Shown here piece by piece: positions 1 to 64,000 of a stretch of DNA of 64,000 bases. Both the position numbers and the translations under genes were made by a program. The notes beneath the pieces were generated by a model. The model was not told the origin of the DNA. It was given only the letters and a program-made list of their open reading frames with translations, and did not search any database. The number at the start of each line of letters is the position of its first letter. Position 1 is the first letter of the stretch. Source of the DNA: Rhodococcus sp. KBS0724 (GTDB taxonomy: Bacteria > Actinomycetota > Actinomycetes > Mycobacteriales > Mycobacteriaceae); the NCBI RefSeq assembly GCF_005938745.2, contig NZ_VCBX02000001.1:3858501-3922500 (forward strand), given 5' to 3'.

Positions 1-310
1 GGTCAAATGTTCGCTCGATTCGGGTTCGCGGAGTCGACGGCTCGGCCAGCGTCGTGGAGTACACAACTTTGTCCGCGCTTCGCCAGGTCCGACCGAACTC
101 TTCGGCAATCGGGTCGGGATCTGCCATCGTTTCCCACACCGCCATGACCTCGTACATCCGGCGCCCGTACAGGTGCATTCCCACGTCCCGTTCGAGGTTG
201 TTGGCAAAGCCGTGTACCTCGCCGTCCGGCATTGCCCAGTCGAAGTTCCCCTCGGCGTCGGCGACGTAGCCGTCGAGCGAGCACATCGCCGAATAGCTGA
301 GGTTCACCAT
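1..310 (-). CDS. Dihydrofolate reductase / RibD C-terminal-like protein (3' end cut by window edge)
   Basis: Partial gene; the first about 103 codons are visible and the rest lies left of the window. The start (ATG at 310) gives MVNLSYSAMCSLDGYVAD, which matches the start of small RibD_C/DHFR-like reductases: a beta strand, then an SLDGY motif, later LYGRRMYEVM where this family has its GRxTYE-type nucleotide-binding segment. Members are NAD(P)H-dependent reductases, mostly of unknown substrate. The start codon overlaps the 3' end of the upstream nitroreductase gene by 7 nt, so the two are probably translated together. Family assignment is from motif recognition only. Confidence 0.8.
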   Translation of the reverse strand, partial: MVNLSYSAMCSLDGYVADAEGNFDWAMPDGEVHGFANNLERDVGMHLYGRRMYEVMAVWETMADPDPIAEEFGRTWRSADKVVYSTTLAEPSTPRTRIERTFD

Positions 311-960
311 CGGTCGATGTGCAGAATGTTGTCGATCGGCTCGCGTGCCGCCGGTTTGAAAGTTTCCCCGGTGAAGTACGCGGTGGGTATCAGTGCACCT
401 TGGTGGAAGCCCTCCGGTATTCCCAGCAGTTCGGCTACTTCGGCTTCACGCGAAAGGTGCAGTGTCGTCCACGCCGTTCCCAACCCACGAGCGCGCGCTG
501 CCAGCGCGTAACTCCACACGGCGGGAAGCAGCGACCCCCACAGTCCCGCCTGATTACCGGCAGGCAGGGTCCGCTCCGCCTTGATGCACGGAATCATCAG
601 AACCGGAACTTCACCCATGTGCTGTCCGAGCCACTCGGCGCTACTGCCCACTCGCGCCTGGACCGCAGCCCGATCCGGATCGTCACTGAACAACTGTGCG
701 GCAGATCCTTGTGAGGCGAGATAGCTCTCGGTGACGTCTCGGTAGATGTCACCGATCTGTCGACGCAATTCCGGGTCGGTCACCACCATCCACTGCCATC
801 CCTGGCGATTGGATCCCGACGGAGCTTGCAATGCGATCTCGAGGCATTCCTTGATCAAATCCAAGGGAACAGGCCTTGTCAGGTCCAGGCGTTTTCGCAC
901 GGTCCGCGTTGTCGTCAGCAATTCGTCGGGCGTCAGGTCCAGAACCGGAAATTCACTCAT
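304..960 (-). CDS. Nitroreductase family protein (FMN-dependent)
   Basis: A 218-residue protein of the NADH/FMN nitroreductase fold, expected to reduce nitroaromatics, quinones or related acceptors in the cytoplasm. The sequence shows TVRKRLDLTRPV, then an APSGSNRQGWQW segment around residue 40 (typical FMN phosphate contact), and a C-terminal region with GLGTAWTTLHL as in other members. The start chosen is ATG at 960 (MSEFPVLDL); an in-frame extension to 1002 begins with an unlikely Cys/Arg-rich stretch. It is followed by a 7-nt overlap with the DHFR-like gene, suggesting a two-gene unit. The substrate cannot be told from sequence. Confidence 0.9.
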   Translation of the reverse strand: MSEFPVLDLTPDELLTTTRTVRKRLDLTRPVPLDLIKECLEIALQAPSGSNRQGWQWMVVTDPELRRQIGDIYRDVTESYLASQGSAAQLFSDDPDRAAVQARVGSSAEWLGQHMGEVPVLMIPCIKAERTLPAGNQAGLWGSLLPAVWSYALAARARGLGTAWTTLHLSREAEVAELLGIPEGFHQGALIPTAYFTGETFKPAAREPIDNILHIDRW

Positions 961-1019
961 CGCTCGATCATTGCACCGACAGGCCGAGCAGCGCGACGAC
1001 AACGTGCGTCCGATCCGGA

Positions 1020-2135
1020 CTACTGCGCCGACCGATCAGCAACGACGCGGTTGCGACCATCCGACTTCGCCGCGTACATCGCTTTGTCCGCGCGAGACAA
1101 GGCTTCCTTGATCTGTTCCTGCCCTGTCAGTCGTTCGCGGGTGACCGGAGCCAGCTCTGCAACACCGATACTGACCGTGATCGGAACGTCGTCCGAATCG
1201 ACGTCCACCTCACCCCGAATCGTTTCGGCAAGCCTGGTCAGCACGGCCAGATCTCCACGTACTGCGATGGCAAATTCGTCGCCACCTGTTCGAGCTACTG
1301 CTGCCTCCGGCCCGACCACCCGCTCGAGCCGACGGGAGAGCAACCGCAACACGATGTCGCCACTATCGTGACCAGTTCCGTCGTTCACCGCTTTGAAGTT
1401 GTCGATGTCGGGCAGCAAGACGCCCGATCGACCGGGCTCGTGTTCTTCCGCAATCTGCATCCACAATTCGAATCCACGTCGATTGAGTAATCCCGTCAAC
1501 GGATCGCGGTTGGCGTTCGCAAACTGAGTGCGATACGACGTCAACATGCCCGCGGAAAACGACCTCAACAGGACAAGCGTCGCGTTGACAGCGATCATCG
1601 ACGTTGCCGCCCTCGCAAGAATTCCCGCGATGTCGTGGTATCCCTGACGCCACGTGAGAACGCCGAAAACGGCGATCACACAACTCGTGAATGCCATGTG
1701 CGCCACGGTCGCAGGCCACCGGACGAAATGCGCCACGTACACGCTGATCACCGCAAACAGAGCTGTGCCGTACATCGCCAACTCGTGGTTGGCAAACGTC
1801 GCCAGGACTGCGGTCACGCCCAGATCCGCGTAGAGAACGAAGTATGTGCTCGCCCGCGGAACGGAGTGATGCCCGATATCCCGGTTCCACCAGATGCTGC
1901 CGAACCGAATGCGACTGACCAAATACGCCGCTGGAAGGGTACTGAACAGGACCATCAACGCGACAAATCTCCGAAGAGGCGTGTCCTGCCCTTCATCGGA
2001 AAAGACAGAACACACCCCGACAAGGGCAAAAATGGGTACCAGCACGGCGATCCCGTAACGCATACGGGTTTCGGACACCTCGATCTGATTTCGAATCAAC
2101 GAACGCGGCCCCATGTCACCGCCAAGATCCTTCAC
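1020..2135 (-). CDS. Membrane-anchored GGDEF diguanylate cyclase
   Basis: A 371-residue protein with about six hydrophobic segments in the N-terminal 190 residues and a GGDEF domain in the C-terminal half. The cyclase domain shows NRDPLTGLLNRRGFE, a metal/GTP motif of the D-x-DNFKAVND type, and an intact GGDEF near residue 284, so synthesis of c-di-GMP from two GTP is plausible. At the usual inhibitory-site position (RxxD five residues before GGDEF) no such motif is seen, so product inhibition may be absent. The membrane part is not a sensor domain I can name. The longest start is GTG at 2135; ATG at 2114 is an equally possible start. It is divergent from the LysE-type exporter. Confidence 0.88.
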   Translation of the reverse strand: MKDLGGDMGPRSLIRNQIEVSETRMRYGIAVLVPIFALVGVCSVFSDEGQDTPLRRFVALMVLFSTLPAAYLVSRIRFGSIWWNRDIGHHSVPRASTYFVLYADLGVTAVLATFANHELAMYGTALFAVISVYVAHFVRWPATVAHMAFTSCVIAVFGVLTWRQGYHDIAGILARAATSMIAVNATLVLLRSFSAGMLTSYRTQFANANRDPLTGLLNRRGFELWMQIAEEHEPGRSGVLLPDIDNFKAVNDGTGHDSGDIVLRLLSRRLERVVGPEAAVARTGGDEFAIAVRGDLAVLTRLAETIRGEVDVDSDDVPITVSIGVAELAPVTRERLTGQEQIKEALSRADKAMYAAKSDGRNRVVADRSAQ

Positions 2136-2293
2136 GCCGATCCCCCACCTGGCAAATATTCAGACAACAAGTGCGAATGTACCGTGTCAGACCGGTCGTT
2201 ACCACTCGGAACCGATCAAGCGAAGCCGTTACACTTTTTCAGTCCTGTTGCGCTCACGGGCCTGGCACATTTTCCGAGTCTGAGGAATGACGT

Positions 2294-2923
2294 ATGAGTT
2301 GGCACGTATGGTTGGCGTTCTTCGGCGCAAGTTGGGTGATCAGCCTGTCGCCCGGCGCTGGGGCAATCGCTTCGATGTCCTCCGGTCTGGCCGTCGGTCT
2401 GCGCCGCGGCTACTGGAACATTCTCGGATTGCAACTGGGGCTACTCCTTCAGATCGGAATCGTCGCGGCCGGCGTGGGCGCGATCCTCGCCAACTCGACG
2501 GCGGCGTTCTCGATCATCAAATGGCTGGGCGTCGCCTACCTGGTCTACCTCGGCGTGCGGCAGTGGCGGTCCGCTCCCAGCGAGGTAACCACCGACTCCG
2601 AAGCAGCGCGCCGCTCCGGCCCGATGATGATGGTTCGTGGGTTCCTGGTAAATGCCAGCAATCCCAAAGCCGTCGTGTTCATGCTCGCGGTGCTTCCGCA
2701 GTTCCTCGATCCGAACGCACCGCTGGTACCGCAATACCTGATCATCGCGGCGACCATGTGCGCCGTCGATGTCGTCGTGATGACCGGATACACCGGCCTC
2801 GCTGCTCGGGTCCTGCGGCTCATGCGGTCACCGAAACAACAACGAACCACCAACCGTGTTTTTGCCGGACTCTTCTTCGGGGCGGCGGGTTTCCTGTCGA
2901 GCATCGGCCGTGCCGCAGCCTGA
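2294..2923 (+). CDS. LysE/RhtB family amino-acid exporter
   Basis: A 209-residue membrane protein of the LysE/RhtB family, which exports amino acids or related small solutes by proton exchange. The start shows the family pattern: a hydrophobic helix followed by SLSPGAGAIASMSSGLAVG and GLRRGYWNILGLQLG, then further hydrophobic segments to about six in all, and VNASNPKAVVFMLAV in the middle, which is a hallmark of the family. The ATG at 2294 is preceded by GAGGAATGACGT, a good ribosome site. It is transcribed alone, divergent from the GGDEF gene and convergent with the DUF1345 gene. Substrate unknown. Confidence 0.92.
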   Translation: MSWHVWLAFFGASWVISLSPGAGAIASMSSGLAVGLRRGYWNILGLQLGLLLQIGIVAAGVGAILANSTAAFSIIKWLGVAYLVYLGVRQWRSAPSEVTTDSEAARRSGPMMMVRGFLVNASNPKAVVFMLAVLPQFLDPNAPLVPQYLIIAATMCAVDVVVMTGYTGLAARVLRLMRSPKQQRTTNRVFAGLFFGAAGFLSSIGRAAA

Positions 2924-2944
2924 TCTGCCGGCACGCACGTCAGC

Positions 2945-3637
2945 TCACAAACCGGCGATCAAATTGACAACCGAAGCGACGATGACAGAGCCGAACAGAT
3001 AGGACAACAACGCGTGGCCGAGCGCCATTGCCCGCATGTCCGAGGACTGCAGATTGGTGTCCGAGATCGCGAAGCTCATGCCGACGGTATAGGCAACGTA
3101 GGCAAAGTCGCTGTACCGCGGCGGTTCCTCCTGATTGAAGTCGATTCCCCCGTCCGGCCCCGAGTAGTAGAGCCGGGCGTATCCCAGAGCGAACAACGTG
3201 TGCACCGCCATCCACGAAATGACAACGCTGACAACCGCAACCGATGCGGCGACAACTTGGTATCGACGGCCGTCAGGTGATGCAACAAGCAAAAGCGCGA
3301 TACCGACCAAACTCGCCACAGCAGCACCGAGAACGAGAAGGTGCGCGACGTTTCGTGCCGGCTCCTCCCGAGTCGCGTGACCGGCCGTCATCACAGCGTC
3401 GAACGGCCACACCAGGATCCACGTCCACACCGTGAACACCAATGCCGCGATATCCCAGCCGATCAGAAAAGAGAACCGCGGAAAGCCCGCCACCCACATG
3501 ACAATTCCAGCGACAACTCCGAGTAGCAGCCCCGCAGTGACTCTCAGCGCAGGACCGGCACCCAAACCGCTCTGGTCAGCCGGAACAGGCAAGTCTTGCG
3601 ATGGCTCGTTCACCCGTTCAGTCAACCATCGACGCAT
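2945..3637 (-). CDS. DUF1345 family membrane protein
   Basis: A 230-residue membrane protein with about six hydrophobic segments. The C-terminal half contains [20 protein letters not shown], the diagnostic segment of the DUF1345 family of small bacterial inner-membrane proteins. Function is not known for the family. It lies 21 nt downstream of the lipid methyltransferase gene in the same orientation, so it may be the last gene of that unit. No clear Shine-Dalgarno sequence precedes ATG 3637; a GTG at 3613 is an alternative start. Confidence 0.85.
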
Positions 3638-3658
3638 CGAACGTGCCCATGATCCGGT

Positions 3659-4948
3659 TCAGCAATACCAGTCGCGTCGCGATCGCGGCATACCACTTGA
3701 TCCTCGTTCACCGGGTTTCACCGCCAGCACCTGATGAATGGTCAGTCGATGCGCCACCTCGAAGCCGAGAGCGCTGGCCGCAAGGTACAACAACCACGTG
3801 CGGACTCGCGCGTCGCCGACCTCAGCAACAGCGGCGTCCCAGTTCTCGCGCAGATTCGCCACCCACGCACGCAGTGTCAGCGCATAGTGTTCGCGCAACG
3901 CATCACTATCCCGAGTCTCGAAGCCTGAACGCTCCAGAGCGTCAACCGTTTTACTCAACGGGAGAATCTCGCCGTCCGGGAAGATGTATCTGTCGATGAA
4001 ACCAGGCGCGTCCACAACTTTGTCCGGCAACGATTTCACCGAAGCAATGGCGTGATTGAGAAAGCGTCCCTCCGGCTTCAGCAACTCGTACAGATGGGCC
4101 GTATAGATCGGCAAATTCGCCAAACCCACGTGCTCCGACATACCGATACTCGAAATAGCGTCGTACGGGCCGTCATCCACATCGCGGTAATCCTGCACGC
4201 GAACATCGATACGGTCCGTCAACCCGGCGTCTGCAACCCGGGCCTTGGCGTACTCCACCTGTTCGCGGCTGAGTGAAACACCGACAACGTCGACGCCGTA
4301 GTTCTGCGCCGCATGCAGTGCCATCGATCCCCACCCGCACCCGACATCGAGAAGGCGCATTCCCGGCTTCAACTCCAGCTTCCGACAGATCAGATCAAGT
4401 TTCTCGCGCTGCGCATCCTCGAGCGACACCGTTCCGTCCGGCCAGTACCCACACGAATACACCATGCTCGGACCGAGAAACAGTTCGTAGAAACGGTTTC
4501 CGACGTCGTAGTGATGAGAGACAGTCGCCGAATCGCGAGACTTGCTGTGCCGCTTGCCACGTTTGGCCCGCATCTCGATCTCCGGCGGCGCCGGCGGAAG
4601 CCCGAGCGCTCCCAGGCCGGCAAACGTCATCACCGACCGGGCAATCGTACGTGCCGACATCCCGGCCAGGCGATGCTCGCCAATCCGCGAAATCAGGTCC
4701 GGAACATCCAGCAGGGCAAAGATATCGCCGTCGACGTCCAAGTCTCCGGAGACATACGCCCGCGCCAAACCCAATTCATTCGGCGAGTAGAGAACTCTGC
4801 GCAGCGCTCGCCGGTTCCGGAAAAAGACCCGAGCCTGCGCGTCGGCGGGTCCGGCCTCCGACCCGTCCCAACAGCGCACATGAATCGGGAGTTCAATCCC
4901 TACCAGTTCCTCGAACACCGTCAGAATCTTGGTTGCGGCACCGCTCAC
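3659..4948 (-). CDS. Cyclopropane-fatty-acyl-phospholipid synthase family methyltransferase (UfaA1-like)
   Basis: A 429-residue SAM-dependent enzyme that modifies unsaturated acyl chains of membrane phospholipids. The N-terminal part (to about 110) is the CFA-specific accessory region. SKSRDSATVSHHYDVGNRFYELFLG and MVYSCGYW are the classical CFA synthase motifs, followed by the SAM-binding loop LLDVGCGWGSMALHAA. The length and the C-terminal SFE-like tail are closest to the mycobacterial UfaA1 type, a family linked to cyclopropane or methyl-branched (tuberculostearic-type) lipids; which product is made here cannot be settled. The start is GTG 4948 with AAGGGACGGATGG upstream. It lies downstream of the PLP decarboxylase, separated by 180 bp that hold a long inverted repeat. 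Confidence 0.9.
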   Translation of the reverse strand: MSGAATKILTVFEELVGIELPIHVRCWDGSEAGPADAQARVFFRNRRALRRVLYSPNELGLARAYVSGDLDVDGDIFALLDVPDLISRIGEHRLAGMSARTIARSVMTFAGLGALGLPPAPPEIEMRAKRGKRHSKSRDSATVSHHYDVGNRFYELFLGPSMVYSCGYWPDGTVSLEDAQREKLDLICRKLELKPGMRLLDVGCGWGSMALHAAQNYGVDVVGVSLSREQVEYAKARVADAGLTDRIDVRVQDYRDVDDGPYDAISSIGMSEHVGLANLPIYTAHLYELLKPEGRFLNHAIASVKSLPDKVVDAPGFIDRYIFPDGEILPLSKTVDALERSGFETRDSDALREHYALTLRAWVANLRENWDAAVAEVGDARVRTWLLYLAASALGFEVAHRLTIHQVLAVKPGERGSSGMPRSRRDWYC

Positions 4949-5037
4949 CCATCCGTCCCTTCTACGAAACGACAGCCTCTGCTACTCGAAATCTACGCCC
5001 GCGTCGGCGAAATTTCGCGGCATATGTGAGGTTTGGT

Positions 5038-5118
5038 GCATCCCCCCTTCCGAGCGAACGTACCTTTCATCGCCTTCACAGCGATGGGCGTACCTTTCGC
5101 TCAAACGGGGGGCGATGC
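5038..5118 (-). promoter_or_regulatory. Long three-tier inverted repeat upstream of the CFA-type gene; possible structured leader RNA
   Basis: An 81-bp element of nested inverted repeats lies in the 180-bp gap upstream of the lipid methyltransferase. The outer arms are GCATCCCCCC (5038-5047) and GGGGGGcGATGC (5107-5118), the middle arms GAGCGAA (5052-5058) and TTCGCTC (5096-5102), the inner arms CATCGC (5068-5073) and GCGATG (5081-5086). Between middle and inner stems each side carries the same 9-10 nt block, CGTACCTTT / CGTACCTTTC (GGTACG when read as minus-strand RNA), giving a symmetric internal loop. There is no U-tract, so it is not a simple terminator. It could be a cis-regulatory leader or a dispersed intergenic repeat. 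Confidence 0.6.
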
Positions 5119-5128
5119 ACAGCCCAGG

Positions 5129-6661
5129 TCAGGGTTCCACGAGCCCAGCCAGGAATTCCACCAGCAGACGCGTAGTGACCTCGCGGGGCAAGGACTCAAC
5201 AGCGGCGAGAACCGCAGCCATGTCGAGGGGCGAGTCGCCTTCGCCCTTCGGATCCAGCCCCGCCGACACGAGCGCAGCCGCAACAGCCGCACTGGGCAAT
5301 GCCCGAACATCGTCGACGCTCACATCGCCACGCTCGAATGCGCCGGCCAGCTCCGCCAGTGCGGGCGGCGGCCCGGCCGCGGGTAGGCCCCGAACATCAT
5401 CGGCGCCCAATTCCAATGCACTGGTCAGCTCGCTCAGGACACTGTCCGTGACGGGCGTGATCGTGAGATGCGTGGTTCGAGGCAAGGCAGTGCCGTCGGG
5501 TTGCGTCGACGCAGGTTGCCCCTGGAGCACAAACCCTCGAACGCCGACGGCGGTGGCCCAGCGATGCGGATCGACCTGCCGATCCTGCGGCACTCCCGCA
5601 TCCGCTGCTACCGCGAACAGTGGGCCGACTGGAGTTCCGACGACGCGTAACCCGTCGATGCCGGCAACGGTGTCCACGAGGGAGGCAGTCGCTCGGTGGG
5701 CGCGCGCTACCAGGTCTGCGTAGCCCGATTCGCCGAGCACTTGGGTGATGGACCAGGCTCCGGCCAGGGCTGCAACGGATTTCGAACCCATCAAGGTCGG
5801 GTTGACCACGGGATATCCGGGCCACCCGGTGAGACCGAAGTACTGCTTGCGGTGCAGATCGCGCCCCCGGTACAGAAGAACCGACGCTCCCTTTGGCGAG
5901 TAGCCGTACTTATGTACGTCGGCCGAGATGCTGGTGACACCGGGAACCTGGAAGTCCCAGGCCGGAAGCTCACCCCACCACGGCAGAGCAAACCCTCCGA
6001 TGCAGGCATCGACGTGAAATGGAACAGACTGTGTGCGAGCAATTTCCGCTATCTCGGCGATCGGGTCGAGTGCAGCAAACGGATAGCTCGGTGCTGACGC
6101 CACGATCAGCACCGTGTCACCTCGCAACGCTGACGCTATGTCGGCGGCGCGCACCCGACCGGATTCGGGATCGACGGCCACCAAGACCAGTTCGAGACCG
6201 AGTAGGTGCGCCGCCTTGTGGAAGGCTGCATGAGCAGTCGTCGGTAGGACGATCGACCCCTGCCCCGGCGGAAGGCCACGCAGGTCGCGAGCAGCTTTGA
6301 CTGCCAGCACACAACTTTCGGTCCCGCCGCTGGTGACGTTGCCGACCACGTCACCGTCTCCGTGCAGGAATCCGCGCACAAACCCGACAAGTTCGCGTTC
6401 CATCACCGCAGTGGACGGAAACACCGTGGGATCAAGCCCGTTGACGGGTTGCACTAATTGCGCTGCGTCCGTGGCCAACTGATCAAGTGTGGCCAGTCCG
6501 CTGTCGTACACGTAGGACAGAACTCGACCACCATGCGTCGGAGCGTCCTGTTCACGCAGGCTGCGGAGTCTCTCAAGCACCTCCGCGGACCGTTTCTCGA
6601 TCGCAGTATTACCAAGAATCGCAGTATTACCAAGAAAAGAGTTGGTGTCACTGACGGTCAT
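5129..6661 (-). CDS. PLP-dependent group II decarboxylase / aminotransferase-like enzyme
   Basis: A 510-residue pyridoxal-phosphate enzyme of the glutamate decarboxylase/sphingosine-phosphate lyase group. It shows NVTSGGTESCVLAV (cofactor phosphate contact), PFHVDACIGGF (the Asp that holds the pyridine nitrogen) and SADVHKYGYSPKGAS with the PLP lysine. The last about 90 residues form an Ala/Leu/Glu-rich helical extension beyond the usual fold. The substrate (amino acid or phospho-sphingoid-like) is not evident. Start codons ATG 6664 and ATG 6661 both follow AGGAG; 6661 has the better spacing. The start overlaps the end of the MFS symporter gene, so the pair is likely co-translated and may act on the same compound. 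Confidence 0.85.
   Translation of the reverse strand: MTVSDTNSFLGNTAILGNTAIEKRSAEVLERLRSLREQDAPTHGGRVLSYVYDSGLATLDQLATDAAQLVQPVNGLDPTVFPSTAVMERELVGFVRGFLHGDGDVVGNVTSGGTESCVLAVKAARDLRGLPPGQGSIVLPTTAHAAFHKAAHLLGLELVLVAVDPESGRVRAADIASALRGDTVLIVASAPSYPFAALDPIAEIAEIARTQSVPFHVDACIGGFALPWWGELPAWDFQVPGVTSISADVHKYGYSPKGASVLLYRGRDLHRKQYFGLTGWPGYPVVNPTLMGSKSVAALAGAWSITQVLGESGYADLVARAHRATASLVDTVAGIDGLRVVGTPVGPLFAVAADAGVPQDRQVDPHRWATAVGVRGFVLQGQPASTQPDGTALPRTTHLTITPVTDSVLSELTSALELGADDVRGLPAAGPPPALAELAGAFERGDVSVDDVRALPSAAVAAALVSAGLDPKGEGDSPLDMAAVLAAVESLPREVTTRLLVEFLAGLVEP
6600..6635. repeat. 18-bp perfect tandem duplication in the decarboxylase N-terminus
   Basis: The unit atcgcagtattaccaaga occurs twice head to tail (6600-6617 and 6618-6635). 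Read on the minus strand it duplicates six residues (LGNTAI) near the N-terminus of the PLP decarboxylase. It keeps the frame and looks like a recent slippage or duplication event. Confidence 0.9.
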
Positions 6662-8024
6662 CATGCTCCTGTTCACTGCTGTATGCGCGTAAGACGAGAA
6701 GGCTGATCGCGACCAGGGCGGCCGGGGCCAGCGAGAATCCGAGGGCGATGCCGGTGATTGCGGAGCCCGGCTGGGAGGCGGTCTCCCCTGCCTGCGAGGA
6801 CACGAAGCCCGTCGACGCCAGAAACAGCAGGAACACTGCCGGTCCGAGGGCCAGTCCCGCGGTCTCGGCCGCCGTCCAGATCCCGCTCAACGACCCGCCG
6901 CGTTGGCGTCCACCGATGCGAGCATCGTCCTCGATCACATCGGGAAGCATGGCTAACGGAAATACCTGCATTCCGGCGTAGCCGACGCCCGCAAGACCGA
7001 CTGCGCCGTAGATCCACGCTCCGGCGTCTACTGCGGCGAACGCCAAAAGCAGTGTCGCGACAACAAAAACCGTCGACGCGACAACATACCCTCGGAGCTT
7101 GCCGTGGCGATGGGAATAGCGGTACCACAGCGGCATGATGATCAGCGCCGGACCGACCAACGCCGCGAACAGTCCGGTGATGGCGTCTTCGTTCCCCATG
7201 ACGTACGTTGCGAGATACTGGGCACCGCCCAACATCACGGCCGTCGCGAGCGCCTGCAGGACAAACACGATCACGAGCAAACGGAACGACCGAGTACTGC
7301 GAACGGCGTCGAACCCGTCTCGGTACTGCGAGAGCAATGATCCCACCGGCGCATCAGCGCGCGTCACCGTTCGACGGGCGGCGCCGAACACCGCCCACAA
7401 CATTGCGGCGCACATCAAAGCCGACACACCCACGGCCATCACGAGATAGCCGCCTGCGCCACCTCCAGCGGCGTTGCGCAGCGCCGGTCCACCTCCGCCG
7501 ATCACCAGAATCGCCAAGGCCAGCACCGCTATTCGTACGGATACCAACCGAGTGCGCTCGTGATAGTCGCCGGTCAGCTCTGTTGGCAGGGCAATGTACG
7601 GCACTTGGAACAGGCTGTAAGCGCTCGCTGCAAGCAGGAAGAACACCAGTACCCACACCGCGCCGACGCCCGGGCCGGCTGAGACCGGTGCGGCAAAGGT
7701 CAGCACGAAGAGCAACGGAAGAGCCAGTGACCCCATCAGCATCAGAGGTACGCGCGTGCCCATTCGGTGCGAACTTCGGTCACTGACCGTTCCGATCAGC
7801 GGATCGACAAGCACGTCCGCGATCTTCGGAACGATTACCACCAGCGATGCGATACCGGCAGCTACGCCCAAGGTGTCGGTGAGGTAGTACGCCAGTACCA
7901 ATCCAGGCAGGACGCCAAATCCACCGGTGCCGATGCTTCCCGCGGCGTAGGCGGCAACAACGCCCCGCGACAACCGTCCGGCCGCGCGGCGTCCGCTGCC
8001 CTGCATGGGTTTTTCTGTGGTCAC
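6648..8024 (-). CDS. MFS / GPH-family sugar:cation symporter-like transporter
   Basis: About 458 residues with twelve predicted membrane segments. The segment AYYLTDTLGVAAGIASLVV followed by KIADVLVDPLIGTVSDRS matches the MelB/GPH (glycoside-pentoside-hexuronide:cation symporter) branch, which carries sugars or other polar solutes with Na+ or H+. FQVPYIALPTELTGDYHERTRL in the middle is the usual GPH loop. The start is uncertain: GTG 8024 (VTTEKPMQG) or ATG 8006; neither has a clear ribosome site. The gene overlaps the following decarboxylase gene by 14 nt, which suggests the transported compound is the decarboxylase substrate or product (inference). Confidence 0.85.
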   Translation of the reverse strand: MTTEKPMQGSGRRAAGRLSRGVVAAYAAGSIGTGGFGVLPGLVLAYYLTDTLGVAAGIASLVVIVPKIADVLVDPLIGTVSDRSSHRMGTRVPLMLMGSLALPLLFVLTFAAPVSAGPGVGAVWVLVFFLLAASAYSLFQVPYIALPTELTGDYHERTRLVSVRIAVLALAILVIGGGGPALRNAAGGGAGGYLVMAVGVSALMCAAMLWAVFGAARRTVTRADAPVGSLLSQYRDGFDAVRSTRSFRLLVIVFVLQALATAVMLGGAQYLATYVMGNEDAITGLFAALVGPALIIMPLWYRYSHRHGKLRGYVVASTVFVVATLLLAFAAVDAGAWIYGAVGLAGVGYAGMQVFPLAMLPDVIEDDARIGGRQRGGSLSGIWTAAETAGLALGPAVFLLFLASTGFVSSQAGETASQPGSAITGIALGFSLAPAALVAISLLVLRAYSSEQEHDDRQ

Positions 8025-8114
8025 GAACCACACACTAGGGGCGACCCGCACCGTCAGGAGGTGAAAGCGTGTGAGACACGTACAAGGTGGTCTGTCCTCG
8101 TCGAAAGTTGAAAG

Positions 8115-8396
8115 TCAGCGATCGGTGGAAGCACCGGAGTTGCTCGAAGTTCGGCGGTACCACTGCCAACCTGCGGTAATCAGGACGGCGCCCACCAACG
8201 AGCCGATGATTCCGCTGGGGCGCAGTGAAAGTCCGTCACCCGCAATCAGACTCACGAGGAGGCCACCGACCAGAGAACCACCTATTCCGGCGGCGAATGC
8301 AAAAGGCCAGTCCAATCGTCGGGTATTGCCACCGAGAATCAGCTGGGCAACCGCTCCGATGACGGTTCCGAACAAGATAATTCCGATAATGAGCAT
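8115..8396 (-). CDS. GlsB/YeaQ/YmgE family stress-response membrane protein
   Basis: A 93-residue protein with three hydrophobic segments. The glycine-rich pattern IGAVAQLILGG, FAAGIGGSLVGGLL and GSLVGAVLI is typical of the transglycosylase-associated (YeaQ/GlsB) family. These proteins are induced by general stress in several bacteria, but their mechanism is unknown. ATG 8396 is preceded by GAAGGGCTTTATTTC. It is a stand-alone gene at the 3' side of the Bcr/CflA exporter. Confidence 0.9.
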   Translation of the reverse strand: MLIIGIILFGTVIGAVAQLILGGNTRRLDWPFAFAAGIGGSLVGGLLVSLIAGDGLSLRPSGIIGSLVGAVLITAGWQWYRRTSSNSGASTDR

Positions 8397-8556
8397 GAAA
8401 TAAAGCCCTTCCAGCTAGGCACAATCCACGAACCGAACACAACCTTTCGCGCAATCTATCCTTTATGTCAGCATTTTTGTTGCTGAAATGAGCGCAGAGC
8501 CCACTGCCAGTCGGCATCACCCGGCGAGTACTTAATTTTTTCCCATCCGCGCAAAA

Positions 8557-8586
8557 CCGACCCGGGACTGGTGGGTCCCGGGTCGG
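8557..8586 (-). terminator. Rho-independent terminator of the Bcr/CflA exporter gene
   Basis: Perfect 12-bp arms CCGACCCGGGAC (8557-8568) and GTCCCGGGTCGG (8575-8586) with a 6-nt loop. On the minus strand the stem is followed by TTTT (8553-8556). It lies 22 nt past the stop codon at 8608. The rest of the 211-bp gap 8397-8607 holds only the GlsB promoter region; I see no gene in it. Confidence 0.85.
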
Positions 8587-8607
8587 CTGTGTTGAGTTCG
8601 ACGCACA

Positions 8608-9870
8608 CTACCGCGCGTGTGCCGTTGCTTTCCCTCGAGTGAGTGCCAGCGCCGACAGGGCGATGAGCGCACTGACGACCATCGCGATCGCCATAGGCAG
8701 GGCCGTGTCTTCGCCGCCGATACCAACGAGTGGAGAAATCGCGGCAGCAAGGAGGAACTGCAGCGCGCCGAGCACTGCCGATCCCGTGCCGGCGGCCTGC
8801 CTCGCCTCACCGAGTGCCAGGGTCGTGGCATTGGCGATAACAAGTCCGAGACTGCCCATCGTGCACCACAACGCAATCAGTGTCACCCACAGCACCGGCC
8901 CTGCCAATGCGTTGATCAGCATCACTATCGAGAACACCGAAAGCAGCGTCAAGCCGATCCGAAGTGTGACCCGGTCGCCGAGCTTGGCGACAATCGCGCC
9001 GTTGGCGACGCTGAAGATCACGAGTCCCAGAGCATTTGCCGTGAAAACGGCTGTGTACCAGGACGTCGACAGTCCGTGGACATTCTGCAGCACGAAGGGC
9101 GAAGCCGAGATGTACGCGAACATGACGCCGAAGGCAAACGCGTACGCCAGAAGGAAGCCGACGTATCGGCGGTTCCGCAGTACGTTGCCCGCTTCGCGGA
9201 GCATCGCGGAAGTTCCCCCTGTTGTGCGGCGTTCCTTCGGGTGGGTTTCGGCGACAAGAACCACCACACACACGAACATCAGCGCCGAGAGAACGGTCAG
9301 AACCCAGAACACCCCGCGCCAACCGAAGCCGGTCACTACAACGCCGCCGAGCAACGGCGCCACCACGGGCGCTATGGCATTGATGACGACCAGCAAGCCG
9401 AACAGTTTTGCAGCGGCAGCACCCTGCGCGCGGTCGGAGATGACGGCGCGGCCGAGGACGATACCGGCGCCTCCGGCAAAGCCCTGTACAAAGCGTGCGC
9501 CGGCCAGAAGTTCGATGCTCGGGGCGAGCGCAGCGCCGGCGCTGAACACGGCACACGCAGCTGTGCCGATGAGGAGAAGTGGTCGGCGACCGTACCGGTC
9601 CGAGAGCGGTCCGAACACTAGTTGCCCGAGTGCAAGACCCACGAGGAAGGTCGTGAGCGTCAACTGCACAGCGGAGGCACTGGTGCCGAACTCCACTGCC
9701 ATCTCGGGGAAGGCCGGCAGATACATATCGATAGCCAGCGGAGCGACAGCCGCCAGCAGCGCAAGCGTCGCAATAATCTTGGTGGGTAGATGAGTCGCCT
9801 GCTCCGCCTTCGCCGTGGGCACCTGGTCGGACGGCGCCGCGGTGTCGACTTCCTGCACGAGATGTTTCAC
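8608..9870 (-). CDS. Bcr/CflA-type MFS multidrug exporter
   Basis: A 420-residue drug:proton antiporter of the 12-segment MFS type. The first helix carries DMYLPAFPEMAVEFGTS, the Bcr/CflA signature, followed by LALGQLVFGPLSDRYGRRPLL, the conserved motif A of the loop between helices 2 and 3. The family exports bicyclomycin, chloramphenicol, sulfonamides and similar compounds; the real substrate here is unknown. The gene is divergent from a MarR-type regulator with an 82-bp gap that contains strong AT-rich palindromes, so local repression by that regulator is likely. The hydrophilic N-terminus (about 35 residues) could be shorter if a later start is used. Confidence 0.9.
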   Translation of the reverse strand: MKHLVQEVDTAAPSDQVPTAKAEQATHLPTKIIATLALLAAVAPLAIDMYLPAFPEMAVEFGTSASAVQLTLTTFLVGLALGQLVFGPLSDRYGRRPLLLIGTAACAVFSAGAALAPSIELLAGARFVQGFAGGAGIVLGRAVISDRAQGAAAAKLFGLLVVINAIAPVVAPLLGGVVVTGFGWRGVFWVLTVLSALMFVCVVVLVAETHPKERRTTGGTSAMLREAGNVLRNRRYVGFLLAYAFAFGVMFAYISASPFVLQNVHGLSTSWYTAVFTANALGLVIFSVANGAIVAKLGDRVTLRIGLTLLSVFSIVMLINALAGPVLWVTLIALWCTMGSLGLVIANATTLALGEARQAAGTGSAVLGALQFLLAAAISPLVGIGGEDTALPMAIAMVVSALIALSALALTRGKATAHAR

Positions 9871-9897
9871 ATCAATCCTTTATCACTTGCAACACGG

Positions 9898-9933
9898 CTA
9901 TATCTAAAAGTAGATATAGATTTATATATATCT
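9898..9933. promoter_or_regulatory. Overlapping AT-rich palindromes: likely MarR operator
   Basis: In the gap between the exporter and marR, CTATATCTA (9898-9906) and TAGATATAG (9911-9919) form a perfect 9-bp inverted repeat around AAAG. The second arm also pairs with TATATCT (9927-9933), so two overlapping palindromes share one half-site. Spacing and position fit two MarR dimers covering both promoters. Confidence 0.75.
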
Positions 9934-9952
9934 TAACCGCTAGACTCCAATC

Positions 9953-10420
9953 GTGTCCAACGAACCAGCCGAAGTAGCCGAAGTAGCCGATGACGACGTC
10001 CAACGCCTCGCACAGACGGCACGCTCCGCGGTGTGGGCACTGCGTCGATTCGGCGAGAAAGAAGCAGGCTTGTCGCGGCTTCCCCACTCCGAAATCGAAG
10101 TCCTGCGCGCCATCGAGGAACAGCCGGGATGCACGGTGTCCGACATTGCTCGCGTATTGAATCTGCAGAGCAGCAACGTCAGCACCACGGTTCGCCACCT
10201 GGTAGACCGAGGTCTGCTCGAGAAGCGATCCGACCCCAGTGACGGGCGCTCGTTCCGCCTTCATCAGACACCTGTCGCGGAACGCAACAACCAGAAAATC
10301 GACGAAATGTGGGCCGACGGCATCCGTAGCCTTCTCATGGGTATGGATCCCGAGGACGCGGCCAAACTTGTCGAGGCAGCGCCACTGCTCGCCCGCCTGG
10401 GATCCATGCCGACCAACTGA
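9953..10420 (+). CDS. MarR family transcriptional regulator
   Basis: A 155-residue winged-helix repressor. The central part shows SEIEVLRAIEEQPGCTVSDIARVL, a recognition helix near LQSSNVSTTVRHLVDRGLLEK, and the wing RSDPSDGRSFRLHQT, the standard MarR pattern. It is divergent from a Bcr/CflA exporter and probably represses it and itself until a toxic ligand binds. The start is GTG 9953. Residues 4-12 contain a short duplicated unit (9-bp repeat gaagtagcc at 9971-9988) giving AEVAEVAD. Confidence 0.92.
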   Translation: MSNEPAEVAEVADDDVQRLAQTARSAVWALRRFGEKEAGLSRLPHSEIEVLRAIEEQPGCTVSDIARVLNLQSSNVSTTVRHLVDRGLLEKRSDPSDGRSFRLHQTPVAERNNQKIDEMWADGIRSLLMGMDPEDAAKLVEAAPLLARLGSMPTN

Positions 10421-10451
10421 AAGCGCGTTCGAGGTCGATTTCCGGCACCGG

Positions 10452-10474
10452 AACTTTCAATAGACTTGAAAGTT
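10452..10474. promoter_or_regulatory. 9-bp inverted repeat between marR and the siderophore-binding gene
   Basis: AACTTTCAA (10452-10460) and TTGAAAGTT (10466-10474) form a perfect inverted repeat with a 5-nt spacer, 31 nt past the marR stop. It is AT-rich and lacks a following T-run. It may be a regulator site next to the iron box rather than a terminator. Confidence 0.5.
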
Positions 10475-10478
10475 TGAG

Positions 10479-10497
10479 GAAGGCTAGCCTATGCTTC
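10479..10497 (+). promoter_or_regulatory. IdeR/DtxR-like iron box
   Basis: The 19-bp site gaaggcTAGCCTatgcttc matches the IdeR consensus TWAGGTTAGSCTWACCTWA at about 14 of 19 positions, with the central TAGCCT intact. It lies about 80 nt upstream of the ATG of a siderophore-binding lipoprotein, the expected place for iron-dependent repression. Confidence 0.65.
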
Positions 10498-10578
10498 CCA
10501 TTGCGCCAGTAAGCCTTGTTCGCGGATCAACGACGAGCATGCAGAGCATCCTGACGCCTCGACAGTGAAAGGCCTTAC

Positions 10579-11613
10579 ATGCGATACGCATCCACGCGAT
10601 CCCTCCGCCGGACTGCTCTTCTGAGTGGACTTGTCATTGCCGCCCTGACGATCAGCGGCTGCACCAGTTCCAGCAGCGACGCCGCCGATACCGGTAACAG
10701 TGACTTCGAGACCGTTTCCATCGAGTCCGCCCTCGGCACCGCGGTCATCACCGAGAAGCCGGAGCGAATCGTCACTCTTGGTATGGGCTCAGCCGAAACA
10801 GTCATCGCACTGGGCACGATTCCCGTCGGCGTCGAGAAATATGCGTGGGGCAGTGATGAATCCGGCTACCTCCCGTGGGTTCACGAAGCAGTTACCGAAC
10901 AGGGCGGCGAGCTCCCCGAGCAGTTCACCGGCGGAGCCGATCTCAACATCGAAGCGATCATCGCACTCGATCCCGACCTGATCCTCGCGCCGTGGTCCGG
11001 CATCACCCAGCCACAATTCGACGCACTCAATGCCTTTGCACCCACCGTTGCGTACGAGGAAAGCCCGTGGACCATCACGTGGGAAGAGCAGATCAACGTG
11101 ATCGGCAAGGCCATGGGCGAACCTGAGAAGGCCACCGCCGAGATCGACAAGATCAAGGACCAGTTCGCGAAATCGTCTGCAGCACATCCAGATTACGCAA
11201 ACGTGAGCTTCTCGTTCATCTACAACACCGGCCCGGGAACACTCGGTGTGTTCTTTGCCGAAGAGCAGCGCGTAGCCATGGTTCGCGGACTGGGCTTGCA
11301 GGTTGATCCCGTCGTGTACACGCTGACCGAGTCCGAGGGCACCGATTCCGCAGTCATCGGTCTCGAGAATGCTCACCTGCTCAACAATTCGGATCTGTTG
11401 TTCACCTTCTACTCCGATCCCGCGAACCGAGCGGAGATCGAAGCACAGCCCGCCTATCAGCAGATTCCGGCCGTCGCACGAGGAACAACCATCGCGCCGA
11501 CAGACCAGCCTTTTGTGACGGGATCGTCGATGATCAATCCGTTGACAGTCCCGTGGTCACTCGAGCGCTACGCGCCGATGATCGACGAAGCAGTCGCCAA
11601 ACTGAACAAATAA
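10579..11613 (+). CDS. Iron-siderophore ABC transporter substrate-binding lipoprotein
   Basis: A 344-residue FecB/FhuD-type binding protein. The N-terminus is a lipoprotein signal (RRTALLSGLVIAALTISGC, lipobox ISGC at about residue 28). The mature part has PERIVTLGMGSAETVIALG and ADLNIEAIIALDPDLIL, the usual beginning of the PF01497 fold, and ends with a helical lobe. It would capture ferric siderophores at the outer face of the membrane. No permease or ATPase gene is adjacent, so it is an orphan that must use a transporter encoded elsewhere. An IdeR-like box upstream indicates repression by iron. It is followed by a strong bidirectional hairpin. Confidence 0.92.
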   Translation: MRYASTRSLRRTALLSGLVIAALTISGCTSSSSDAADTGNSDFETVSIESALGTAVITEKPERIVTLGMGSAETVIALGTIPVGVEKYAWGSDESGYLPWVHEAVTEQGGELPEQFTGGADLNIEAIIALDPDLILAPWSGITQPQFDALNAFAPTVAYEESPWTITWEEQINVIGKAMGEPEKATAEIDKIKDQFAKSSAAHPDYANVSFSFIYNTGPGTLGVFFAEEQRVAMVRGLGLQVDPVVYTLTESEGTDSAVIGLENAHLLNNSDLLFTFYSDPANRAEIEAQPAYQQIPAVARGTTIAPTDQPFVTGSSMINPLTVPWSLERYAPMIDEAVAKLNK

Positions 11614-11629
11614 AGCCGGCGAGACCCAC

Positions 11630-11660
11630 AGGGCCCGTACCTTATTCAGGTGCGGGCCCT
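11630..11660. terminator. Bidirectional hairpin between convergent genes
   Basis: AGGGCCCGTACC (11630-11641) and GGTGCGGGCCCT (11649-11660) pair with one mismatch over 12 bp around a 7-nt loop. The loop contains the stop codon of the GbsR-like gene, and the siderophore-binding gene ends 16 nt before. There is no long T-run. Confidence 0.7.
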
Positions 11661-12175
11661 ACCTCGCCCTGATCTGCCCCGTCCCGCTCTGCCCCGTCCC
11701 GCTCTTCCTTGAATCGTGCCCATTCGCTACCGAGCATGCGATTGTCGATGATCCAGCCCATGTAGTCGCGCATGTTCAGGACACGAATGTAGGCAGGGCC
11801 GTTGGGGTTTGCATACTGGAGCGCCTCGGTCGCGAGCGCACGTTGATTCTCGAGGTACCGGTGCTCGTTCTCGAGGAAGCCGCCCCACACGTCGGAATCC
11901 ATGACGTAGTAATGAGTTCGATCACGCGGCTTACGAACGAGCTTCACAAAACCTCGATCGATGAGCCGCCGGATGTAGTTGGAGACAGATCCACGACTGG
12001 TGTCGAGAGCACCCGCCAACTCTTCGGCACTGACCCCCGGGGATTCGCTGATGAGCAGATAGCCGGCGATCCGACCCTCGATGCGGGCACCCCCGCCCGA
12101 CTGCCAATACGTCGCGAACTGTTCGATGAACCACGCGGAAAAGTCCCCACCCCGCGCCGGGCTGACGTCGCCCAT
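11642..12175 (-). CDS. GbsR/MarR family transcriptional regulator
   Basis: A 177-residue winged-helix protein. GRIAGYLLISESPGVSAEELAGAL followed by SRGSVSNYIRRLIDRGFVKLV is the GbsR-type helix-turn-helix, and KPRDRTHYYVMDSDVW is its wing. The following helices (about 90-160) form the dimerisation part with FLENEHRYLENQRAL. GbsR relatives control osmoprotectant or transport genes; the target here is unknown, although the siderophore-binding gene is convergent and the next upstream gene is not known. The C-terminal tail contains a 15-bp tandem duplication (11674-11703) giving ERDGAERDGAD. Confidence 0.88.
   Translation of the reverse strand: MGDVSPARGGDFSAWFIEQFATYWQSGGGARIEGRIAGYLLISESPGVSAEELAGALDTSRGSVSNYIRRLIDRGFVKLVRKPRDRTHYYVMDSDVWGGFLENEHRYLENQRALATEALQYANPNGPAYIRVLNMRDYMGWIIDNRMLGSEWARFKEERDGAERDGADQGEVGPAPE
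11674..11703. repeat. 15-bp perfect tandem duplication in the GbsR-like C-terminus
   Basis: The unit ctgccccgtcccgct occurs twice head to tail (11674-11688, 11689-11703) and duplicates five residues of the charged C-terminal tail in frame. Confidence 0.9.
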
Positions 12176-12243
12176 CTCTTGTGGCCTCCAGCTAGTCGAA
12201 GCGGCAAATATCCTCTGATTCTGCCAGTTCCATCACCTGGGCC

Positions 12244-13428
12244 CTAGCTCGGTACGATTTCGAGACCGGGCGACCGAGCAATCAACTCGAGTTGCTCGAT
12301 CACCAGCGGCGACGTCGTTCGCGTCACCGTTCGCACAACAACCGTCTCGCCGGACGGGCGAGCGACGGTCACCGAACTTGTTCCGCTGCCCTCGGTACGG
12401 CTGATCAACGTGCCGTCCGGGAAGATTCTGCCACTGCCTGTCATACGGAATTCGTTCTGGGTGACCACGATCTGGAGGTTGGCAACCGCCCCCGGTCCGG
12501 TTACCACAACGTCCCCGCACAACCCGTGACCCGAACCGTCGGCCGACAGCGAACCCAACGGCCGATCAAGCCGCACGCCCGACGTTCCGAGCGACTGCCA
12601 ACTGTCGTCGAGCACAGCGTTCAGTCTCGACACCACATCCCAATCCACACCGTCCTCTTCCATCACAGTCAGGATGCCGCACAACGTCATAGACCGAACA
12701 TCTTCTGTCACAGCAAAACCTGGCGCGAGCGCGACGTCAACCAACTCGTCCGTGGACAGGACCTGTGTGGATGTGCCGTCAAATCGCGTTACGGAGGCGA
12801 AGACGCGACTGACACCGGGGACGTAAGCGACGACAAAGTCCTGTGCATAGGGACTGGCAGCATCTTTCGTCTCGTAGATGTCGAGAACTGTTCCGTCGGC
12901 ACGCACTTCACGCCGATCGATCGAACCTTCGACACAGGGCGGGATCGCTCCAATCCATTCGCGAACATCTACCGAGATCGTTGCGCGCGTATCACCGCGG
13001 GCGATGTCTCCGTGGGCAGTGGTCGAACCACCGAGGGTCAGTTCCTCCCCGGTGTCAGTCGACCCAGCCTCACCGAAGTTGCGCACTGCCGGAAATACGA
13101 AGTCGAAGCCCGGATCTTCACGTCTGGCGTCCACCGGTAGTGCCTCGATCACCGCCTCACGCATCGCGACTGCTTTCGACTTCGAAAACCACGGATAGTC
13201 AGGATCGTTGTACCCGGGGTCCTCACCCCCGATCGTGGTGATCGAAACCATTTCGGACTCCCTGGCAGCCTGGACGGACTCGCAACCGGGAATCGCGGCC
13301 GGGCCCTCGTCCTGCGTCAGACGCGCCGCACCTGCGCCCAGTAACACGACCACCGCGATAAACGCGGTGTCTCGCCACGTCCAACGTTGACGCCGATCGT
13401 TCGGCGGGCGCTCCTCGGTGCCAGGCAT
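12244..13428 (-). CDS. Unrecognised membrane-anchored exported protein
   Basis: A 394-residue protein that I cannot assign to a family. A charged N-terminus (RRQRWTWRD) precedes one hydrophobic segment at about residues 20-36, so the remainder is probably outside the cell. The exterior part has about five cysteines (near residues 50, 165, 250, 305), enough for disulfides, and is rich in beta-type sequence with Thr, Val and Gly. No catalytic motif is visible. Its stop lies 68 bp downstream of the GbsR-like start region and its start 48 bp below the GT39 gene stop, in the same orientation, so it may be expressed with that glycosyltransferase. Start ATG 13428. Confidence 0.75.
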   Translation of the reverse strand: MPGTEERPPNDRRQRWTWRDTAFIAVVVLLGAGAARLTQDEGPAAIPGCESVQAARESEMVSITTIGGEDPGYNDPDYPWFSKSKAVAMREAVIEALPVDARREDPGFDFVFPAVRNFGEAGSTDTGEELTLGGSTTAHGDIARGDTRATISVDVREWIGAIPPCVEGSIDRREVRADGTVLDIYETKDAASPYAQDFVVAYVPGVSRVFASVTRFDGTSTQVLSTDELVDVALAPGFAVTEDVRSMTLCGILTVMEEDGVDWDVVSRLNAVLDDSWQSLGTSGVRLDRPLGSLSADGSGHGLCGDVVVTGPGAVANLQIVVTQNEFRMTGSGRIFPDGTLISRTEGSGTSSVTVARPSGETVVVRTVTRTTSPLVIEQLELIARSPGLEIVPS

Positions 13429-13476
13429 TGTTCGATCATGACCGACTGTGTTCAGCAGCCGGTCACCTGCCCCGGG

Positions 13477-15480
13477 CTAGGCGGTGTAACCGCTCAGGTC
13501 GTAGACCGTTGCGTTCCCGACGGTCACGCCTTCGAAATTGGCTTCCACCCAGGCCCCGATCGCGCTCGACGTACTGTCCCCACCGCCGCGTCCGCCGCCC
13601 TGACCGCCTGCGATGTAGTAGTGGACATCGCCGTTCACGACATAGGAGATGAACTGGTCCAACGTGGGCGCGGGGTCCGAACTCCAACCACCGATTGCCA
13701 TCACGGCCGTATTACTCGCCAACTCGTATGTCGCCGCACTCTGCGAACCGTTGGTTGCCGCGGACCACCGGGTTCCTGCACCAACCAGCATGGCTGTCAG
13801 CTCGGAACTACTGGCGCTGCCGTCCGTACCGGCCGACGGGGTCGACGCAGTTGGTGCGGCGGCCGTAGCCTCGGACGCATCCGTACCGTCGCCAGGTACC
13901 TGACCTGGAGCCATGCTCCCGTCGGGTGCCTGGCCTCGAGTCATCCCGCCACCCATCCCTGAATCGGAGACGGCGCCGGCCGGGCCGGCAGTGGGGATCG
14001 ATCCACCGTGAGGTGTTGCAGCGGTAGCGATCGCGTACGACGCGGAACCTCCGATGCCGGCCAACGACCCGACGAGCAGACCCACAATCGCCAGCTTCCG
14101 AAGTTGATTCCCGCCGCCGAGGAGAATCAGTGCCGCTCCGACGACAGTCCCCGCCAGTAAGATCCATTTGAGGGCCGGAAGCCACTCGGAATTGCGATGC
14201 AGGAGAACCCAACTCCAGATCCCCGCTGCAAGCATCATTGACGCCAGGCCGAGTCGCCCGATCCACCGCGACCGTTCCAGCCACAATGCGTAGCCGCCGG
14301 TTCCGATCATTCCGGCAATCGCGGGCGCCAATGCCACGGTGTAGTAGGGATGGATCGTGCCGGACATGTAGCTGAAGATCAGCCCCGTCACCAGGAACCA
14401 ACCACCCCAGACGATCATTGACGCCCGCAGCAGATCGGTTCGCGGGGCACGGCCACGCGCGATCAGTCCGAGAACCAGTGCAATCAGCGCAGCGGGGATC
14501 AGCCATGAAATCTGAATTCCCATTTCACTGCCGAACAGCCGATCCAGGCCTGTGCTGCCACCGAAGCTCGAACCTGCAGCGCCGCCGGTCATTCCGCCGC
14601 CGCCACCGGTGCTGCCGAAGATTCGGCCAAGTCCGTTGTACCCGAGGACCAGATCCATGACGCTGTTGTTGGTCGAGCCACCGATGTACGGCCGCGAATC
14701 TGCGGGCCACAGCCACACGGCCAGTACCCACCACCCCGCCGACACGATCACCGCACCGACACCGAGTGCAAGGTGGAGGACTCGGGCGCGCAACCTGACC
14801 TGTCCGGCAACCAGATACGCCAGACCGAACGCGGGCAGCACCATCAGGCCCTGCAGCATCTTGGTGAGGAAGGCAAAGCCCAGAGCAATGCCGGTGAGAG
14901 CGATCCACATCGCGGCGCGTCGACCCACCGACGTCTCTACTGCTCGAATGACACAGTAACCGGCGAGAGTCATGAGAAGCACGAGCAAGGCATCAGGATT
15001 GTCGAACTTGAACATGAGCGCAGCAGCGGGTGTTGCCGCGAGAACGCCACCGGCAATGAGGCCCGCCGTCGGCGTCGCGACACGCTTCACTGCCGCATAG
15101 ACGAGGGCGACCGAACCAACTCCCATCAGTGCTTGCGGCACAAGGAGACTCAGGCTCGAGAACCCGAAAATCCGCCCGGACAAGCCCATCACCCACAGCG
15201 ATGCGGGCGGCTTGTCGACGGTAATGAAGTTGGACGTATCCAGCGAACCGAAAAACCAGGCTTTCCAGTCCTGCGAACCTGCCTGCGCCGCGGCCGCATA
15301 GAAGGTGTTGGCGTAGCCACTCGCGCTCAGGTTCCACAAGTACAGAACCGCGGTGCCTACGAGAAGCGCAGTCAAAGCTACTGCGGTGCCGCGGGTACGA
15401 ATCCACGACGGTGACGGGTCGCCGTGATGGACAGGCGGTGCCGGCGGCCGCGTCGGCGCCGGATTCAGAACTGCGGTCAT
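13477..15480 (-). CDS. GT39-type membrane glycosyltransferase (ArnT/PMT-like)
   Basis: A 667-residue polyprenyl-phosphate-sugar-dependent glycosyltransferase of the GT-C fold. After a cytoplasmic proline-rich start, the first long helix is followed by NTFYAAAAQAGSQDWKAWFFGSLD and FITVDKPPASLWVMGLSGRIFG, the catalytic-loop signature of GT39 in actinobacteria. About eleven membrane segments follow. A glycine-rich loop (GSTGGGGGMTGGAAG) lies about residue 300. The last about 170 residues form an extracellular domain with Gly/Ser/Met-rich and Ala/Thr-rich stretches, ending in FEGVTVGNATVYDLSGYTA. ATG 15480 is preceded by GAAGGGACTCATG; ATG 15483 is the alternative. Acceptor unknown (cell-wall glycan or protein). 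Confidence 0.88.
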   Translation of the reverse strand: MTAVLNPAPTRPPAPPVHHGDPSPSWIRTRGTAVALTALLVGTAVLYLWNLSASGYANTFYAAAAQAGSQDWKAWFFGSLDTSNFITVDKPPASLWVMGLSGRIFGFSSLSLLVPQALMGVGSVALVYAAVKRVATPTAGLIAGGVLAATPAAALMFKFDNPDALLVLLMTLAGYCVIRAVETSVGRRAAMWIALTGIALGFAFLTKMLQGLMVLPAFGLAYLVAGQVRLRARVLHLALGVGAVIVSAGWWVLAVWLWPADSRPYIGGSTNNSVMDLVLGYNGLGRIFGSTGGGGGMTGGAAGSSFGGSTGLDRLFGSEMGIQISWLIPAALIALVLGLIARGRAPRTDLLRASMIVWGGWFLVTGLIFSYMSGTIHPYYTVALAPAIAGMIGTGGYALWLERSRWIGRLGLASMMLAAGIWSWVLLHRNSEWLPALKWILLAGTVVGAALILLGGGNQLRKLAIVGLLVGSLAGIGGSASYAIATAATPHGGSIPTAGPAGAVSDSGMGGGMTRGQAPDGSMAPGQVPGDGTDASEATAAAPTASTPSAGTDGSASSSELTAMLVGAGTRWSAATNGSQSAATYELASNTAVMAIGGWSSDPAPTLDQFISYVVNGDVHYYIAGGQGGGRGGGDSTSSAIGAWVEANFEGVTVGNATVYDLSGYTA

Positions 15481-15615
15481 CATGAGTCCCTTCACAGGTG
15501 GTGGTACTCACTACCATCGCGCGCGGACCCGCGACACCACTGCGAACTGGCTGCAAGATTCCTGTGAGTACCGATCGCCTAGGGTGGAGCCGTGGACACA
15601 CAAGGCGACACCACC

Positions 15616-16044
15616 ATGAAGATTCGGCCATATCAGCCCTCTGACGAGGATGCCGTCATCGAATTGTGGTCTCAGGCATCAAAACTCGCACACCCCTTCT
15701 TGGCCGGCGAGGGCGAAGGTGATCGTGAGGCGAAAATGCGCGACGTCTACCTCGTGAACGCAGACAATTGGGTTGCCGAGACCGACGATCAGGTCGTCGG
15801 CCTACTCGGCCTGCTCGGGGCAGAGATCGGCGGCCTGTTCGTCTCACCGCGGGCCCAACGACTCGGAATCGGGCGGCTACTCGTCGAACACGCGACCACT
15901 CTTCACCCCGCGGTGACCCTCGAGGTCTACGCACTCAACGGATCGGCACGACGCTTCTACGAGATCATGGGTTTCGAAGAAACGGGACGCTATACCGATG
16001 CCGAGACCGACCACGTGTTGATTCAGCTTCGCCTGACGACCTGA
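15616..16044 (+). CDS. GNAT family N-acetyltransferase
   Basis: A 142-residue GNAT enzyme that transfers an acetyl group from acetyl-CoA to an amine. The start MKIRPYQPSDEDAVIELW, the GGLFVSPRAQRLGIGRLLVEHA acetyl-CoA loop (motif A, RxxGIG form) and the terminal ALNGSARRFYEIMGFEETG are all standard. ATG 15616 was chosen over GTG 15592 because AAGGCG lies about 9 nt upstream. It is divergent from the GT39 gene and convergent with nadC, with a strong hairpin between. Substrate unknown. Confidence 0.9.
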   Translation: MKIRPYQPSDEDAVIELWSQASKLAHPFLAGEGEGDREAKMRDVYLVNADNWVAETDDQVVGLLGLLGAEIGGLFVSPRAQRLGIGRLLVEHATTLHPAVTLEVYALNGSARRFYEIMGFEETGRYTDAETDHVLIQLRLTT

Positions 16045-16080
16045 CCACAGCTGCCCACCCCGAGGGGTGGGCAGCTGTGG
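16045..16080. terminator. Long perfect hairpin between GNAT gene and nadC
   Basis: CCACAGCTGCCCACCCC (16045-16061) and its exact complement (16064-16080) make a near loopless 17-bp stem that fills almost the whole 40-bp gap between two convergent genes. It has no T-run but probably ends transcription in both directions. Confidence 0.8.
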
Positions 16081-16084
16081 GGAG

Positions 16085-16957
16085 TCACATATCCAGACCG
16101 AGATCCAGAACGGTCACGGAGTGCGTGAGAGCACCGACCGCGAGGAAATCGACTCCGGTACCGGCGTAGTCAGCTGCAACGTCGAGACTCAGCCCACCGG
16201 ACGACTCGAGCTTGGTAGCAGGCGACGCGGTGTTGCGTCGCTGCACCGCGATCTGGGTCTGCCACAGCGGGAAGTTGTCCAGCAGAACTAGTTCGGCGTT
16301 TTCGGCGAGTACCAGATCAAGCTGCTCGAGGGTGTCTACTTCGACCTCGCACTCGATGTCGGGAGCAAGTTCGCGCACAGCCCGCAGTGCTGCGACAACG
16401 GACCCGGCGGCAGCAACGTGGTTGTCCTTGATCAGAGCCGCGTCACCGAGGCCCATGCGGTGATTCACTCCGCCACCGACATGGACGGCGTACTTCTGCA
16501 GCGAACGCAGACCGGGAAGGGTCTTCCGGCTGTCGCGGATCTTGGCATCGGTGCCGGCAACTGCATCCACCCAGGCAGCTGTGGCAGTAGCGATTCCGGA
16601 CAGGTGACACACGAGATTGAGCATCGTTCGTTCCGCAGTGAGCAAGCCGCGGGTAGGCGCCGTCACCGTGAGCACCGATTGCCCCGGAACCACACGGGTA
16701 CCGTCGGCAACACGATCGACTACGTCGTAATTGCCCGCGCCGATCACTTCGTCGAGGACAAGCAGTCCGACATCGATTCCCGCAACGGTTCCTTCGGCGC
16801 GCGAGACCACCGCGGCCTTGGCGGTCGCGTCGGCGGGAACCGTCGCAACGGAGGTAATGTCCGGTCCGTAGCGAAGATCCTCGTCCAAGGCGAGTCGAAC
16901 CAGCGTCAGGACTTCATCAAGCTCGAGGGGGGCCGGCAAGCTCTTCTGCGCGGTCAT
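16085..16957 (-). CDS. nadC: Quinolinate phosphoribosyltransferase (nicotinate-nucleotide pyrophosphorylase)
   Basis: A 290-residue enzyme that turns quinolinate and PRPP into nicotinate mononucleotide, CO2 and PPi: the third step of de novo NAD synthesis. Visible motifs are DEDLRYGPDITS at the N-terminus, TAERTMLNLVCHLSGIAT, DSRKTLPGLRSLQKYAV (substrate-binding Arg/Lys) and HRMGLGDAALIKDNHV in the phosphate site, then SSGGLSLDVAADYAGTGVDF. The start ATG 16957 overlaps the nadB stop by 4 nt (ATGA); the long upstream extension is not coding. Last gene of nadABC and likely under NrtR control. Confidence 0.97.
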   Translation of the reverse strand: MTAQKSLPAPLELDEVLTLVRLALDEDLRYGPDITSVATVPADATAKAAVVSRAEGTVAGIDVGLLVLDEVIGAGNYDVVDRVADGTRVVPGQSVLTVTAPTRGLLTAERTMLNLVCHLSGIATATAAWVDAVAGTDAKIRDSRKTLPGLRSLQKYAVHVGGGVNHRMGLGDAALIKDNHVAAAGSVVAALRAVRELAPDIECEVEVDTLEQLDLVLAENAELVLLDNFPLWQTQIAVQRRNTASPATKLESSGGLSLDVAADYAGTGVDFLAVGALTHSVTVLDLGLDM

Positions 16958-18528
16958 CGGTGTGCTCCTGTCAGCAACATGTCGTGTATTTCCATCTCGC
17001 CATCGGCACCGCGCTTGATACGGATGCTGCGGCGCTGCTCGGGATCGGTTTCCGGATAATCGGTGCGAGTGTGGCATCCACGACTCTCGGTACGGGCAGC
17101 GGCGAGCGCAACCAGTGCTTTCGCTGTCACCGTCAATGCCGCGTCCTCGAGTTCCGCAGCAGTCACTGCAAGGGTGAGTTCCGCATTCGCAAGGCCGATG
17201 CGCGCTGCTTCAAGTCCGGCGCCGTCGCGCACGACCGATGCGTGCGAGGTCATGATCGCCTGGACTCTCTCGCGCGGCAGTATCGGCAACGGCGCGCTCG
17301 CGACGTTGACAACCTCCGCGTGAACTTCACGTCGCTCCGCGGCGGCGATACCGGCCCGCTCCCCTATGACCAATCCTTCGAGAAGGCTGTTGGACGCAAG
17401 ACGATTGGCTCCGTGCAGACCGGTACGGGCAACTTCTCCCGCCGCATACAGTCCGGGAACTCCGGTACGTCCGTGCACGTCCGTCGCCACCCCACCGCAC
17501 GAATAGTGCGCGGCCGGAGCAACCGGAATCAGTTGCGTCCGAGGATCTATACCCGCTTCGAGGCACGAGGCGGTGATGTTCGGGAATCGAGTCGAGAACC
17601 CGTCGAGTTTTCGGGCGTCGAGGTAGACGTGATCGGTGCCGAGGTCACGCAGACGAGCGGCAATTGCCCGCGAGACAACGTCGCGGGGAGCCAGATCACC
17701 CAGAGGATGTACTCCGGCAGTAACCGAATCACCGTTGGTGTCAACAAGAATCGCACCCTCACCACGTACGGCCTCACTGATCAGCGGCCGCCGACCAAGG
17801 CCTCCGGGAGTGAACAGAACCGTCGGGTGAAACTGCACGAATTCGAGGTCGGCCACGGAGGCACCGGCAGTCAACGCCAACGCGATACCGTCGGCGGTGG
17901 CACCGGGCGGATTGGTGCTGCACGAATACAACTGGCCGAGACCACCCGTCGCGAGCAGAACCGCTGGAGCGTGGATAACGCCCAGGCCGTCCGGGGAAGA
18001 CACGACAAGCCCGCAGACACCACGGCGATTGGTGACAACCTGCATGGCAGCGGCACCGAACAGAACCGGCAGCCCAGCGGCATTGAGCGCCCGCTGCACT
18101 TCCGCGCCGGTGGCATCTCCACCCGCATGGATGATGCGCCTGGTGCTGTGGCCACCCTCGCGAGTCCGGGACACTTCGCCGTCACGCCCACGATCGAACA
18201 CCGCACCGAGCGCGGCCAGCGCAGCGACTGCCTCGTGTCCGGCCTCCACAACGGAGTACACCGCCGCTTCGTCGCACAGTCCGACACCCGCTTCGCACGT
18301 GTCGGCGACATGCGACTCCACCGAATCGGTGCTCAAGTCGCCTACGACGGCGATGCCGCCCTGCGCGTACTGCGTCGACGTGTCGGTCGGACCGCCCTTG
18401 CTGACAGTGAGTACCTTCAACCCGCGCATCGACGCGACGCGCGCGGCCGTGAGCCCCGCAACGCCGCCGCCGATCACAACCAGATCGGCGTGCGCCTCCC
18501 AGGCGTAACGCCCGGCAGGACTCGTCAC
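16954..18528 (-). CDS. nadB: L-aspartate oxidase
   Basis: A 524-residue FAD enzyme that oxidises L-aspartate to iminoaspartate, the substrate of NadA. The FAD loop [16 protein letters not shown] lies near residue 20, followed by [14 protein letters not shown], the succinate-dehydrogenase-like active-site region [23 protein letters not shown] and [22 protein letters not shown]. The C-terminal helical domain ends [14 protein letters not shown]. The start is GTG 18528, which overlaps the nadA stop as GTGA; sequence upstream of it in the same frame is antisense-like and Arg-rich. NadB and NadA work together in the cytoplasm because iminoaspartate is unstable. Confidence 0.97.
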
Positions 18529-19562
18529 TCGCCGCCGCCCGGATTTCCGATCTCGATCATGCGCTGCACCGATTTCTGCGCTCGCTTGGCCATCTCGAGG
18601 TCGACGTGAACCTCGTCCTTGCCTTCGAGAAGGCAACGCAGCAATGCGGCCGGAGTGATCATCTTCATGTACGGGCACGACGCGCGGTCGTTCACCGCCT
18701 GGAAGTCGACATCCGGTGCGGCCTTACGCAACTGATGGAGCATGCCGATTTCCGTGGCGACCAGAACCTGCTTGCTCTTCGTGACACGGGCAGCGTCGAG
18801 CATGCCGCCGGTGGACAGGATCTTGACCTTGTCCGCCGGTACAGCACCTTCGCCCGCCAGGTACAGAGCAGAAGTGGCACAACCACATTCGGGGTGCACA
18901 AAAAGCTCGGCATCGGGGTGAGCCTTGGACTTCGCCGTCAATTCGTCGCCGTTGATGCCCGCATGAACGTGGCATTCACCGGCCCAGATCTGCATGTTGG
19001 TGCGGCCGGTGACGCGCTTGACGTGCGCTCCGAGGAACTGGTCCGGAAGGAAGAGAACTTCTCGGTCCGGATCGATGGAGTTGACCACGTCGACGGCATT
19101 GGACGACGTGCAGCAGATGTCCGTCAGGCCCTTGACCTCAGCCGTGGTGTTGACGTACGACACCACCAGGGCATTGGGGTTGTCGGCTTTCCACTCGCGA
19201 AGCTGCTCCGCGTTGATGGAATCAGCCAACGAGCAACCGGCGCGCTCGTCCGGAATCAGCACCGTCTTGGACGGCGAGAGGATCTTGGCGGTTTCGGCCA
19301 TGAAGTGGACGCCGCAGAACACGATGGTGTCTTCGGGGGCCTCTGCCGCGATGCGCGAGAGGGCAAGAGAGTCGCCGACATGATCGGCGACATCCTGAAT
19401 AGCAGGAAGCTGGTAGTTGTGCGCCAGAATCGTGGCACCGCGTGCGCGAGCCAGACGCTTGACCTCGGCAGCCCACTCGGGCGTCGCTTCGACACCTGCG
19501 TATCCGCCGGGGCCGTCGTGAATCTGCGAGGTCGATCCCTCCCACAACGTCGTGGTCGTCAT
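18525..19562 (-). CDS. nadA: Quinolinate synthase A (Fe-S)
   Basis: A 345-residue 4Fe-4S enzyme that condenses iminoaspartate with dihydroxyacetone phosphate to quinolinate. Motifs: [35 protein letters not shown] (first cluster Cys), [40 protein letters not shown] (second) and [12 protein letters not shown] (third). ATG 19562 is preceded by AAGGAGAACGCC, an excellent ribosome site. First gene of nadABC, with 4-nt overlaps at each junction, divergent from the NrtR regulator with a perfect palindrome between them. Confidence 0.97.
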
Positions 19563-19641
19563 GGCGTTCTCCTTCACCGTGAACCCAGGCTCATCACCCA
19601 GTTCAAATCCGAACGGGCTGGCCCGGATTTCCGTATTCGAG

Positions 19642-19664
19642 GTTTTCGACTTAGGATCGAAAAC
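19642..19664. promoter_or_regulatory. Perfect palindrome between nadA and nrtR: likely NrtR operator
   Basis: GTTTTCGA (19642-19649) and TCGAAAAC (19657-19664) are perfect 8-bp arms with a 7-nt spacer. The palindrome ends at the base before the nrtR GTG start and is about 80 bp upstream of nadA. The length and position suit an autoregulating NrtR dimer that also controls nadABC. Confidence 0.75.
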
Positions 19665-20393
19665 GTGCCCAATAGTAACACCACCCACGAAGTGCTCACA
19701 GCGGTGTTCCAGGTTCGCGCCTTCCCGACCGACATCACCGCAGGTGACGGCGCTCACAGGGCCGATGGTCATGAAGAACTGGCCGTCCTGCTGTGGCAGC
19801 GCGCGCTCAATCCCCAGAAGGGCACATGGTCTCTGCCCGGCGGCACCCTGCGTGATGACGAAGACCTCACCACGTCGGCGCGCAGACTCCTCGCGGAGAA
19901 GGTCGATCTGCGCAAGATCGCACACCTCGAACAACTATCCGTCTTCAGCGATCCGCATCGCGTTCCAGGTTCGCGCCGAATCGCGTCGACCTTCCTCGGG
20001 CTTGTCCCCCTCAGTGCAGATCCGCAACTTCCACCGGACACCGCCTGGCACCCGGTTTCGAATCTGCCGGAGATGTCCTTCGACCACGGCACCGTCGTTC
20101 GGCACGCCCGCAATCGACTGGCCGCCAAGCTCTCGTACACGAACATCGGCTTCGGCCTGGCACCTGACGAGTTCGCTATGTCAACCTTGCGCGAAATCTA
20201 TTGCGCCGCACTCGGTTACCAGGTAGATGCAACCAACCTCCATCGAGTCCTGTGCCGTCGCGGCGTGCTCACGGCGACCGGCAACACAGCACCGTCCGGG
20301 AAGTCGGGCGGGCGCCCACCCGCTCTCTACCGCTTCACCGACTCCACACTGCGCGTGACAGACGAGTTTGCGGCGCTACGACCACCCAGTTGA
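19665..20393 (+). CDS. nrtR: NrtR-type Nudix-related transcriptional regulator of NAD synthesis
   Basis: A 242-residue protein with an N-terminal Nudix-like domain and a C-terminal winged helix. The Nudix box is degenerate: after [12 protein letters not shown] the positions usually REUxEE read RLLAEK, so hydrolysis is unlikely and ligand sensing (ADP-ribose in characterised NrtR) is expected. The C-terminal half has [23 protein letters not shown] and [16 protein letters not shown], the DNA-binding part. The start is GTG 19665; a much longer open frame upstream is only antisense to nadA. Its position beside nadABC equals the mycobacterial Rv1593c locus. Confidence 0.9.
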
Positions 20394-20408
20394 CTGCGAA
20401 TGTTGCTG

Positions 20409-20741
20409 TCAGGCAACGGCATCGATGCTCTCCCGCCCGTGCCAGACCGACGCGACCACTCCCGTCGGATCGACGATCCTGTTGATCGTGCCGAAACGCG
20501 CCGTCACCCGATCGAGGATTCGATCCGCCTGCCACCGATCCGTCGGATCCGCGACAACCGCGAAGAACCGATGAGCCGGCTTGCCCGCCATGATCCGAAC
20601 CAGCTCGGTGACGCTCCGAGCTGTCACAGCCACATTCCATCCCGCAGCGAGAAACTCCGCAGCAACGCGTGTCCCGTGATCGCGGCCGATATCGGTCACC
20701 AGCACCACTCCCCGATCGGGATCAATTGTGTGAGCACTCAT
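20409..20741 (-). CDS. Mini SDR-like protein (Rossmann half only)
   Basis: A 110-residue protein resembling only the first half of a short-chain dehydrogenase. GVVLVTDIGRDHGTRVAAEFLAAGWNVAVTAR follows the dinucleotide-binding pattern, but the glycine-rich TGxxxGxG is altered to TDIGRDHG. The second half, with the catalytic Ser-Tyr-Lys, is absent, because the gene stops after a helix (RESIDAVA). ATG 20741 has AAGGAGATACCGCA upstream, a good ribosome site, so it is probably translated. It is convergent with nrtR, 15 nt apart. It may be a degenerate gene or a small nucleotide-binding protein; function unknown. Confidence 0.75.
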   Translation of the reverse strand: MSAHTIDPDRGVVLVTDIGRDHGTRVAAEFLAAGWNVAVTARSVTELVRIMAGKPAHRFFAVVADPTDRWQADRILDRVTARFGTINRIVDPTGVVASVWHGRESIDAVA

Positions 20742-20868
20742 TGCGGTATCTCCTTCGAGGAATCAATCACTGTGACTCCTATGTAAGTCCGCAATCTTGT
20801 GCTGCCGTTGTGCTCATTCTGTGAGAACTCTGGGGATTCGGCCTAGCTACGAGATCCACGGTTCACCG

Positions 20869-22242
20869 TCACCAACCGGGAGCAGCCTGCACCGTTCCAC
20901 CGGCAATCGCCGCAACCAACTGTGCGTGATCGCGTTCGTTCTGATCGGCGTACCGGCGCGCGAACTTCGCCAACGCCAGCACGGCTTTGTCCGACTGACC
21001 GAGATAGTCGGAAATCGCGCTCGCGTCGCCGCTCCGCGCGTGCGCGCGGGCCAGCACTTCCCCACACGCACTTGCGAATTCGGCGAGGTACGGCCCGATG
21101 GTGGCGCCGTCCGGAATGACCTTCATGTCGCGGAATTGTCGGACGTAGAAATCCATGCCGTCAACAGTGGTCCAACCGACGAACATGTCAGTCGCACTCT
21201 GAAGCATGCGTTGTCCCTGGACAACTCGCTCACCGTAGTTGGAGTACCTACTCGGTTCGGCGTATGTCTCGTACACCGACGGCCCGGCCTGTTTGATCTG
21301 AAGGAAAAACGGATCGCCGGTCCGACGCTCTTCGAGAAGCGCAAGATAGACACGCATCCCGACGCTCCCGACCCCCACCACTTGCCGCACCACGTCCGAT
21401 GCCCGGTAACGCGAGAGCAAGCTCCAAATATGGTCCGGCACCGATGTGCTGTAACCGGCCACGACTTCGGTGACAAGTTCGACCTGATTGTCACCGACGT
21501 GCGTGCGGAACGGTGGCTCCTCACGGATGCGTCTGCGCCCGTCGACCATCTCCGTGAGCTTGCGCGATGCGCCCCTGCTGGTTCGGCGCTGGGCTTTGGT
21601 CTCGATCATCTTCCCGGCGCGCATGGCAGTGTCCGGCGTGAAGTAGCCCAGCAGACGGTCGACGTCGATGCAGTCGTACCAGATGTCGATTTCGGGGGTT
21701 GCAGCATAGGACTCGATCTTGTCCCGGTAGGCCCGCATCGCTGCCACCGTCGCCGCAGCTGCGCGGTCCTCGGTCACTCCGTTCTCACGGGCGAGGACAA
21801 AAATACTTGCCGCAAGCCTTTTGACATCCCACTCGAACGGCCCTGGAAGAGTTTCGTCGAAATCACGAAGATCGAAGGACAAGTTGCGTTCCGGGGTCGC
21901 CCAGAGCCCGAAGTTCAGCACGTGGGCATCTCCGCACAACTGCACCCCGATGCCGGTGTTCGGCGCCGATCCGAGATCCGCTGCCATGACCGCGGCCGCG
22001 CCCCGGAAGTACGTCCACGGCGATGCCGCCATCCGGCCATGCCGAATCGGTAGCAAATCCTGAGCCCGAATCGTGTTCTGCGCCAGTATTGTTGCCAGCG
22101 AATCGTGGCCCCGCTCAGCGTGGTTCCACTCTGCTAATTGTGAACGGGTCACAACCTTGCGGGCAGACTTACCACGCAGCAGCACCTCGGGGGTGGTTAC
22201 CGTGGCGCGCGGGCGGGCGATATCAGCTTCGAATACATGCAC
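20869..22242 (-). CDS. DUF2252 family protein
   Basis: About 457 residues. It shows the DUF2252 hallmarks: RHGRMAASPWTYFRGAAAVMAADL near residue 70, then VQLCGDAHVLNFGLWATPERNLSFDLRDFDETLPGPFEWDVKRLA, a segment that resembles the catalytic region of phosphotransferases (GDxHxxNF and DFD), and later a C-terminal helical part. The family is widespread in actinobacteria and not biochemically defined. The start is uncertain: GTG 22242 or an upstream TTG. It stands alone between the mini-SDR and the DUF2567 gene in the same orientation. Confidence 0.88.
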   Translation of the reverse strand: MHVFEADIARPRATVTTPEVLLRGKSARKVVTRSQLAEWNHAERGHDSLATILAQNTIRAQDLLPIRHGRMAASPWTYFRGAAAVMAADLGSAPNTGIGVQLCGDAHVLNFGLWATPERNLSFDLRDFDETLPGPFEWDVKRLAASIFVLARENGVTEDRAAAATVAAMRAYRDKIESYAATPEIDIWYDCIDVDRLLGYFTPDTAMRAGKMIETKAQRRTSRGASRKLTEMVDGRRRIREEPPFRTHVGDNQVELVTEVVAGYSTSVPDHIWSLLSRYRASDVVRQVVGVGSVGMRVYLALLEERRTGDPFFLQIKQAGPSVYETYAEPSRYSNYGERVVQGQRMLQSATDMFVGWTTVDGMDFYVRQFRDMKVIPDGATIGPYLAEFASACGEVLARAHARSGDASAISDYLGQSDKAVLALAKFARRYADQNERDHAQLVAAIAGGTVQAAPGW

Positions 22243-22292
22243 GCGCTGAGTATGAACGAAAACGGACAATTAGGCGTCCGCTAGAACAATCC

Positions 22293-22862
22293 TCAGGATA
22301 ATTCCTGTGTCGTGGGTTCCGACAGAGCATCCGCCTCGGCCTCTGCGTCATCCGCATGATCAGCCACCCCGAGGTCGTCGTACGGACTCAGTGCCACGAG
22401 GATCAAGGTCATGATGCACGCCGCCAACGGCTGAACGATCAACACCAGCAACGTGCCGATCCCGGGCGCCCGGGCGATGATCTCCCCCACTGCCGGATTG
22501 TCGACGGCCGGAAAACGCAGCTTCGCGACGCCGGTACCCACCGCTGCCATCAGTGCAGTACCGAGCGCCGAACCTACGATCAACCCGCCGAGCGCATACG
22601 GGCCTCGACTGAGTCTCGCGAGCCACGCCGCGACGCCCGTGAGAACACCGAGAATCACGGCAAGAAGAACAAAGATCGCAACCGCATCGAACTGATGAAG
22701 ACTCTCCCCGGTCAGCGCAATTCCGCGGCCCTCGGAGACAACCAACAGGTGCTCGGCCGGTGCCAGGAATGCCCACAGCACTCCGACCAGTGCGCTGACC
22801 GCCGCGCTCGAGCAACCGATGAGAAGTGCAGTGCGTAGTCGAGTCCGCCGAAGAGAAATCAC
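22293..22862 (-). CDS. DUF2567-like membrane protein (Rv1591-type)
   Basis: A 189-residue protein with about four membrane segments separated by a periplasmic loop (LLVVSEGRGIALTGESLHQFDA) and an acidic C-terminal tail. The pattern and the position near bioB correspond to the mycobacterial Rv1591 family (DUF2567). The function is unknown; the location beside bioB is conserved, which could mean a link to biotin handling or simply synteny. ATG 22862. It is divergent from the TDT-family carrier. Confidence 0.75.
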   Translation of the reverse strand: MISLRRTRLRTALLIGCSSAAVSALVGVLWAFLAPAEHLLVVSEGRGIALTGESLHQFDAVAIFVLLAVILGVLTGVAAWLARLSRGPYALGGLIVGSALGTALMAAVGTGVAKLRFPAVDNPAVGEIIARAPGIGTLLVLIVQPLAACIMTLILVALSPYDDLGVADHADDAEAEADALSEPTTQELS

Positions 22863-22986
22863 ACTGTGTGACGCTACCTTCCCTCATCCCGGAGCCGAGA
22901 ATCTCTCCGGAACCATGGCGTTCACCGCTACGCTGACCTGACGGACCAGGGTCCGCCGTTATTTGCGTCGCGAGCGAGGAGCAATC

Positions 22987-24153
22987 GTGGTTGCAGCGCA
23001 CCAGCCGTGGTTGCTCTCGTCTCTGCAATCGCCTGGACAGATTCTCGGCAATCTCGGGCCCAATTGGTTCGCGTCCGTCATGGGCACCGGAATTGTAGCG
23101 ATCGCAGCCACAACACTCCCTGTTCAAGTTCGGGGCCAACACGTGTTTGCACTGGCGATGTGGGCGCTCGCCTCGATCTTGCTCGTGGTACTCGTGGTCG
23201 CTGTGCTGGCGCACTGGGTACGCCATCCGACGGTGGCTCGCAGCCACGCCCACAACCCGCAGATGGCACATTTCTACGGCGCTGCGCCGATGGCATTCCT
23301 TACGGTGGGAGCCGGAGCGCTGCTCATCGGACACACGCTCATCGGGGAACGCGCCGCAGTGGTGCTCGACGCATCGCTGTGGACGGTGGGAACGGTCGGT
23401 GGACTGTTCACCGCCATGACCATCCCGTACCTCATGTTCACCCAATACAAGGTCGAAGCGGATGCGGCCTTCGGCGGGTGGCTGATGCCAGTCGTACCGC
23501 CCATGGTCTCCGCGGCCACCGGCGCGCTGCTCATCCCTCACATGCCGCCAGGCATCGGACGCACAACAATGCTCTACGGCTGTTATGCCATGTTCGGCCT
23601 CTCGTTGTTCGCGTCGTTCATCATCATCACGATGGTCTGGAGTCGCCTCGCGCACTTCGGTACGTCCGGAACCGCCCGCGTGCCGACTCTGTGGATCGTC
23701 CTGGGTCCGCTGGGCCAGTCCATCACCGCAGTCGGCGTCCTCGGAACAAATGCGCATCTTGCCGTTTCACCTCAATTGGCTTCCGGCATGGGAATCTTCG
23801 CGATCTTGTTCGGAGTTCCCGTCTGGGGATTCGCGGTGTTGTGGATCGGATTGGCCACAGCGCTCACAGTCCGGACCGCACGGCAGGGAATGCCGTTTGC
23901 CCTGACGTGGTGGAGTTTGACTTTTCCTGTCGGAACTTTTGTCACCGGCACAACACAATTGGCCATTCATACTGAATTGCCGGCCTTCCGATACGCCGCT
24001 GCTATCGCGTACATCGGACTGTTGGCCACGTGGTGCCTGGTGGCAGTCCGAACTGCCCGCGGCAGCCTTCGCGGAAATCTGTTCCTGCCGCCTCCGACCA
24101 CCGGGGCGATCAAAGCACACAAATTCCCGCCGGTGACAACGCCTCCGATGTGA
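22987..24153 (+). CDS. TDT family transporter (tellurite-resistance/dicarboxylate type)
   Basis: A 388-residue carrier with about ten membrane segments. NLGPNWFASVMGTGIVAIAA at the start, MAHFYGAAPMAFLTVGAGALL and WLMPVVPPMVSAATGALLIPHMP are typical of the TDT (TehA/Mae1) family, which carries C4-dicarboxylates, sulfite or related anions. A conserved histidine/arginine-bearing segment follows the GPLGQS motif. The start GTG 22987 has GAGGAGCAATC upstream; an earlier in-frame TTG at 22963 lacks one. It is convergent with bsaP (15-bp gap). Substrate unknown. Confidence 0.88.
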   Translation: MVAAHQPWLLSSLQSPGQILGNLGPNWFASVMGTGIVAIAATTLPVQVRGQHVFALAMWALASILLVVLVVAVLAHWVRHPTVARSHAHNPQMAHFYGAAPMAFLTVGAGALLIGHTLIGERAAVVLDASLWTVGTVGGLFTAMTIPYLMFTQYKVEADAAFGGWLMPVVPPMVSAATGALLIPHMPPGIGRTTMLYGCYAMFGLSLFASFIIITMVWSRLAHFGTSGTARVPTLWIVLGPLGQSITAVGVLGTNAHLAVSPQLASGMGIFAILFGVPVWGFAVLWIGLATALTVRTARQGMPFALTWWSLTFPVGTFVTGTTQLAIHTELPAFRYAAAIAYIGLLATWCLVAVRTARGSLRGNLFLPPPTTGAIKAHKFPPVTTPPM

Positions 24154-24168
24154 GTGCGACGATAACCG

Positions 24169-24393
24169 CTACCGAAGCTTTGCGTCGATCGAGTCGACCA
24201 CCCCGTGACGTGAGCATTGTGCCCACCAACCGTCAGGACTGATCTGCACGATCATTCGTCGACCGCAATGCTCGCAGAACCGGGGTGGTTCGAGTCCCAA
24301 CGACGCAGCGGCCGGCGTCAGATCTTCGACACCCCCGACAAGTCGACGCCCGGTGTACGGGTTGTACCGCTCGTTCGTGGCGGACTCGGTCAC
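24169..24393 (-). CDS. bsaP: Biotin synthase auxiliary protein (Rv1590-like)
   Basis: A 74-residue protein with Cys40, Cys43 and Cys60 in [10 protein letters not shown]...WAQCSRHG, arranged like an Fe-S or metal site. It matches the mycobacterial Rv1590 family, reported as an auxiliary factor needed by mycobacterial BioB to convert dethiobiotin to biotin. Its ATG (24393) overlaps the bioB stop by 4 nt, so translation is coupled and the two proteins are made together, which supports the assignment. The N-terminal half ([11 protein letters not shown]) is conserved in actinobacteria. It is the last gene of this unit and convergent with the TDT carrier. Confidence 0.88.
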
Positions 24394-25418
24394 AGCGTGT
24401 CGTTGAGGGCTTTGATCGGCATCTGCAGATCGATGAGCAAATCAAGATCACTTTCGGCCGGACGGCCGAGCGTCGTGAGGTAGTTGCCGACAATCACGGC
24501 ATTGATGCCGCCGAGAATGCCCTGCTTGGCGCCAAGATCTCCAAGGGTGATCTCACGCCCACCGGCAAACCGCAGGATAGTGCGCGGCAACGCGAGGCGG
24601 AATGCCGCCACCGACTTCAGAGCCTCGCTCGCGGGCAGCACCTCGAGGTCGCCGAAGGGCGTACCTGGACGAGGATTGAGGAAGTTGAGCGGAACCTCGT
24701 CCGGTTCGAGTTCAGCAAGGTTCGCGGCAAATTCCGCTCGCTGCTCCAGCGTCTCGCCCATTCCCAGAATTCCGCCGCAGCACACTTCCATGCCGGCTTC
24801 GCGAACCATGCGCAGCGTGTTCCACCGCTCGTCCCACGTGTGTGTGGTGACCACGTTCGGGAAATGCGACTTCGACGTTTCCAGGTTGTGGTTGTAGCGG
24901 TGGACGCCCATCGCGGCGAGTTGATCAACCTGCTCTTGCGTCAGCATGCCGAGCGAGCAGGCGATCTGGATGTCGACCTCATTGCGGATCGCTTCGATTC
25001 CGGCCGCGACCTGGGCCAACAACTTCGCGTCTGGGCCACGGACGGCGGCAACGATGCAGAACTCCGTCGCGCCCGATTTTGCGGTCTGCTTCGCAGCTTC
25101 GACGAGGCTGGGGATATCGAGCCACGCCGCCCGTACGGGAGATTGGAAAAGCCCCGACTGCGAGCAGAAATGGCAGTCCTCGGGGCACCCGCCGGTCTTG
25201 AGGCTGATGATGCCTTCGACCTCGACTTCCGGTCCACACCATTTCATACGCACATCGTGGGCGAGAGCCAGCAGGTCCTCTAGGCGTTCGTCGCCCAGTC
25301 GAAGCACGTCGAGCACCTGGCTTTCGCTCAGGCCTTCGCCGCGTTCGAGAACCTGCTCGCGGGCGTGGTCGAGGATGTCGATCGTAGCGGGGGCCGTGCT
25401 TACCGAGGTCGGAGTCAC
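24390..25418 (-). CDS. bioB: Biotin synthase (radical SAM)
   Basis: A 342-residue radical-SAM enzyme that inserts sulfur into dethiobiotin. The radical-SAM cluster motif is [16 protein letters not shown] (CxxxCxxC). Other segments expected of BioB are [38 protein letters not shown] and [11 protein letters not shown]. The start chosen is GTG 25418, preceded by GAAGGAGACGTCCCG; a longer frame starting at 25460 runs into the operator region. Two BioQ-type boxes lie 29-57 nt upstream of the GTG. It is followed by bsaP with a 4-nt overlap and is divergent from the TetR gene bioQ. Confidence 0.97.
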
Positions 25419-25446
25419 CGGGACGTCTCCTTCAAGACTGGAAAAT

Positions 25447-25475
25447 TGAACACCGTACAAGTTGAACGGTGTTCA
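25447..25475. promoter_or_regulatory. Two BioQ-type operator boxes in the bioB-bioQ intergenic region
   Basis: TGAACACCGTACA (25447-25459) and TGAACGGTGTTCA (25463-25475) both fit the mycobacterial BioQ pattern TGAAC-N3-GT(T/A)CA; the second is a perfect palindrome. They are 16 bp apart centre to centre, and together also form a larger 10-bp inverted repeat (TGAACACCGT / ACGGTGTTCA). They lie between the divergent bioB and bioQ starts. Confidence 0.82.
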
Positions 25476-25558
25476 CGTTAGAGACGAGGTGGAATACTGT
25501 CAAAGGCAAGCTCTGATGAGGCCGACAGTTACATCCACAGAAAACTAGGGGCAAACAC

Positions 25559-26197
25559 GTGCAGTTGAGACGCGGAGACGTTCTGGACGGCGCTATGGCG
25601 ATCCTTGACGAATTCGGCTTGGCCGACCTCACGATGCGCAGACTTGCCACGTCCCTCGGCGTTCAACCTGGCGCCCTGTACTGGCATTTCCCGAACAAGC
25701 AGACTTTGCTCGGCGCAGTGGTCGACAAAATCCTCGAGGGTGTCGACGCCCCGATCGATGCCGACAGCTGGGAAGAATCCTATTCCGAACTGGCACACAG
25801 ACTTCGGGCCGCGCTGCTCGCACACCGCGATGGCGCGGAGTTGGTGAGTGCCACCTTCGCATCACGGATGACGACAAGTGCGGTGCGTGAGAACTTCGTG
25901 ACGGCCGGTCTCACCTCAGGACTGTCGCGCGAACACGCCGAACTCGCAGCCTACGCAGTTCTGTACTACGTCCTCGGGCATACCGTCGACGAACAGTCTC
26001 GCGCCCAAATGGAAGAATTCGGCGCCCTGACCAGGGCGCCCATCTCCCCCGATGCCCCGGAGATCATCGGCGGCGGATCCGACGACGATCTCCTCGCGGG
26101 CGATCCCACCGTCCGTTTCCAGTTCGGCCTCGACCTGTTCATCGACGGAATACGCGCACGATTGGCGAACCCGCACGCTGCGCTACGCAATTCCTGA
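25559..26197 (+). CDS. bioQ: TetR family biotin regulator (BioQ-like)
   Basis: A 212-residue TetR repressor. The helix-turn-helix is in LDEFGLADLTMRRLATSLGVQPGALYWHFPNKQTLLGAVVDKIL, and the rest is a ligand/dimerisation domain ending in FGLDLFIDGIRARLA. It is divergent from bioB, and the gap holds two boxes of the BioQ type; mycobacterial and corynebacterial BioQ is a TetR protein encoded beside bioB. That context, not the ligand domain, is the basis of the name. Start GTG 25559. The 3' end overlaps the convergent azlD gene by 15 nt. Confidence 0.85.
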   Translation: MQLRRGDVLDGAMAILDEFGLADLTMRRLATSLGVQPGALYWHFPNKQTLLGAVVDKILEGVDAPIDADSWEESYSELAHRLRAALLAHRDGAELVSATFASRMTTSAVRENFVTAGLTSGLSREHAELAAYAVLYYVLGHTVDEQSRAQMEEFGALTRAPISPDAPEIIGGGSDDDLLAGDPTVRFQFGLDLFIDGIRARLANPHAALRNS

Positions 26198-26503
26198 CAG
26201 TCGCAACAGTGCGGTTACGCCCGCCGCTACGAGAACCACGGCAACCAGTGGCGCTTTGAACCACGCCGCAATAGCGCCGACGCTCACGCCGATGACGCGT
26301 GCGAGCCCACCAAAATCGTTGCCGTCGAATAGCGTCGACGTGAGCGCAACGGCAACCAGGAGACATACGACGGCGCGGTCGAGAGATGCGAGCGCAACCG
26401 CAGACAGCGCAACCCGAGCCCGTAGCAGGACTCCACTGACCCGTAACGCGTAAGTGCCACAGGCAAATACAACGATCGCAACACTCACGCCCAGCGTGCT
26501 CAC
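26183..26503 (-). CDS. AzlD family small branched-chain amino-acid export subunit
   Basis: A 106-residue membrane protein with three to four hydrophobic segments. RVSGVLLRARVALSAVALASLDRAVVCLLVAVAL is the AzlD pattern. AzlD partners the larger AzlC to form an exporter of branched-chain amino acids or related compounds. Its start overlaps the azlC stop by 4 nt. The 3' end overlaps the convergent bioQ gene by 15 nt. Confidence 0.85.
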   Translation of the reverse strand: MSTLGVSVAIVVFACGTYALRVSGVLLRARVALSAVALASLDRAVVCLLVAVALTSTLFDGNDFGGLARVIGVSVGAIAAWFKAPLVAVVLVAAGVTALLRLSGIA

Positions 26504-27177
26504 CTAGCCTTCTCCCGAAACGGGAGGACAGCAACCATGCCCAGTAAGGCCACCAGTGGGGCTGTCCCCGGCGGCAAGAAGGTCGAAGTGCCCACCGCCA
26601 CACCGGCGCCGACGCACGCTGCAATCAACGTGATCTTCTCCTTCAACGCCGGCAGCACCAAAGCGACGATCACGACCGGAAACGCCGCGTCCAGTCCGAG
26701 CGTCGCCGGATCCTGGATCACCGAGCCGAGGATTCCGCCCGCCAAGGCGCCGAGTGGCCAGCAGATCGCGATACCGATTCCGCACAGCCAGAAAGCGGCT
26801 CGCTTTCCCACGAGAGTTGACGGAGCAGTGGCAATCGCCACGGATTCGTCATTGACCAGATGCGCACCCAGCATTCGTCGCCAGCCCTGACCAAGGATTG
26901 AGCCGACCGATAATCCGTACGCAAAATTCCGTGAATTGATCAGCAACCCGGCAAGAATCGCCGTGAGAGGACTCCCACCGGCAGCGATAATCCCGATAAA
27001 GAGAAACTCCGACGACGCCCCGAGCACCAGGATCGCCAGCGCAAGTAGCTGCCAGAGCGAGAACCCGGCGGATCCAGCGCTCACGCCATAGGACACTCCC
27101 ACTACTGCCACAGACGCGCAGATCAACACGGACACCCGGACGGTGTCCCGATCAAGTGTTCGCCATATAGAACGCAT
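26500..27177 (-). CDS. AzlC family branched-chain amino-acid exporter subunit
   Basis: A 225-residue membrane protein with about six segments. GVSYGVSAGSAGFSLWQLLALAILVLGASSEFLFIG is the AzlC start, and LLINSRNFAYGLSVGSIL then HLVNDESVAIATA follow the family pattern. With AzlD it would export branched-chain amino acids. ATG 27177 was chosen; the frame extends upstream over the divergent regulator but that part is antisense. It is divergent from an XRE-cupin regulator that probably controls it. Confidence 0.88.
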   Translation of the reverse strand: MRSIWRTLDRDTVRVSVLICASVAVVGVSYGVSAGSAGFSLWQLLALAILVLGASSEFLFIGIIAAGGSPLTAILAGLLINSRNFAYGLSVGSILGQGWRRMLGAHLVNDESVAIATAPSTLVGKRAAFWLCGIGIAICWPLGALAGGILGSVIQDPATLGLDAAFPVVIVALVLPALKEKITLIAACVGAGVAVGTSTFLPPGTAPLVALLGMVAVLPFREKAR

Positions 27178-27221
27178 GTATTCTATGTTGAACGAATTGA
27201 CACCGTTCGTCAAGGCGAACG
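27167..27221. promoter_or_regulatory. Two inverted repeats between azlC and its XRE regulator
   Basis: ATAGAA (27167-27172) and TTCTAT (27181-27186) pair around the azlC start codon. CGTTCG (27204-27209) and CGAACG (27216-27221) pair in the gap before the regulator ATG. One or both are likely binding sites for the divergent XRE-cupin protein. The gap between starts is only 64 bp. Confidence 0.5.
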
Positions 27222-27241
27222 AACGATCGGAGTATCGAACG

Positions 27242-27802
27242 ATGGTGAATGGCGACAGCACACCACAGCAACTGGTTGCGAAAGCGCTCAAGCGGGAGCG
27301 CAACCGGGCGGGACTGAGCATCTCCGAAGTCGCACGACGAGCCGACATCGCCAAATCGACACTCTCCCAACTCGAATCCGGTCTGGGAAACCCCAGCCTG
27401 GAAACGTTGTGGGCTCTCGGAAACGCGCTGGGCGTTCCGTTCTCGCAACTCGTCGACGCCCCGTCACAACCCGTCCAGCTGATTCGCGCCGGTGACGGGC
27501 CGGCAATTGCGTCGGCAACCGCGTCGTACATTGCAACACTTCTGGCTCCCAGCCCTCCGAATGCCCGCCGCGACCTCTACCGGATAGTCGCCGAGCCGGG
27601 TGAACCGCGCATCTCCACGCCGCACGCACGCGGAACGACCGAACACGTTGTCATCGGACATGGTCGAGCCGAAGTCGGACCGACTGCTGACCCTGTCGAA
27701 CTGGGCTCTGGTGACTACCTCTCGTACCCCGGCGACGAAGAACATATATTCCGCGCGCTCGAACCGGGCACAACCGCAATCCTGGTGTCCGAACATATCT
27801 GA
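27242..27802 (+). CDS. XRE family regulator with C-terminal cupin domain
   Basis: A 186-residue protein: an N-terminal helix-turn-helix (LKRERNRAGLSISEVARRADIAKSTLSQLESGLGNPSLETLWAL) and a cupin from about residue 110 (TPHARGTTEHVVIGHGRAEVG, then GSGDYLSYPGDEEHIFRA). This architecture is common in regulators of small-molecule metabolism where the cupin binds the effector. It is divergent from azlCD, whose expression it likely controls, perhaps in response to branched-chain amino acids. Start ATG 27242 (MVNGDS); an upstream extension overlaps azlC. Confidence 0.88.
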   Translation: MVNGDSTPQQLVAKALKRERNRAGLSISEVARRADIAKSTLSQLESGLGNPSLETLWALGNALGVPFSQLVDAPSQPVQLIRAGDGPAIASATASYIATLLAPSPPNARRDLYRIVAEPGEPRISTPHARGTTEHVVIGHGRAEVGPTADPVELGSGDYLSYPGDEEHIFRALEPGTTAILVSEHI

Positions 27803-27893
27803 GTGTCGTGCGATGACTTTTGCGGAAGTGGGAAGTCTATAAATCTAGGCAGTCCTTCTCGACTCGCCCGTACGGCTACCAGCAGGAGGAAGC

Positions 27894-28305
27894 ATGTCCG
27901 GATCCAGCATCGGGAGCATTTTGCTCTCCAGTACCAACCCAGATCGCCTGCGCGACTTGGTACGCGCAAGCATTCGCACCGAAAGTCGACCGCACACCCG
28001 GAGAACCCGGCTACGACGTCCTCGACTTCAACGGCTTCTACATGATGATCGACAAACGCGACGACATCGGCGACACCAACACAGAACCCGGCCGGATGTT
28101 CCTCAATATCGAAACAGACGATGCACGCGCAATTGCGGAGCGGATCGATGCACTCGGAGGAGCCTGGTTCGCCCCGCTCGAAGACCGTGACGGAAGTTGG
28201 TTTGCCACCGCGATCGACCCCGATGGCAACTACATTCAGATCATCGAGTTCAGTGAGGTGGCCCGCGCGGAGATGGAGTCGACTATGAGCGAGGACAAGA
28301 AATGA
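27894..28305 (+). pseudogene. VOC/glyoxalase-family gene interrupted by a +1 frameshift
   Basis: A VOC-fold gene whose frame breaks near 27957. ATG 27894 has AGGAGG 4 nt upstream and begins MSGSSIGSILLSSTNPDRLRD. After codon 21 the same family sequence continues one base later (WYAQAFAPKVDRTPGEPGYDVLDFNG), through GGAWFAPLEDRDGSWFATAIDPDGNYIQIIE to the stop at 28305. Removing one T of the TT at 27957-27958 restores an intact protein of about 136 residues. The downstream VOC gene starts inside its stop (ATGA). Either a real inactivating mutation or a sequencing error; no slippery heptamer is seen. Confidence 0.8.
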
Positions 28306-28682
28306 GCGCACTAGGAAGCACCAAAGCAATCAGCGGATTTTCTGTCGACGACATCGAAGCAGCGAAAAAATTCTACGGTGAAACCCTTGGACTGAAGGTC
28401 ACCGACGAGGAAATGGGAATTATCCGCCTACACCTGGCAGGTGGGACCGAAATACTCGTCTACCCCAAGCCGACTCATGAGCCTGCGTCGTACACGATCC
28501 TGAATTTCCTCGTGGACGATATCGACAGTGCGGTCGACGAACTGACCGGCCGCGGTGTGGAGTTCGTCAAATACGACGGATTCCCTCAGGAGGAGAACGG
28601 CATCATGCGAGGCAACGGACCCGACATCGCCTGGTTCACCGACCCGGCCGGCAACGTGATCTCCGTCCTGAAAGAATCCTGA
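28302..28682 (+). CDS. VOC superfamily (glyoxalase/bleomycin-resistance-like) protein
   Basis: A 126-residue single-domain VOC protein. It has two beta-alpha-beta-beta-beta repeats: SGFSVDDIEAAKKFYGETLGLKVTDEEMGIIRLHL and ILNFLVDDIDSAVDELTGRGVEFVKYDG, ending GPDIAWFTDPAGNVISVLKES. Metal-dependent isomerases, dioxygenases and antibiotic-binding proteins share this fold; no function can be assigned. ATG overlaps the end of the preceding VOC gene by 4 nt, so the two were a translationally coupled pair, and the frameshift in the first may affect the second. Confidence 0.9.
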   Translation: MSALGSTKAISGFSVDDIEAAKKFYGETLGLKVTDEEMGIIRLHLAGGTEILVYPKPTHEPASYTILNFLVDDIDSAVDELTGRGVEFVKYDGFPQEENGIMRGNGPDIAWFTDPAGNVISVLKES

Positions 28683-28702
28683 CGCGTCTTCACATCGAAC
28701 AA

Positions 28703-28861
28703 CTACCCGCTGAACAGTTGCGACTGGCGCTGTTCAGCGGTGTCGGCATTGGAACGTTCCGCCACCGAAGCGGTGCGTTCGGACGCCAATTCCTCTGCCG
28801 TTTTTTCGATCTCGGCCGACTCCGTCGCGCTGGAGTCGGAAAACAAATTCGATTCGTACAT
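28703..28861 (-). CDS. Possible small acidic protein (52 aa)
   Basis: A 52-residue open frame on the minus strand, starting ATG 28861 behind AAGGGTGGCAC. The sequence is hydrophilic and acidic (MYESNLFSDSSATESAEIEK, then TAEELASERTASVAERSN) and predicts mostly helix. No family is recognised. The stop region contains an inverted repeat (GCTGAACAG 28709-28717, CTGTTCAGC 28730-28738), which would make a hairpin at the end of both this frame and the VOC gene. Evidence is limited to a good ribosome site and composition. Confidence 0.45.
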   Translation of the reverse strand: MYESNLFSDSSATESAEIEKTAEELASERTASVAERSNADTAEQRQSQLFSG

Positions 28862-29094
28862 GTGCCACCCTTGTGATTTTCACCCGCCGCGATTTTCACC
28901 CTATTGCCGTAGTAAACAACACCTATCCGGAACGGATGACTCAGCGGTTCGTACACCAGTCTTGCACGCCATCCAACTACCGGAAAAAACGGTATCCACG
29001 GGTTGTCATCGAGCCCTCTCCGGAGGAGCGTGGAAAGTGATCGCACAGCGGGAGAAACAAACACGGATCGCGGCCCCACGATTCGCGAAATCCC
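28862..29094. other. Intergenic stretch without a supported gene
   Basis: Between the small acidic frame and the repeat upstream of 29161 I find no convincing coding sequence. Near 28875-28900 the block GATTTTCACCC occurs twice (a direct repeat, reading GGGTGAAAATC on the minus strand), perhaps part of the minus-strand promoter. Confidence 0.6.
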
Positions 29095-29134
29095 ATGTCG
29101 ATCGGACTATGTCGATCGGATCATGTCGATCGGA
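29095..29134 (+). repeat. Three direct repeats, 14-bp period, upstream of a small membrane-protein gene
   Basis: The 12-mer atgtcgatcgga occurs at 29095-29106, 29109-29120 and 29123-29134, separated by 2 nt each. The core contains the palindrome cgatcg. The array ends 27 nt before ATG 29161, where a regulator-binding array could lie. Confidence 0.8.
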
Positions 29135-29160
29135 TCGGCAAAGGAAGCCAGGGAGGAATC

Positions 29161-29289
29161 ATGTTGGGAATTGCACTCGGTCTCGGCGGAGCCGCGATCG
29201 GGATCGGGATCGCCGTACTCGGAGCGGGGATCGGAATCCTGCTCAGCGACGCAACGATCAAGACAGACAGACGTGATCTCACCACGTGA
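29161..29289 (+). CDS. Small membrane-segment frame ending in an S74-like cleavage motif
   Basis: A 42-residue frame behind the strong ribosome site AGGAGGAATC. It is a glycine/isoleucine-rich hydrophobic helix (about residues 3-28) followed by LLSDATIKTDRRDLTT and a stop. The SDxxIKTD sequence resembles the start of the peptidase-S74 (endosialidase-type intramolecular chaperone) domain, where autocleavage occurs before the serine. The matching body of that domain lies just downstream in another frame (29290-29716), so this is probably the 5' part of one ancestral gene broken by frameshift. Confidence 0.6.
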   Translation: MLGIALGLGGAAIGIGIAVLGAGIGILLSDATIKTDRRDLTT

Positions 29290-29716
29290 CACCACGGTCG
29301 CCGACGCTCGCGCACGAACCCGTGCTCGGGCCAGCATCCGCCACCCCGTGCGATGGGTTGGCTCACACCTCGGGCACAGACGCGGCGTCACTGCCGCGGC
29401 ACCCGAACCTACAAGCACACAAGAGGTACTGGACCGACTCTGCCGGCTTCAGATCAGCACCTGGACTTACGGTTTCGATCACGAATCCGTCCGTCACCTC
29501 GGGCCGATGGCGCAAGACTTCGCAGCGGCATTCGGACTGGGCGCGAATGACCGGCACATCGACGCCGTCGACGCCAACGGAGTGTGCATGGCAAGCATCC
29601 AAGCGCTGCAGAAACGCATAGCTGCGCTGGAAGCCGAACTAGCCCGCGCCACGGCCGGCGCCGCAGCGGTCTCAGCGCCGCCAACAGAGAAGAAGGGTTC
29701 GAATAACAATCAATAA
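29290..29716 (+). pseudogene. Peptidase S74-like (intramolecular chaperone) domain fragment
   Basis: This open frame, shifted relative to 29161, carries EVLDRLCRLQISTWTYGFDHESVRHLGPMAQDFAAAFGLG, then DDxxI-like DRHIDAVDANGVCMASIQALQKRIAALEAEL, the usual body of S74 domains with a terminal coiled helix. In that family the region follows SDxxLKxDI directly. Here about 40 codons of unconvincing sequence lie in between, and no good start exists for this frame (a GTG at 29273 lacks a ribosome site). A broken gene is the simplest reading; recoding is possible but unsupported. Confidence 0.55.
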
Positions 29717-29805
29717 CGAAATCGCCGTCTCCTCCTGAGGAAATGCTATTCTCCATTTAGAGAGTTTCATACTCTTGATAGTGACCGCAGGCCGAGAGGG
29801 CGAAC

Positions 29806-30945
29806 ATGCTGTTGGAGACAACTCCCGACCAAGACTTCTTCCGCGACACCACAGCCCGATTCCTGAGCAGCCAGGTGCCAAGTTCAACTCTGCGACTCCT
29901 GCGCGACAACCCAGCGGGATACGACGCCGAGTACTGGCGTCGCGGCGCAGAACTCGGTTGGACCAGTCTGCTCGTGGACGAAGCACACGGCGGCGGAACG
30001 ATCAGCGAACGCGGACTCGTCGACCTCACCCTTGTCGCGTATGAGTTCGGCCGCACCGCTGCACCTGGCCCACTCACCCCGACCAACGTCGTCGCCGCAC
30101 TTCTGAGCAACTACTCCAGCGAGGGCACAGACCAAGTACTTGCTCAGCTCCTGTCCGGAACTTCCACCGCAGCATGGTGTTTCACGGAGCCGCAAGCGAA
30201 CAGCCTCGTGAGCAGCCCACCACTGGAGATTCGCGTCGAGGGCAACGACGTAGTGGTATCCGGCGTCAAACGCCCGGTCGAAGCTGCCCAGACCGCAGAT
30301 ATCCTCCTGGTAACCGGCCAGAGCGGCGATTCCGGCGCGCAAGTCCTGATGCCCGTCAACACAGCGGGCGTGCACGTAAAACCTTTGCGATCAATCGATC
30401 TGACACGGCGCTACGCCGAGGTGACGTTCGACAACGTGCGGCTCCCCCGGAGTTCCATGATCGGCGACGCAGCGGATGCAGCACGTGACATCGAGCGTTC
30501 ACGACAACTCGCGATCGTGCTCAGTTGCGCCGAGTCCGTCGGCGCCATGCACGCCGCCTTCGACCTCACCGTCGCGTGGGCCTTCGACCGATACTCGTTC
30601 GGACGCCCACTGGCCTCGTACCAAGAACTCAAACACCGCTTCGCCGATATGAAGACCTGGCTCGAAGCCAGCCACGGTCTTGCCGACGCCGCGGCCGCCG
30701 CAGTTGCGGCCGACAGCCCGGACTCCGCTGAACTCACCAGCGCCGCACACGCATACATCGGTGATCGGGGCGGCGAGCTACTTCAGGATTGTGTACAGAT
30801 CCACGGCGGAATCGGTGTGACATTCGAACACGACCTGCACCTGTTCATGCGGCGAGCCGCGGCGAACCGGTCCAGCTACGGCACTCCCGCCGAGCACCGT
30901 CAATTGATCGCCGCCATCGCCATACGTCAGGAGAGCATCCGATGA
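29806..30945 (+). CDS. Acyl-CoA dehydrogenase, subunit 1 (FadE-like)
   Basis: A 379-residue acyl-CoA dehydrogenase-fold protein. The start TTPDQDFFRDTTARFLSSQVP and the FAD-side C-terminal SFGRPLASYQELKHRFADMKTWLEAS, then GGIGVTFEHDLHLFMRRA, are typical. The middle beta domain is divergent (no clear T-E-P-x-x-GSD). In actinobacterial steroid and side-chain pathways such paired genes encode the two different subunits of a heteromeric enzyme, and the next gene overlaps this one by 4 nt, supporting that reading. A short repeat AGAGT-N5-ACTCT at 29761-29775 lies in the promoter region. Substrate unknown. Confidence 0.88.
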   Translation: MLLETTPDQDFFRDTTARFLSSQVPSSTLRLLRDNPAGYDAEYWRRGAELGWTSLLVDEAHGGGTISERGLVDLTLVAYEFGRTAAPGPLTPTNVVAALLSNYSSEGTDQVLAQLLSGTSTAAWCFTEPQANSLVSSPPLEIRVEGNDVVVSGVKRPVEAAQTADILLVTGQSGDSGAQVLMPVNTAGVHVKPLRSIDLTRRYAEVTFDNVRLPRSSMIGDAADAARDIERSRQLAIVLSCAESVGAMHAAFDLTVAWAFDRYSFGRPLASYQELKHRFADMKTWLEASHGLADAAAAAVAADSPDSAELTSAAHAYIGDRGGELLQDCVQIHGGIGVTFEHDLHLFMRRAAANRSSYGTPAEHRQLIAAIAIRQESIR

Positions 30946-32222
30946 GCACCCAGACTGTCGTGGACATGGAATCGGTAGAGCACTTCCGCACTCGTGCCCG
31001 CGACTGGATCCGCGACAATCTCGGCCCCACCGACCCGAAGGCGAACATCGGCGTCATGCGTGCCGAGGGACCCGACGAAGACGAACTCGCCTACGTCGCG
31101 GAGCAACGTGCACTTCAGCGACGACTGTTCGACGCAGGCCTTGCCGGGATCTGCTTTCCCCGGGAGTACGGCGGGCAGGGCCTCACTCGCGCTCACCAGC
31201 GGGCATTGAACGAGGAACTCGCCGGTTACGCATACGCCGAACGATTGCAATCTCCGACATTTGTGCCGTGCGCCGCAGTGCTTCTCGAATTCGGCACCGA
31301 AGAACAGAAGCAGCGCCACATCCCCGCCATCTTGAAGGGCGAGGAGATCTGGATGCAAATGCTCTCCGAGCCGAGTGGCGGCTCCGACGTTGCCGGTGCG
31401 GTCACTTCCGCTGTTCGAGACGGCGACGACTGGGTTCTGAACGGATCGAAGATCTGGACTACCGGTGCATGGTGGTCCGATTGGGCTCTGTGCCTGGCCA
31501 GAACAAACTGGGACGTACCCAAGCATCGCGGCCTGACCGTGTTCATGGTGCCGCTCGATTGCGTCGGCATGGAAGTGAACCGCATCGAGTTGCTCAGTGG
31601 CTCGCGCGAATTCTGTCAAGAGTTCATGACCGACGTCAGGGTTCCGGACAGTGACCGAATCGGCGAAATCAACGACGGCTGGACCGTCGGCACACGCTGG
31701 ATGTTCCACGAACGAATGCTGTCGAATTCCCCGTACGCGACCATGGCCGCGGGCAGCACACAACGAGGAACCAAGATGCCGGAACTGCTTGCCGTCGCGC
31801 GCGATGCGGGACGATTGAACGACCCCGTCAGCCGTGATCTCATCGGTGAGGCACGGATGCTGGAGCTGGCCAACAACGCGTTACAGCATCGAGTTGTCCA
31901 GGGCATCACCACCGGCGTCATGTCAGATCAGGCCGCGAGTATCGCCCGATTAATGGCCGGTCTGATGTCTACCCGGTTGGTGACGATCATCTACGAGTTC
32001 ACCGGACCTGCCGGGGCCGCATGGGACGACGACGACGGTACAGTCGGCGACTGCGCCACGGACTATCTCGGTCAACAGGTATGGTGCATCGCCGGCGGGA
32101 CCACCGAAATGGCTCGCAACGCCATCAGCGAGCGAGTCCTCGGTATGCCGCGTGAACGCACGCACGAGCAGAACATCGCCTTCCGGGACATCCCGAAGAG
32201 CCGATCAACTTCTGGCAGTTAG
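30942..32222 (+). CDS. Acyl-CoA dehydrogenase, subunit 2 (FadE-like)
   Basis: A 426-residue acyl-CoA dehydrogenase. It carries QMLSEPSGGSDVAGAVTSAVRDGDDWVLNGSKIWTTGA (FAD and substrate contacts), a helical C-terminus with YLGQQVWCIAGGTTEMARNAISERVLGMPRE. ATG 30942 overlaps the stop of the first subunit as ATGA; the longer upstream frame belongs to the neighbour. With subunit 1 it would form an alpha/beta enzyme for beta-oxidation of a bulky acyl-CoA (inference from paralogous pairs). The 3' end overlaps the convergent GGDEF gene by 18 nt. Confidence 0.92.
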   Translation: MSTQTVVDMESVEHFRTRARDWIRDNLGPTDPKANIGVMRAEGPDEDELAYVAEQRALQRRLFDAGLAGICFPREYGGQGLTRAHQRALNEELAGYAYAERLQSPTFVPCAAVLLEFGTEEQKQRHIPAILKGEEIWMQMLSEPSGGSDVAGAVTSAVRDGDDWVLNGSKIWTTGAWWSDWALCLARTNWDVPKHRGLTVFMVPLDCVGMEVNRIELLSGSREFCQEFMTDVRVPDSDRIGEINDGWTVGTRWMFHERMLSNSPYATMAAGSTQRGTKMPELLAVARDAGRLNDPVSRDLIGEARMLELANNALQHRVVQGITTGVMSDQAASIARLMAGLMSTRLVTIIYEFTGPAGAAWDDDDGTVGDCATDYLGQQVWCIAGGTTEMARNAISERVLGMPRERTHEQNIAFRDIPKSRSTSGS

Positions 32223-33605
32223 AGACACGGTGCAGTTGCGGTCGAACTTCTTTGCCAGATACAGCGCTTCGTCGGCGCAATCGATCATGCCGGCCACGTC
32301 GGCGTCACCGTTTGGCGAACACGCCACACCGATACTGACAGTCGGACCGAGTTCTCCGAGCGTTGTCATCGATTGCTCCTGCTGCGCCTCGCGAATTATT
32401 TCTGCTGTTCGCGTTGCCTCGTCGAGATCCGTGTCGATCAACAGCACGACGAACTCCTCACCGCCCAGGCGTGCAAACAGTGCAGTGTGATCAAGATGGC
32501 GCCGCACTTGATCTGCAAAGGCAACAAGGACGGTGTCCCCGGTCCGATGGCCCAAAGTGTCGTTGACCTTCTTGAAGTGGTCAAGGTCCATCATCAGGAC
32601 GCTCACCGGCAGGCCAGACTGGAGGGATTCGATGGCATCGGTACTTTTGCGCATGAATTCGTCGCGGCGAAGCGCTCCAGTCAGATCGTCGAGCATCACA
32701 GCTTCGGTCAGAGCATCGAGAGCGCGTCGACGTTCATAGATCACGCAGGCAACCGCGATCGGTGCGGTTGCCAACAGCGCCAAGCCGATCCGCACGGAAG
32801 CACTGACAGCGGACAACCCTTCGACAGCGGTTCCCAGATGCCCGTCGGCGGTCAAGACCAACGTACATACGGTCGAAATGGCTGTCATCAGTGACGTGAC
32901 GAAGACATTGGTCAGTAGTGCCGCCGTGACAAGTGCAGGCATAGCAAACGCAATTGCCCCGGCACCACCAATGACCCATTCGAGCAGAATGCAGACTCCT
33001 AACAACACTGCCGGAATCACGGACAGGCCAAGGATCCTGGCCGAGGCCTCAGGGTCTCGGTCCTCCTGTCGAAGTGACGGGAAGGTCAGTACCAGCGGAA
33101 CAATTGTCATGTAGTTGACGAGGTTGCCCGAGAACCAGAGAATCCAACCTGCCGACCACGTGCCGCCGAACAGGACCACGTTCGCGGCGCCGCCGACGCA
33201 TCCTGTAATCGCCGCAGCAACCATGGTCATGGATACGAGGTAAACCACCGACCGGATACTCGAAAGCTGCCGGTCTTCCATTCCGACCCATCGAAAGGCG
33301 TAGAACCCTCCCACAACGCCGATCATGTTGCTGGCGCCGAGCCACAGAGCTGACTCGAACGAAGCGCCGGTGACAAGATCGGCGGCAAGATAACCGCCTA
33401 CCGCACACACCCACATGGGAACAGTTGCCAAACGTGGGGCACGAACAAGCAGGCCGAGTAGCAACGCATTTGTCGGCCAGAACACGGCGAGGGTCCCGGG
33501 AAGCCTACTGAGAATCCCGACCAGGCACGCCACAAAAACAATGACACCGATCAGCAGGCTGTGTCGCAGCGCCGCAGTTGACGTCGACTTTTCTACCGCA
33601 AACAA
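32205..33605 (-). CDS. MASE1-type membrane sensor GGDEF diguanylate cyclase
   Basis: A 466-residue protein. The N-terminal about 290 residues contain eight or so membrane segments that resemble MASE1 (PGTLAVFWPTNALLLGLLVRAP, then LWLGASNMIGVVGGFYAFRW, FSGNLVNYMTIVPLVLTF). The C-terminal GGDEF domain shows DDLTGALRRDEF, D-x-DHFKKVNDTLGHRTGD and GGEEF near residue 381, so it is probably active for c-di-GMP. At the I-site position the sequence is not RxxD. It is the second GGDEF protein of the window. Start ATG 33605; a 113-bp gap with no gene separates it from bioD. Confidence 0.9.
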   Translation of the reverse strand: MFAVEKSTSTAALRHSLLIGVIVFVACLVGILSRLPGTLAVFWPTNALLLGLLVRAPRLATVPMWVCAVGGYLAADLVTGASFESALWLGASNMIGVVGGFYAFRWVGMEDRQLSSIRSVVYLVSMTMVAAAITGCVGGAANVVLFGGTWSAGWILWFSGNLVNYMTIVPLVLTFPSLRQEDRDPEASARILGLSVIPAVLLGVCILLEWVIGGAGAIAFAMPALVTAALLTNVFVTSLMTAISTVCTLVLTADGHLGTAVEGLSAVSASVRIGLALLATAPIAVACVIYERRRALDALTEAVMLDDLTGALRRDEFMRKSTDAIESLQSGLPVSVLMMDLDHFKKVNDTLGHRTGDTVLVAFADQVRRHLDHTALFARLGGEEFVVLLIDTDLDEATRTAEIIREAQQEQSMTTLGELGPTVSIGVACSPNGDADVAGMIDCADEALYLAKKFDRNCTVSLTARS

Positions 33606-33718
33606 CTACACACCTGGTCTCCTTGGATCAGTCGTGACAGGCGATCGAACCTCCTACACAAAATCCCCGCCTAGAGAACAGGCGAATTGCGCTAATTATC
33701 CCTTTCGTAGCGATCTAA

Positions 33719-34471
33719 TCAATGACATTCGTCGTTACATTGATTGCGCGATCCAGTAGCGACACCGTAGTCGGTCTGGTCCCGAGAGATGAACTGGTCG
33801 ATCTGCGCATCAAGACCCTTCTTTGCCAGGCGCAAGAATTCCTCGGGAGTTACCCCGCCACTGCCGGCAGGCATCGATCCAAGCAACGGAACTCCGGTCA
33901 CTGATTCCAGATCCTCTTGGTTGCATCGCTCGGCCAGGCCAGGTTCATCCGGCCACGACCCGATCACCAGTCCGGAGCACCGAACACCTCGGTGCTTCAG
34001 TGCTTCCACACTGAGCGCGCAGTGGTTGAGCGTTCCCAACCCAGCAGCAGCAACCAGAACGGCAGGAACCTCGAGTTTCGCTGCGACATCGCGCACGGTG
34101 AAATTGTCGACGCCGAGGCGAACCAGCACTCCGCCGGCACCTTCGATCAGTGTCAGGTCGTGAGTGGCATCCAATTCTCGGGCACGGGCCACCACAGCGT
34201 CCATGGTCAACATCGGAAGGCCGCTACGGCGCGCGGCGGTGTCGGGCGCCAAGGGATCGGGGTAGCGCGCCAATTCGGCCAACGTGACGCCGCCGCCAGT
34301 CAGACGATCGATGTCGGCCAGGTCGCCGGGTTCACCGAGTTCGACGCCGGTCTGCGCCGGCTTGAGGACGGCAACCGAGCGACCGGACTGCAGCGCCAGC
34401 GACGCCAATGCTGCCGTCACCACGGTCTTTCCGACGTCCGTTGACGTCCCCGTCACTACAAGAATGCTCAT
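33719..34471 (-). CDS. bioD: Dethiobiotin synthetase
   Basis: A 250-residue ATP-dependent carboxylase that closes the ureido ring of dethiobiotin from DAPA, CO2 and ATP. The P-loop [21 protein letters not shown] is at the start, [23 protein letters not shown] and [22 protein letters not shown] follow the family. The start ATG 34471 overlaps the bioF stop as ATGA; an upstream extension belongs to bioF. It is transcribed bioF-bioD from the BioQ-controlled promoter shared with bioA. The C-terminal tail is extended with a His/Cys-bearing end. Confidence 0.96.
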
Positions 34472-35613
34472 ACTCGGGCCTCCGCCAGGACATGTCCGAG
34501 AATCTGGCCGATCCGGCCCATATCGGCCTGCGACAGGGACGCGCGAGCGGTGAGCCGCAGACGCGACGTTCCCTCGGGAACCGACGGCGGCCGGAAACAA
34601 CCGACAGCCAACCCCTGCCGACGACACTCCGCGGCCGCGTCGTACGCCCGCTGCGGATCACCGAGAACAACTGATACGACTGCAGATTCGGGTGTTCCGA
34701 CGCCGGTGATCGCGGCCAGTTCGGACGCACGATCCAATACGTCCATCGCGCGGGACGGCTCGCGGCGAAGAACCGTCAGCGCTGCCCTTGCCGCACCCAC
34801 CGCTGCAGGCGCCAGCCCGGTGTCGAAGATGAAGGTTCGTGCAGAATCGATCAAATGTGCGCGGATCTTGCTGTGCCCCAAGACAACCCCACCCTGACTG
34901 GCGAGAGACTTGGACAACGTTGCTGTCACCACGACATCCGGCTGCCCCGCAAGGCCGACTTCGTGCACGAGTCCGCGCCCACCACTCCCCCGGACACCGA
35001 TACCGTGGGCCTCGTCGACCAGTAGTAATGCGCTGTTGTCGCGGCAGACGCCGTGCAGCTCGCGAAGCGGTGCGAGATCGCCGTCTGCACTGAACACCGA
35101 ATCCGTGACCACCAGGGCTCGCTCCTCGGTTCGTGACGCGAGCTGCTCCGCGACGAAGTCGACGTCCGAATGCGGAGCAACCACGACTCTCGCCCGCGAG
35201 AGGCGGCACGCGTCGACCAACGACGCATGGGAACCCGCGTCGGAAATGATCAACGATTCAGGTCCGGACAAGGCCGTCACCGCGCCGAGATTGGCGGTGT
35301 AGCCGGACGAGAAGACCAAGGCGGAATCCGACCCGACAAACTCTGCGAGTTCGAGCTCGAGTAATTCGTGATCGGTGGTTGTTCCCGTCACGAGTCGCGA
35401 ACCCGTGGAACCCGCGCCCCACTTCTCCAACGCGGTCATGGCGCCGGCAATCACTTCGGGATGACGAACCAATCCGAGGTAGTCATTGGACGCGAGGTCG
35501 ATCAGCGGCGAGTCGGCAGTTCGCGGGCGCACGTCGCGGCGCAATCCGGCGGCGCGGCGTTCCGTTTCGACGGCAGTGAGCCAGTTCAACGAGGTAGTCA
35601 CATTTCCGACCAT
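34468..35613 (-). CDS. bioF: 8-amino-7-oxononanoate synthase
   Basis: A 381-residue PLP enzyme of the alpha-oxoamine synthase group that condenses pimeloyl-thioester with alanine. The sequence shows [59 protein letters not shown] and [19 protein letters not shown] with the PLP lysine. ATG 35613 is four bases below the BioQ box; GTG 35601 is a possible alternative. It is followed by bioD with a 4-nt overlap and is divergent from bioA. Confidence 0.96.
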
Positions 35614-35614
35614 A

Positions 35615-35644
35615 CTTGAACGCCGTTCAAGCATGTCGCTATGG
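35615..35644. promoter_or_regulatory. BioQ-type box overlapping the bioA promoter, between bioF and bioA
   Basis: CTTGAACGCCGTTCAAG (35615-35631) is a perfect palindrome containing TGAAC-N3-GTTCA, the BioQ pattern. On the plus strand TTGAAC (35616-35621) and TATGGT (35639-35644) are spaced 17 nt, a plausible sigma-70 -35/-10 pair for bioA, with transcription starting close to the bioA GTG at 35652. The box covers the -35 and lies 4 bp above bioF, so one site could repress both directions. Confidence 0.8.
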
Positions 35645-35651
35645 TGCATGT

Positions 35652-36947
35652 GTGCACACACTCGGACTGGAATCAGACACCGTCTCCGCAATCGACGCCG
35701 CGCATCTCTGGCATCCGTACGGAGCCTTTCCGGCAACAACCGAACCACTGGTCGTCGACAGCGCACAGGGCGCCACCTTGACCTTGTCCGACGGCACCCA
35801 ACTCGTCGACGGTATGAGTTCGTGGTGGGCCGCGATCCACGGCTACCGCAATCCTGTTCTCGATGCCGCCGCAGTAGCCCAACTCGGCAAGATGAGTCAC
35901 GTCATGTTCGGCGGACTCACTCATGAACCTGCGGCAAAGCTCGCCAAACTCCTCGTAGATATAACCCCAGTGGGGCTCGACAAGGTTTTTCTCTCGGACT
36001 CCGGTTCCGTTGCCGTCGAGGTTGCCGTCAAGATGTGCCTGCAGTACTGGCGCAGTCTCGGAAAACCGTCGAAGAACCGCCTGATGACGTGGCGCGGCGG
36101 GTACCACGGCGACACGTTCACCCCGATGAGTGTCTGTGATCCCGACGGCGGCATGCACTCCCTGTGGACCGACGTACTCCGCGCTCAGGTGTTTGCGGAC
36201 GCACCGCCAACCGAGTATCAAGCCGAGTACGTTCGGCACCTCGACGGACTGCTCGCGGCACATCACCACGAACTGGCGGCGGTCATCGTCGAGCCGGTCG
36301 TGCAGGGCGCCGGCGGTATGCGATTCCACGACCCCGCCTATCTTGTCGACCTTCGAGTGCTCTGCGACAAATACAACGTCCTTCTGGTCTTCGACGAAAT
36401 CGCGACCGGATTCGGCCGAACCGGCAAACTGTTCGCCGCCGATCACGCCGACGTCAGCCCGGATGTCCTGTGCGTCGGTAAAGCACTGACCGGTGGATAT
36501 GTGAGCTTGGCGGCCACTCTGTGCACCACCGACATAGCCGAGGCCATCACCGCCGGCGAGGGCGGCGGCCTGATGCACGGACCGACGTTCATGGGCAATC
36601 CACTGGCCTGCGCAATCGCCGTCGCGTCCACCGAACTACTGCTGGCGATGGACTGGCGACGCGACGTGCGGAGACTGACCGAGGGACTCGATCGAGGACT
36701 CGCCGACGCACGGTCGATCCGAGGCGTGAAAGACGCCCGAGTCCTCGGCGGCATCGGAGTCCTCGAACTCGACCACCCGGTCGACATGCGCAGCGCCACC
36801 GACGCTGCAGTCCGATCCGGTGTGTGGCTGCGCCCGTTCCGCAATCTCATTTACACGATGCCGCCCTATCTCTGCTCCACCGACGAAGTGGAACAGATCA
36901 CGGCCGCAATGCTCGAAGTCGCCCGCAGCCAGGCCCGACGAGGTTGA
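35652..36947 (+). CDS. bioA: Adenosylmethionine-8-amino-7-oxononanoate aminotransferase
   Basis: A 431-residue PLP aminotransferase (class III) that converts KAPA to DAPA with SAM as amino donor. Motifs: HLWHPYGAF near the start, [50 protein letters not shown], and the PLP lysine in [17 protein letters not shown]. The start is GTG 35652 (VHTLGLESD); a longer frame from 35616 runs through the operator. A -10-like element ends only 7 nt before it, so the mRNA is probably leaderless. Followed 52 nt later by treX in the same direction. Confidence 0.97.
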
Positions 36948-36999
36948 CGGCAAAGCGGTTCGACAGGAGGGTGTCCGACGTGGGCGATAGGGTTCGTTC

Positions 37000-39399
37000 A
37001 TGGAGCAGTCGCCGACAGACAAACCTGCCAGCACACCGATCGCCGTGTGGCCGGGCAGCGCATACCCTCTTGGCGCGACGTACGACGGCGCAGGCACCAA
37101 CTTCTCACTGTTCTCCGAAGTGGCCGACGCCGTCGAGCTATGCCTGATCGCCAAGGACGGAACCGAAACCCGAATCCGGATGGACGAGGTGGACGGATAC
37201 GTCTGGCACGCCTATCTGCCCTCGGTATCTCCCGGCCAGCGCTACGGCTACCGGGTGCACGGTCCGTACGATCCATCGGCCGGATTGCGCTGTGATCCCA
37301 GCAAGTTGTTGCTCGACCCGTACGGCAAGGCCTTTGCCGGCGACTTCGACGGTGATCGTTCGCTGTTCTCTTACGACATCGAAGCGCCTGCCATCGAAGC
37401 GGCCGACATGGCTGAACCCAACACCGAAGACACGACTCCCGACATCAGCGAAGAATCCACTCCCGACACGACAGTGGTCGAAGAAGCCGAGGCCGAAGAA
37501 ACAGCGATTTCGGAAACAGCGATCCTGGAGACAGCGATCCTGAAAACCGGGGCGGAGGAAACACCCGACGACGACACCGACGACACTGCAATCGAAGTCA
37601 CTGCGATCGACGACGACGAGTTGGTCGACGAACCCGCGACACTGTCTTTCCCACAGCATGATTCACTCGGCCACACGATGTCCACGGTCGTGATAAATCC
37701 GTTCTTCGACTGGGCGTCGGATCGATCACCTGGGCGTCCGTACCACGAAACCGTGATCTACGAGGCACACGTCAAGGGCATGACAGCGGCACACCCCGGA
37801 ATTCCGGAGGAGCTGCGCGGAACCTATGCCGGACTGGCGCATCCGGTCATCATCGACCACCTGACCAACCTCGGAGTCACGGCCATCGAACTGATGCCGG
37901 TACACCAATTCATGCACGATCAGGTTCTCCTCGACCAGGGACTGCGAAACTACTGGGGATACAACACCTTCGGATTCCTTGCCCCGCACACCGACTACTC
38001 GTCGGCCACCAAACCCGATGCTGCGGTGGCGGAGTTCAAGGCGATGGTGCGCAGTTTCCATCAGGCCGGCATCGAGGTAATCCTCGACGTCGTCTACAAC
38101 CACACCGCAGAAGGTAACCATCTGGGGCCCACCATCTGTTTCCGCGGCATCGACAACGCTGCATACTATCGCCTGGTCGACGGCGACGGCGCTCACTACA
38201 TGGACTACACCGGCACCGGTAACAGCCTCAATGCGCGCCATCCGCACACGTTGCAACTCATCATGGACTCGCTGCGTTACTGGGTCACCGAAATGCACGT
38301 CGACGGATTCCGCTTCGACCTCGCGTCCACACTGGCCCGCGAACTGCACGACGTCGACCGGCTGTCCGCATTCTTCGATCTGGTGCAACAAGATCCGGTT
38401 GTCAGTCAGGTCAAACTGATTGCCGAGCCGTGGGACATCGGGGAAGGCGGCTACCAGGTCGGAAACTTCCCCGGACTGTGGACCGAATGGAACGGCAAGT
38501 ACCGCGACACGGTTCGTGACTACTGGCGCGGTGAGCCGGCGACACTCGGTGAATTCGCATCCAGGCTCACCGGATCGTCCGATCTCTACGAAGCGACCGG
38601 TCGACGCCCCGGCGCCAGCATCAATTTTGTCATCGCCCACGACGGTTTCACTCTTCACGACCTCGTCTCGTACAACGAGAAGCACAACGAAGCCAATGGC
38701 GAGGACAACAACGACGGTGAATCGCACAATCGATCCTGGAACTGCGGGGTCGAAGGCCCCACCGACGATCCTGAGATCCTCGAACTCCGGGCGCGCCAAA
38801 GTCGCAACATTCTTGCCACCTTGATGCTGAGCCAGGGCACCCCGATGCTCGCCCACGGCGACGAGATGGGCCGAACTCAGCTGGGCAACAACAACGTCTA
38901 CTGTCAGGACTCCGAACTGTCCTGGATGGACTGGTCACTGGCGGAGACCAACGCCGACCTTGTCGAGTTCACCAAACGGGCTATCGCATTGCGCGCCAAG
39001 AACCCCGTGTTCCGGCGTCGACGATTCTTCGAGGGACGGCCCATCCGCAGTGGTGATCAGAGCCGCGACATCGCGTGGCTCACTCCCGCCGGCGAGGAAA
39101 TGACACCGGCGGACTGGGACAGCGGCTTCGGAAAATCGTTGGCTGTGTTCCTCAACGGCGAAGCTATCCCCGAGCCCAACTATCGCGGCGAGCGTGTTGT
39201 CGGCGATTCGTTCCTGCTGTGTTTCAACGCCCACTACGAAGATATGGAATTCTCGACACCTAATTCCGACTACGCGGCGGAGTGGACGGTGGTGCTCGAT
39301 ACCTCGGTGCCCACCGGCGAAAGTGATGTCGTCATCAAAGCCGGAACAGTGCTCGACGTCCGGGCTCGTGCATTGATGGTCCTTCGCAGAACGGCCTGA
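37000..39399 (+). CDS. treX: Glycogen debranching enzyme TreX/GlgX with an acidic insertion
   Basis: A 799-residue GH13 isoamylase-type enzyme that cuts alpha-1,6 branches of glycogen, supplying linear maltooligosaccharides to TreY. Residues 1-125 form the CBM48-type domain (PLGATYDGAGTNFSLFSE, QRYGYRVHGPYDP). The catalytic barrel starts at about 230 (VINPFFDWASDRSPGRPYHETVIYEAHVKG) and contains ILDVVYNHTAEG, DGFRFDLAST (nucleophile Asp), LIAEPWDIG (acid Glu) and IAHDGFTLHDLVSYNEKHN. Between them, residues about 126-220 are an unusual Asp/Glu/Thr/Ala-rich insertion, mostly absent from relatives. treY follows after 11 nt, so they form an operon. Confidence 0.95.
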   Translation: MEQSPTDKPASTPIAVWPGSAYPLGATYDGAGTNFSLFSEVADAVELCLIAKDGTETRIRMDEVDGYVWHAYLPSVSPGQRYGYRVHGPYDPSAGLRCDPSKLLLDPYGKAFAGDFDGDRSLFSYDIEAPAIEAADMAEPNTEDTTPDISEESTPDTTVVEEAEAEETAISETAILETAILKTGAEETPDDDTDDTAIEVTAIDDDELVDEPATLSFPQHDSLGHTMSTVVINPFFDWASDRSPGRPYHETVIYEAHVKGMTAAHPGIPEELRGTYAGLAHPVIIDHLTNLGVTAIELMPVHQFMHDQVLLDQGLRNYWGYNTFGFLAPHTDYSSATKPDAAVAEFKAMVRSFHQAGIEVILDVVYNHTAEGNHLGPTICFRGIDNAAYYRLVDGDGAHYMDYTGTGNSLNARHPHTLQLIMDSLRYWVTEMHVDGFRFDLASTLARELHDVDRLSAFFDLVQQDPVVSQVKLIAEPWDIGEGGYQVGNFPGLWTEWNGKYRDTVRDYWRGEPATLGEFASRLTGSSDLYEATGRRPGASINFVIAHDGFTLHDLVSYNEKHNEANGEDNNDGESHNRSWNCGVEGPTDDPEILELRARQSRNILATLMLSQGTPMLAHGDEMGRTQLGNNNVYCQDSELSWMDWSLAETNADLVEFTKRAIALRAKNPVFRRRRFFEGRPIRSGDQSRDIAWLTPAGEEMTPADWDSGFGKSLAVFLNGEAIPEPNYRGERVVGDSFLLCFNAHYEDMEFSTPNSDYAAEWTVVLDTSVPTGESDVVIKAGTVLDVRARALMVLRRTA
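37501..37545 (+). repeat. 15-bp tandem repeat, three copies, in the TreX insertion
   Basis: Units acagcgatttcggaa, acagcgatcctggag and acagcgatcctgaaa follow each other (37501-37515, 37516-37530, 37531-37545), giving the five-residue units TAISE, TAILE, TAILK. They show the acidic linker grew by in-frame duplication. Confidence 0.9.
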
Positions 39400-39410
39400 G
39401 GAGAAGAACG

Positions 39411-41759
39411 ATGGCGCCGATCACCAGCACGTACCGCCTGCAACTGCGGCCAGACGCTTTCACGCTGCACGACGCTGCCGGCATCGTCGACTACCTTGAC
39501 GCTCTGGGAGTTTCGCATCTCTATCTCTCCCCCATCCTGACCGCAACGTCCGGATCGATACACGGATACGACGTCACCGACCCCACCACCGTCGCCGAGG
39601 GTCTCGGTGGGCGAGACGCACTGGTCACGCTGTCGGGGGTGTGCCGAGAACACGGCATGGGATTGATCGTCGATCTGGTGCCCAATCACGTCGGAGTGGC
39701 CAAACCCCACGAAAATGCCTGGTGGTGGGATGTTCTCACCTACGGACAGGAATCTGCGTACGCAGACTTCTTCGACATCGATTGGGAAAGCGACAACGGC
39801 GCGGACGGAAAGTTGGCTCTCCCGGTGTTGGGGAAGGCCGCTGATCTCGACACACTGACCGTCGACAACACCACCGGGACACCACTTCTCGCTTTCTACG
39901 AACACCGGTTCCCCATCGCCCCGGGAACCGGCACCGGATCTGCTCGGGAAATCCATGCCCGTCAGGCGTACCGGCTTGTTCCGTGGAACGCGGGAATCAT
40001 CACCTACCGCAGATTTTTTGCCGTCAACGAACTGGCGGCGTTGCGCCAAGAAGATCCCCGAGTTTTCGAACTCTGCCACCGTGAGCTGAAATCGTGGGTC
40101 GACGAGGGTTTGATCGACGGGGTTCGGATCGATCATCCCGATGGACTTGCCGATCCGGCGGACTACCTCGAACGCCTTCGTTCGTTGCTGGGACCGGATC
40201 AGTGGATCGTGATCGAGAAAATTCTCGGGCACAACGAGCCGCTCGATCCGCTGCTGCCCGTCGACGGCACTACCGGGTACGACGCTTTGAACCAGCTGGG
40301 CGGAGTATTTGTCGATCCCAGTGGCGAGGACGAGCTTTCCGAACTGTCCGGCGCCTTGACCGGTAACGACGGCGACAGCACTTGGCTACATCACACGGAA
40401 CGTCAGTTCAAACGCGAGACGGCCCGCGGTGAACTCGCGTCCGAAATCCGACGCCTGGTGCGGGCTATTCGTGCCGAAACGACTACCCGCTGCAGCGACA
40501 AGGCGCTCAACGACGCGGTTGTGGTCGCCATCGCACGGATGCCGGTGTACCGCTCCGACTACAGCCCTCTTGCCGGGTTGACTGCTCGGATTGTCGGTGG
40601 AATCCACGAACTGGCTCCTGGCCACGAAGAAGCCTTCAACGCCGTGGCACAGGCACTGTCCGGTGGCGGCGAGGCGGCAGTGCGCTTCCAACAGGTGTGC
40701 GGCGCAGTCATGGCAAAATCCGTCGAGGACCGATTGTTCTATCGGACTGCACGATTGATCTCACGGCAAGAAGTCGGGGGCAATCCCGCCGCGTTCTCCG
40801 TCTCGGTCGCCGAGTTCCACCTTGCCAATTCCGATCGAGCTCGTCTGTGGCCCGCAGCCATGACCTCGCTGTCCACACACGACACCAAACGCGGCGAAGA
40901 CGTCCGCGCTCGGATCAACGTCCTTTCTCAGACGCCGGCCCTGTGGTCGAGGCTGGTGCAGGACTGGGAAAACGTGGAGCCCAGCCCCGAACCGATGACG
41001 GGATTGTTCCTGTGGCAGAACATCGTCGGTGTCTGGCCGGTGGTTGAGCCTGCGCCCGACTTCCGCTCGCGCCTTCACGCGTACGCCGAGAAGGCAATTC
41101 GCGAGGCCGCGCTTGTGACCACGTGGAATTCTCCGGATTCGGAGTTCGAGACCGCTGTGCACACGTGGATCGACAACGTCATCGACGGCCCGGTCGCCGC
41201 GTCGATCAGACAACTGGTCTCGCGGATCGCCCACCACGCTTGGTCGGACTCGTTGGGACAGAAACTGCTTCAGATCTGCGGCCCTGGAATTCCGGACGTC
41301 TACCAAGGCACCGAACTCTGGGAAGATTCGCTCGTCGACCCGGACAACCGCCGATTGGTCGACTTCGATATCCGGCGCGCGCTGCTCGACAATGACGCTA
41401 CGTCCGTCGACGCCACCGGGGCGGCAAAACTCCATCTGGTTCGCACCGCCCTGGCACTGCGACGAGAGAACCCCGACTGGTTTGTCGGCGGCACCTACCT
41501 CCCGGTTCTGGCGTCGGGTGAGAGTTCCGGGCACGTCGTCGGGTTTTCTCGCGGACCCGAAGACGGGCAACCCGCAGTTGTCGCGCTGGCCACCCGACAT
41601 TCGATGGTCCTGGCTGATCACGGCTGGGGTGAGACGGTGATCGAGCTACCGGAGGGCCGCTGGACCGATATCTCGACCGGCACAGCAGTCGTGTCACAGC
41701 GGGCACGGGATATCTTCCGCGCCGGTCCTACTGCTCTGCTGATTCGCTCATTCCGGTGA
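39411..41759 (+). CDS. treY: Maltooligosyl trehalose synthase
   Basis: A 782-residue GH13 enzyme that isomerises the reducing-end alpha-1,4 bond of maltooligosaccharides to alpha,alpha-1,1, producing maltooligosyl trehalose. It begins STYRLQLRPDAFTLHDAAGIVDYLDALGVSHLYLSPIL, the TreY signature, followed by LIVDLVPNHVGV, DGVRIDHPDGLADP (catalytic Asp), IVIEKILG and THDTKRGEDVRARI. The C-terminal part with ADHGWGETVIELPEGRW is the beta domain. ATG 39411 has GAGGAGAAGAACG upstream. It acts after TreX and before TreZ (47225-48946), which is separated in this genome. Confidence 0.97.
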   Translation: MAPITSTYRLQLRPDAFTLHDAAGIVDYLDALGVSHLYLSPILTATSGSIHGYDVTDPTTVAEGLGGRDALVTLSGVCREHGMGLIVDLVPNHVGVAKPHENAWWWDVLTYGQESAYADFFDIDWESDNGADGKLALPVLGKAADLDTLTVDNTTGTPLLAFYEHRFPIAPGTGTGSAREIHARQAYRLVPWNAGIITYRRFFAVNELAALRQEDPRVFELCHRELKSWVDEGLIDGVRIDHPDGLADPADYLERLRSLLGPDQWIVIEKILGHNEPLDPLLPVDGTTGYDALNQLGGVFVDPSGEDELSELSGALTGNDGDSTWLHHTERQFKRETARGELASEIRRLVRAIRAETTTRCSDKALNDAVVVAIARMPVYRSDYSPLAGLTARIVGGIHELAPGHEEAFNAVAQALSGGGEAAVRFQQVCGAVMAKSVEDRLFYRTARLISRQEVGGNPAAFSVSVAEFHLANSDRARLWPAAMTSLSTHDTKRGEDVRARINVLSQTPALWSRLVQDWENVEPSPEPMTGLFLWQNIVGVWPVVEPAPDFRSRLHAYAEKAIREAALVTTWNSPDSEFETAVHTWIDNVIDGPVAASIRQLVSRIAHHAWSDSLGQKLLQICGPGIPDVYQGTELWEDSLVDPDNRRLVDFDIRRALLDNDATSVDATGAAKLHLVRTALALRRENPDWFVGGTYLPVLASGESSGHVVGFSRGPEDGQPAVVALATRHSMVLADHGWGETVIELPEGRWTDISTGTAVVSQRARDIFRAGPTALLIRSFR

Positions 41760-41842
41760 GCGGGCTACGTGTCCTACAACACACTTTCCCACGCTAACTT
41801 TCTTGGTACCAGCTCAACAGGATCATCGAGAGGTTGCACACT

Positions 41843-42655
41843 ATGTCCACAGGTCGCTACACCGGCAAGGTCGCATTCATCACGGGAGCCGCTCGCGGCC
41901 AGGGCCGCGCCGAAGCAGTTCGGCTCGCCGAGGAAGGTGCCGACATCATCGCCGTCGACGCGTGCGTCCAATTCGATTCCACGTCGTACACCGGAGCAAC
42001 CGAAGACGACCTCGCCGAAACCGTCGAGCTGGTCAAGGCCCTCGACCGTCGAATTGTCGCCACCAAGACCGATGTCCGCGACTTCGACGCTCTGTCGGCG
42101 GCACTCGACGCCGGTATCGCCGAACTCGGCCGCCTCGACGTCGTAGTTGCCAATGCGGGAATCTGTTCCGCCAACATGTCCTGGGAGATCACACCCGAGC
42201 AGTGGAAGGAAACCTTGGACGTCAACCTCACCGGCGTCTTCTACACTGCGAAGGCAGCAATTCCGCATCTGATCAAGCAGGGCACCGGCGGCTCGATCAT
42301 CTTCACGAGTTCCGTGGCCGGTCTGCGCGGACTTCCGTTCCTCGGCCACTACGTCGCCAGCAAGCACGGCATCACCGGCCTCGCGAAGACCATGGCATCC
42401 GAGTTGGGGCAGTACAACATTCGGGTCAACACCATCCACCCGCATGGTGTCGCCACCGGAATGCAGATGACGGATATGCAGCCCCTCATCGCGGAACACG
42501 CGCACACACTCGGACCGATCTTCATGCAGACATTGCCCGATCCGGTCAGCCAGCCCGAAGACATCGCCGCTGCGGTCGCTTTCCTCGGATCGGACGAGGC
42601 CCACCACATCACCGGTATCGCCATGCCACTCGATCTGGGCACGTTGCTCCGCTGA
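41843..42655 (+). CDS. SDR oxidoreductase, mycofactocin-dependent type
   Basis: A 270-residue short-chain dehydrogenase. KVAFITGAARGQGRAEAVRLAEEGADIIAVD is the nucleotide-binding motif in the form seen in mycofactocin-coupled SDRs (NAD kept bound, insertion after VD), and SSIIFTSSVAGLRG, YVASKHGITGLAKTMASELG hold the Ser-Tyr-Lys catalytic set. HPHGVATGMQM and DLGTLLR at the end follow the same subfamily. Start ATG 41843 after GAGAGG. It is 83 bp downstream of treY and followed by a quinone-oxidoreductase-like gene; the pair may process an alcohol. Mycofactocin dependence is inferred from sequence type. Confidence 0.85.
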   Translation: MSTGRYTGKVAFITGAARGQGRAEAVRLAEEGADIIAVDACVQFDSTSYTGATEDDLAETVELVKALDRRIVATKTDVRDFDALSAALDAGIAELGRLDVVVANAGICSANMSWEITPEQWKETLDVNLTGVFYTAKAAIPHLIKQGTGGSIIFTSSVAGLRGLPFLGHYVASKHGITGLAKTMASELGQYNIRVNTIHPHGVATGMQMTDMQPLIAEHAHTLGPIFMQTLPDPVSQPEDIAAAVAFLGSDEAHHITGIAMPLDLGTLLR

Positions 42656-42722
42656 TCGATTCCGTCCACGGATGCGACGGGTCTCGGGGAATACCGCTCC
42701 CCCGAGACTCGTTGCGCCACAC

Positions 42723-43646
42723 ATGACCAAAACAGTGGTAGCGCAGAAATACGGAAGCCCCGACGTTCTGAAGCTGATCGACGTGGAGGTTCCGTCGCCG
42801 GCGCGCGGAGAAGTACGCGTCGACGTCAAAGCAATTGGTGTCAATCCCTTCGACTACAAGCTCTACAGCGGCGCCTTCGGCACCGATTCGAGCAAGCTGC
42901 CGATACATCTCGGCGGTGAGGCCGCTGGGGTCGTGTCCGCGATCGGCCCCGACGCTACGGGTGTTGCCGTCGGCGACGAGGTGATCGTCAGTCCGGGAAG
43001 CGGCTTGTACTCCGAGCAGGTCGTGGTCCCGGTCTCGTCCGTTACGGCAAAACCGGCCTCCCTGAGCTGGGAGCAAGCAGCCGGACTTCTGCTTGTCGGC
43101 GGCACTGCCGTCGATGCCCTCGATACAATCCGCGTCAGCGCGGGTGACACCGTGTTGATTCACGGCGCATCCGGCGGTGTCGGATCACTTGCCGTGCAAC
43201 TGGCCGTCGCTCGCGGTGCAACGGTGATCGGAACCGCCGGCGCATCCAATCAGGAGTATGTCCGTTCCTTGGGAGCAACGCCGGTGCTCTACGGCGACGG
43301 GCTCGAATCCCGCGTTCGGGAACTGGGTTCGGTGGACGCCGCCTTCGACACTGCGGGCACCGACGAAGCCGTCGACGTGTCCCTGGCCCTGGTTGCCGAC
43401 AAGAGCCGAATCGTCACAATCGTGGCGTTCGGACGAGCAGAATCCGACGGATTCAATGCCGTCGGTGGCGGAAATCCGCAGAGTGCCCAGGCCAGGCTGA
43501 AAGCTCGTGCCGAACTCGTCGAACTCGCCGGGGCCGGACGCTTGAACGTGAACGTCGCCAAGACTTTTCCCTTGGCCGAGGCCGCCCAGGCTCACGCCGA
43601 ACTTCAGAGTTCGCACCCGGCCGGTAAGTTCATTCTGATCCCGTAA
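42723..43646 (+). CDS. Zinc-independent quinone oxidoreductase-like MDR protein
   Basis: A 307-residue medium-chain dehydrogenase/reductase. KYGSPDVLKLIDVEVPSPARGEVRVDVKAIGVNPFDYKLYSG is the start typical of quinone/enone reductases without zinc ligands, and IHGASGGVGSLAVQLAVARGATVIGTAG is the NADP-binding loop. It would reduce quinones or enones with NADPH. ATG 42723 was chosen over an upstream in-frame start. It follows the SDR gene by 67 bp in the same direction. Confidence 0.9.
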   Translation: MTKTVVAQKYGSPDVLKLIDVEVPSPARGEVRVDVKAIGVNPFDYKLYSGAFGTDSSKLPIHLGGEAAGVVSAIGPDATGVAVGDEVIVSPGSGLYSEQVVVPVSSVTAKPASLSWEQAAGLLLVGGTAVDALDTIRVSAGDTVLIHGASGGVGSLAVQLAVARGATVIGTAGASNQEYVRSLGATPVLYGDGLESRVRELGSVDAAFDTAGTDEAVDVSLALVADKSRIVTIVAFGRAESDGFNAVGGGNPQSAQARLKARAELVELAGAGRLNVNVAKTFPLAEAAQAHAELQSSHPAGKFILIP

Positions 43647-43653
43647 GAACCGG

Positions 43654-44010
43654 TCAGACTCCGCCGACAGTGCCGTCACCGCGCTGCTGCTTCGCGATCC
43701 GTCGCTGCTCCTCCGCACGCGCACGGCACTGTCTCAGGAATTCTTCGTCGGCGGCCGGATCGGCGGCAACGGCCCGGCCCGGTCGTTCGTATTCGCCGTA
43801 CCCGGTCGGTCCGACATACCCCGCCGAAGCGTTGTGTCCACGTCCGACGATCAGCCACAGCACCGACCCGAGCGTCGGCAGGAAGATGATCACAAGAATC
43901 CAGACCACCTTGGGTAGGTGCTGGATGTATGCATCGTCGCGGGTGATGGCGTCCACGATGCAGAAGATCCACAACAGCATCGTGATGAGTCCGAACAATG
44001 CGTAAGGCAC
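43654..44010 (-). CDS. PLD_N (phospholipase D nuclease N-terminal) type membrane protein
   Basis: A 118-residue protein with two membrane segments (LFGLITMLLWIFCIVDAITRDD and KVVWILVIIFLPTLGSVLWLIVGRG) followed by a charged cytoplasmic tail rich in Arg/Ala/Glu. The helix-DA-xxR-PK-helix-PxxGxxxWLxxGR pattern is the PLDc_N domain found in small actinobacterial membrane proteins. No catalytic HKD motif is present. Function unknown. It is convergent with the quinone oxidoreductase gene. Confidence 0.8.
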   Translation of the reverse strand: MPYALFGLITMLLWIFCIVDAITRDDAYIQHLPKVVWILVIIFLPTLGSVLWLIVGRGHNASAGYVGPTGYGEYERPGRAVAADPAADEEFLRQCRARAEEQRRIAKQQRGDGTVGGV

Positions 44011-44067
44011 GCTGGATTTCCCTCCCAGGTTCGAAAAACTCTCGCAATGCTAGCTAAAACAGACCAA

Positions 44068-44697
44068 TTAGTACATTAGATTTGTGCGAATCGCGAATTC
44101 GAGCCACTCCCGATAGTCGCCGACATTCCATCCGCCGATCGACCGCAATTGCTGATGCACGTGCGGCGAAACCAGGGCCGCCAGAACGCCGGACGCCTTG
44201 TCCACCGAAATGTCGGTGCGCAGCAATCCATGCTCGGCCAGACCTTCCGCAATCGACGTGGCGTTCGCAAAGGACTGTTCCGAGGATTCCGCGGCCAGTC
44301 GCCGCATGTCAGCGTCCGCGCCCGATGACTGGATCGCCGTCATCATGAGCGGACCGGCGCGTTCGAGAAGTCCGATGCTCTGCTCGACGATCTGCGCAAC
44401 CAGCCTGCGAACGTCGTCGGGATCGGAGTGATCACGGTGCACGGACGCAGTGCTGTCGACAGACTCCGCCTCGAGCGCATGGCTGAATGCGGCCTCGAAG
44501 ATCTCGAGTTTGCCGCCGGGGAAAGCCGTGAAAACAGTGCGGGGTGCAACACCAGCTGCGAGGGCGATGTCCTTGGCAGTCGCGCTCACATAGCCTTTGT
44601 CGACAAAAAGCGCGGCCCCGGCATCTCGGATCAATTCACGAGTGCGACGGGCCGCGTCACCTCGAACCTTCGATTGATAGTGCCGCTTCTCGATCAC
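44068..44697 (-). CDS. TetR family transcriptional regulator
   Basis: A 209-residue TetR repressor. The HTH region is RDAGAALFVDKGYVSATAKDIALAAGVAPRTVFTAFPGGKLEIFEAAFSHAL, with the usual recognition helix before FPGGK. The C-terminal ligand domain ends FAIRTNLMY. Target genes are not obvious; the upstream gap holds the palindrome TGCATTCAATGCA, a likely self-operator. The PLD_N-type gene lies downstream in the same orientation. Start ATG 44697. Confidence 0.9.
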   Translation of the reverse strand: MIEKRHYQSKVRGDAARRTRELIRDAGAALFVDKGYVSATAKDIALAAGVAPRTVFTAFPGGKLEIFEAAFSHALEAESVDSTASVHRDHSDPDDVRRLVAQIVEQSIGLLERAGPLMMTAIQSSGADADMRRLAAESSEQSFANATSIAEGLAEHGLLRTDISVDKASGVLAALVSPHVHQQLRSIGGWNVGDYREWLEFAIRTNLMY

Positions 44698-44727
44698 AGC
44701 AGAACTCTAGCGGCACCTTCTGTCAGC

Positions 44728-44740
44728 TGCATTCAATGCA
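44728..44740. promoter_or_regulatory. 13-bp palindrome upstream of the TetR gene
   Basis: TGCATTCAATGCA is a perfect inverted repeat (6-bp arms, 1-nt centre) 31 nt above the TetR start codon. This is the expected position of an autoregulatory operator. Confidence 0.55.
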
Positions 44741-44775
44741 CTACGGATGCAAAGAAAGTAGTTGCAGGTCAGAGA

Positions 44776-44964
44776 CTACTTTTTCGGATGATCAATCCAT
44801 CCGTCACTGCCAGGGAACACCAGAACTTCGTGACCGTCGTCATAGCGCACAAGATATGGCGGAGCGCCGTTCTCGCCGTGCACTTCGATCACTTCTGCCG
44901 ACGTCTCGGGCTGACCCACTACTCGACCCTGCACATGTAGACGATCACCTACCTGGGCATGCAT
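44776..44964 (-). CDS. DUF1918 family small protein
   Basis: A 62-residue protein beginning MHAQVGDRLHVQGRVVGQ and containing PPYLVRYDDGHEVLVFPGSDG, the DUF1918 pattern (an SH3-like small beta barrel). The family is common in actinobacteria and of unknown role. ATG 44964 was chosen because GGAGGAATTCAC precedes it; a longer frame begins at 45033 but lacks the family start. It is divergent from the large MFS gene. Confidence 0.88.
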   Translation of the reverse strand: MHAQVGDRLHVQGRVVGQPETSAEVIEVHGENGAPPYLVRYDDGHEVLVFPGSDGWIDHPKK

Positions 44965-45034
44965 GTGAATTCCTCCCTCCGACGAATACTCACAATTCGT
45001 GTTCCCCACCTCGTCGCCGAATAACCCATCCACG

Positions 45035-45099
45035 CCCCTGTGACAAAATCCACAGGGGATTGCGTAGCGTCGGCGAGGAGTGATTCACTCACTGGTGAA
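45035..45099. promoter_or_regulatory. Inverted repeats in the DUF1918-MFS divergent promoter
   Basis: CCCCTGTG (45035-45042) and CACAGGGG (45051-45058) form an 8-bp inverted repeat with an 8-nt spacer. TTCAC (45084-45088) and GTGAA (45095-45099) form a second. They lie in the 167-bp gap between DUF1918 and the TTG start of the MFS gene and may bind a regulator. Confidence 0.5.
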
Positions 45100-45131
45100 C
45101 ACCTATTCACCTCGTCGAGGAAGGCCCCACC

Positions 45132-47123
45132 TTGGCTCTGCACTCGGCCCCTGAAGCCCGCCGTTCCAGCGGACTCATCACCGGAGTCCTCTGCCTCTCC
45201 GGAACTGTCATCGCTCTACAGCAGACGATGTTCATCCCGCTTCTGCCTGATTTTCCGAAGATTCTCGGAGTCAGTTCCGACAACGCGTCGTGGCTCGTCA
45301 CGATCACGCTGCTCACGAGTGCGATATCAACACCCATCGTGTCGCGTCTGGCGGACATGTTCGGAAAACGCCGAATGATGCTGATCTCGATGACGATGAT
45401 CGTCCTCGGATCTGTGATCGCGGCTGCCGGTGGCACGTTTGTGACACTGCTCATCGGACGCGGATTGCAGGGATTTGCCATCTCGATGATTCCAATCGGA
45501 ATCAGCATCATGCGAGACGAGTTACCTAAGGACAAGGTCGCATCCGCTACGGCATTGATGAGCGCCACCCTCGGAATCGGCGCCGCGTTAGGGCTCCCGC
45601 TAGCAGGATTGATCTACGAGCAGTTCGGGTGGGAAGCGATATTTTGGCTCTCCGCTGCTGTCGGCGCGATGCTGATAGTCACTGTTGCGCTTGTCATTCC
45701 CGAATCCAGCGTGCGCACCCGCGGAAAATTCGATTTCCTGGGCGCGGTCATGCTGTCCGTTGCTCTGGCAGCACTCCTCCTAGCCGTCTCCAAGGGAGCG
45801 AGGTGGGGTTGGACCAGCGAGCCGACGATCCTGATGTTCGTTCTCGGCTTCGCGGTATTGGCACTGTGGTTCCCCTACGAGCTTCGCGTCACACAACCTA
45901 TGGTCGACCTGCGAACCTCGGCCAAACGTCCGGTCCTGCTGACCAACCTCGCGTCGGTCATGGTCGGTTTCTCCATGTACGCCAATAACCTGTCGACGAC
46001 GCAGCAACTGCAGATGCCGAAAATCTCCGGCTACGGCTTCGAACTCGGCGTGATGGCAGCCGGAATCTGCATGATCCCAGCGGGTCTCGCAATGGTGGTC
46101 TTCGCGCCGGTGTCCGCGAAAATCACCAAACGATTCGGAGCAAAGACAACGCTGATGGTCGGCGCAGTCGTACTCGCGGGAGCGTACGTAGCCCGCGTAT
46201 TCCTGACTGGTTCGATTGCGCTGATCGTAATCAGTGCCGCCGTCGTCAGCATCGGCACAGCCATCGCCTACTCCGCGATGCCGATGCTGATCATGAGGTC
46301 AGTGCCCATCACGGAAACCGCGTCGGCGAACGGACTCAACTCGCTCCTGCGGTCCGTGGGTACCTCGATGTCGAGTGCCGTGGTTGCCGCGATGCTCACC
46401 GCGCTGGTGATCCCGGCCGGCCCCGGCGCAGGACTACCGTCGCTCGACGCATTCAAGAACATATTCTGGCTCGCGGCTCTTGCTGCTGTTGCCGCACTTG
46501 TCGCAGCAGCATTCATTCCGCGCTACGGCGCCAAGCCCGAATCGGCAGTACGTCCTGTCACACCCGAGGGCTTCGAGATTACGTCCACCGACACTGACAT
46601 CGTCGTGGCGGGAAATGTCATCCGCGCTGACGGCCGTTCGGTGAAGCAGGCCGTCGTGACCGTCATGGACATGACGGGGGCACCCGTGGACTGGAGCCGC
46701 GCCGACAACGAAGGTGTTTTCTCGCTGGCGTTGCCCGAGCCCGGCCGCTACCTCGTGGTGACCAGTGCCGACGGATGGTCTCCGACGTCGCAGGTCGTGC
46801 GGTTCGATGGTGCGGAATCAACACATACCGTGACGCTGGGCGAACGGCTCACCATCTCCGGACAGGTCACCATTGCCGGCGTCCCAACTTCGGGAACTAT
46901 TGTCACGTTGACCAAACCGACCGGCGAATTCGTGGCGTCCACCGTCACCGACCACACCGGACGCTACGGAATTGCGCTTCCCTCGTCGGGGCGATACATC
47001 CTTACGGCACTCGCCGACGACGGCGCGGGTTCGCAAGCGAGACAGATTGCCGTGATCGCGCAATCGACGTCCGTGGACTTCGATGTACCGCTGGACCCGG
47101 CCTTCGCGCTGACCCGGTCCTGA
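45132..47123 (+). CDS. MFS exporter fused to two carboxypeptidase-regulatory-like beta-sandwich domains
   Basis: A 663-residue protein. Residues about 1-465 are a DHA2/EmrB-type transporter with 13-14 membrane segments (LQQTMFIPLLPDFPKILGVS, then SRLADMFGKRRMMLISM, GRGLQGFAISMIPIGISIMRDELPKDK). Residues about 480-660 hold two beta-sandwich repeats of the carboxypeptidase-D regulatory-like type: VAGNVIRADGRSVKQAVVTVMD... PGRYLVVTSADGW and ISGQVTIAGVPTSGTIVTLTK... SGRYILTALADDG. Such fusions occur in actinobacteria; the appended part probably faces outward or binds a partner. The start is TTG 45132 behind GAGGAAGG. Stands alone. Confidence 0.88.
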   Translation: MALHSAPEARRSSGLITGVLCLSGTVIALQQTMFIPLLPDFPKILGVSSDNASWLVTITLLTSAISTPIVSRLADMFGKRRMMLISMTMIVLGSVIAAAGGTFVTLLIGRGLQGFAISMIPIGISIMRDELPKDKVASATALMSATLGIGAALGLPLAGLIYEQFGWEAIFWLSAAVGAMLIVTVALVIPESSVRTRGKFDFLGAVMLSVALAALLLAVSKGARWGWTSEPTILMFVLGFAVLALWFPYELRVTQPMVDLRTSAKRPVLLTNLASVMVGFSMYANNLSTTQQLQMPKISGYGFELGVMAAGICMIPAGLAMVVFAPVSAKITKRFGAKTTLMVGAVVLAGAYVARVFLTGSIALIVISAAVVSIGTAIAYSAMPMLIMRSVPITETASANGLNSLLRSVGTSMSSAVVAAMLTALVIPAGPGAGLPSLDAFKNIFWLAALAAVAALVAAAFIPRYGAKPESAVRPVTPEGFEITSTDTDIVVAGNVIRADGRSVKQAVVTVMDMTGAPVDWSRADNEGVFSLALPEPGRYLVVTSADGWSPTSQVVRFDGAESTHTVTLGERLTISGQVTIAGVPTSGTIVTLTKPTGEFVASTVTDHTGRYGIALPSSGRYILTALADDGAGSQARQIAVIAQSTSVDFDVPLDPAFALTRS

Positions 47124-47142
47124 ATGCACACAAGTCACCTCG

Positions 47143-47172
47143 CCCGGTCGCATCCCACCATCTGCGACCGGG
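47143..47172 (+). terminator. Hairpin after the MFS fusion gene
   Basis: CCCGGTCGCA (47143-47152) and TGCGACCGGG (47163-47172) form a perfect 10-bp stem with a 10-nt loop, 20 nt past the stop and before treZ. It lacks a strong T-run (TTGGGT follows) but probably insulates treZ. Confidence 0.65.
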
Positions 47173-47224
47173 TTGGGTGCACTCAGGCACGGCGCAGCAG
47201 CGCAAAACCAGGCATGCTGATGCC

Positions 47225-48946
47225 GTGCACACTTTCGAGGTCTGGGCGCCCACTCCGGAATCAGTACAGGTCGACGTCGACGGCGTAGTTCACGCGATGA
47301 CGCGCGATACCGAGGGTTGGTGGCGCACGACCGTCGACTGCGCTGAAGATGCTCGGTACGGCTTTGTTGTCGACGGCGACACGCTTCCCGATCCGCGATC
47401 CCCGCGCCAGCCCGACGGGGTTCACGAACGCTCACAACTGCACACCCTCGACGACGCGGCGTGGTCCGATGCCAGCTGGACCGGACGTCAACTCGCGGGC
47501 TCGACGTTGTACGAACTCCACATCGGAACCTTCACTCCCGAGGGAACATTCGACGCCGCAATCGAACGCCTCGATCACCTGGTCAATCTAGGAATCGGGT
47601 TCGTGGAAATCATGCCGGTGAACGACTTCAACGGAACCCACAACTGGGGCTACGACGGCGTTCTCTGGTACACGGTCCACGAGGCTTATGGCGGCCCGGA
47701 CGGATTGCAGCGCTTGGTGAATGCGGCACATCAGCGCGGCTTGGGAGTTCTGCTGGACGTTGTCTACAACCACCTCGGTCCGTCCGGAAACTATCTCGAA
47801 CGGTTTGGCCCCTACCTCACCGACGGCGCAAACACGTGGGGACGCACCATCAACATCGGTGGTCCACAGTCCGGTGAAGTACGCGAGTACATCATCGAGA
47901 ACGCTCTGCGATGGATGCGTGACTTCCACATCGACGGCCTCCGCCTCGACGCCGTTCACGCGCTGGTCGATCACACCGGCACCCACATCCTCGAGGAACT
48001 TGCCGTCGGTACCGAAACACTGTCCGCCCATCTCGGCCGGCCACTGACGCTGATCGCCGAGAGCGATCTCAACGACGCCACCCTGATCACGGCGCGCTCG
48101 GCGGGAGGTTTCGGCCTGAACGCACAGTGGGACGACGACATCCACCACGCAATCCACACTGCAGTCTCCGGTGAACGTCAGGGCTACTACGCAGACTTCG
48201 GTTCACTGGAAGCGCTCGCGGCCACGTTGCGCCTCGGCTTCTTTCACGCGGGAACCTACTCGTCGTTCCGCGGACGGGTCCACGGCCGACCCATCGACAT
48301 CGCACATCAACCGGCGAGCTCACTGCTGGCCTACACGTGCACTCACGACCAAATCGGCAATCGTGCGCTCGGCGACCGTCCGAGTGCCTACCTGACACCA
48401 GGACAATTGGCGGTCAAAGCCGCACTCGTGTTGCTCTCCCCCTACACTCCGATGCTCTTCATGGGCGAAGAATGGGGTGCGTCAACACCTTTCCAGTTCT
48501 TCACCTCACATCCGGAGCCCGAACTGGGCGAGGCAACCGCCAAAGGACGCAAAGCGGAGTTCGCGGCTCACGGTTGGGACACCGACGACATCCCGGATCC
48601 GCAAGACCCCCAGACATTCCTGAGATCAAAACTGAACTGGGACGAACTCACCGCGCTGCCGCACAATCGAATCCTGGAGTGCTACCGCGATCTGATTGCA
48701 TTACGCAAGAGCCGAAGCGACTTCACCGACCCGTGGCTCGGGCATCTGCATGTCGACTACGACGAGGACAAGCGGTGGATAACGCTGCGCCGCAGCACAA
48801 TACAGGTGGTCTGCAATCTGGGACCGGACGCGGCCCACGTCCCGGCCGGCGGAACCCCCATACTCTGGTGGGATCAACCGACACAGGACGAGACCGCGTC
48901 CGCAACAGTGGTACCCGGCTATTCATTTGTCGTATTGGAAAACTGA
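47225..48946 (+). CDS. treZ: Maltooligosyl trehalose trehalohydrolase
   Basis: A 573-residue GH13 enzyme that releases trehalose from maltooligosyl trehalose made by TreY. The N-terminal CBM48-like part begins VHTFEVWAPTPESVQVDVDG. The barrel has ELHIGTFTPEGTFDAAIERLDHL, LLDVVYNHLGPSGNYL, DGLRLDAVHAL (nucleophile Asp), LIAESDLND (acid Glu) and CTHDQIGNRALGDRP, the TreZ-specific set. GTG 47225 was chosen; the frame continues upstream over the MFS gene in another reading. treZ is separated from treXY by about 5.4 kb, whereas in M. tuberculosis the three are adjacent. The stop abuts the convergent MFS gene. Confidence 0.95.
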   Translation: MHTFEVWAPTPESVQVDVDGVVHAMTRDTEGWWRTTVDCAEDARYGFVVDGDTLPDPRSPRQPDGVHERSQLHTLDDAAWSDASWTGRQLAGSTLYELHIGTFTPEGTFDAAIERLDHLVNLGIGFVEIMPVNDFNGTHNWGYDGVLWYTVHEAYGGPDGLQRLVNAAHQRGLGVLLDVVYNHLGPSGNYLERFGPYLTDGANTWGRTINIGGPQSGEVREYIIENALRWMRDFHIDGLRLDAVHALVDHTGTHILEELAVGTETLSAHLGRPLTLIAESDLNDATLITARSAGGFGLNAQWDDDIHHAIHTAVSGERQGYYADFGSLEALAATLRLGFFHAGTYSSFRGRVHGRPIDIAHQPASSLLAYTCTHDQIGNRALGDRPSAYLTPGQLAVKAALVLLSPYTPMLFMGEEWGASTPFQFFTSHPEPELGEATAKGRKAEFAAHGWDTDDIPDPQDPQTFLRSKLNWDELTALPHNRILECYRDLIALRKSRSDFTDPWLGHLHVDYDEDKRWITLRRSTIQVVCNLGPDAAHVPAGGTPILWWDQPTQDETASATVVPGYSFVVLEN

Positions 48947-50491
48947 CTAACGCTTCGCATTCTCTGGTGTACTGCGCAACATCCTCAGAACCAGCGCCGC
49001 ACAGATGAACAACACGAGCGCAGTCGCACCGGTGGCTACATGCATGCCGTCGACAAACGCCGCCTTCGCGGAATCGACAAGCACCGAACTCGCTTCGCCC
49101 GGAAGATGAGCAGCTTCCGCAATGGCGCCGCCAAGAGTTCCCTGCGCCGCATGCGCCTGATCCGCGTCGAGCATCGACGTGTCGATTCCCTTGCGGAAGA
49201 TCGCCATGACCACACTGCCGAGGATCGCCACGCCGAGCGCGATACCCAGTTCGTATGCGGTCTCCGATACCGCCGAGGCGGCGCCGGCACGCTCCGGTTC
49301 CACTGAGCTGACCACCAGGTCAGAGGTGAGCGTCAGCGCAATACCCACACCGGCGCCGACCAGACCGAAGCCGATCACGAACATCACCGGACCACTGTCG
49401 ACACCGAGGGCCAGCAGCATGGCCGCACCGACGCCGGCGATGATCAGGCCCGCACTGAGCACCTGCATGACCGTCCAACGCCGAACCAGCCAGGCTGCGG
49501 CGACGGCGGTGAATGCGCTGAGCAACATGCCGGGCAGCATCAGCAGACCAGCGTCGAAGGCGCCGTTACCGAGAACCAACTGCAGGTACTGCGAACCGAA
49601 GAACAGCACACCGGCAAGCGCGAAGATCGACAGCAGGTTTGTCAGAACCGCCGTGGTGAAGGCCGCATTGGCGAACAGCTTCAGATCCAGCATCGGATCC
49701 TTCAAGCTCCGCTGGCGCCGGACGAACGCGACACCCGCAGCCAAACCGAATGCAGCGACTCCGAGCATCGTGAGGTCGATACCGTGCACCACCGATTCCT
49801 TGACGGCGTAGACCAGTGGCAGCATGGTTGCCATCGACAATGCGGCACTGATCAGGTCGAATCGGCCGGGGTTGGGATCCTTGGACTCGGGAATCAGAAT
49901 CGGGCCGAGCGCGACCAGTGCGATCATGACCGGAATGTTGATGAGGAACACCGAACCCCACCAGAAATGCTCGAGCATCCAGCCACCGATCAGCGGACCG
50001 GCTGCCGTACCACCGCCGGCCATCGCGCCCCAGATGCCGATGGCTTCGGTGCGCTGGCGAGGGTTGACGAAGATGGTGCGGATCAGACCCAGCGTGGCGG
50101 GCATGAGCGTTGCACCTGAAATGCCTTGCAGCACTCGGGCACCGATGAGCATTTCCGGGCTGGTCGAGACGGCCGCGATTATCGATGCCAGGCCGAAGCC
50201 GACAGCACCGATCAGCAACAACTTTCGGCGCCCGATCCGGTCGCCGAGCGTACCCATCGTGATCAGGAGACCGGCAAGGATGAACGAGTAGACGTCGATG
50301 ATCCACAGCAACTGGGTGCTACTCGGTTCGAGGTCCGCGCTGATGAACGGCAGCGCAAGATCGAGCACCGTGCCGTCGACCGCGATGAGCAACACGGCAA
50401 AGGCCAGGACCACCAGTCCTGCCCAGTCACGTTTTGTTGCCCGAACATCCTCGGGATTGAGTGCAGACGTGTGATCTGCTGACACTGACAT
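48947..50491 (-). CDS. DHA2 (EmrB/QacA) family MFS drug exporter
   Basis: A 514-residue transporter with 14 predicted membrane segments. After the cytoplasmic start, VDGTVLDLALPFISADLEPSSTQLLWIIDVYSFILAGLLITMGTLGDRIGRRKLLLIG is the QacA/EmrB pattern with motif A, and RVLQGISGATLMPATLGLI, GIWGAMAGGGTAAGPLIGG hold motif C. It would expel cationic or hydrophobic toxins with protons. ATG 50491 lies behind GAGAAGAGCC. It is divergent from a TetR regulator; two and a half operator copies lie between them. The C-terminus ends in Arg-rich residues. Confidence 0.92.
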   Translation of the reverse strand: MSVSADHTSALNPEDVRATKRDWAGLVVLAFAVLLIAVDGTVLDLALPFISADLEPSSTQLLWIIDVYSFILAGLLITMGTLGDRIGRRKLLLIGAVGFGLASIIAAVSTSPEMLIGARVLQGISGATLMPATLGLIRTIFVNPRQRTEAIGIWGAMAGGGTAAGPLIGGWMLEHFWWGSVFLINIPVMIALVALGPILIPESKDPNPGRFDLISAALSMATMLPLVYAVKESVVHGIDLTMLGVAAFGLAAGVAFVRRQRSLKDPMLDLKLFANAAFTTAVLTNLLSIFALAGVLFFGSQYLQLVLGNGAFDAGLLMLPGMLLSAFTAVAAAWLVRRWTVMQVLSAGLIIAGVGAAMLLALGVDSGPVMFVIGFGLVGAGVGIALTLTSDLVVSSVEPERAGAASAVSETAYELGIALGVAILGSVVMAIFRKGIDTSMLDADQAHAAQGTLGGAIAEAAHLPGEASSVLVDSAKAAFVDGMHVATGATALVLFICAALVLRMLRSTPENAKR

Positions 50492-50531
50492 GGCTCTTCT
50501 CGCAACTTTCCGTGAGTCGACTACGAATTTC

Positions 50532-50610
50532 ACTGAACCGTCCAGCCGGTACAGTGGTGTTGACACTAACAGTGAACCGTCTGGGCGGTAAAGTTATTTC
50601 CCGGTACAGT
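50532..50610. promoter_or_regulatory. Two and a half operator repeats between the exporter and its TetR regulator
   Basis: Site 1 ACTGAACCG-N6-CGGTACAGT (50532-50555) and site 2 AGTGAACCG-N6-CGGTAAAGT (50571-50594) are near-identical imperfect palindromes, 39 bp apart. A third half-site CGGTACAGT is at 50602-50610. They fill the gap between the divergent starts and are almost certainly bound by the TetR protein. Confidence 0.82.
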
Positions 50611-50618
50611 TTCATCAC

Positions 50619-51140
50619 ATGGCTGAAGGCACACGCGATCGCATTCTCGACGCACTGGAGAAGTTACTGCTGGTCAACGGGGTCGCACAGGTAACCCTCG
50701 AGGCAGTCGCCGCTCAGGCAGGAGTATCCAAGGGCGGACTTCTGTACCACTTCCCCAGTAAGGAAGCTCTCCTCGCGGCCATGGTTCGCAGACTCGGCGA
50801 ACGCTCCGATCAGCAGCTTGCGGACGCCATTGCCGGGGGAACGTCGGTGACAGAGTTCTATCTACACATTCCGGACGCGAACGAAGACGAAGACTTAGGC
50901 CTGTTCCGTTCGATCATCGCCGCACTTCGCACCGTCGACGGGCAGCACGACGAAATCCAGAAGGCTGTCACCGAGGTGATGCGTAGCTGGGATCAAGGTC
51001 TACAGACGGAGATCTCCGACCCCGTTCAAGCCGAGATCGTCCGCCTTGTCGGCGACGGCCTCTACCTCGCGGCGATGCTCGGACTCCCCCAGCCCGATCC
51101 CGAACTCCATCGCCAGGTGGTCGAGCGTCTACTGCCGTGA
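50619..51140 (+). CDS. TetR family regulator of the adjacent exporter
   Basis: A 173-residue TetR protein. The HTH is in LDALEKLLLVNGVAQVTLEAVAAQAGVSKGGLLYHFPSKEALLAAMV, the AcrR-type motif; the C-terminal domain ends LHRQVVERLLP. Divergent from the DHA2 exporter, with operator repeats between. It should repress the exporter and itself and be released by an exported compound. Start ATG 50619. Convergent with ilvA. Confidence 0.92.
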   Translation: MAEGTRDRILDALEKLLLVNGVAQVTLEAVAAQAGVSKGGLLYHFPSKEALLAAMVRRLGERSDQQLADAIAGGTSVTEFYLHIPDANEDEDLGLFRSIIAALRTVDGQHDEIQKAVTEVMRSWDQGLQTEISDPVQAEIVRLVGDGLYLAAMLGLPQPDPELHRQVVERLLP

Positions 51141-51159
51141 CCACCCGGCGCACGAGGAA

Positions 51160-52515
51160 TTACGTCAGATAGCGATAGGCCGGGCTTCCCGGCTCCAGTC
51201 GCTCGGACTGCATCGGGGCACGCTCCATCCGCTCGAGCAACGACGCCAACCCGTCAGCAGAACCCAATTCGATACCCACGAGCGCGGCGCCGGTCTCCCG
51301 GTTGTTGCGCTTGACGTACTCGAACAACGCGATGTCGTCGTCGGGACCCAGAACCTCGGACAGGAAACGGCGCAACGCGCCCGGCTCCTGCGGGAAGTCC
51401 ACCAAGAAGTAGTGCTTGAGACCCAGATGCACCAGTGATCGCTCGAGAATTTCGCCGTAGCGGGAGACGTCGTTGTTACCGCCCGAGATCAGGCACACCA
51501 CGGTGGAACCGGGTTCGAGCGTCAAATTCTGAAGGGCCGCAACGGAAAGCGCTCCCGCAGGTTCGGCGATGATGCCCTCGTTCTGATAGATCTCGAGCAT
51601 CGCCGTGCAGATGGCGCCTTCGTCGATCTGGTTCACGACAAACGATCCGGTACCCGGAATCGCGGCCAACTGCTTGGCAACCAACGGCAACGACGCGTGC
51701 GAAACCACGGCAGCCCCGAGCCTCGACACCACCTCGAACGGAACGTCACCGATTCGCTTGACCGCAGCGCCGTCCACAAACGGATCGACGACGGGCAGCG
51801 TCACCGGAGCGCCGGCAACCAGTGCAGCTGTCATGGACGCCGCACCCGAAGGTTCGATGCCAACGATCGACGTCTTCGGCGAACGCTCGTGCAGGTACGT
51901 GGCAATGCCGGCGATGCACCCACCGCCGCCGACCGGAACAACAATCGCGTCGAGGGGGCCGTCCAATTGATTCAGGATTTCCGCGGCAATGGTCCCCTGC
52001 CCCGCGGCGGTACGCACATCGTCGAACGGCGGAACCATCGTGGCGCCGGTCCGGGCGACATCCTCGGCCGCAGCGGCAGCCGCCGCGTCGTACGTTTCCC
52101 CCACCATGAACAGTTCGACGAAATCGCCGCCGTGAGCGCGGATACGGTCACGCTTCTGCTTCGGGGTGTTAGCCGGAACGTAGATCCGTCCGTGAATCTC
52201 CATGGTGCGGCACGCGTACGCAACACCCTGGGCATGATTTCCGGCACTGGCAGTGACGGCGCCGGCCGCACGTTCCGCCTCGGTCAGCTGGGACATGAGG
52301 TTGTAGGCACCGCGGATCTTGTACGAACGCACACCTTGCAGGTCTTCACGCTTGAGGTAGACCTTGGCGCCGGTCAGCTCAGACAGACGCTCGCTGTACT
52401 GCAACGGTGTAGCCGCAATAACGTCCTGAATTCGCTCGATGGCCGCGTCGATTTCCCGCGCATCGAGCGCGGGCAGAGTGGACTTGGTAGCTACGACATC
52501 GGGCGAGTTAGACAC
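51160..52515 (-). CDS. ilvA: Threonine ammonia-lyase (biosynthetic threonine dehydratase)
   Basis: A 451-residue PLP enzyme giving 2-oxobutyrate for isoleucine synthesis. PLP-lysine segment VRSYKIRGAYNLMSQL at about residue 70; SAGNHAQGVAYACR, VPVGGGGCIAGIATYLHE and VCLISGGNND (glycine-rich cofactor loops) follow. The last about 90 residues (LKHYFLVDFPQEPGALRRFLSEVLG...) are a single ACT-like regulatory domain, shorter than the two-domain E. coli form. The start is GTG 52515. The position beside dnaE1 matches M. tuberculosis Rv1559. Confidence 0.95.
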   Translation of the reverse strand: MSNSPDVVATKSTLPALDAREIDAAIERIQDVIAATPLQYSERLSELTGAKVYLKREDLQGVRSYKIRGAYNLMSQLTEAERAAGAVTASAGNHAQGVAYACRTMEIHGRIYVPANTPKQKRDRIRAHGGDFVELFMVGETYDAAAAAAAEDVARTGATMVPPFDDVRTAAGQGTIAAEILNQLDGPLDAIVVPVGGGGCIAGIATYLHERSPKTSIVGIEPSGAASMTAALVAGAPVTLPVVDPFVDGAAVKRIGDVPFEVVSRLGAAVVSHASLPLVAKQLAAIPGTGSFVVNQIDEGAICTAMLEIYQNEGIIAEPAGALSVAALQNLTLEPGSTVVCLISGGNNDVSRYGEILERSLVHLGLKHYFLVDFPQEPGALRRFLSEVLGPDDDIALFEYVKRNNRETGAALVGIELGSADGLASLLERMERAPMQSERLEPGSPAYRYLT

Positions 52516-52561
52516 TCCGCCATTTTTGCACGTCCGGGCGCAAGGTTCCCACCGCGGTCAC

Positions 52562-54337
52562 CTATCCTCTCGGATTGAACTGCGATGGACGCGGCACATT
52601 CCGTAGATTCGACTTCGCCATCTGAACGGCTTCACCGACGCCACCGTTCATCACCATCTTTGACATCGCAAGGGCAAAGCCCTTGACTTGACCACCGGTG
52701 ATGGTGGGCGGCAACGACAATGCCAGTGGATCCGTCACAAGATCAACCAATGCCGGGCCGTCGTGATCGAGTGCCGCACGTAAACCGGACTCGATGTCGG
52801 CGGGATTCTCGATCCGCCGGGAGAAGATCCCCAGCGCCGCCGCGACACCCGCGTAGTCGACGGCGGGAACGTCGACTCCGAAATCAGGCAGACCGTCCAC
52901 CAGCATCTCGAGCTTGACCATTCCGAGCGTGGAGTTGTTAAACACGACGATTTTGATCGGCAACTTGTACATCGCCACTGTCACCAACTCGCCCAACAGC
53001 ATCGACAGACCGCCGTCACCGGATACCGAAATGACCTGGCGACCCGGACTTGCCCACTGCGCACCCATCGCGTGTGGCAAGGCATTAGCCATCGACCCAT
53101 GCAGCGCCGACGACAGGAATCGCCGCGATCCGTTGGGATTGAGATAGCGCGCCGTCCAGACGTTGCACATTCCCGTATCCGCGGTGAAGATCGCATCCTC
53201 GGCGGCGAGGTCGTCGAGGATCGACGCCGCATACTCGGGGTGAATCGGAGTGCGCTGTTTCACGGGATCGGTATACGCCCCGACAACTTTGGTCATCAAC
53301 GTGCTGTGCACCTCGAGCATGTCATCGAGGAACGCTCGATCCGACTTCCGGTCCACCTGGGGAATCAATGCCGCCAGTGTGGCGGCAGCATCTCCGTGGA
53401 CCGCCAGATCAAGGCTGGTTCGACGCCCCAATTTCTCTGCGGCAGAATCGATCTGTGCGGTCCGGACGGTGTGCGGCAAGAACTGGTCGTACGGAAAGTC
53501 CGTACCGATCAGCAGCAACAAGTCGGCACCGTGCATACCGTCGTGGGCCGCGCCGTAACCGAGCAGACCGGTCATGCCCACGTCATAGGGATTGTCGTAC
53601 TGAATCCACTCCTTACCGCGGAGCGTGTGCCCGATCGGAGCGCCGACCGCCTCTGCCAGTGCGAGCACTTCGTCGCGGGCACCTCGCACTCCCGCTCCGG
53701 CAAAGATCGCCACCTTCCGCGACGCATTGATCACATCTGCCAGTGCGCGCACGTCACCGGCATCCGGCACCAATGTCGGACGACGCGTCGCGACCAGCGT
53801 CGGCGGCTCTCCCTCGACCGGGCAGTCTGCAATGTCGCCGGGAAGGACGATCACGGACACCCCCCTCCGGGCAACCGCGTGCGTGATCGCCGACTGGACC
53901 ACACGCGGCGCCTGAGCCGCCGTGCTGATCAGTTCGGTATAGCTCGAACACTCGATGAAAATCCGCTCGGGATGGGTTTCCTGGAAATAGCCCATACCAA
54001 TTTGAGCACTCGGAATGTGCGACGCAATCGCCAGGACCGGCGCGCCCGAGCGATGTGCGTCGTAGAGTCCGTTGATCAAATGCAGATTCCCCGGTCCGCA
54101 CGAGCCCGCACACACGGCCAACTCGCCGGTGATCTGGGCGTCGGCCGCAGCCGCGAATGCGGCCGCTTCTTCGTGACGAACATGAATCCAGTCGATACCA
54201 CCCTTGGCAGAACCACCGGTGCGCCGCACGGCGTCCACCACAGGATTGAGACTGTCTCCCACGATGCCGTAGATCCGGGAAACCCCGGCATCCACGAGCT
54301 GTTGAACCAATTGATCTGCAACAGATTTCGGACTCAT
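52562..54337 (-). CDS. poxB: Thiamine-diphosphate-dependent pyruvate oxidase/dehydrogenase (PoxB type)
   Basis: A 591-residue TPP enzyme. VADQLVQQLVDAGVSRIYGIVGDSLNPVVDAV is the start of the N-terminal Pyr domain, RHEEAAAFAAAADAQITGELAVCAGSCGPGN carries the conserved Glu, and the C-terminal PP domain has VISVSGDGGLSMLLGELVTVAMYKLPIKIVVFNNSTLGMV, the GDG...NN thiamine-diphosphate motif. The length and the VDGLPDFGVDVPAVDYAG segment fit quinone-linked PoxB making acetate and CO2 from pyruvate. Start ATG 54337 follows GGAGGCCTG. A two-copy tandem repeat lies just upstream. Confidence 0.92.
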   Translation of the reverse strand: MSPKSVADQLVQQLVDAGVSRIYGIVGDSLNPVVDAVRRTGGSAKGGIDWIHVRHEEAAAFAAAADAQITGELAVCAGSCGPGNLHLINGLYDAHRSGAPVLAIASHIPSAQIGMGYFQETHPERIFIECSSYTELISTAAQAPRVVQSAITHAVARRGVSVIVLPGDIADCPVEGEPPTLVATRRPTLVPDAGDVRALADVINASRKVAIFAGAGVRGARDEVLALAEAVGAPIGHTLRGKEWIQYDNPYDVGMTGLLGYGAAHDGMHGADLLLLIGTDFPYDQFLPHTVRTAQIDSAAEKLGRRTSLDLAVHGDAAATLAALIPQVDRKSDRAFLDDMLEVHSTLMTKVVGAYTDPVKQRTPIHPEYAASILDDLAAEDAIFTADTGMCNVWTARYLNPNGSRRFLSSALHGSMANALPHAMGAQWASPGRQVISVSGDGGLSMLLGELVTVAMYKLPIKIVVFNNSTLGMVKLEMLVDGLPDFGVDVPAVDYAGVAAALGIFSRRIENPADIESGLRAALDHDGPALVDLVTDPLALSLPPTITGGQVKGFALAMSKMVMNGGVGEAVQMAKSNLRNVPRPSQFNPRG

Positions 54338-54361
54338 CAGGCCTCCGTGACGCTACGTCGG

Positions 54362-54395
54362 TTCTGAACTACCTACATTTCTGAACTGCCTGTAT
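54362..54395 (-). repeat. 17-bp direct repeat in the poxB promoter region
   Basis: TTCTGAACTACCTACAT (54362-54378) and TTCTGAACTGCCTGTAT (54379-54395) are tandem copies with three mismatches, 25 bp upstream of the poxB ATG. On the minus strand they read as AGGYAGTTCAGAA units spaced 17 bp. They may be the site of a regulator. Confidence 0.7.
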
Positions 54396-54403
54396 TCGAG
54401 CAA

Positions 54404-54838
54404 CTACTTGGGTTCGAGCACGAACACCGGAATCTCTCGGTCTGTCTTCTTCTGATAGTTCGCGTAATCGGGGAACGCCTCAACCGCGCGCTCCCACCAG
54501 ATCGCCTTTTCGTCTCCCGTTACCTCACGCGCAACCATGTCGAAGACCTGCGTCGCGTCACGCAATGTGACATTGGGGTTCGCCTTGACGTTGTAGTACC
54601 AGACGGGGTTCTTGGGCGCGCCACCCAAGGACGCAACGACGGCATATTTCCCGTCGTGCTCGACGCGCATCAATGGCGTCTTGCGCACCTTGCCGGACTT
54701 TGCGCCGACGGTCGTGAGGATGACAACGGCCATCCCGTTGAGTTCGTTCCCCTCGGTGCCGCCGGAGTTCTCGATCTGTGCGACCTGATCTGCTGCCCAC
54801 GTAGCGGGACTGGGTTCGTATTCACCTGTAATTGGCAT
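54404..54838 (-). CDS. Nitroreductase/deazaflavin (F420)-dependent oxidoreductase family protein
   Basis: A 144-residue protein of the split-barrel deazaflavin-dependent family (Ddn-like). It shows [61 protein letters not shown], the F420-binding pattern. Members reduce enones, quinones or nitro compounds with F420H2. ATG 54838 was chosen; the upstream extension is not coding-like. It lies upstream of poxB in the same orientation. Confidence 0.92.
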
Positions 54839-55013
54839 GGGTACCAGTGAACACCGACTGCCTGACCTTGGCCACCGCAACACGCACACTGCACGTTGAT
54901 CGATACAGTGAGGCACCCATCAATAAAGTTCGCTTGCCCGAAACCAGCTATCTGGATACCCTTAAAGTCCAGCACGGACCCCAGAATTAACCACAGAGAC
55001 GGCAGGTGACCTC

Positions 55014-55244
55014 ATGACAACCGCAGGTTTCGATACTCGCGTGTCACGCCGCACCACCGACAACAGCGTCGACATTGCCGGCACCCTGTGGCCGCTGTAC
55101 AAACTCGAGGCGCTGGCAATCGGTCTGATCGTCTTTGTTGCCATCCTCGCGATCACCACATCGATGCAGCCGGCCGTTCTCACCGCCGCAGCCGCCGCAG
55201 TGGTTACGTGGTGGGTTCGCAGAAACTACTACTCCCGTAGCTGA
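55014..55244 (+). CDS. Small single-membrane-pair protein, unrecognised
   Basis: A 76-residue protein beginning MTTAGFDTRVSRRTTDN with two hydrophobic segments (LEALAIGLIVFVAILAIT and AVLTAAAAAVVTWWVRR). It ends in basic and Tyr-rich residues. I do not recognise a family. ATG 55014 follows GGCAGGTGACCTC, an acceptable ribosome site. It is followed by a strong terminator. The divergent 175-bp gap 54839-55013 towards the deazaflavin gene shows no other feature. Confidence 0.65.
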   Translation: MTTAGFDTRVSRRTTDNSVDIAGTLWPLYKLEALAIGLIVFVAILAITTSMQPAVLTAAAAAVVTWWVRRNYYSRS

Positions 55245-55286
55245 ATCTCTCACTCCGCACGATCCGATCTCCAACAAAAACAAAAG

Positions 55287-55327
55287 CGTCTCGCTTACCT
55301 GCTTCCCAAGTAAGCGAGACGATTTTT
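55287..55327. terminator. Strong bidirectional terminator between the small membrane gene and dnaE1
   Basis: CGTCTCGCTTAC (55287-55298) and GTAAGCGAGACG (55310-55321) are perfect 12-bp arms with an 11-nt loop, followed by ATTTTT on the plus strand. On the minus strand the stem is followed by TTTTGTTTTTG (from 55275-55285), so it also ends dnaE1 transcription. Confidence 0.9.
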
Positions 55328-55337
55328 GTCTATGGCC

Positions 55338-58300
55338 CTAGACCGCTAGGCAGCCGGGCCCCAGCAGAGCCTTCAGATCGCCCATCAGCGCCGACGACGG
55401 CTCTACCCGAAGGACGTCGTCGACCTTCCACATCGTGATCTCGTTACTTCCGATCAATCGGACATGCACATCCGACGTTCCGGGGTGGCGAGTCAGAATC
55501 TGCTTGAGCGCACCCAGCTTGTCCTTGGTGCATTGACGCAGTGGCAACGACACCGAGAGCGGTCGTGCCACGCCGATAGCCGAAAGATCCGGCACCGCAA
55601 GATCGTTGCCGATCAACGACATTCGGTCATCTCGGATGGATACCCGCGCCTTGACCAGCACGATCGCATCCTCCGCGATGTCCATTCCGTACACGGCGTA
55701 CGCCTGCGGGAAGAACAGCACCTCGATGCCGCCGACCAGATCCTCGAGTTGCACGATGCACCACGTGAGGCCGTTCTTGTTTACTCGGCGATCGACCGAC
55801 GCGATGATGCCGCCCAGCGTGACCTGCGCCCCGTCCTGAACACCACCGTCGAGGATCGAGGCGATCGAAGTGTCGGACTGCTGCTTGAGAATGTGTTCGA
55901 CGCCGTTGAGTGGGTGCCCGGAAACGTACAGCCCCAACATTTCTCGTTCGAGCGCAAGACGATGCTTGGTTTCCCACTCCTCTTCGGGAATCCGAACGTC
56001 GAACACCGACGCGATGGACTCGTCCACTTCGGACCCGCCGAACAGATCGAACTGCCCGATGGCCTCGGCCTTCTTGGTGCTCATGACGGCATCGATGGCG
56101 TCCGCGTGTACCAACATCAGGCCCTTGCGCGGATGTTCGAGAGAGTCGAATCCGCCTGCCTTGATGAGAGATTCGGTGACCTTCTTGTTGCACGCCATCG
56201 CGTCGATCTTGCCGAGATAGTCGGAGAAGTCGGTGAACTTTCCCTTCTCCGTGCGCGCCTTGATGATGGATGCCACCACGTTGGCGCCGACGTTGCGCAC
56301 CGACCCCATTCCGAAGCGGATGTCCTCCCCCACCGTCGCGAAGTCGACCCGCGACTCGTTGACGTCCGGCGGCAGCACGGTGATGCCCATCTTGCGGCAG
56401 TCGGCGAGATAGACGGCGGACTTGTCCTTGTCGTCGCCGACGGAGGTGAGCAGACCGGCCATGTACTCGGCCGGATAGTTCGCCTTGAGGTACGCGGTCC
56501 AGAACGAGACGAGCCCGTAGCCGGCGGAGTGCGATTTGTTGAACGCGTAGCCGGCGAACGGGAGAACGGTGTCCCACAGTGCCTTGATGGCGGCTTCGCT
56601 GAAGTTGTTGTCCAACATGCCCTGACGGAAACCGGCGTACGCCTTCTCCAGTTCGGACAGCTTCTTCTTACCCATGGCGCGGCGCAGCAGGTCGGCCTGG
56701 CCCAGGGTGTACCCGGCGACCTTCTGTGCCAGTTGCATGATCTGCTCCTGGTAGATGATCAGGCCGTACGTCTCCGACAGGATCTCCGCGAGCGGCTCTT
56801 CCAGTTCGGGGTGAATCGGGCTGACTTCTTCGAGTGCATTCTTGCGTTTGGCGTACGAGATGTGGGCGTCCACACCCATCGGACCCGGCCGGTACAGCGC
56901 CAATGCGGCCACGATGTCGCCGAAACCGGTGGGCTGCATCAGTTTCAGAAGCTCACGCATGCCGCCGCCGTCGAGCTGGAACACGCCAAGGGTGTCGCCG
57001 CGGGCCAGCAGTTCGTACGTGGCTGGGTCGTCCATCGGCAACGTGTCGAGATCGATGTCGATGCCGCGGTTGGCCTTGATGTTCTCGAGGGTGTCGCCGA
57101 TGACGGTGAGGTTTCGCAGACCCAGGAAGTCCATCTTGAGCAGGCCGATGGCCTCACACGACGGGTAATCCCAGCCCGTGATGATGGCGCCGTCCTGCGC
57201 GCGCTTCCACACCGGAATCGCGTCCATCAACGGTTCGGACGACATGATCACGGCACAGGCGTGCACACCCGCGTTGCGGATCAGACCTTCCAGACCCACC
57301 GCGGTCTTGTAGATTTTCGCGACATCCGGGCTGGAGTCGATGAGTGAGCGAACCTCGGCTGCTTCCTTGTACCGCTCGTGCTTGGGATCGGTGATACCGG
57401 ACACCGAGATGTCCTTGGCCATGATCGGCGGCGGCAATGCCTTGGTGATCTGGTCGGCAATGGCAAAACCGGGCTTGCCGAACTGCACGCGAGCGGAGTC
57501 CTTGATGGCTGCCTTGGTCTTGATGGTGCCGAAGGTGATGACCTGAGCGACGCGGTCCTCTCCCCACTTCTCCGTGGCGTAACGCACCATCTCGCCGCGA
57601 CGGCGATCGTCGAAGTCGATATCGATATCAGGCATCGACACACGCTCGGGATTGAGGAATCGCTCGAACAGCAGGCCGTACGGAAGCGGGTCGATGTTGG
57701 TGATACCCATCGCGTACGCCACCAATGAACCGGCCGCGGATCCACGGCCGGGTCCGACGTGGATGCCCACTGCCTTGGCGTGGTTGATGAGGTCACCGAC
57801 CACGAGGAAGTAGGCCGGGAAGCCCATCTCGTTGATGACGCCGATCTCGTAGTCGGCACGCGCGAGGTACTCCTCGGGCGGGCCGCTGGGGAAACGCCGA
57901 TCCAATCCGCGCATGACCTCGGCGCGCAGGAACGTCTGCTGTGTGTGGCCCTCGGGAACGGGGAAGATCGGCATCCGGTCGTGGAACTTCCACACGTCCT
58001 CGTAGGACTGGACGCGCTCGCCGATCGTTACGGTGTTGTCGCAGGCTCCCGGAACTTCGCTGTCCCAGATCGCGCGCATCTCGGCGGCTGACTTGAGGTA
58101 GTAGCCGTCGCCGTCGAACTTGAAACGCGTGGGATCCGAGAGCGTTTTACCGGTTTGGATGCAGAGCAGCGCCTCGTGGTTCTCGGCCGCATCCTTGGTC
58201 ACGTAATGGCAGTCGTTGGTCGCGAGCGGCGGAATGCCGAGCTGCTGACCGATATTGAGCAAACCCTCGCGCACCCGACGCTCGATCGACAGACCGTGGT

Positions 58301-58874
58301 CCATCACCTCGAGGAAGAAATTGTCCGGGCCCCAGATCTCCTGCCACTTCGCGGCAGCTTCGAGAGCCTCGCGCTCGTGACCGAGCCGCAGGCGCGTCTG
58401 GATCTCACCGGACGGGCAACCCGTGGTGGCGATGATGCCCTCGGCATGCGAGGCGATGAGCTCCTCGTCCATACGCGGCCATTTACCCAACTGCCCCTCG
58501 ATGGACGCGAGCGAAGACAGTTTGAAGAGATTGCGCAGACCCGTCGCGTTCTCCGCGACCATCGTCATGTGCGTGTACGCGCCACTACCGGAGACGTCGT
58601 CGGATTTCTGGCTACGATCGCCCCACAACACACGCTTGGTGTTGAACCGGGATTCCGGCGCGATGTACGCCTCGATCCCGATAATCGGCTTGATTCCGGC
58701 CTTGACCGCCTCGTTGTAGAACTGGCTGGCGCCGTACATGTTTCCGTGGTCGGTCATGCCGACAGCGGTCATGCCGAGCCGGTTAGCCTCCTCGAACATG
58801 GCGCCGACCTTGGCCGCGCCGTCGAGCATCGAGTACTCGGTGTGATTGTGAAGATGAACGAACGAGTCAGCCAC
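55338..58874 (-). CDS. dnaE1: DNA polymerase III subunit alpha
   Basis: A 1178-residue C-family replicative polymerase. The N-terminal PHP domain begins [19 protein letters not shown] with metal-binding histidines and continues to about 280. The polymerase core carries [17 protein letters not shown] (two catalytic Asp) near residue 420, no intein insertion. The finger and helix-hairpin-helix regions follow ([18 protein letters not shown] segment with [22 protein letters not shown]). The C-terminal part is OB-fold and tau-binding. The start is GTG 58874 after AGAGAGG. The intact PHP domain probably provides proofreading, as shown for mycobacterial DnaE1 (known family fact). Confidence 0.97.
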
Positions 58875-58973
58875 GTGCGCCTCTCTGAAAGTCTGGGAGC
58901 TTGGACGAGTCTATGCCCCGCTACCGACAGAGTCGGCGACCGATCGATTGACCGGAGCACGGCGCGAGGTGAA

Positions 58974-59921
58974 TTACGGGAGCGGCTCCTGCTTGGACGC
59001 CATCGACCCCTGTGAACGCCGATTCGCGCGGATGATGTCTGTCGTGAAGATCACCAGCGCCAGCCAGATCAACGCAAACCCGATCCAACGCGACGCCGGC
59101 ATGTCCTCGTGCATCACCGCGACGCCCCACATCATCTGCAGTGCCGGTGTCAGGTACTGCAACATGCCCATCGTGGAGAGTTTCACTCGCTGCGCGGCAA
59201 CACCGAACAGCAACAGCGGCAAAGCCGTCACAGGACCAGCTGCCAAGAGGAGCAGGCTTTGCCCCGTGCCACCGGATACAAACGAGCCGGCGCCGGTGAG
59301 ACCGAGGAAGAGGAGGTACCCCACCGCGAACGGAGCAGCTACGACGCCCTCTGCCGTCAGGCTGGTTCGTGGGTCGAGCGGAACCACCTTCTTGATCAGT
59401 CCGTAGGTCGCAAACGACCCGGCCAGAACAAGCGCAACAATCGGCGGTTTGCCGTAGTCGACGGTGATCACCACTACCGCCGTCGCTGCGAGCACCAGAG
59501 CCGCGATCTGTGCACGCCGCAGTCGCTCCCGGAAGATCACGACACCGAGCAATACGGTCACCAACGGATTGATGAAGTATCCGAGCGCGGCTTCCACCAC
59601 TCGCCCCGACACCACCGCGTAGATGTACATGCCCCAGTTGACTGCGATCGCCGCCGACGCTGCCGCGACCAGCAACCACGTTCGCCCACTGATTCCCCGA
59701 AGAGACGCGAGTCGGCCGAGAACCGCCAACACGATCAGCATCAGAACAAGGGTCCACACCACCCGGTGGGCGAGAACCTCGAGCGGGTCGGCAAAATCGA
59801 GCAATCCGAAGAACGCCGGAAACGTTCCCCACACCAAGAAGGCCCCGACGCCGAACGCGATACCCGAACTCGAGCCGGATTTCGTCGAAACAGCGGACTC
59901 CACTACTTCATCGGCACTCAT
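58974..59921 (-). CDS. rarD: RarD/EamA family transporter
   Basis: A 315-residue membrane protein with ten predicted segments in two EamA repeats. FLVWGTFPAFFGLLDFADPLEVLAHRVVWTLVLM and AAASAAIAVNWGMYIYAV are the RarD signature. RarD was named from chloramphenicol sensitivity but its transport role is undefined. ATG 59921 overlaps the stop of the preceding gene by 4 nt (ATGA), so it belongs to the lspA-coupled operon. C-terminal tail RSQGSMASKQEPLP. Confidence 0.9.
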   Translation of the reverse strand: MSADEVVESAVSTKSGSSSGIAFGVGAFLVWGTFPAFFGLLDFADPLEVLAHRVVWTLVLMLIVLAVLGRLASLRGISGRTWLLVAAASAAIAVNWGMYIYAVVSGRVVEAALGYFINPLVTVLLGVVIFRERLRRAQIAALVLAATAVVVITVDYGKPPIVALVLAGSFATYGLIKKVVPLDPRTSLTAEGVVAAPFAVGYLLFLGLTGAGSFVSGGTGQSLLLLAAGPVTALPLLLFGVAAQRVKLSTMGMLQYLTPALQMMWGVAVMHEDMPASRWIGFALIWLALVIFTTDIIRANRRSQGSMASKQEPLP

Positions 59922-60562
59922 GGCACCGGTCCGTCATCCGGTCCAACCCGAACAACATCCACGTACTCCGGCAACAGCGGCCGAAGGGCTGCGCGCCACG
60001 GAGTGCCGTCTGCGGGGAGTGCTTCGAGCGCTCGGATCGGCGGCGTGCCCGCCAGCGCTGCGAGATCCTTCGCGCTGCCGTGCACGACGGCGCCGATCGC
60101 GCACGCACACCCCTGAGACAACTGAAGACTCGAGACTTCCGCGACCCGTTTCTGCCGTTCGTCGACCCCCGACATGGCAGCAAGTCGAGTCGCCGCGGCT
60201 CCGGGAGATCGCCGAATCGCTTCGTTGTTGTCCGGTACCGCGATCACGACCAGTGGAGTCTGAACTCGGTCGAGCGAGACTCGGAACAGCACCTCGGACA
60301 CGCGTACTCCGGGAGTGGCCGCTATCACATCGTCCGCAGTCATCGGCGCGGCAAACGATGCGAGGGCCCACGCGGACTCCTCGACCGTGTCCAGTGTTTC
60401 ACGCGCCCGTTCGAGGTAATCGGATACCAGTTCGCCACCGTCGGGGCCCAGTGAATCGGTTCCCACCGGTGGGGTGCGAACCGGATTCAGCAGGCCGACC
60501 CCGACTACGAGCGCAACAATTGCCATTCCCGCCAGCGCGGAACCGACTGCTCGCGCGCTCAT
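59918..60562 (-). CDS. Unrecognised membrane-anchored exported protein of the lspA operon
   Basis: A 214-residue protein with one N-terminal hydrophobic segment ([19 protein letters not shown]) and a soluble exterior part. The middle contains [20 protein letters not shown] and [26 protein letters not shown], with a CxC pair near residue 152. No family is recognised, though similar short proteins follow the RluA gene in actinobacteria. Starts with ATG 60562 overlapping the synthase stop and ends overlapping the rarD start, so it is translationally coupled to both. Confidence 0.75.
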
Positions 60563-61485
60563 GCGGATCGAAGTACCTCTAGCGCATGTTCGAGGTCCTT
60601 CGGGTACTTGCTCTTGATCTCGACCCAGCGCCCGTCCGCCGGGTGCGCAAACCCGAGAGACACAGCATGAAGCCACTGCCGCTCGAGTCCCAACCGCTCG
60701 GCAAGGCGGGGGTCCGCTCCGTACGTCAGGTCGCCACAGCACGGGTGCCGCAGCGCGGAGAAGTGCACGCGAATCTGGTGTGTCCGGCCCGTTTCGAGAT
60801 GCACGTCCAGCAGACTTGCCGCCTGAAATGCCTCGATGGTGTCGTAATGCGTCACGCTCGCCTTGCCGTCGGCGGTGACGGCAAAACGCCAGTCGTTCCC
60901 GTGGTGCCGCCCGATCGGAGCGTCGATTGTTCCGCTACTCGGATCGGGGTGCCCCTGGACCAATGCGTGGTAACGCTTGTCGATGGTGCGCTGCTTGAAA
61001 GCCCGCTTGAGCACCGTGTATGCCCGCTCGGACGTGGCAACAACCATGACACCGGACGTGCCGACATCCAGCCTGTGAACAATGCCCTGACGCTCGTGTG
61101 CGCCCGACGTCGAAATCCGAAAACCTGCGGCGGCAAGCCCGCCGATGACCGTCGGACCGGTCCACCCCACACTCGCATGCGCGGCGACGCCGACCGGCTT
61201 GTCCACGGCAACAACATCATCGTCCGCGTAGAGAATTTCCATGCCCTCGACCGGTGTTGCTTCCACGGTCAGCGGACGCGGCGGCTCGGGCAGGACAACT
61301 TCGAGCCACGAACCTGCGGTCAACCGATCGGACTTACCGACGGCAACACCGTCGAGCAGTACCGAACCTTCTTCCGCAAGGTTGGCCGAGACCGTTCGAG
61401 AGAGACCGAGCAAGCGCGCCAAACCGGCGTCGACGCGCATCGCGTCGAGTCCGTCGGGCACCGGCATCGAACGCGATTCCCTCAT
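60559..61485 (-). CDS. RluA/RluD-type 23S rRNA pseudouridine synthase
   Basis: A 308-residue synthase that isomerises specific uridines in rRNA. The N-terminal S4 domain ([28 protein letters not shown]) is followed by the catalytic domain with [14 protein letters not shown] (catalytic Asp), [10 protein letters not shown] and [13 protein letters not shown]. This is the RluD-type (S4-containing) form and the M. tuberculosis Rv1540 position. ATG overlaps the lspA stop by 4 nt. Specific target uridines cannot be read from sequence. Confidence 0.93.
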
Positions 61486-62102
61486 TTGCTCTCCCCCTGG
61501 TCCTCGCTGGAAGCGTTGGACTTGTCACTGCGGAGGCGCTCGCCGTTGGGTTCGAACCCGAACAGAGTCAAGGCGACCAACAGAATGGCTCCGCAGACGA
61601 TCGCGGAATCTGCGATGTTGAACACTGGCCACCAGCCGATGGACATGAAGTCGACGACGTGTCCGCGCATGAAGCCCGGGGCGCGGAACAATCTGTCGAT
61701 GAGGTTGCCGAGTGCGCCACCGAGCACCAAACCCAGACCCAGCGCCCACCACGGTGACCGCAGGGTGCGACCGATCTTGATCACTCCGATGACAACGCCG
61801 ATCGCAACCAACGTGAGGATCCACGTCATGGACGTTGCCATGGAGAACGCCGCACCGGGGTTACGGACCAGCGTGAAAGTGACGACGTCGCCGATGATTT
61901 CGATTGGTTTGCCCGGCGTGATCGCAGCCACAGCCCAGACCTTCGTCAGAACGTCCGCGATCAGGATGACTGCCGCGATGGCGATCAGCATCGCCAACCG
62001 TCGTGGTCTTGTCGGTGATGCGGACTTCGACAAATCGGTAATCGGCTGATCCTCCGCGCTGAGATCTCGGTCTGGGTGGTCTGTACTCACGCCCACCATC
62101 AT
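61482..62102 (-). CDS. lspA: Lipoprotein signal peptidase (signal peptidase II)
   Basis: A 206-residue inner-membrane aspartic protease that cleaves prolipoprotein signal peptides after lipidation. Four membrane segments; catalytic aspartates lie in [22 protein letters not shown] and [25 protein letters not shown] is the third conserved loop. The N-terminus has a 30-residue acidic extension ([13 protein letters not shown]). Start ATG 62102 was taken; nearby ATG/GTG alternatives exist. It is the first gene of a run joined by 4-nt overlaps (synthase, unknown, rarD). The two lipoproteins to its right would be its substrates. Confidence 0.96.
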
Positions 62103-62180
62103 CCCCTATGTCCGCTGCTCTGCACGCACGCGCTCCCCGACCCGACCGGGCACTCCGGCGAAGCGGTTAGCCTGGAGCGC

Positions 62181-63122
62181 GTGCCACAGTTGTCTATCTC
62201 CGGCCGGCGCGTTCCGTATGTGTTCGCCGCCGCCCTTGCTCTCGTCACCGTTCTCACCTCATGCGGCGACCCCGAGCAGTCGCCCGATACGCCTTCGGCG
62301 ACTCCGACCGAGTTCACCGTCCCCGTGACTGTGGCTACCGTCGAGGTACTCGACGCGGGCAGTGAGCCCAGGCAGAGCCTGCGGATGAACCTGCTCGCCG
62401 GAACCACTCAGGCAACAACTCTGGTTACGTCAACGGATGTGCGCCAGCAGATCGATCAGCAGCCGGTTCAGGACATCTCCTCGCCTGAAGTCACCATTCC
62501 GCTCAATGCCGTCGTGACGACGGCCGCCTCTCCCGAGAATTCGACAGCCGTGGTTGATCTCACCCTCTCCGGCATGACGACGCCGGACGAGACGCTCCAG
62601 GCAGCGCTCGGAGGCGCCGAAGGTTCCGGGGCCGGTTTGACCGTCACCGAATCCGGGGCCATCACAGCACTTCGGTTACGCCCGTCAGCCGGGTCGGCCA
62701 ATTCTGCCCGGGCGGCAATCGAACAGGCCTTCGGCCAAGCGGTGTATCGCGCAGTTGCACTGCCGACGGAGCCCGTCGGCGTCGGCGCACGGTGGGTGGT
62801 GAAACAAGACGTCAGTAGTGAGATACAGCTTGATCAGACAACAACCGTCACCGTGACTGCGCGTGACGGCGACCGCCTCACCCTGGCTGTGGAACTGTCA
62901 CAGTCCCCGCAGAGCAACGTCTGGAATCTCGCCGGCAACGCCGGAACACTCGACATCGATCAGTACGTGATGGCCGGGTCCGGAACCATGACCATCGATT
63001 TGAACCTGCCACTTCCCGTCAGCGGCGAACTGTCCGTCGGCGGCGACCAGGCTTACAGCGACCCGGACGGCACCTCTGTCATCCGGCAGAGCATTACCAA
63101 CAACATTCGGTGGACATCGTGA
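62181..63122 (+). CDS. Conserved exported lipoprotein (DUF6263-like)
   Basis: A 313-residue lipoprotein. The signal sequence RRVPYVFAAALALVTVLTSC ends in a lipobox (LTSC), cysteine at about residue 29. The mature part is beta-rich with repeated Thr/Val stretches, ALPTEPVGVGARWVVKQDV and GTMTIDLNLPLPVSGELSVGG, resembling actinobacterial lipoproteins of the DUF6263 type; function unknown. The start is GTG 62181 after GGAG. The next lipoprotein gene starts inside its stop codon, so the two are coupled. It is divergent from lspA. Confidence 0.78.
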   Translation: MPQLSISGRRVPYVFAAALALVTVLTSCGDPEQSPDTPSATPTEFTVPVTVATVEVLDAGSEPRQSLRMNLLAGTTQATTLVTSTDVRQQIDQQPVQDISSPEVTIPLNAVVTTAASPENSTAVVDLTLSGMTTPDETLQAALGGAEGSGAGLTVTESGAITALRLRPSAGSANSARAAIEQAFGQAVYRAVALPTEPVGVGARWVVKQDVSSEIQLDQTTTVTVTARDGDRLTLAVELSQSPQSNVWNLAGNAGTLDIDQYVMAGSGTMTIDLNLPLPVSGELSVGGDQAYSDPDGTSVIRQSITNNIRWTS

Positions 63123-63892
63123 TGTCGCGTCGCGTCGTCGCTGGACTCGGCGCGGTGGCTGTTCTCTTCGTGGGTGGGTGCGGATCCGAAACATCCTCTC
63201 CGACAGCCCCGGATTCGACGCCTGTTTCGACGCCGGTACCCGGCGTTGCCCTCGCCCCGTTCAGCGCGGCACCTGTCCCGACCGCGCTCACCGGCACTCC
63301 CCTGGACAAGGTCGCGTTGGCGCAGACCGTGCTCACGCTGAGCGAACTTCCGGCGGATTTCGACATCGTGCCGGATCCGGTCGAGGATCTGGGTCTCGCG
63401 CCGGCGCCCGCCACGTCGGAATCCGACAAGTCCAGTACCGATCCCGCCGCGTGTGCCGCTGTGCTCGCACCGATCGCCACGCAAGTTCCCGGGTCCGTGT
63501 CCTCGATCTCGAAGATGTTCACGGGCCCCGATTTCACGAGCATCGATCAGGACAGCGCATCGTTCGCCGACGGCGCCGCGGCCGCCGCAGCATTCGAAAC
63601 CATGCAGCAGACTGTGACGTCGTGCAGCCAATTCACCGGTACGGATGCCGACGGCATCAACATCACATATCAGGTGGGGGCGGGGTATCAGCCGACCGTC
63701 GGTGACGCGTCGTTCTCCTACCGAATCATGACGGCGAGTGAAGGATTCACACTTGTCGCCGACGTAGTCGTCGCCGCCGCGGGATCCAACCTGACCCAAA
63801 TTTCGGCGACAGCGCCGACGCCCATCGCACCCGAGGTTCTGGGATCGATGGCCGGCACCGCCGTGGAGCGCCTGCGAACTCCGGCCGCGTAA
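63122..63892 (+). CDS. Exported lipoprotein, sensor-domain-like
   Basis: A 256-residue lipoprotein. VVAGLGAVAVLFVGGCGS carries the lipobox (VGGC). A Ser/Pro/Thr linker follows (residues 22-60), then a domain beginning VALAQTVLTLSELPADFDIV and ending SMAGTAVERLRT, similar in outline to PknH-type extracellular sensor domains (low certainty). It has two cysteines in the domain, near CAAVLAPIATQ and SCSQFTGTDADG, which may form a disulfide as in that fold. ATG 63122 overlaps the previous stop by one base (TGATG). Confidence 0.75.
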   Translation: MSRRVVAGLGAVAVLFVGGCGSETSSPTAPDSTPVSTPVPGVALAPFSAAPVPTALTGTPLDKVALAQTVLTLSELPADFDIVPDPVEDLGLAPAPATSESDKSSTDPAACAAVLAPIATQVPGSVSSISKMFTGPDFTSIDQDSASFADGAAAAAAFETMQQTVTSCSQFTGTDADGINITYQVGAGYQPTVGDASFSYRIMTASEGFTLVADVVVAAAGSNLTQISATAPTPIAPEVLGSMAGTAVERLRTPAA

Positions 63893-64000
63893 TCAGTACG
63901 GCCGGAGACACTCTCGCGAACCTTTCGGATTCTGTCCTACTGAACGGGAGTGCCAGGCTGAAGTAACTGTGATCCTCGTTACCTTCCGGACGACAACGTA
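63893..64000. other. Right-edge sequence with no supported gene
   Basis: The last 108 bases hold no open frame of useful length. No promoter, hairpin or RNA gene is clear to me. Confidence 0.6.

Follow-up and report, generated by a model that had tools for sequence, protein, structure and literature searches.

A dispersed 51-bp palindrome family in Rhodococcus linked to a gene for an AbiEi-like/Vsr-like protein

RAYTs are encoded by low-copy chromosomal genes that lie beside or between short, dispersed extragenic palindromes at gene 3′ ends. ERIC- and RPE-like palindromes and MITEs are also dispersed palindromes found at intergenic sites. The operator of AbiEi antitoxins is composed of two 23-bp inverted repeats 3 bp apart (PMC7319586). 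Here we analysed a 64,000-nt stretch of Rhodococcus sp. KBS0724 DNA (the window) carrying a long nested hairpin. This hairpin is probably a dispersed copy of a 51-bp palindromic DNA site that belongs with an AbiEi/Vsr-like gene and has spread in the fashion of REP/RAYT systems.

The paired bases of the hairpin extend from 5036 to 5120 (no strand assigned) and enclose a 51-bp core at 5052–5102, also without assigned strand. The inverted repeat of the original prediction, placed at 5038–5118, is thus real and slightly longer than proposed. The segment 5038–5118 folds with −42.1 kcal/mol (z = −5.65), a value equalled by none of 200 shuffles. With flanks included (5020–5140), the + strand gives z = −4.66 and the − strand z = −5.39, and 0/200 shuffles equal either value. 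All three predicted coaxial stems were recovered in the fold. The outer stem joins a C-rich 5′ side (5036–5048, +), as at many other copies, to a G-rich 3′ side (5107–5120, +), the partner bases being 5107–5112 and 5114–5120. The middle stem pairs 5052–5058 with 5096–5102 and then the GTAC at 5060–5063 with that at 5090–5093, and the inner stem pairs 5066–5073 with 5081–5088 around a 7-nt loop (5074–5080). The core therefore reads as a 22-nt arm, a 7-nt loop and a second 22-nt arm. Its left arm, GAGCGAACGTACCTTTCATCGC (5052–5073, +), is the half-site that we call type I; the right arm (5081–5102, +) belongs to class B, its GTAC lying one base away from the position that it has in class A. The similar block noticed earlier on both sides of the structure is present, and can be specified as a direct repeat of CGTACCTTTC (5059–5068 and 5089–5098, both +) that pairs through its self-complementary GTAC. 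A covariance model of this class (R1) scores 88.1 bits on 5034–5120, the window copy being itself among the 13 rows from which R1 was built.

On the − strand, the hairpin starts 8 nt past the end of a PLP-dependent decarboxylase-type gene (Pfam PF00282; 5129–6676, −), just beyond its stop. The downstream neighbour is a CMAS-type lipid methyltransferase gene (PF02353; 3659–4948, −), which stands outside the repeat-gene system and whose called start is 103 nt from the core and 87 nt from the whole hairpin. Given these distances, the element can equally be taken for a 3′ element of the first gene and a leader of the second; its earlier description as occupying the methyltransferase leader is correct as to position and strand but one-sided. 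Alignment with nine relatives showed the element to be missing at the orthologous place in all nine, and a covariance-model search of the window and these nine loci returned the window's own copy as sole match. No palindrome of at least 17/22 pairs occurs anywhere in the nine loci, in a test that counts Watson-Crick pairs only and also misses the class B copy of the window. In G008, for instance, the site holds 23 unmatched bases versus 94 in the window, both sides being 88–89% identical. The window copy is lineage-specific.

The element belongs to a dispersed intergenic repeat family, one of the two possibilities raised by the original prediction. BLASTN gave five further matches in the same genome, where the 11-mer CGAAAGGTACG occurs 16 times compared with 2 for a reversed control. 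Matches to the element were found in 9/41 genomes, own genome included, all within the genus (9/25 versus 0/16 for the others). An exact pattern search over a named genome collection returned 28 stretches, all titled Rhodococcus (R. globerulus, R. erythropolis and R. qingshengii among them). Length is fixed to a high degree: 50 of the 54 rows taken from fetched loci are exactly 51 nt, out of an accepted range of 37 to 70 nt, and the four others are script artefacts (three re-reads of listed copies and one spurious row). Class A copies form a full 22-bp hairpin, class B copies carry the shifted right arm found in the window, and 8 rows fit neither label. Two models were built with near-copies excluded, one from the above-mentioned 13 rows (11 of 16 class B rows plus 2 unlabelled) and one from 18 of 26 class A rows. 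In other species, the best model matches have quite different arms in mostly the same layout (arms of about 22 bp, short loop).

Copies adjoin unrelated genes, mostly at their 3′ ends. As judged with a crude gene caller on 49 copies, orthologues included, 24 lie in tandem gaps, 20 in convergent gaps, 1 in a divergent gap and 3 within an ORF, with 1 unassigned; 44 of the 45 intergenic copies have a gene 3′ end at a distance of about 100 nt or less. For comparison, gaps of at least 60 nt in the window comprise 13 tandem, 10 divergent and 3 convergent cases. Several individual copies deserve mention. At L007 (G000:C1:14681), a 21-bp remnant, GAGCGAACGTACCTTTCGCTC, is what would remain of a class B element after a deletion from one direct CGTACCTTTC block to the other. 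At L043 (G004:C65:90645), a palindrome is followed in tandem by a partial further copy, a possible growth step of the repeat. The elements of L003 and L007 have beside them a second hairpin, complete in itself and terminator-like, with runs of A and T. As for a mobile carrier, 72,556 plasmid and 50,697 phage records were searched with the 97-nt element and none matched; this candidate was rejected.

In several genomes, two copies about 1.1 kb apart bracket a single ORF of about 322 aa. The protein combines an AbiEi-like winged helix, whose fold matches 6y8q and 1zel (AbiEi/Rv2827c), with a C-terminal nuclease fold of the Vsr/I-Bth0305I type. This second domain shows the EDxHD/Vsr-type fold with conserved candidate catalytic residues, and cleavage activity is predicted. 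By sequence, the query protein had no Pfam match up to E = 1, NCBIfam gave a sub-cut-off, irrelevant match only, and a sequence-profile search found no relative of solved structure; of the 120 homologues listed, one (P0041) has a precomputed PF09407 assignment. Homologues are present in 26/28 Rhodococcus genomes (38 matches), at one or two genes per genome. The two genomes lacking a homologue are the same two lacking a covariance-model hit among the best 150 candidates scored per genome, and one of them is 75% complete. Across the order (Mycobacteriales), at least 70/249 genomes carry a homologue at E = 1e-20 or better among the best 8 candidates per genome. The same plasmid and phage records yielded one plasmid match to the protein, on R. 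ruber pmega_4, and no phage match. Genes beside the partner gene look metabolic in L026 and L058 (ORFs read by eye), and in the annotated R. ruber record they encode a hypothetical protein and a subunit of an acyl-CoA carboxylase. No toxin partner, such as the AbiEii nucleotidyltransferase of type IV AbiE systems, was noticed among these neighbours. Separately, a word resembling a DnaA box (TTATCCACA or TTGTCCACA, on either strand) was noted upstream of the partner gene in 87/119 loci, at a median distance of 75 nt ahead of where the tblastn match begins; it is absent from the 64-kb window and occurs as well in 27 of the 31 loci devoid of palindromes (upstream of the L139–L198, L229–L288 set). 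Expression of the partner gene is possibly linked to replication or to DnaA.

Gene and palindrome are linked well beyond the bracketed cases. The linkage test asked for a palindrome with at least 17/22 paired bases within about 330 bp of the gene, and was applied to 119 loci: all 38 Rhodococcus matches and 82 of 128 places from the order-level search (one of these being the G000 place again), the 46 places left out being mostly the weakest. A palindrome flanks the gene on at least one side in 88/119 loci (75 upstream, 52 downstream, 39 both), that is in 35/38 Rhodococcus loci and 53/81 elsewhere, while the same test on control placements gave 0/131 (0/51 in the window and 0/80 in unrelated loci). 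By this test 31 loci have no palindrome, 28 of them outside Rhodococcus. The plasmid gene of R. ruber (L351) has palindromes with 22/22 and 20/22 pairs on its two sides. Catalytic residues are intact in 79 flanked loci and not in 9, compared with 9 and 22 for unflanked loci; this association is one of clades only, a test on independent pairs giving no signal. A more distant group was also observed: in genus g15, homologues at 36–39% identity (L281–L285) carry palindromes centred on GGGGCCCC on their downstream side alone, as seen in 5 of the 7 loci examined for this genus.

The number of sites is high in some genomes. The arm TTGCGAAAGCCACTTTCGCAAC, with at most 2 mismatches allowed, was counted in six genomes of one genus, presumably Amycolatopsis. 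Forward/reverse matches were 42/45 in G103, 147/141 in G124, 188/184 in G117, 20/24 in G195, 79/79 in G096 and 1/1 in G082; controls with the reversed pattern gave 0 in all. The maximum is thus 372 arm matches in one genome, with up to two matches per palindrome. In G195 (L296 and other places), a variant, TCGCGAAAGCCACTTTCGCGAC, accounts for nearly all 44 matches and forms a subtype of its own in one genome. Among the best 8 candidates per genome, a gene with the TTGCGAAAGCCACTTTCGCAAC palindrome was found in G103 and G124 only. G117 and G096 contain many TTGCGAAAG arms and no scored gene with such a palindrome among the best 8 of about 50 candidates. These two genomes do not fit the pairing of gene and palindrome, unless the gene was lost, has changed or lies outside the scored set.

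Palindrome type matches the allele of the gene. Within a locus, the arms of the left and right palindromes reach a median similarity of 1.00, versus an average of 0.50 for palindromes of different loci whose proteins are less than 60% identical. Arm similarity declines with protein identity in all but the smallest bin (pairs being not independent). The clearest case is provided by ten close genomes, in which the partner gene occupies one locus with flanks 84–96% identical to those of G008; every genome is occupied there, with no empty allele among the ten. Seven genomes have the type I allele (G008, G004, G003, G017, G016, G014 and G043). The match within this type is imperfect: the upstream palindrome is a GGCACGTTC variant in four of the seven and falls below 17/22 in G008, G004 and G003. 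The three others, G000 (genome of the window), G010 and G021, have a type II allele, about 71% identical to the G008 gene, with GTGAACGTATCGCT palindromes. At this locus the whole unit has been replaced: G000 retains the 22-nt type I left arm where the type II unit begins, and departs from the type I sequence exactly at the arm/loop boundary.

Dispersed sites have changed type as well. The type II pattern occurs in G000, G010 and G021, and also in G003 (3 copies) and G014 (1 copy), which have no matching gene; it is absent from the other 23 genomes. One dispersed site is of type I in G008, G004, G014, G010 and G017 and of type II in G000, G003 and G021. A second is of type I in G000 and G004 and of type II in G003 and G021, with no copy in G008. 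Type I copies of G000 likewise lack a matching gene. Since the gene allele found in this genome is of type II, the type I copy of the window was most likely left behind when that lineage replaced a type I gene. No clean excision or insertion junction and no target duplication were seen at the sites compared. Two sites lacking in G008 occur in genomes that are more distant, which makes loss equally likely at these sites.

The partner is best read as a domesticated nuclease-like protein and the palindromes as its recognition sites. From the patterns above we infer that the sites are bound, cleaved and moved. The winged helix would bind the 22–24-nt half-sites, as AbiEi antitoxins bind paired 23-bp inverted repeats, and the nuclease part might nick or cut the palindrome, perhaps extruded as a cruciform. 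Repair from another copy would then spread the sites and convert old ones to the new type, and copies at gene 3′ ends would survive, because they may do least harm there. A broader proposal, which we put forward tentatively, is that of a repeat-and-nuclease drive of Actinobacteria, in which the protein cuts its own 51-bp palindrome, the sites multiply and a rival allele leads to their stepwise conversion in place. If true, the role that RAYTs play for REPs would have been invented a second time, with unrelated chemistry, and REP-like repeats would be joined to two other subjects, AbiEi regulators and homing nucleases of the Vsr type. Unexplained actinobacterial palindromes, present in hundreds in some genomes, would gain a cause and a testable partner protein, and natural exchanges of alleles, with joint changes in protein and site specificity, would offer a direct way to study genome-wide repeat conversion. 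Searches of the open-access literature returned no title or abstract opening that pairs such palindromes with the AbiEi/Vsr-like family, though the pairing may have been described before in other sources.

In the main alternative, the palindromes serve only as binding sites of the AbiEi-like protein, for autoregulation, a scattered regulon or chromosome organisation, the nuclease being irrelevant to their spread. Their geometry is close to that of the AbiEi operator (PMC7319586), 75 of the 119 loci have an upstream site, and an inner dyad is found in many arms (33% of 103 score 5 or more, compared with 5.7% of shuffled arms). A plain regulon is opposed by the avoidance of divergent gaps in favour of gene 3′ ends, by the 52 loci with a downstream site and by copy numbers reaching hundreds of arm matches per genome; binding alone explains neither spread nor the change of type in place. 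We therefore consider it unlikely, though to be taken seriously. If a different enzyme mobilised the palindromes, such as a Y1/HUH RAYT or that of an insertion sequence, the AbiEi/Vsr-like gene would often be a passenger or a target of insertion. This reading could draw on the Y1_Tnp genes present in 12/28 Rhodococcus genomes, Y1_Tnp being the transposase family surveyed. Such genes are found in 3 of the ten genomes of the erythropolis clade and missing in the 7 others, including G000, where a cognate Y1_Tnp (PF01797) gave 0 matches and the linked gene has a different fold. That palindrome type follows the allele of a mere passenger would not be accounted for, and we judge this explanation very improbable.

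Readings at the RNA level fare no better. Retention for an RNA function, as a bidirectional terminator or as a stabilising hairpin at mRNA 3′ ends, would agree with the position just past gene 3′ ends and with the very stable fold. A U-tract is absent, as had been remarked originally: a pattern search of 4800–5300 gave 0 terminator-like sites, and an intrinsic terminator was rejected. Some copies (L003, L007) already adjoin a terminator-like hairpin of their own, the window has 0 Rfam matches at gathering score, and covariation within type I is weak and was not accepted as proof of RNA function. Conservation for RNA function would also leave gene linkage and type matching unexplained, although such a function may be a side effect; its prospects are accordingly very slim. 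The other possibility first raised, a structured regulatory RNA such as a riboswitch in the leader of the cyclopropane-synthase-type gene, rests on the position of the hairpin upstream of this gene on the same strand. It is refuted in the main: the element corresponds to no Rfam family, its orthologous places are empty in 9/9 relatives and other copies sit at the 3′ ends of other genes.

We return to the dispersed site, probably spread by its AbiEi/Vsr-like partner, and to its closest counterparts. ERIC/RPE-like palindromes and MITEs differ in that the sites compared here have no target duplication and the palindrome types are gene-specific. With I-Bth0305I and Vsr the partner shares a nuclease fold, its activity here being predicted; unlike them, its gene stands alone between other genes with no intron or intein setting apparent from gene context, flanked by copies of its presumed site. 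AbiEi and Rv2827c resemble it in the N-terminal DNA-binding fold and in site geometry (PMC7319586); the partner has in addition a C-terminal nuclease domain, and its sites flank the gene on either side and recur in many copies across the genome. The Rhodococcus palindromes resemble those of REP/RAYT systems in being short, extragenic, dispersed in many copies at gene 3′ ends and tied to a low-copy chromosomal gene. The type I site is here of fixed length, 51 bp, and the partner has an AbiEi-type winged helix and a Vsr-type nuclease fold in place of Y1_Tnp. The palindrome and its gene would thus work like a REP/RAYT pair and, because the partner is of another fold, stand beside that family as a separate system.
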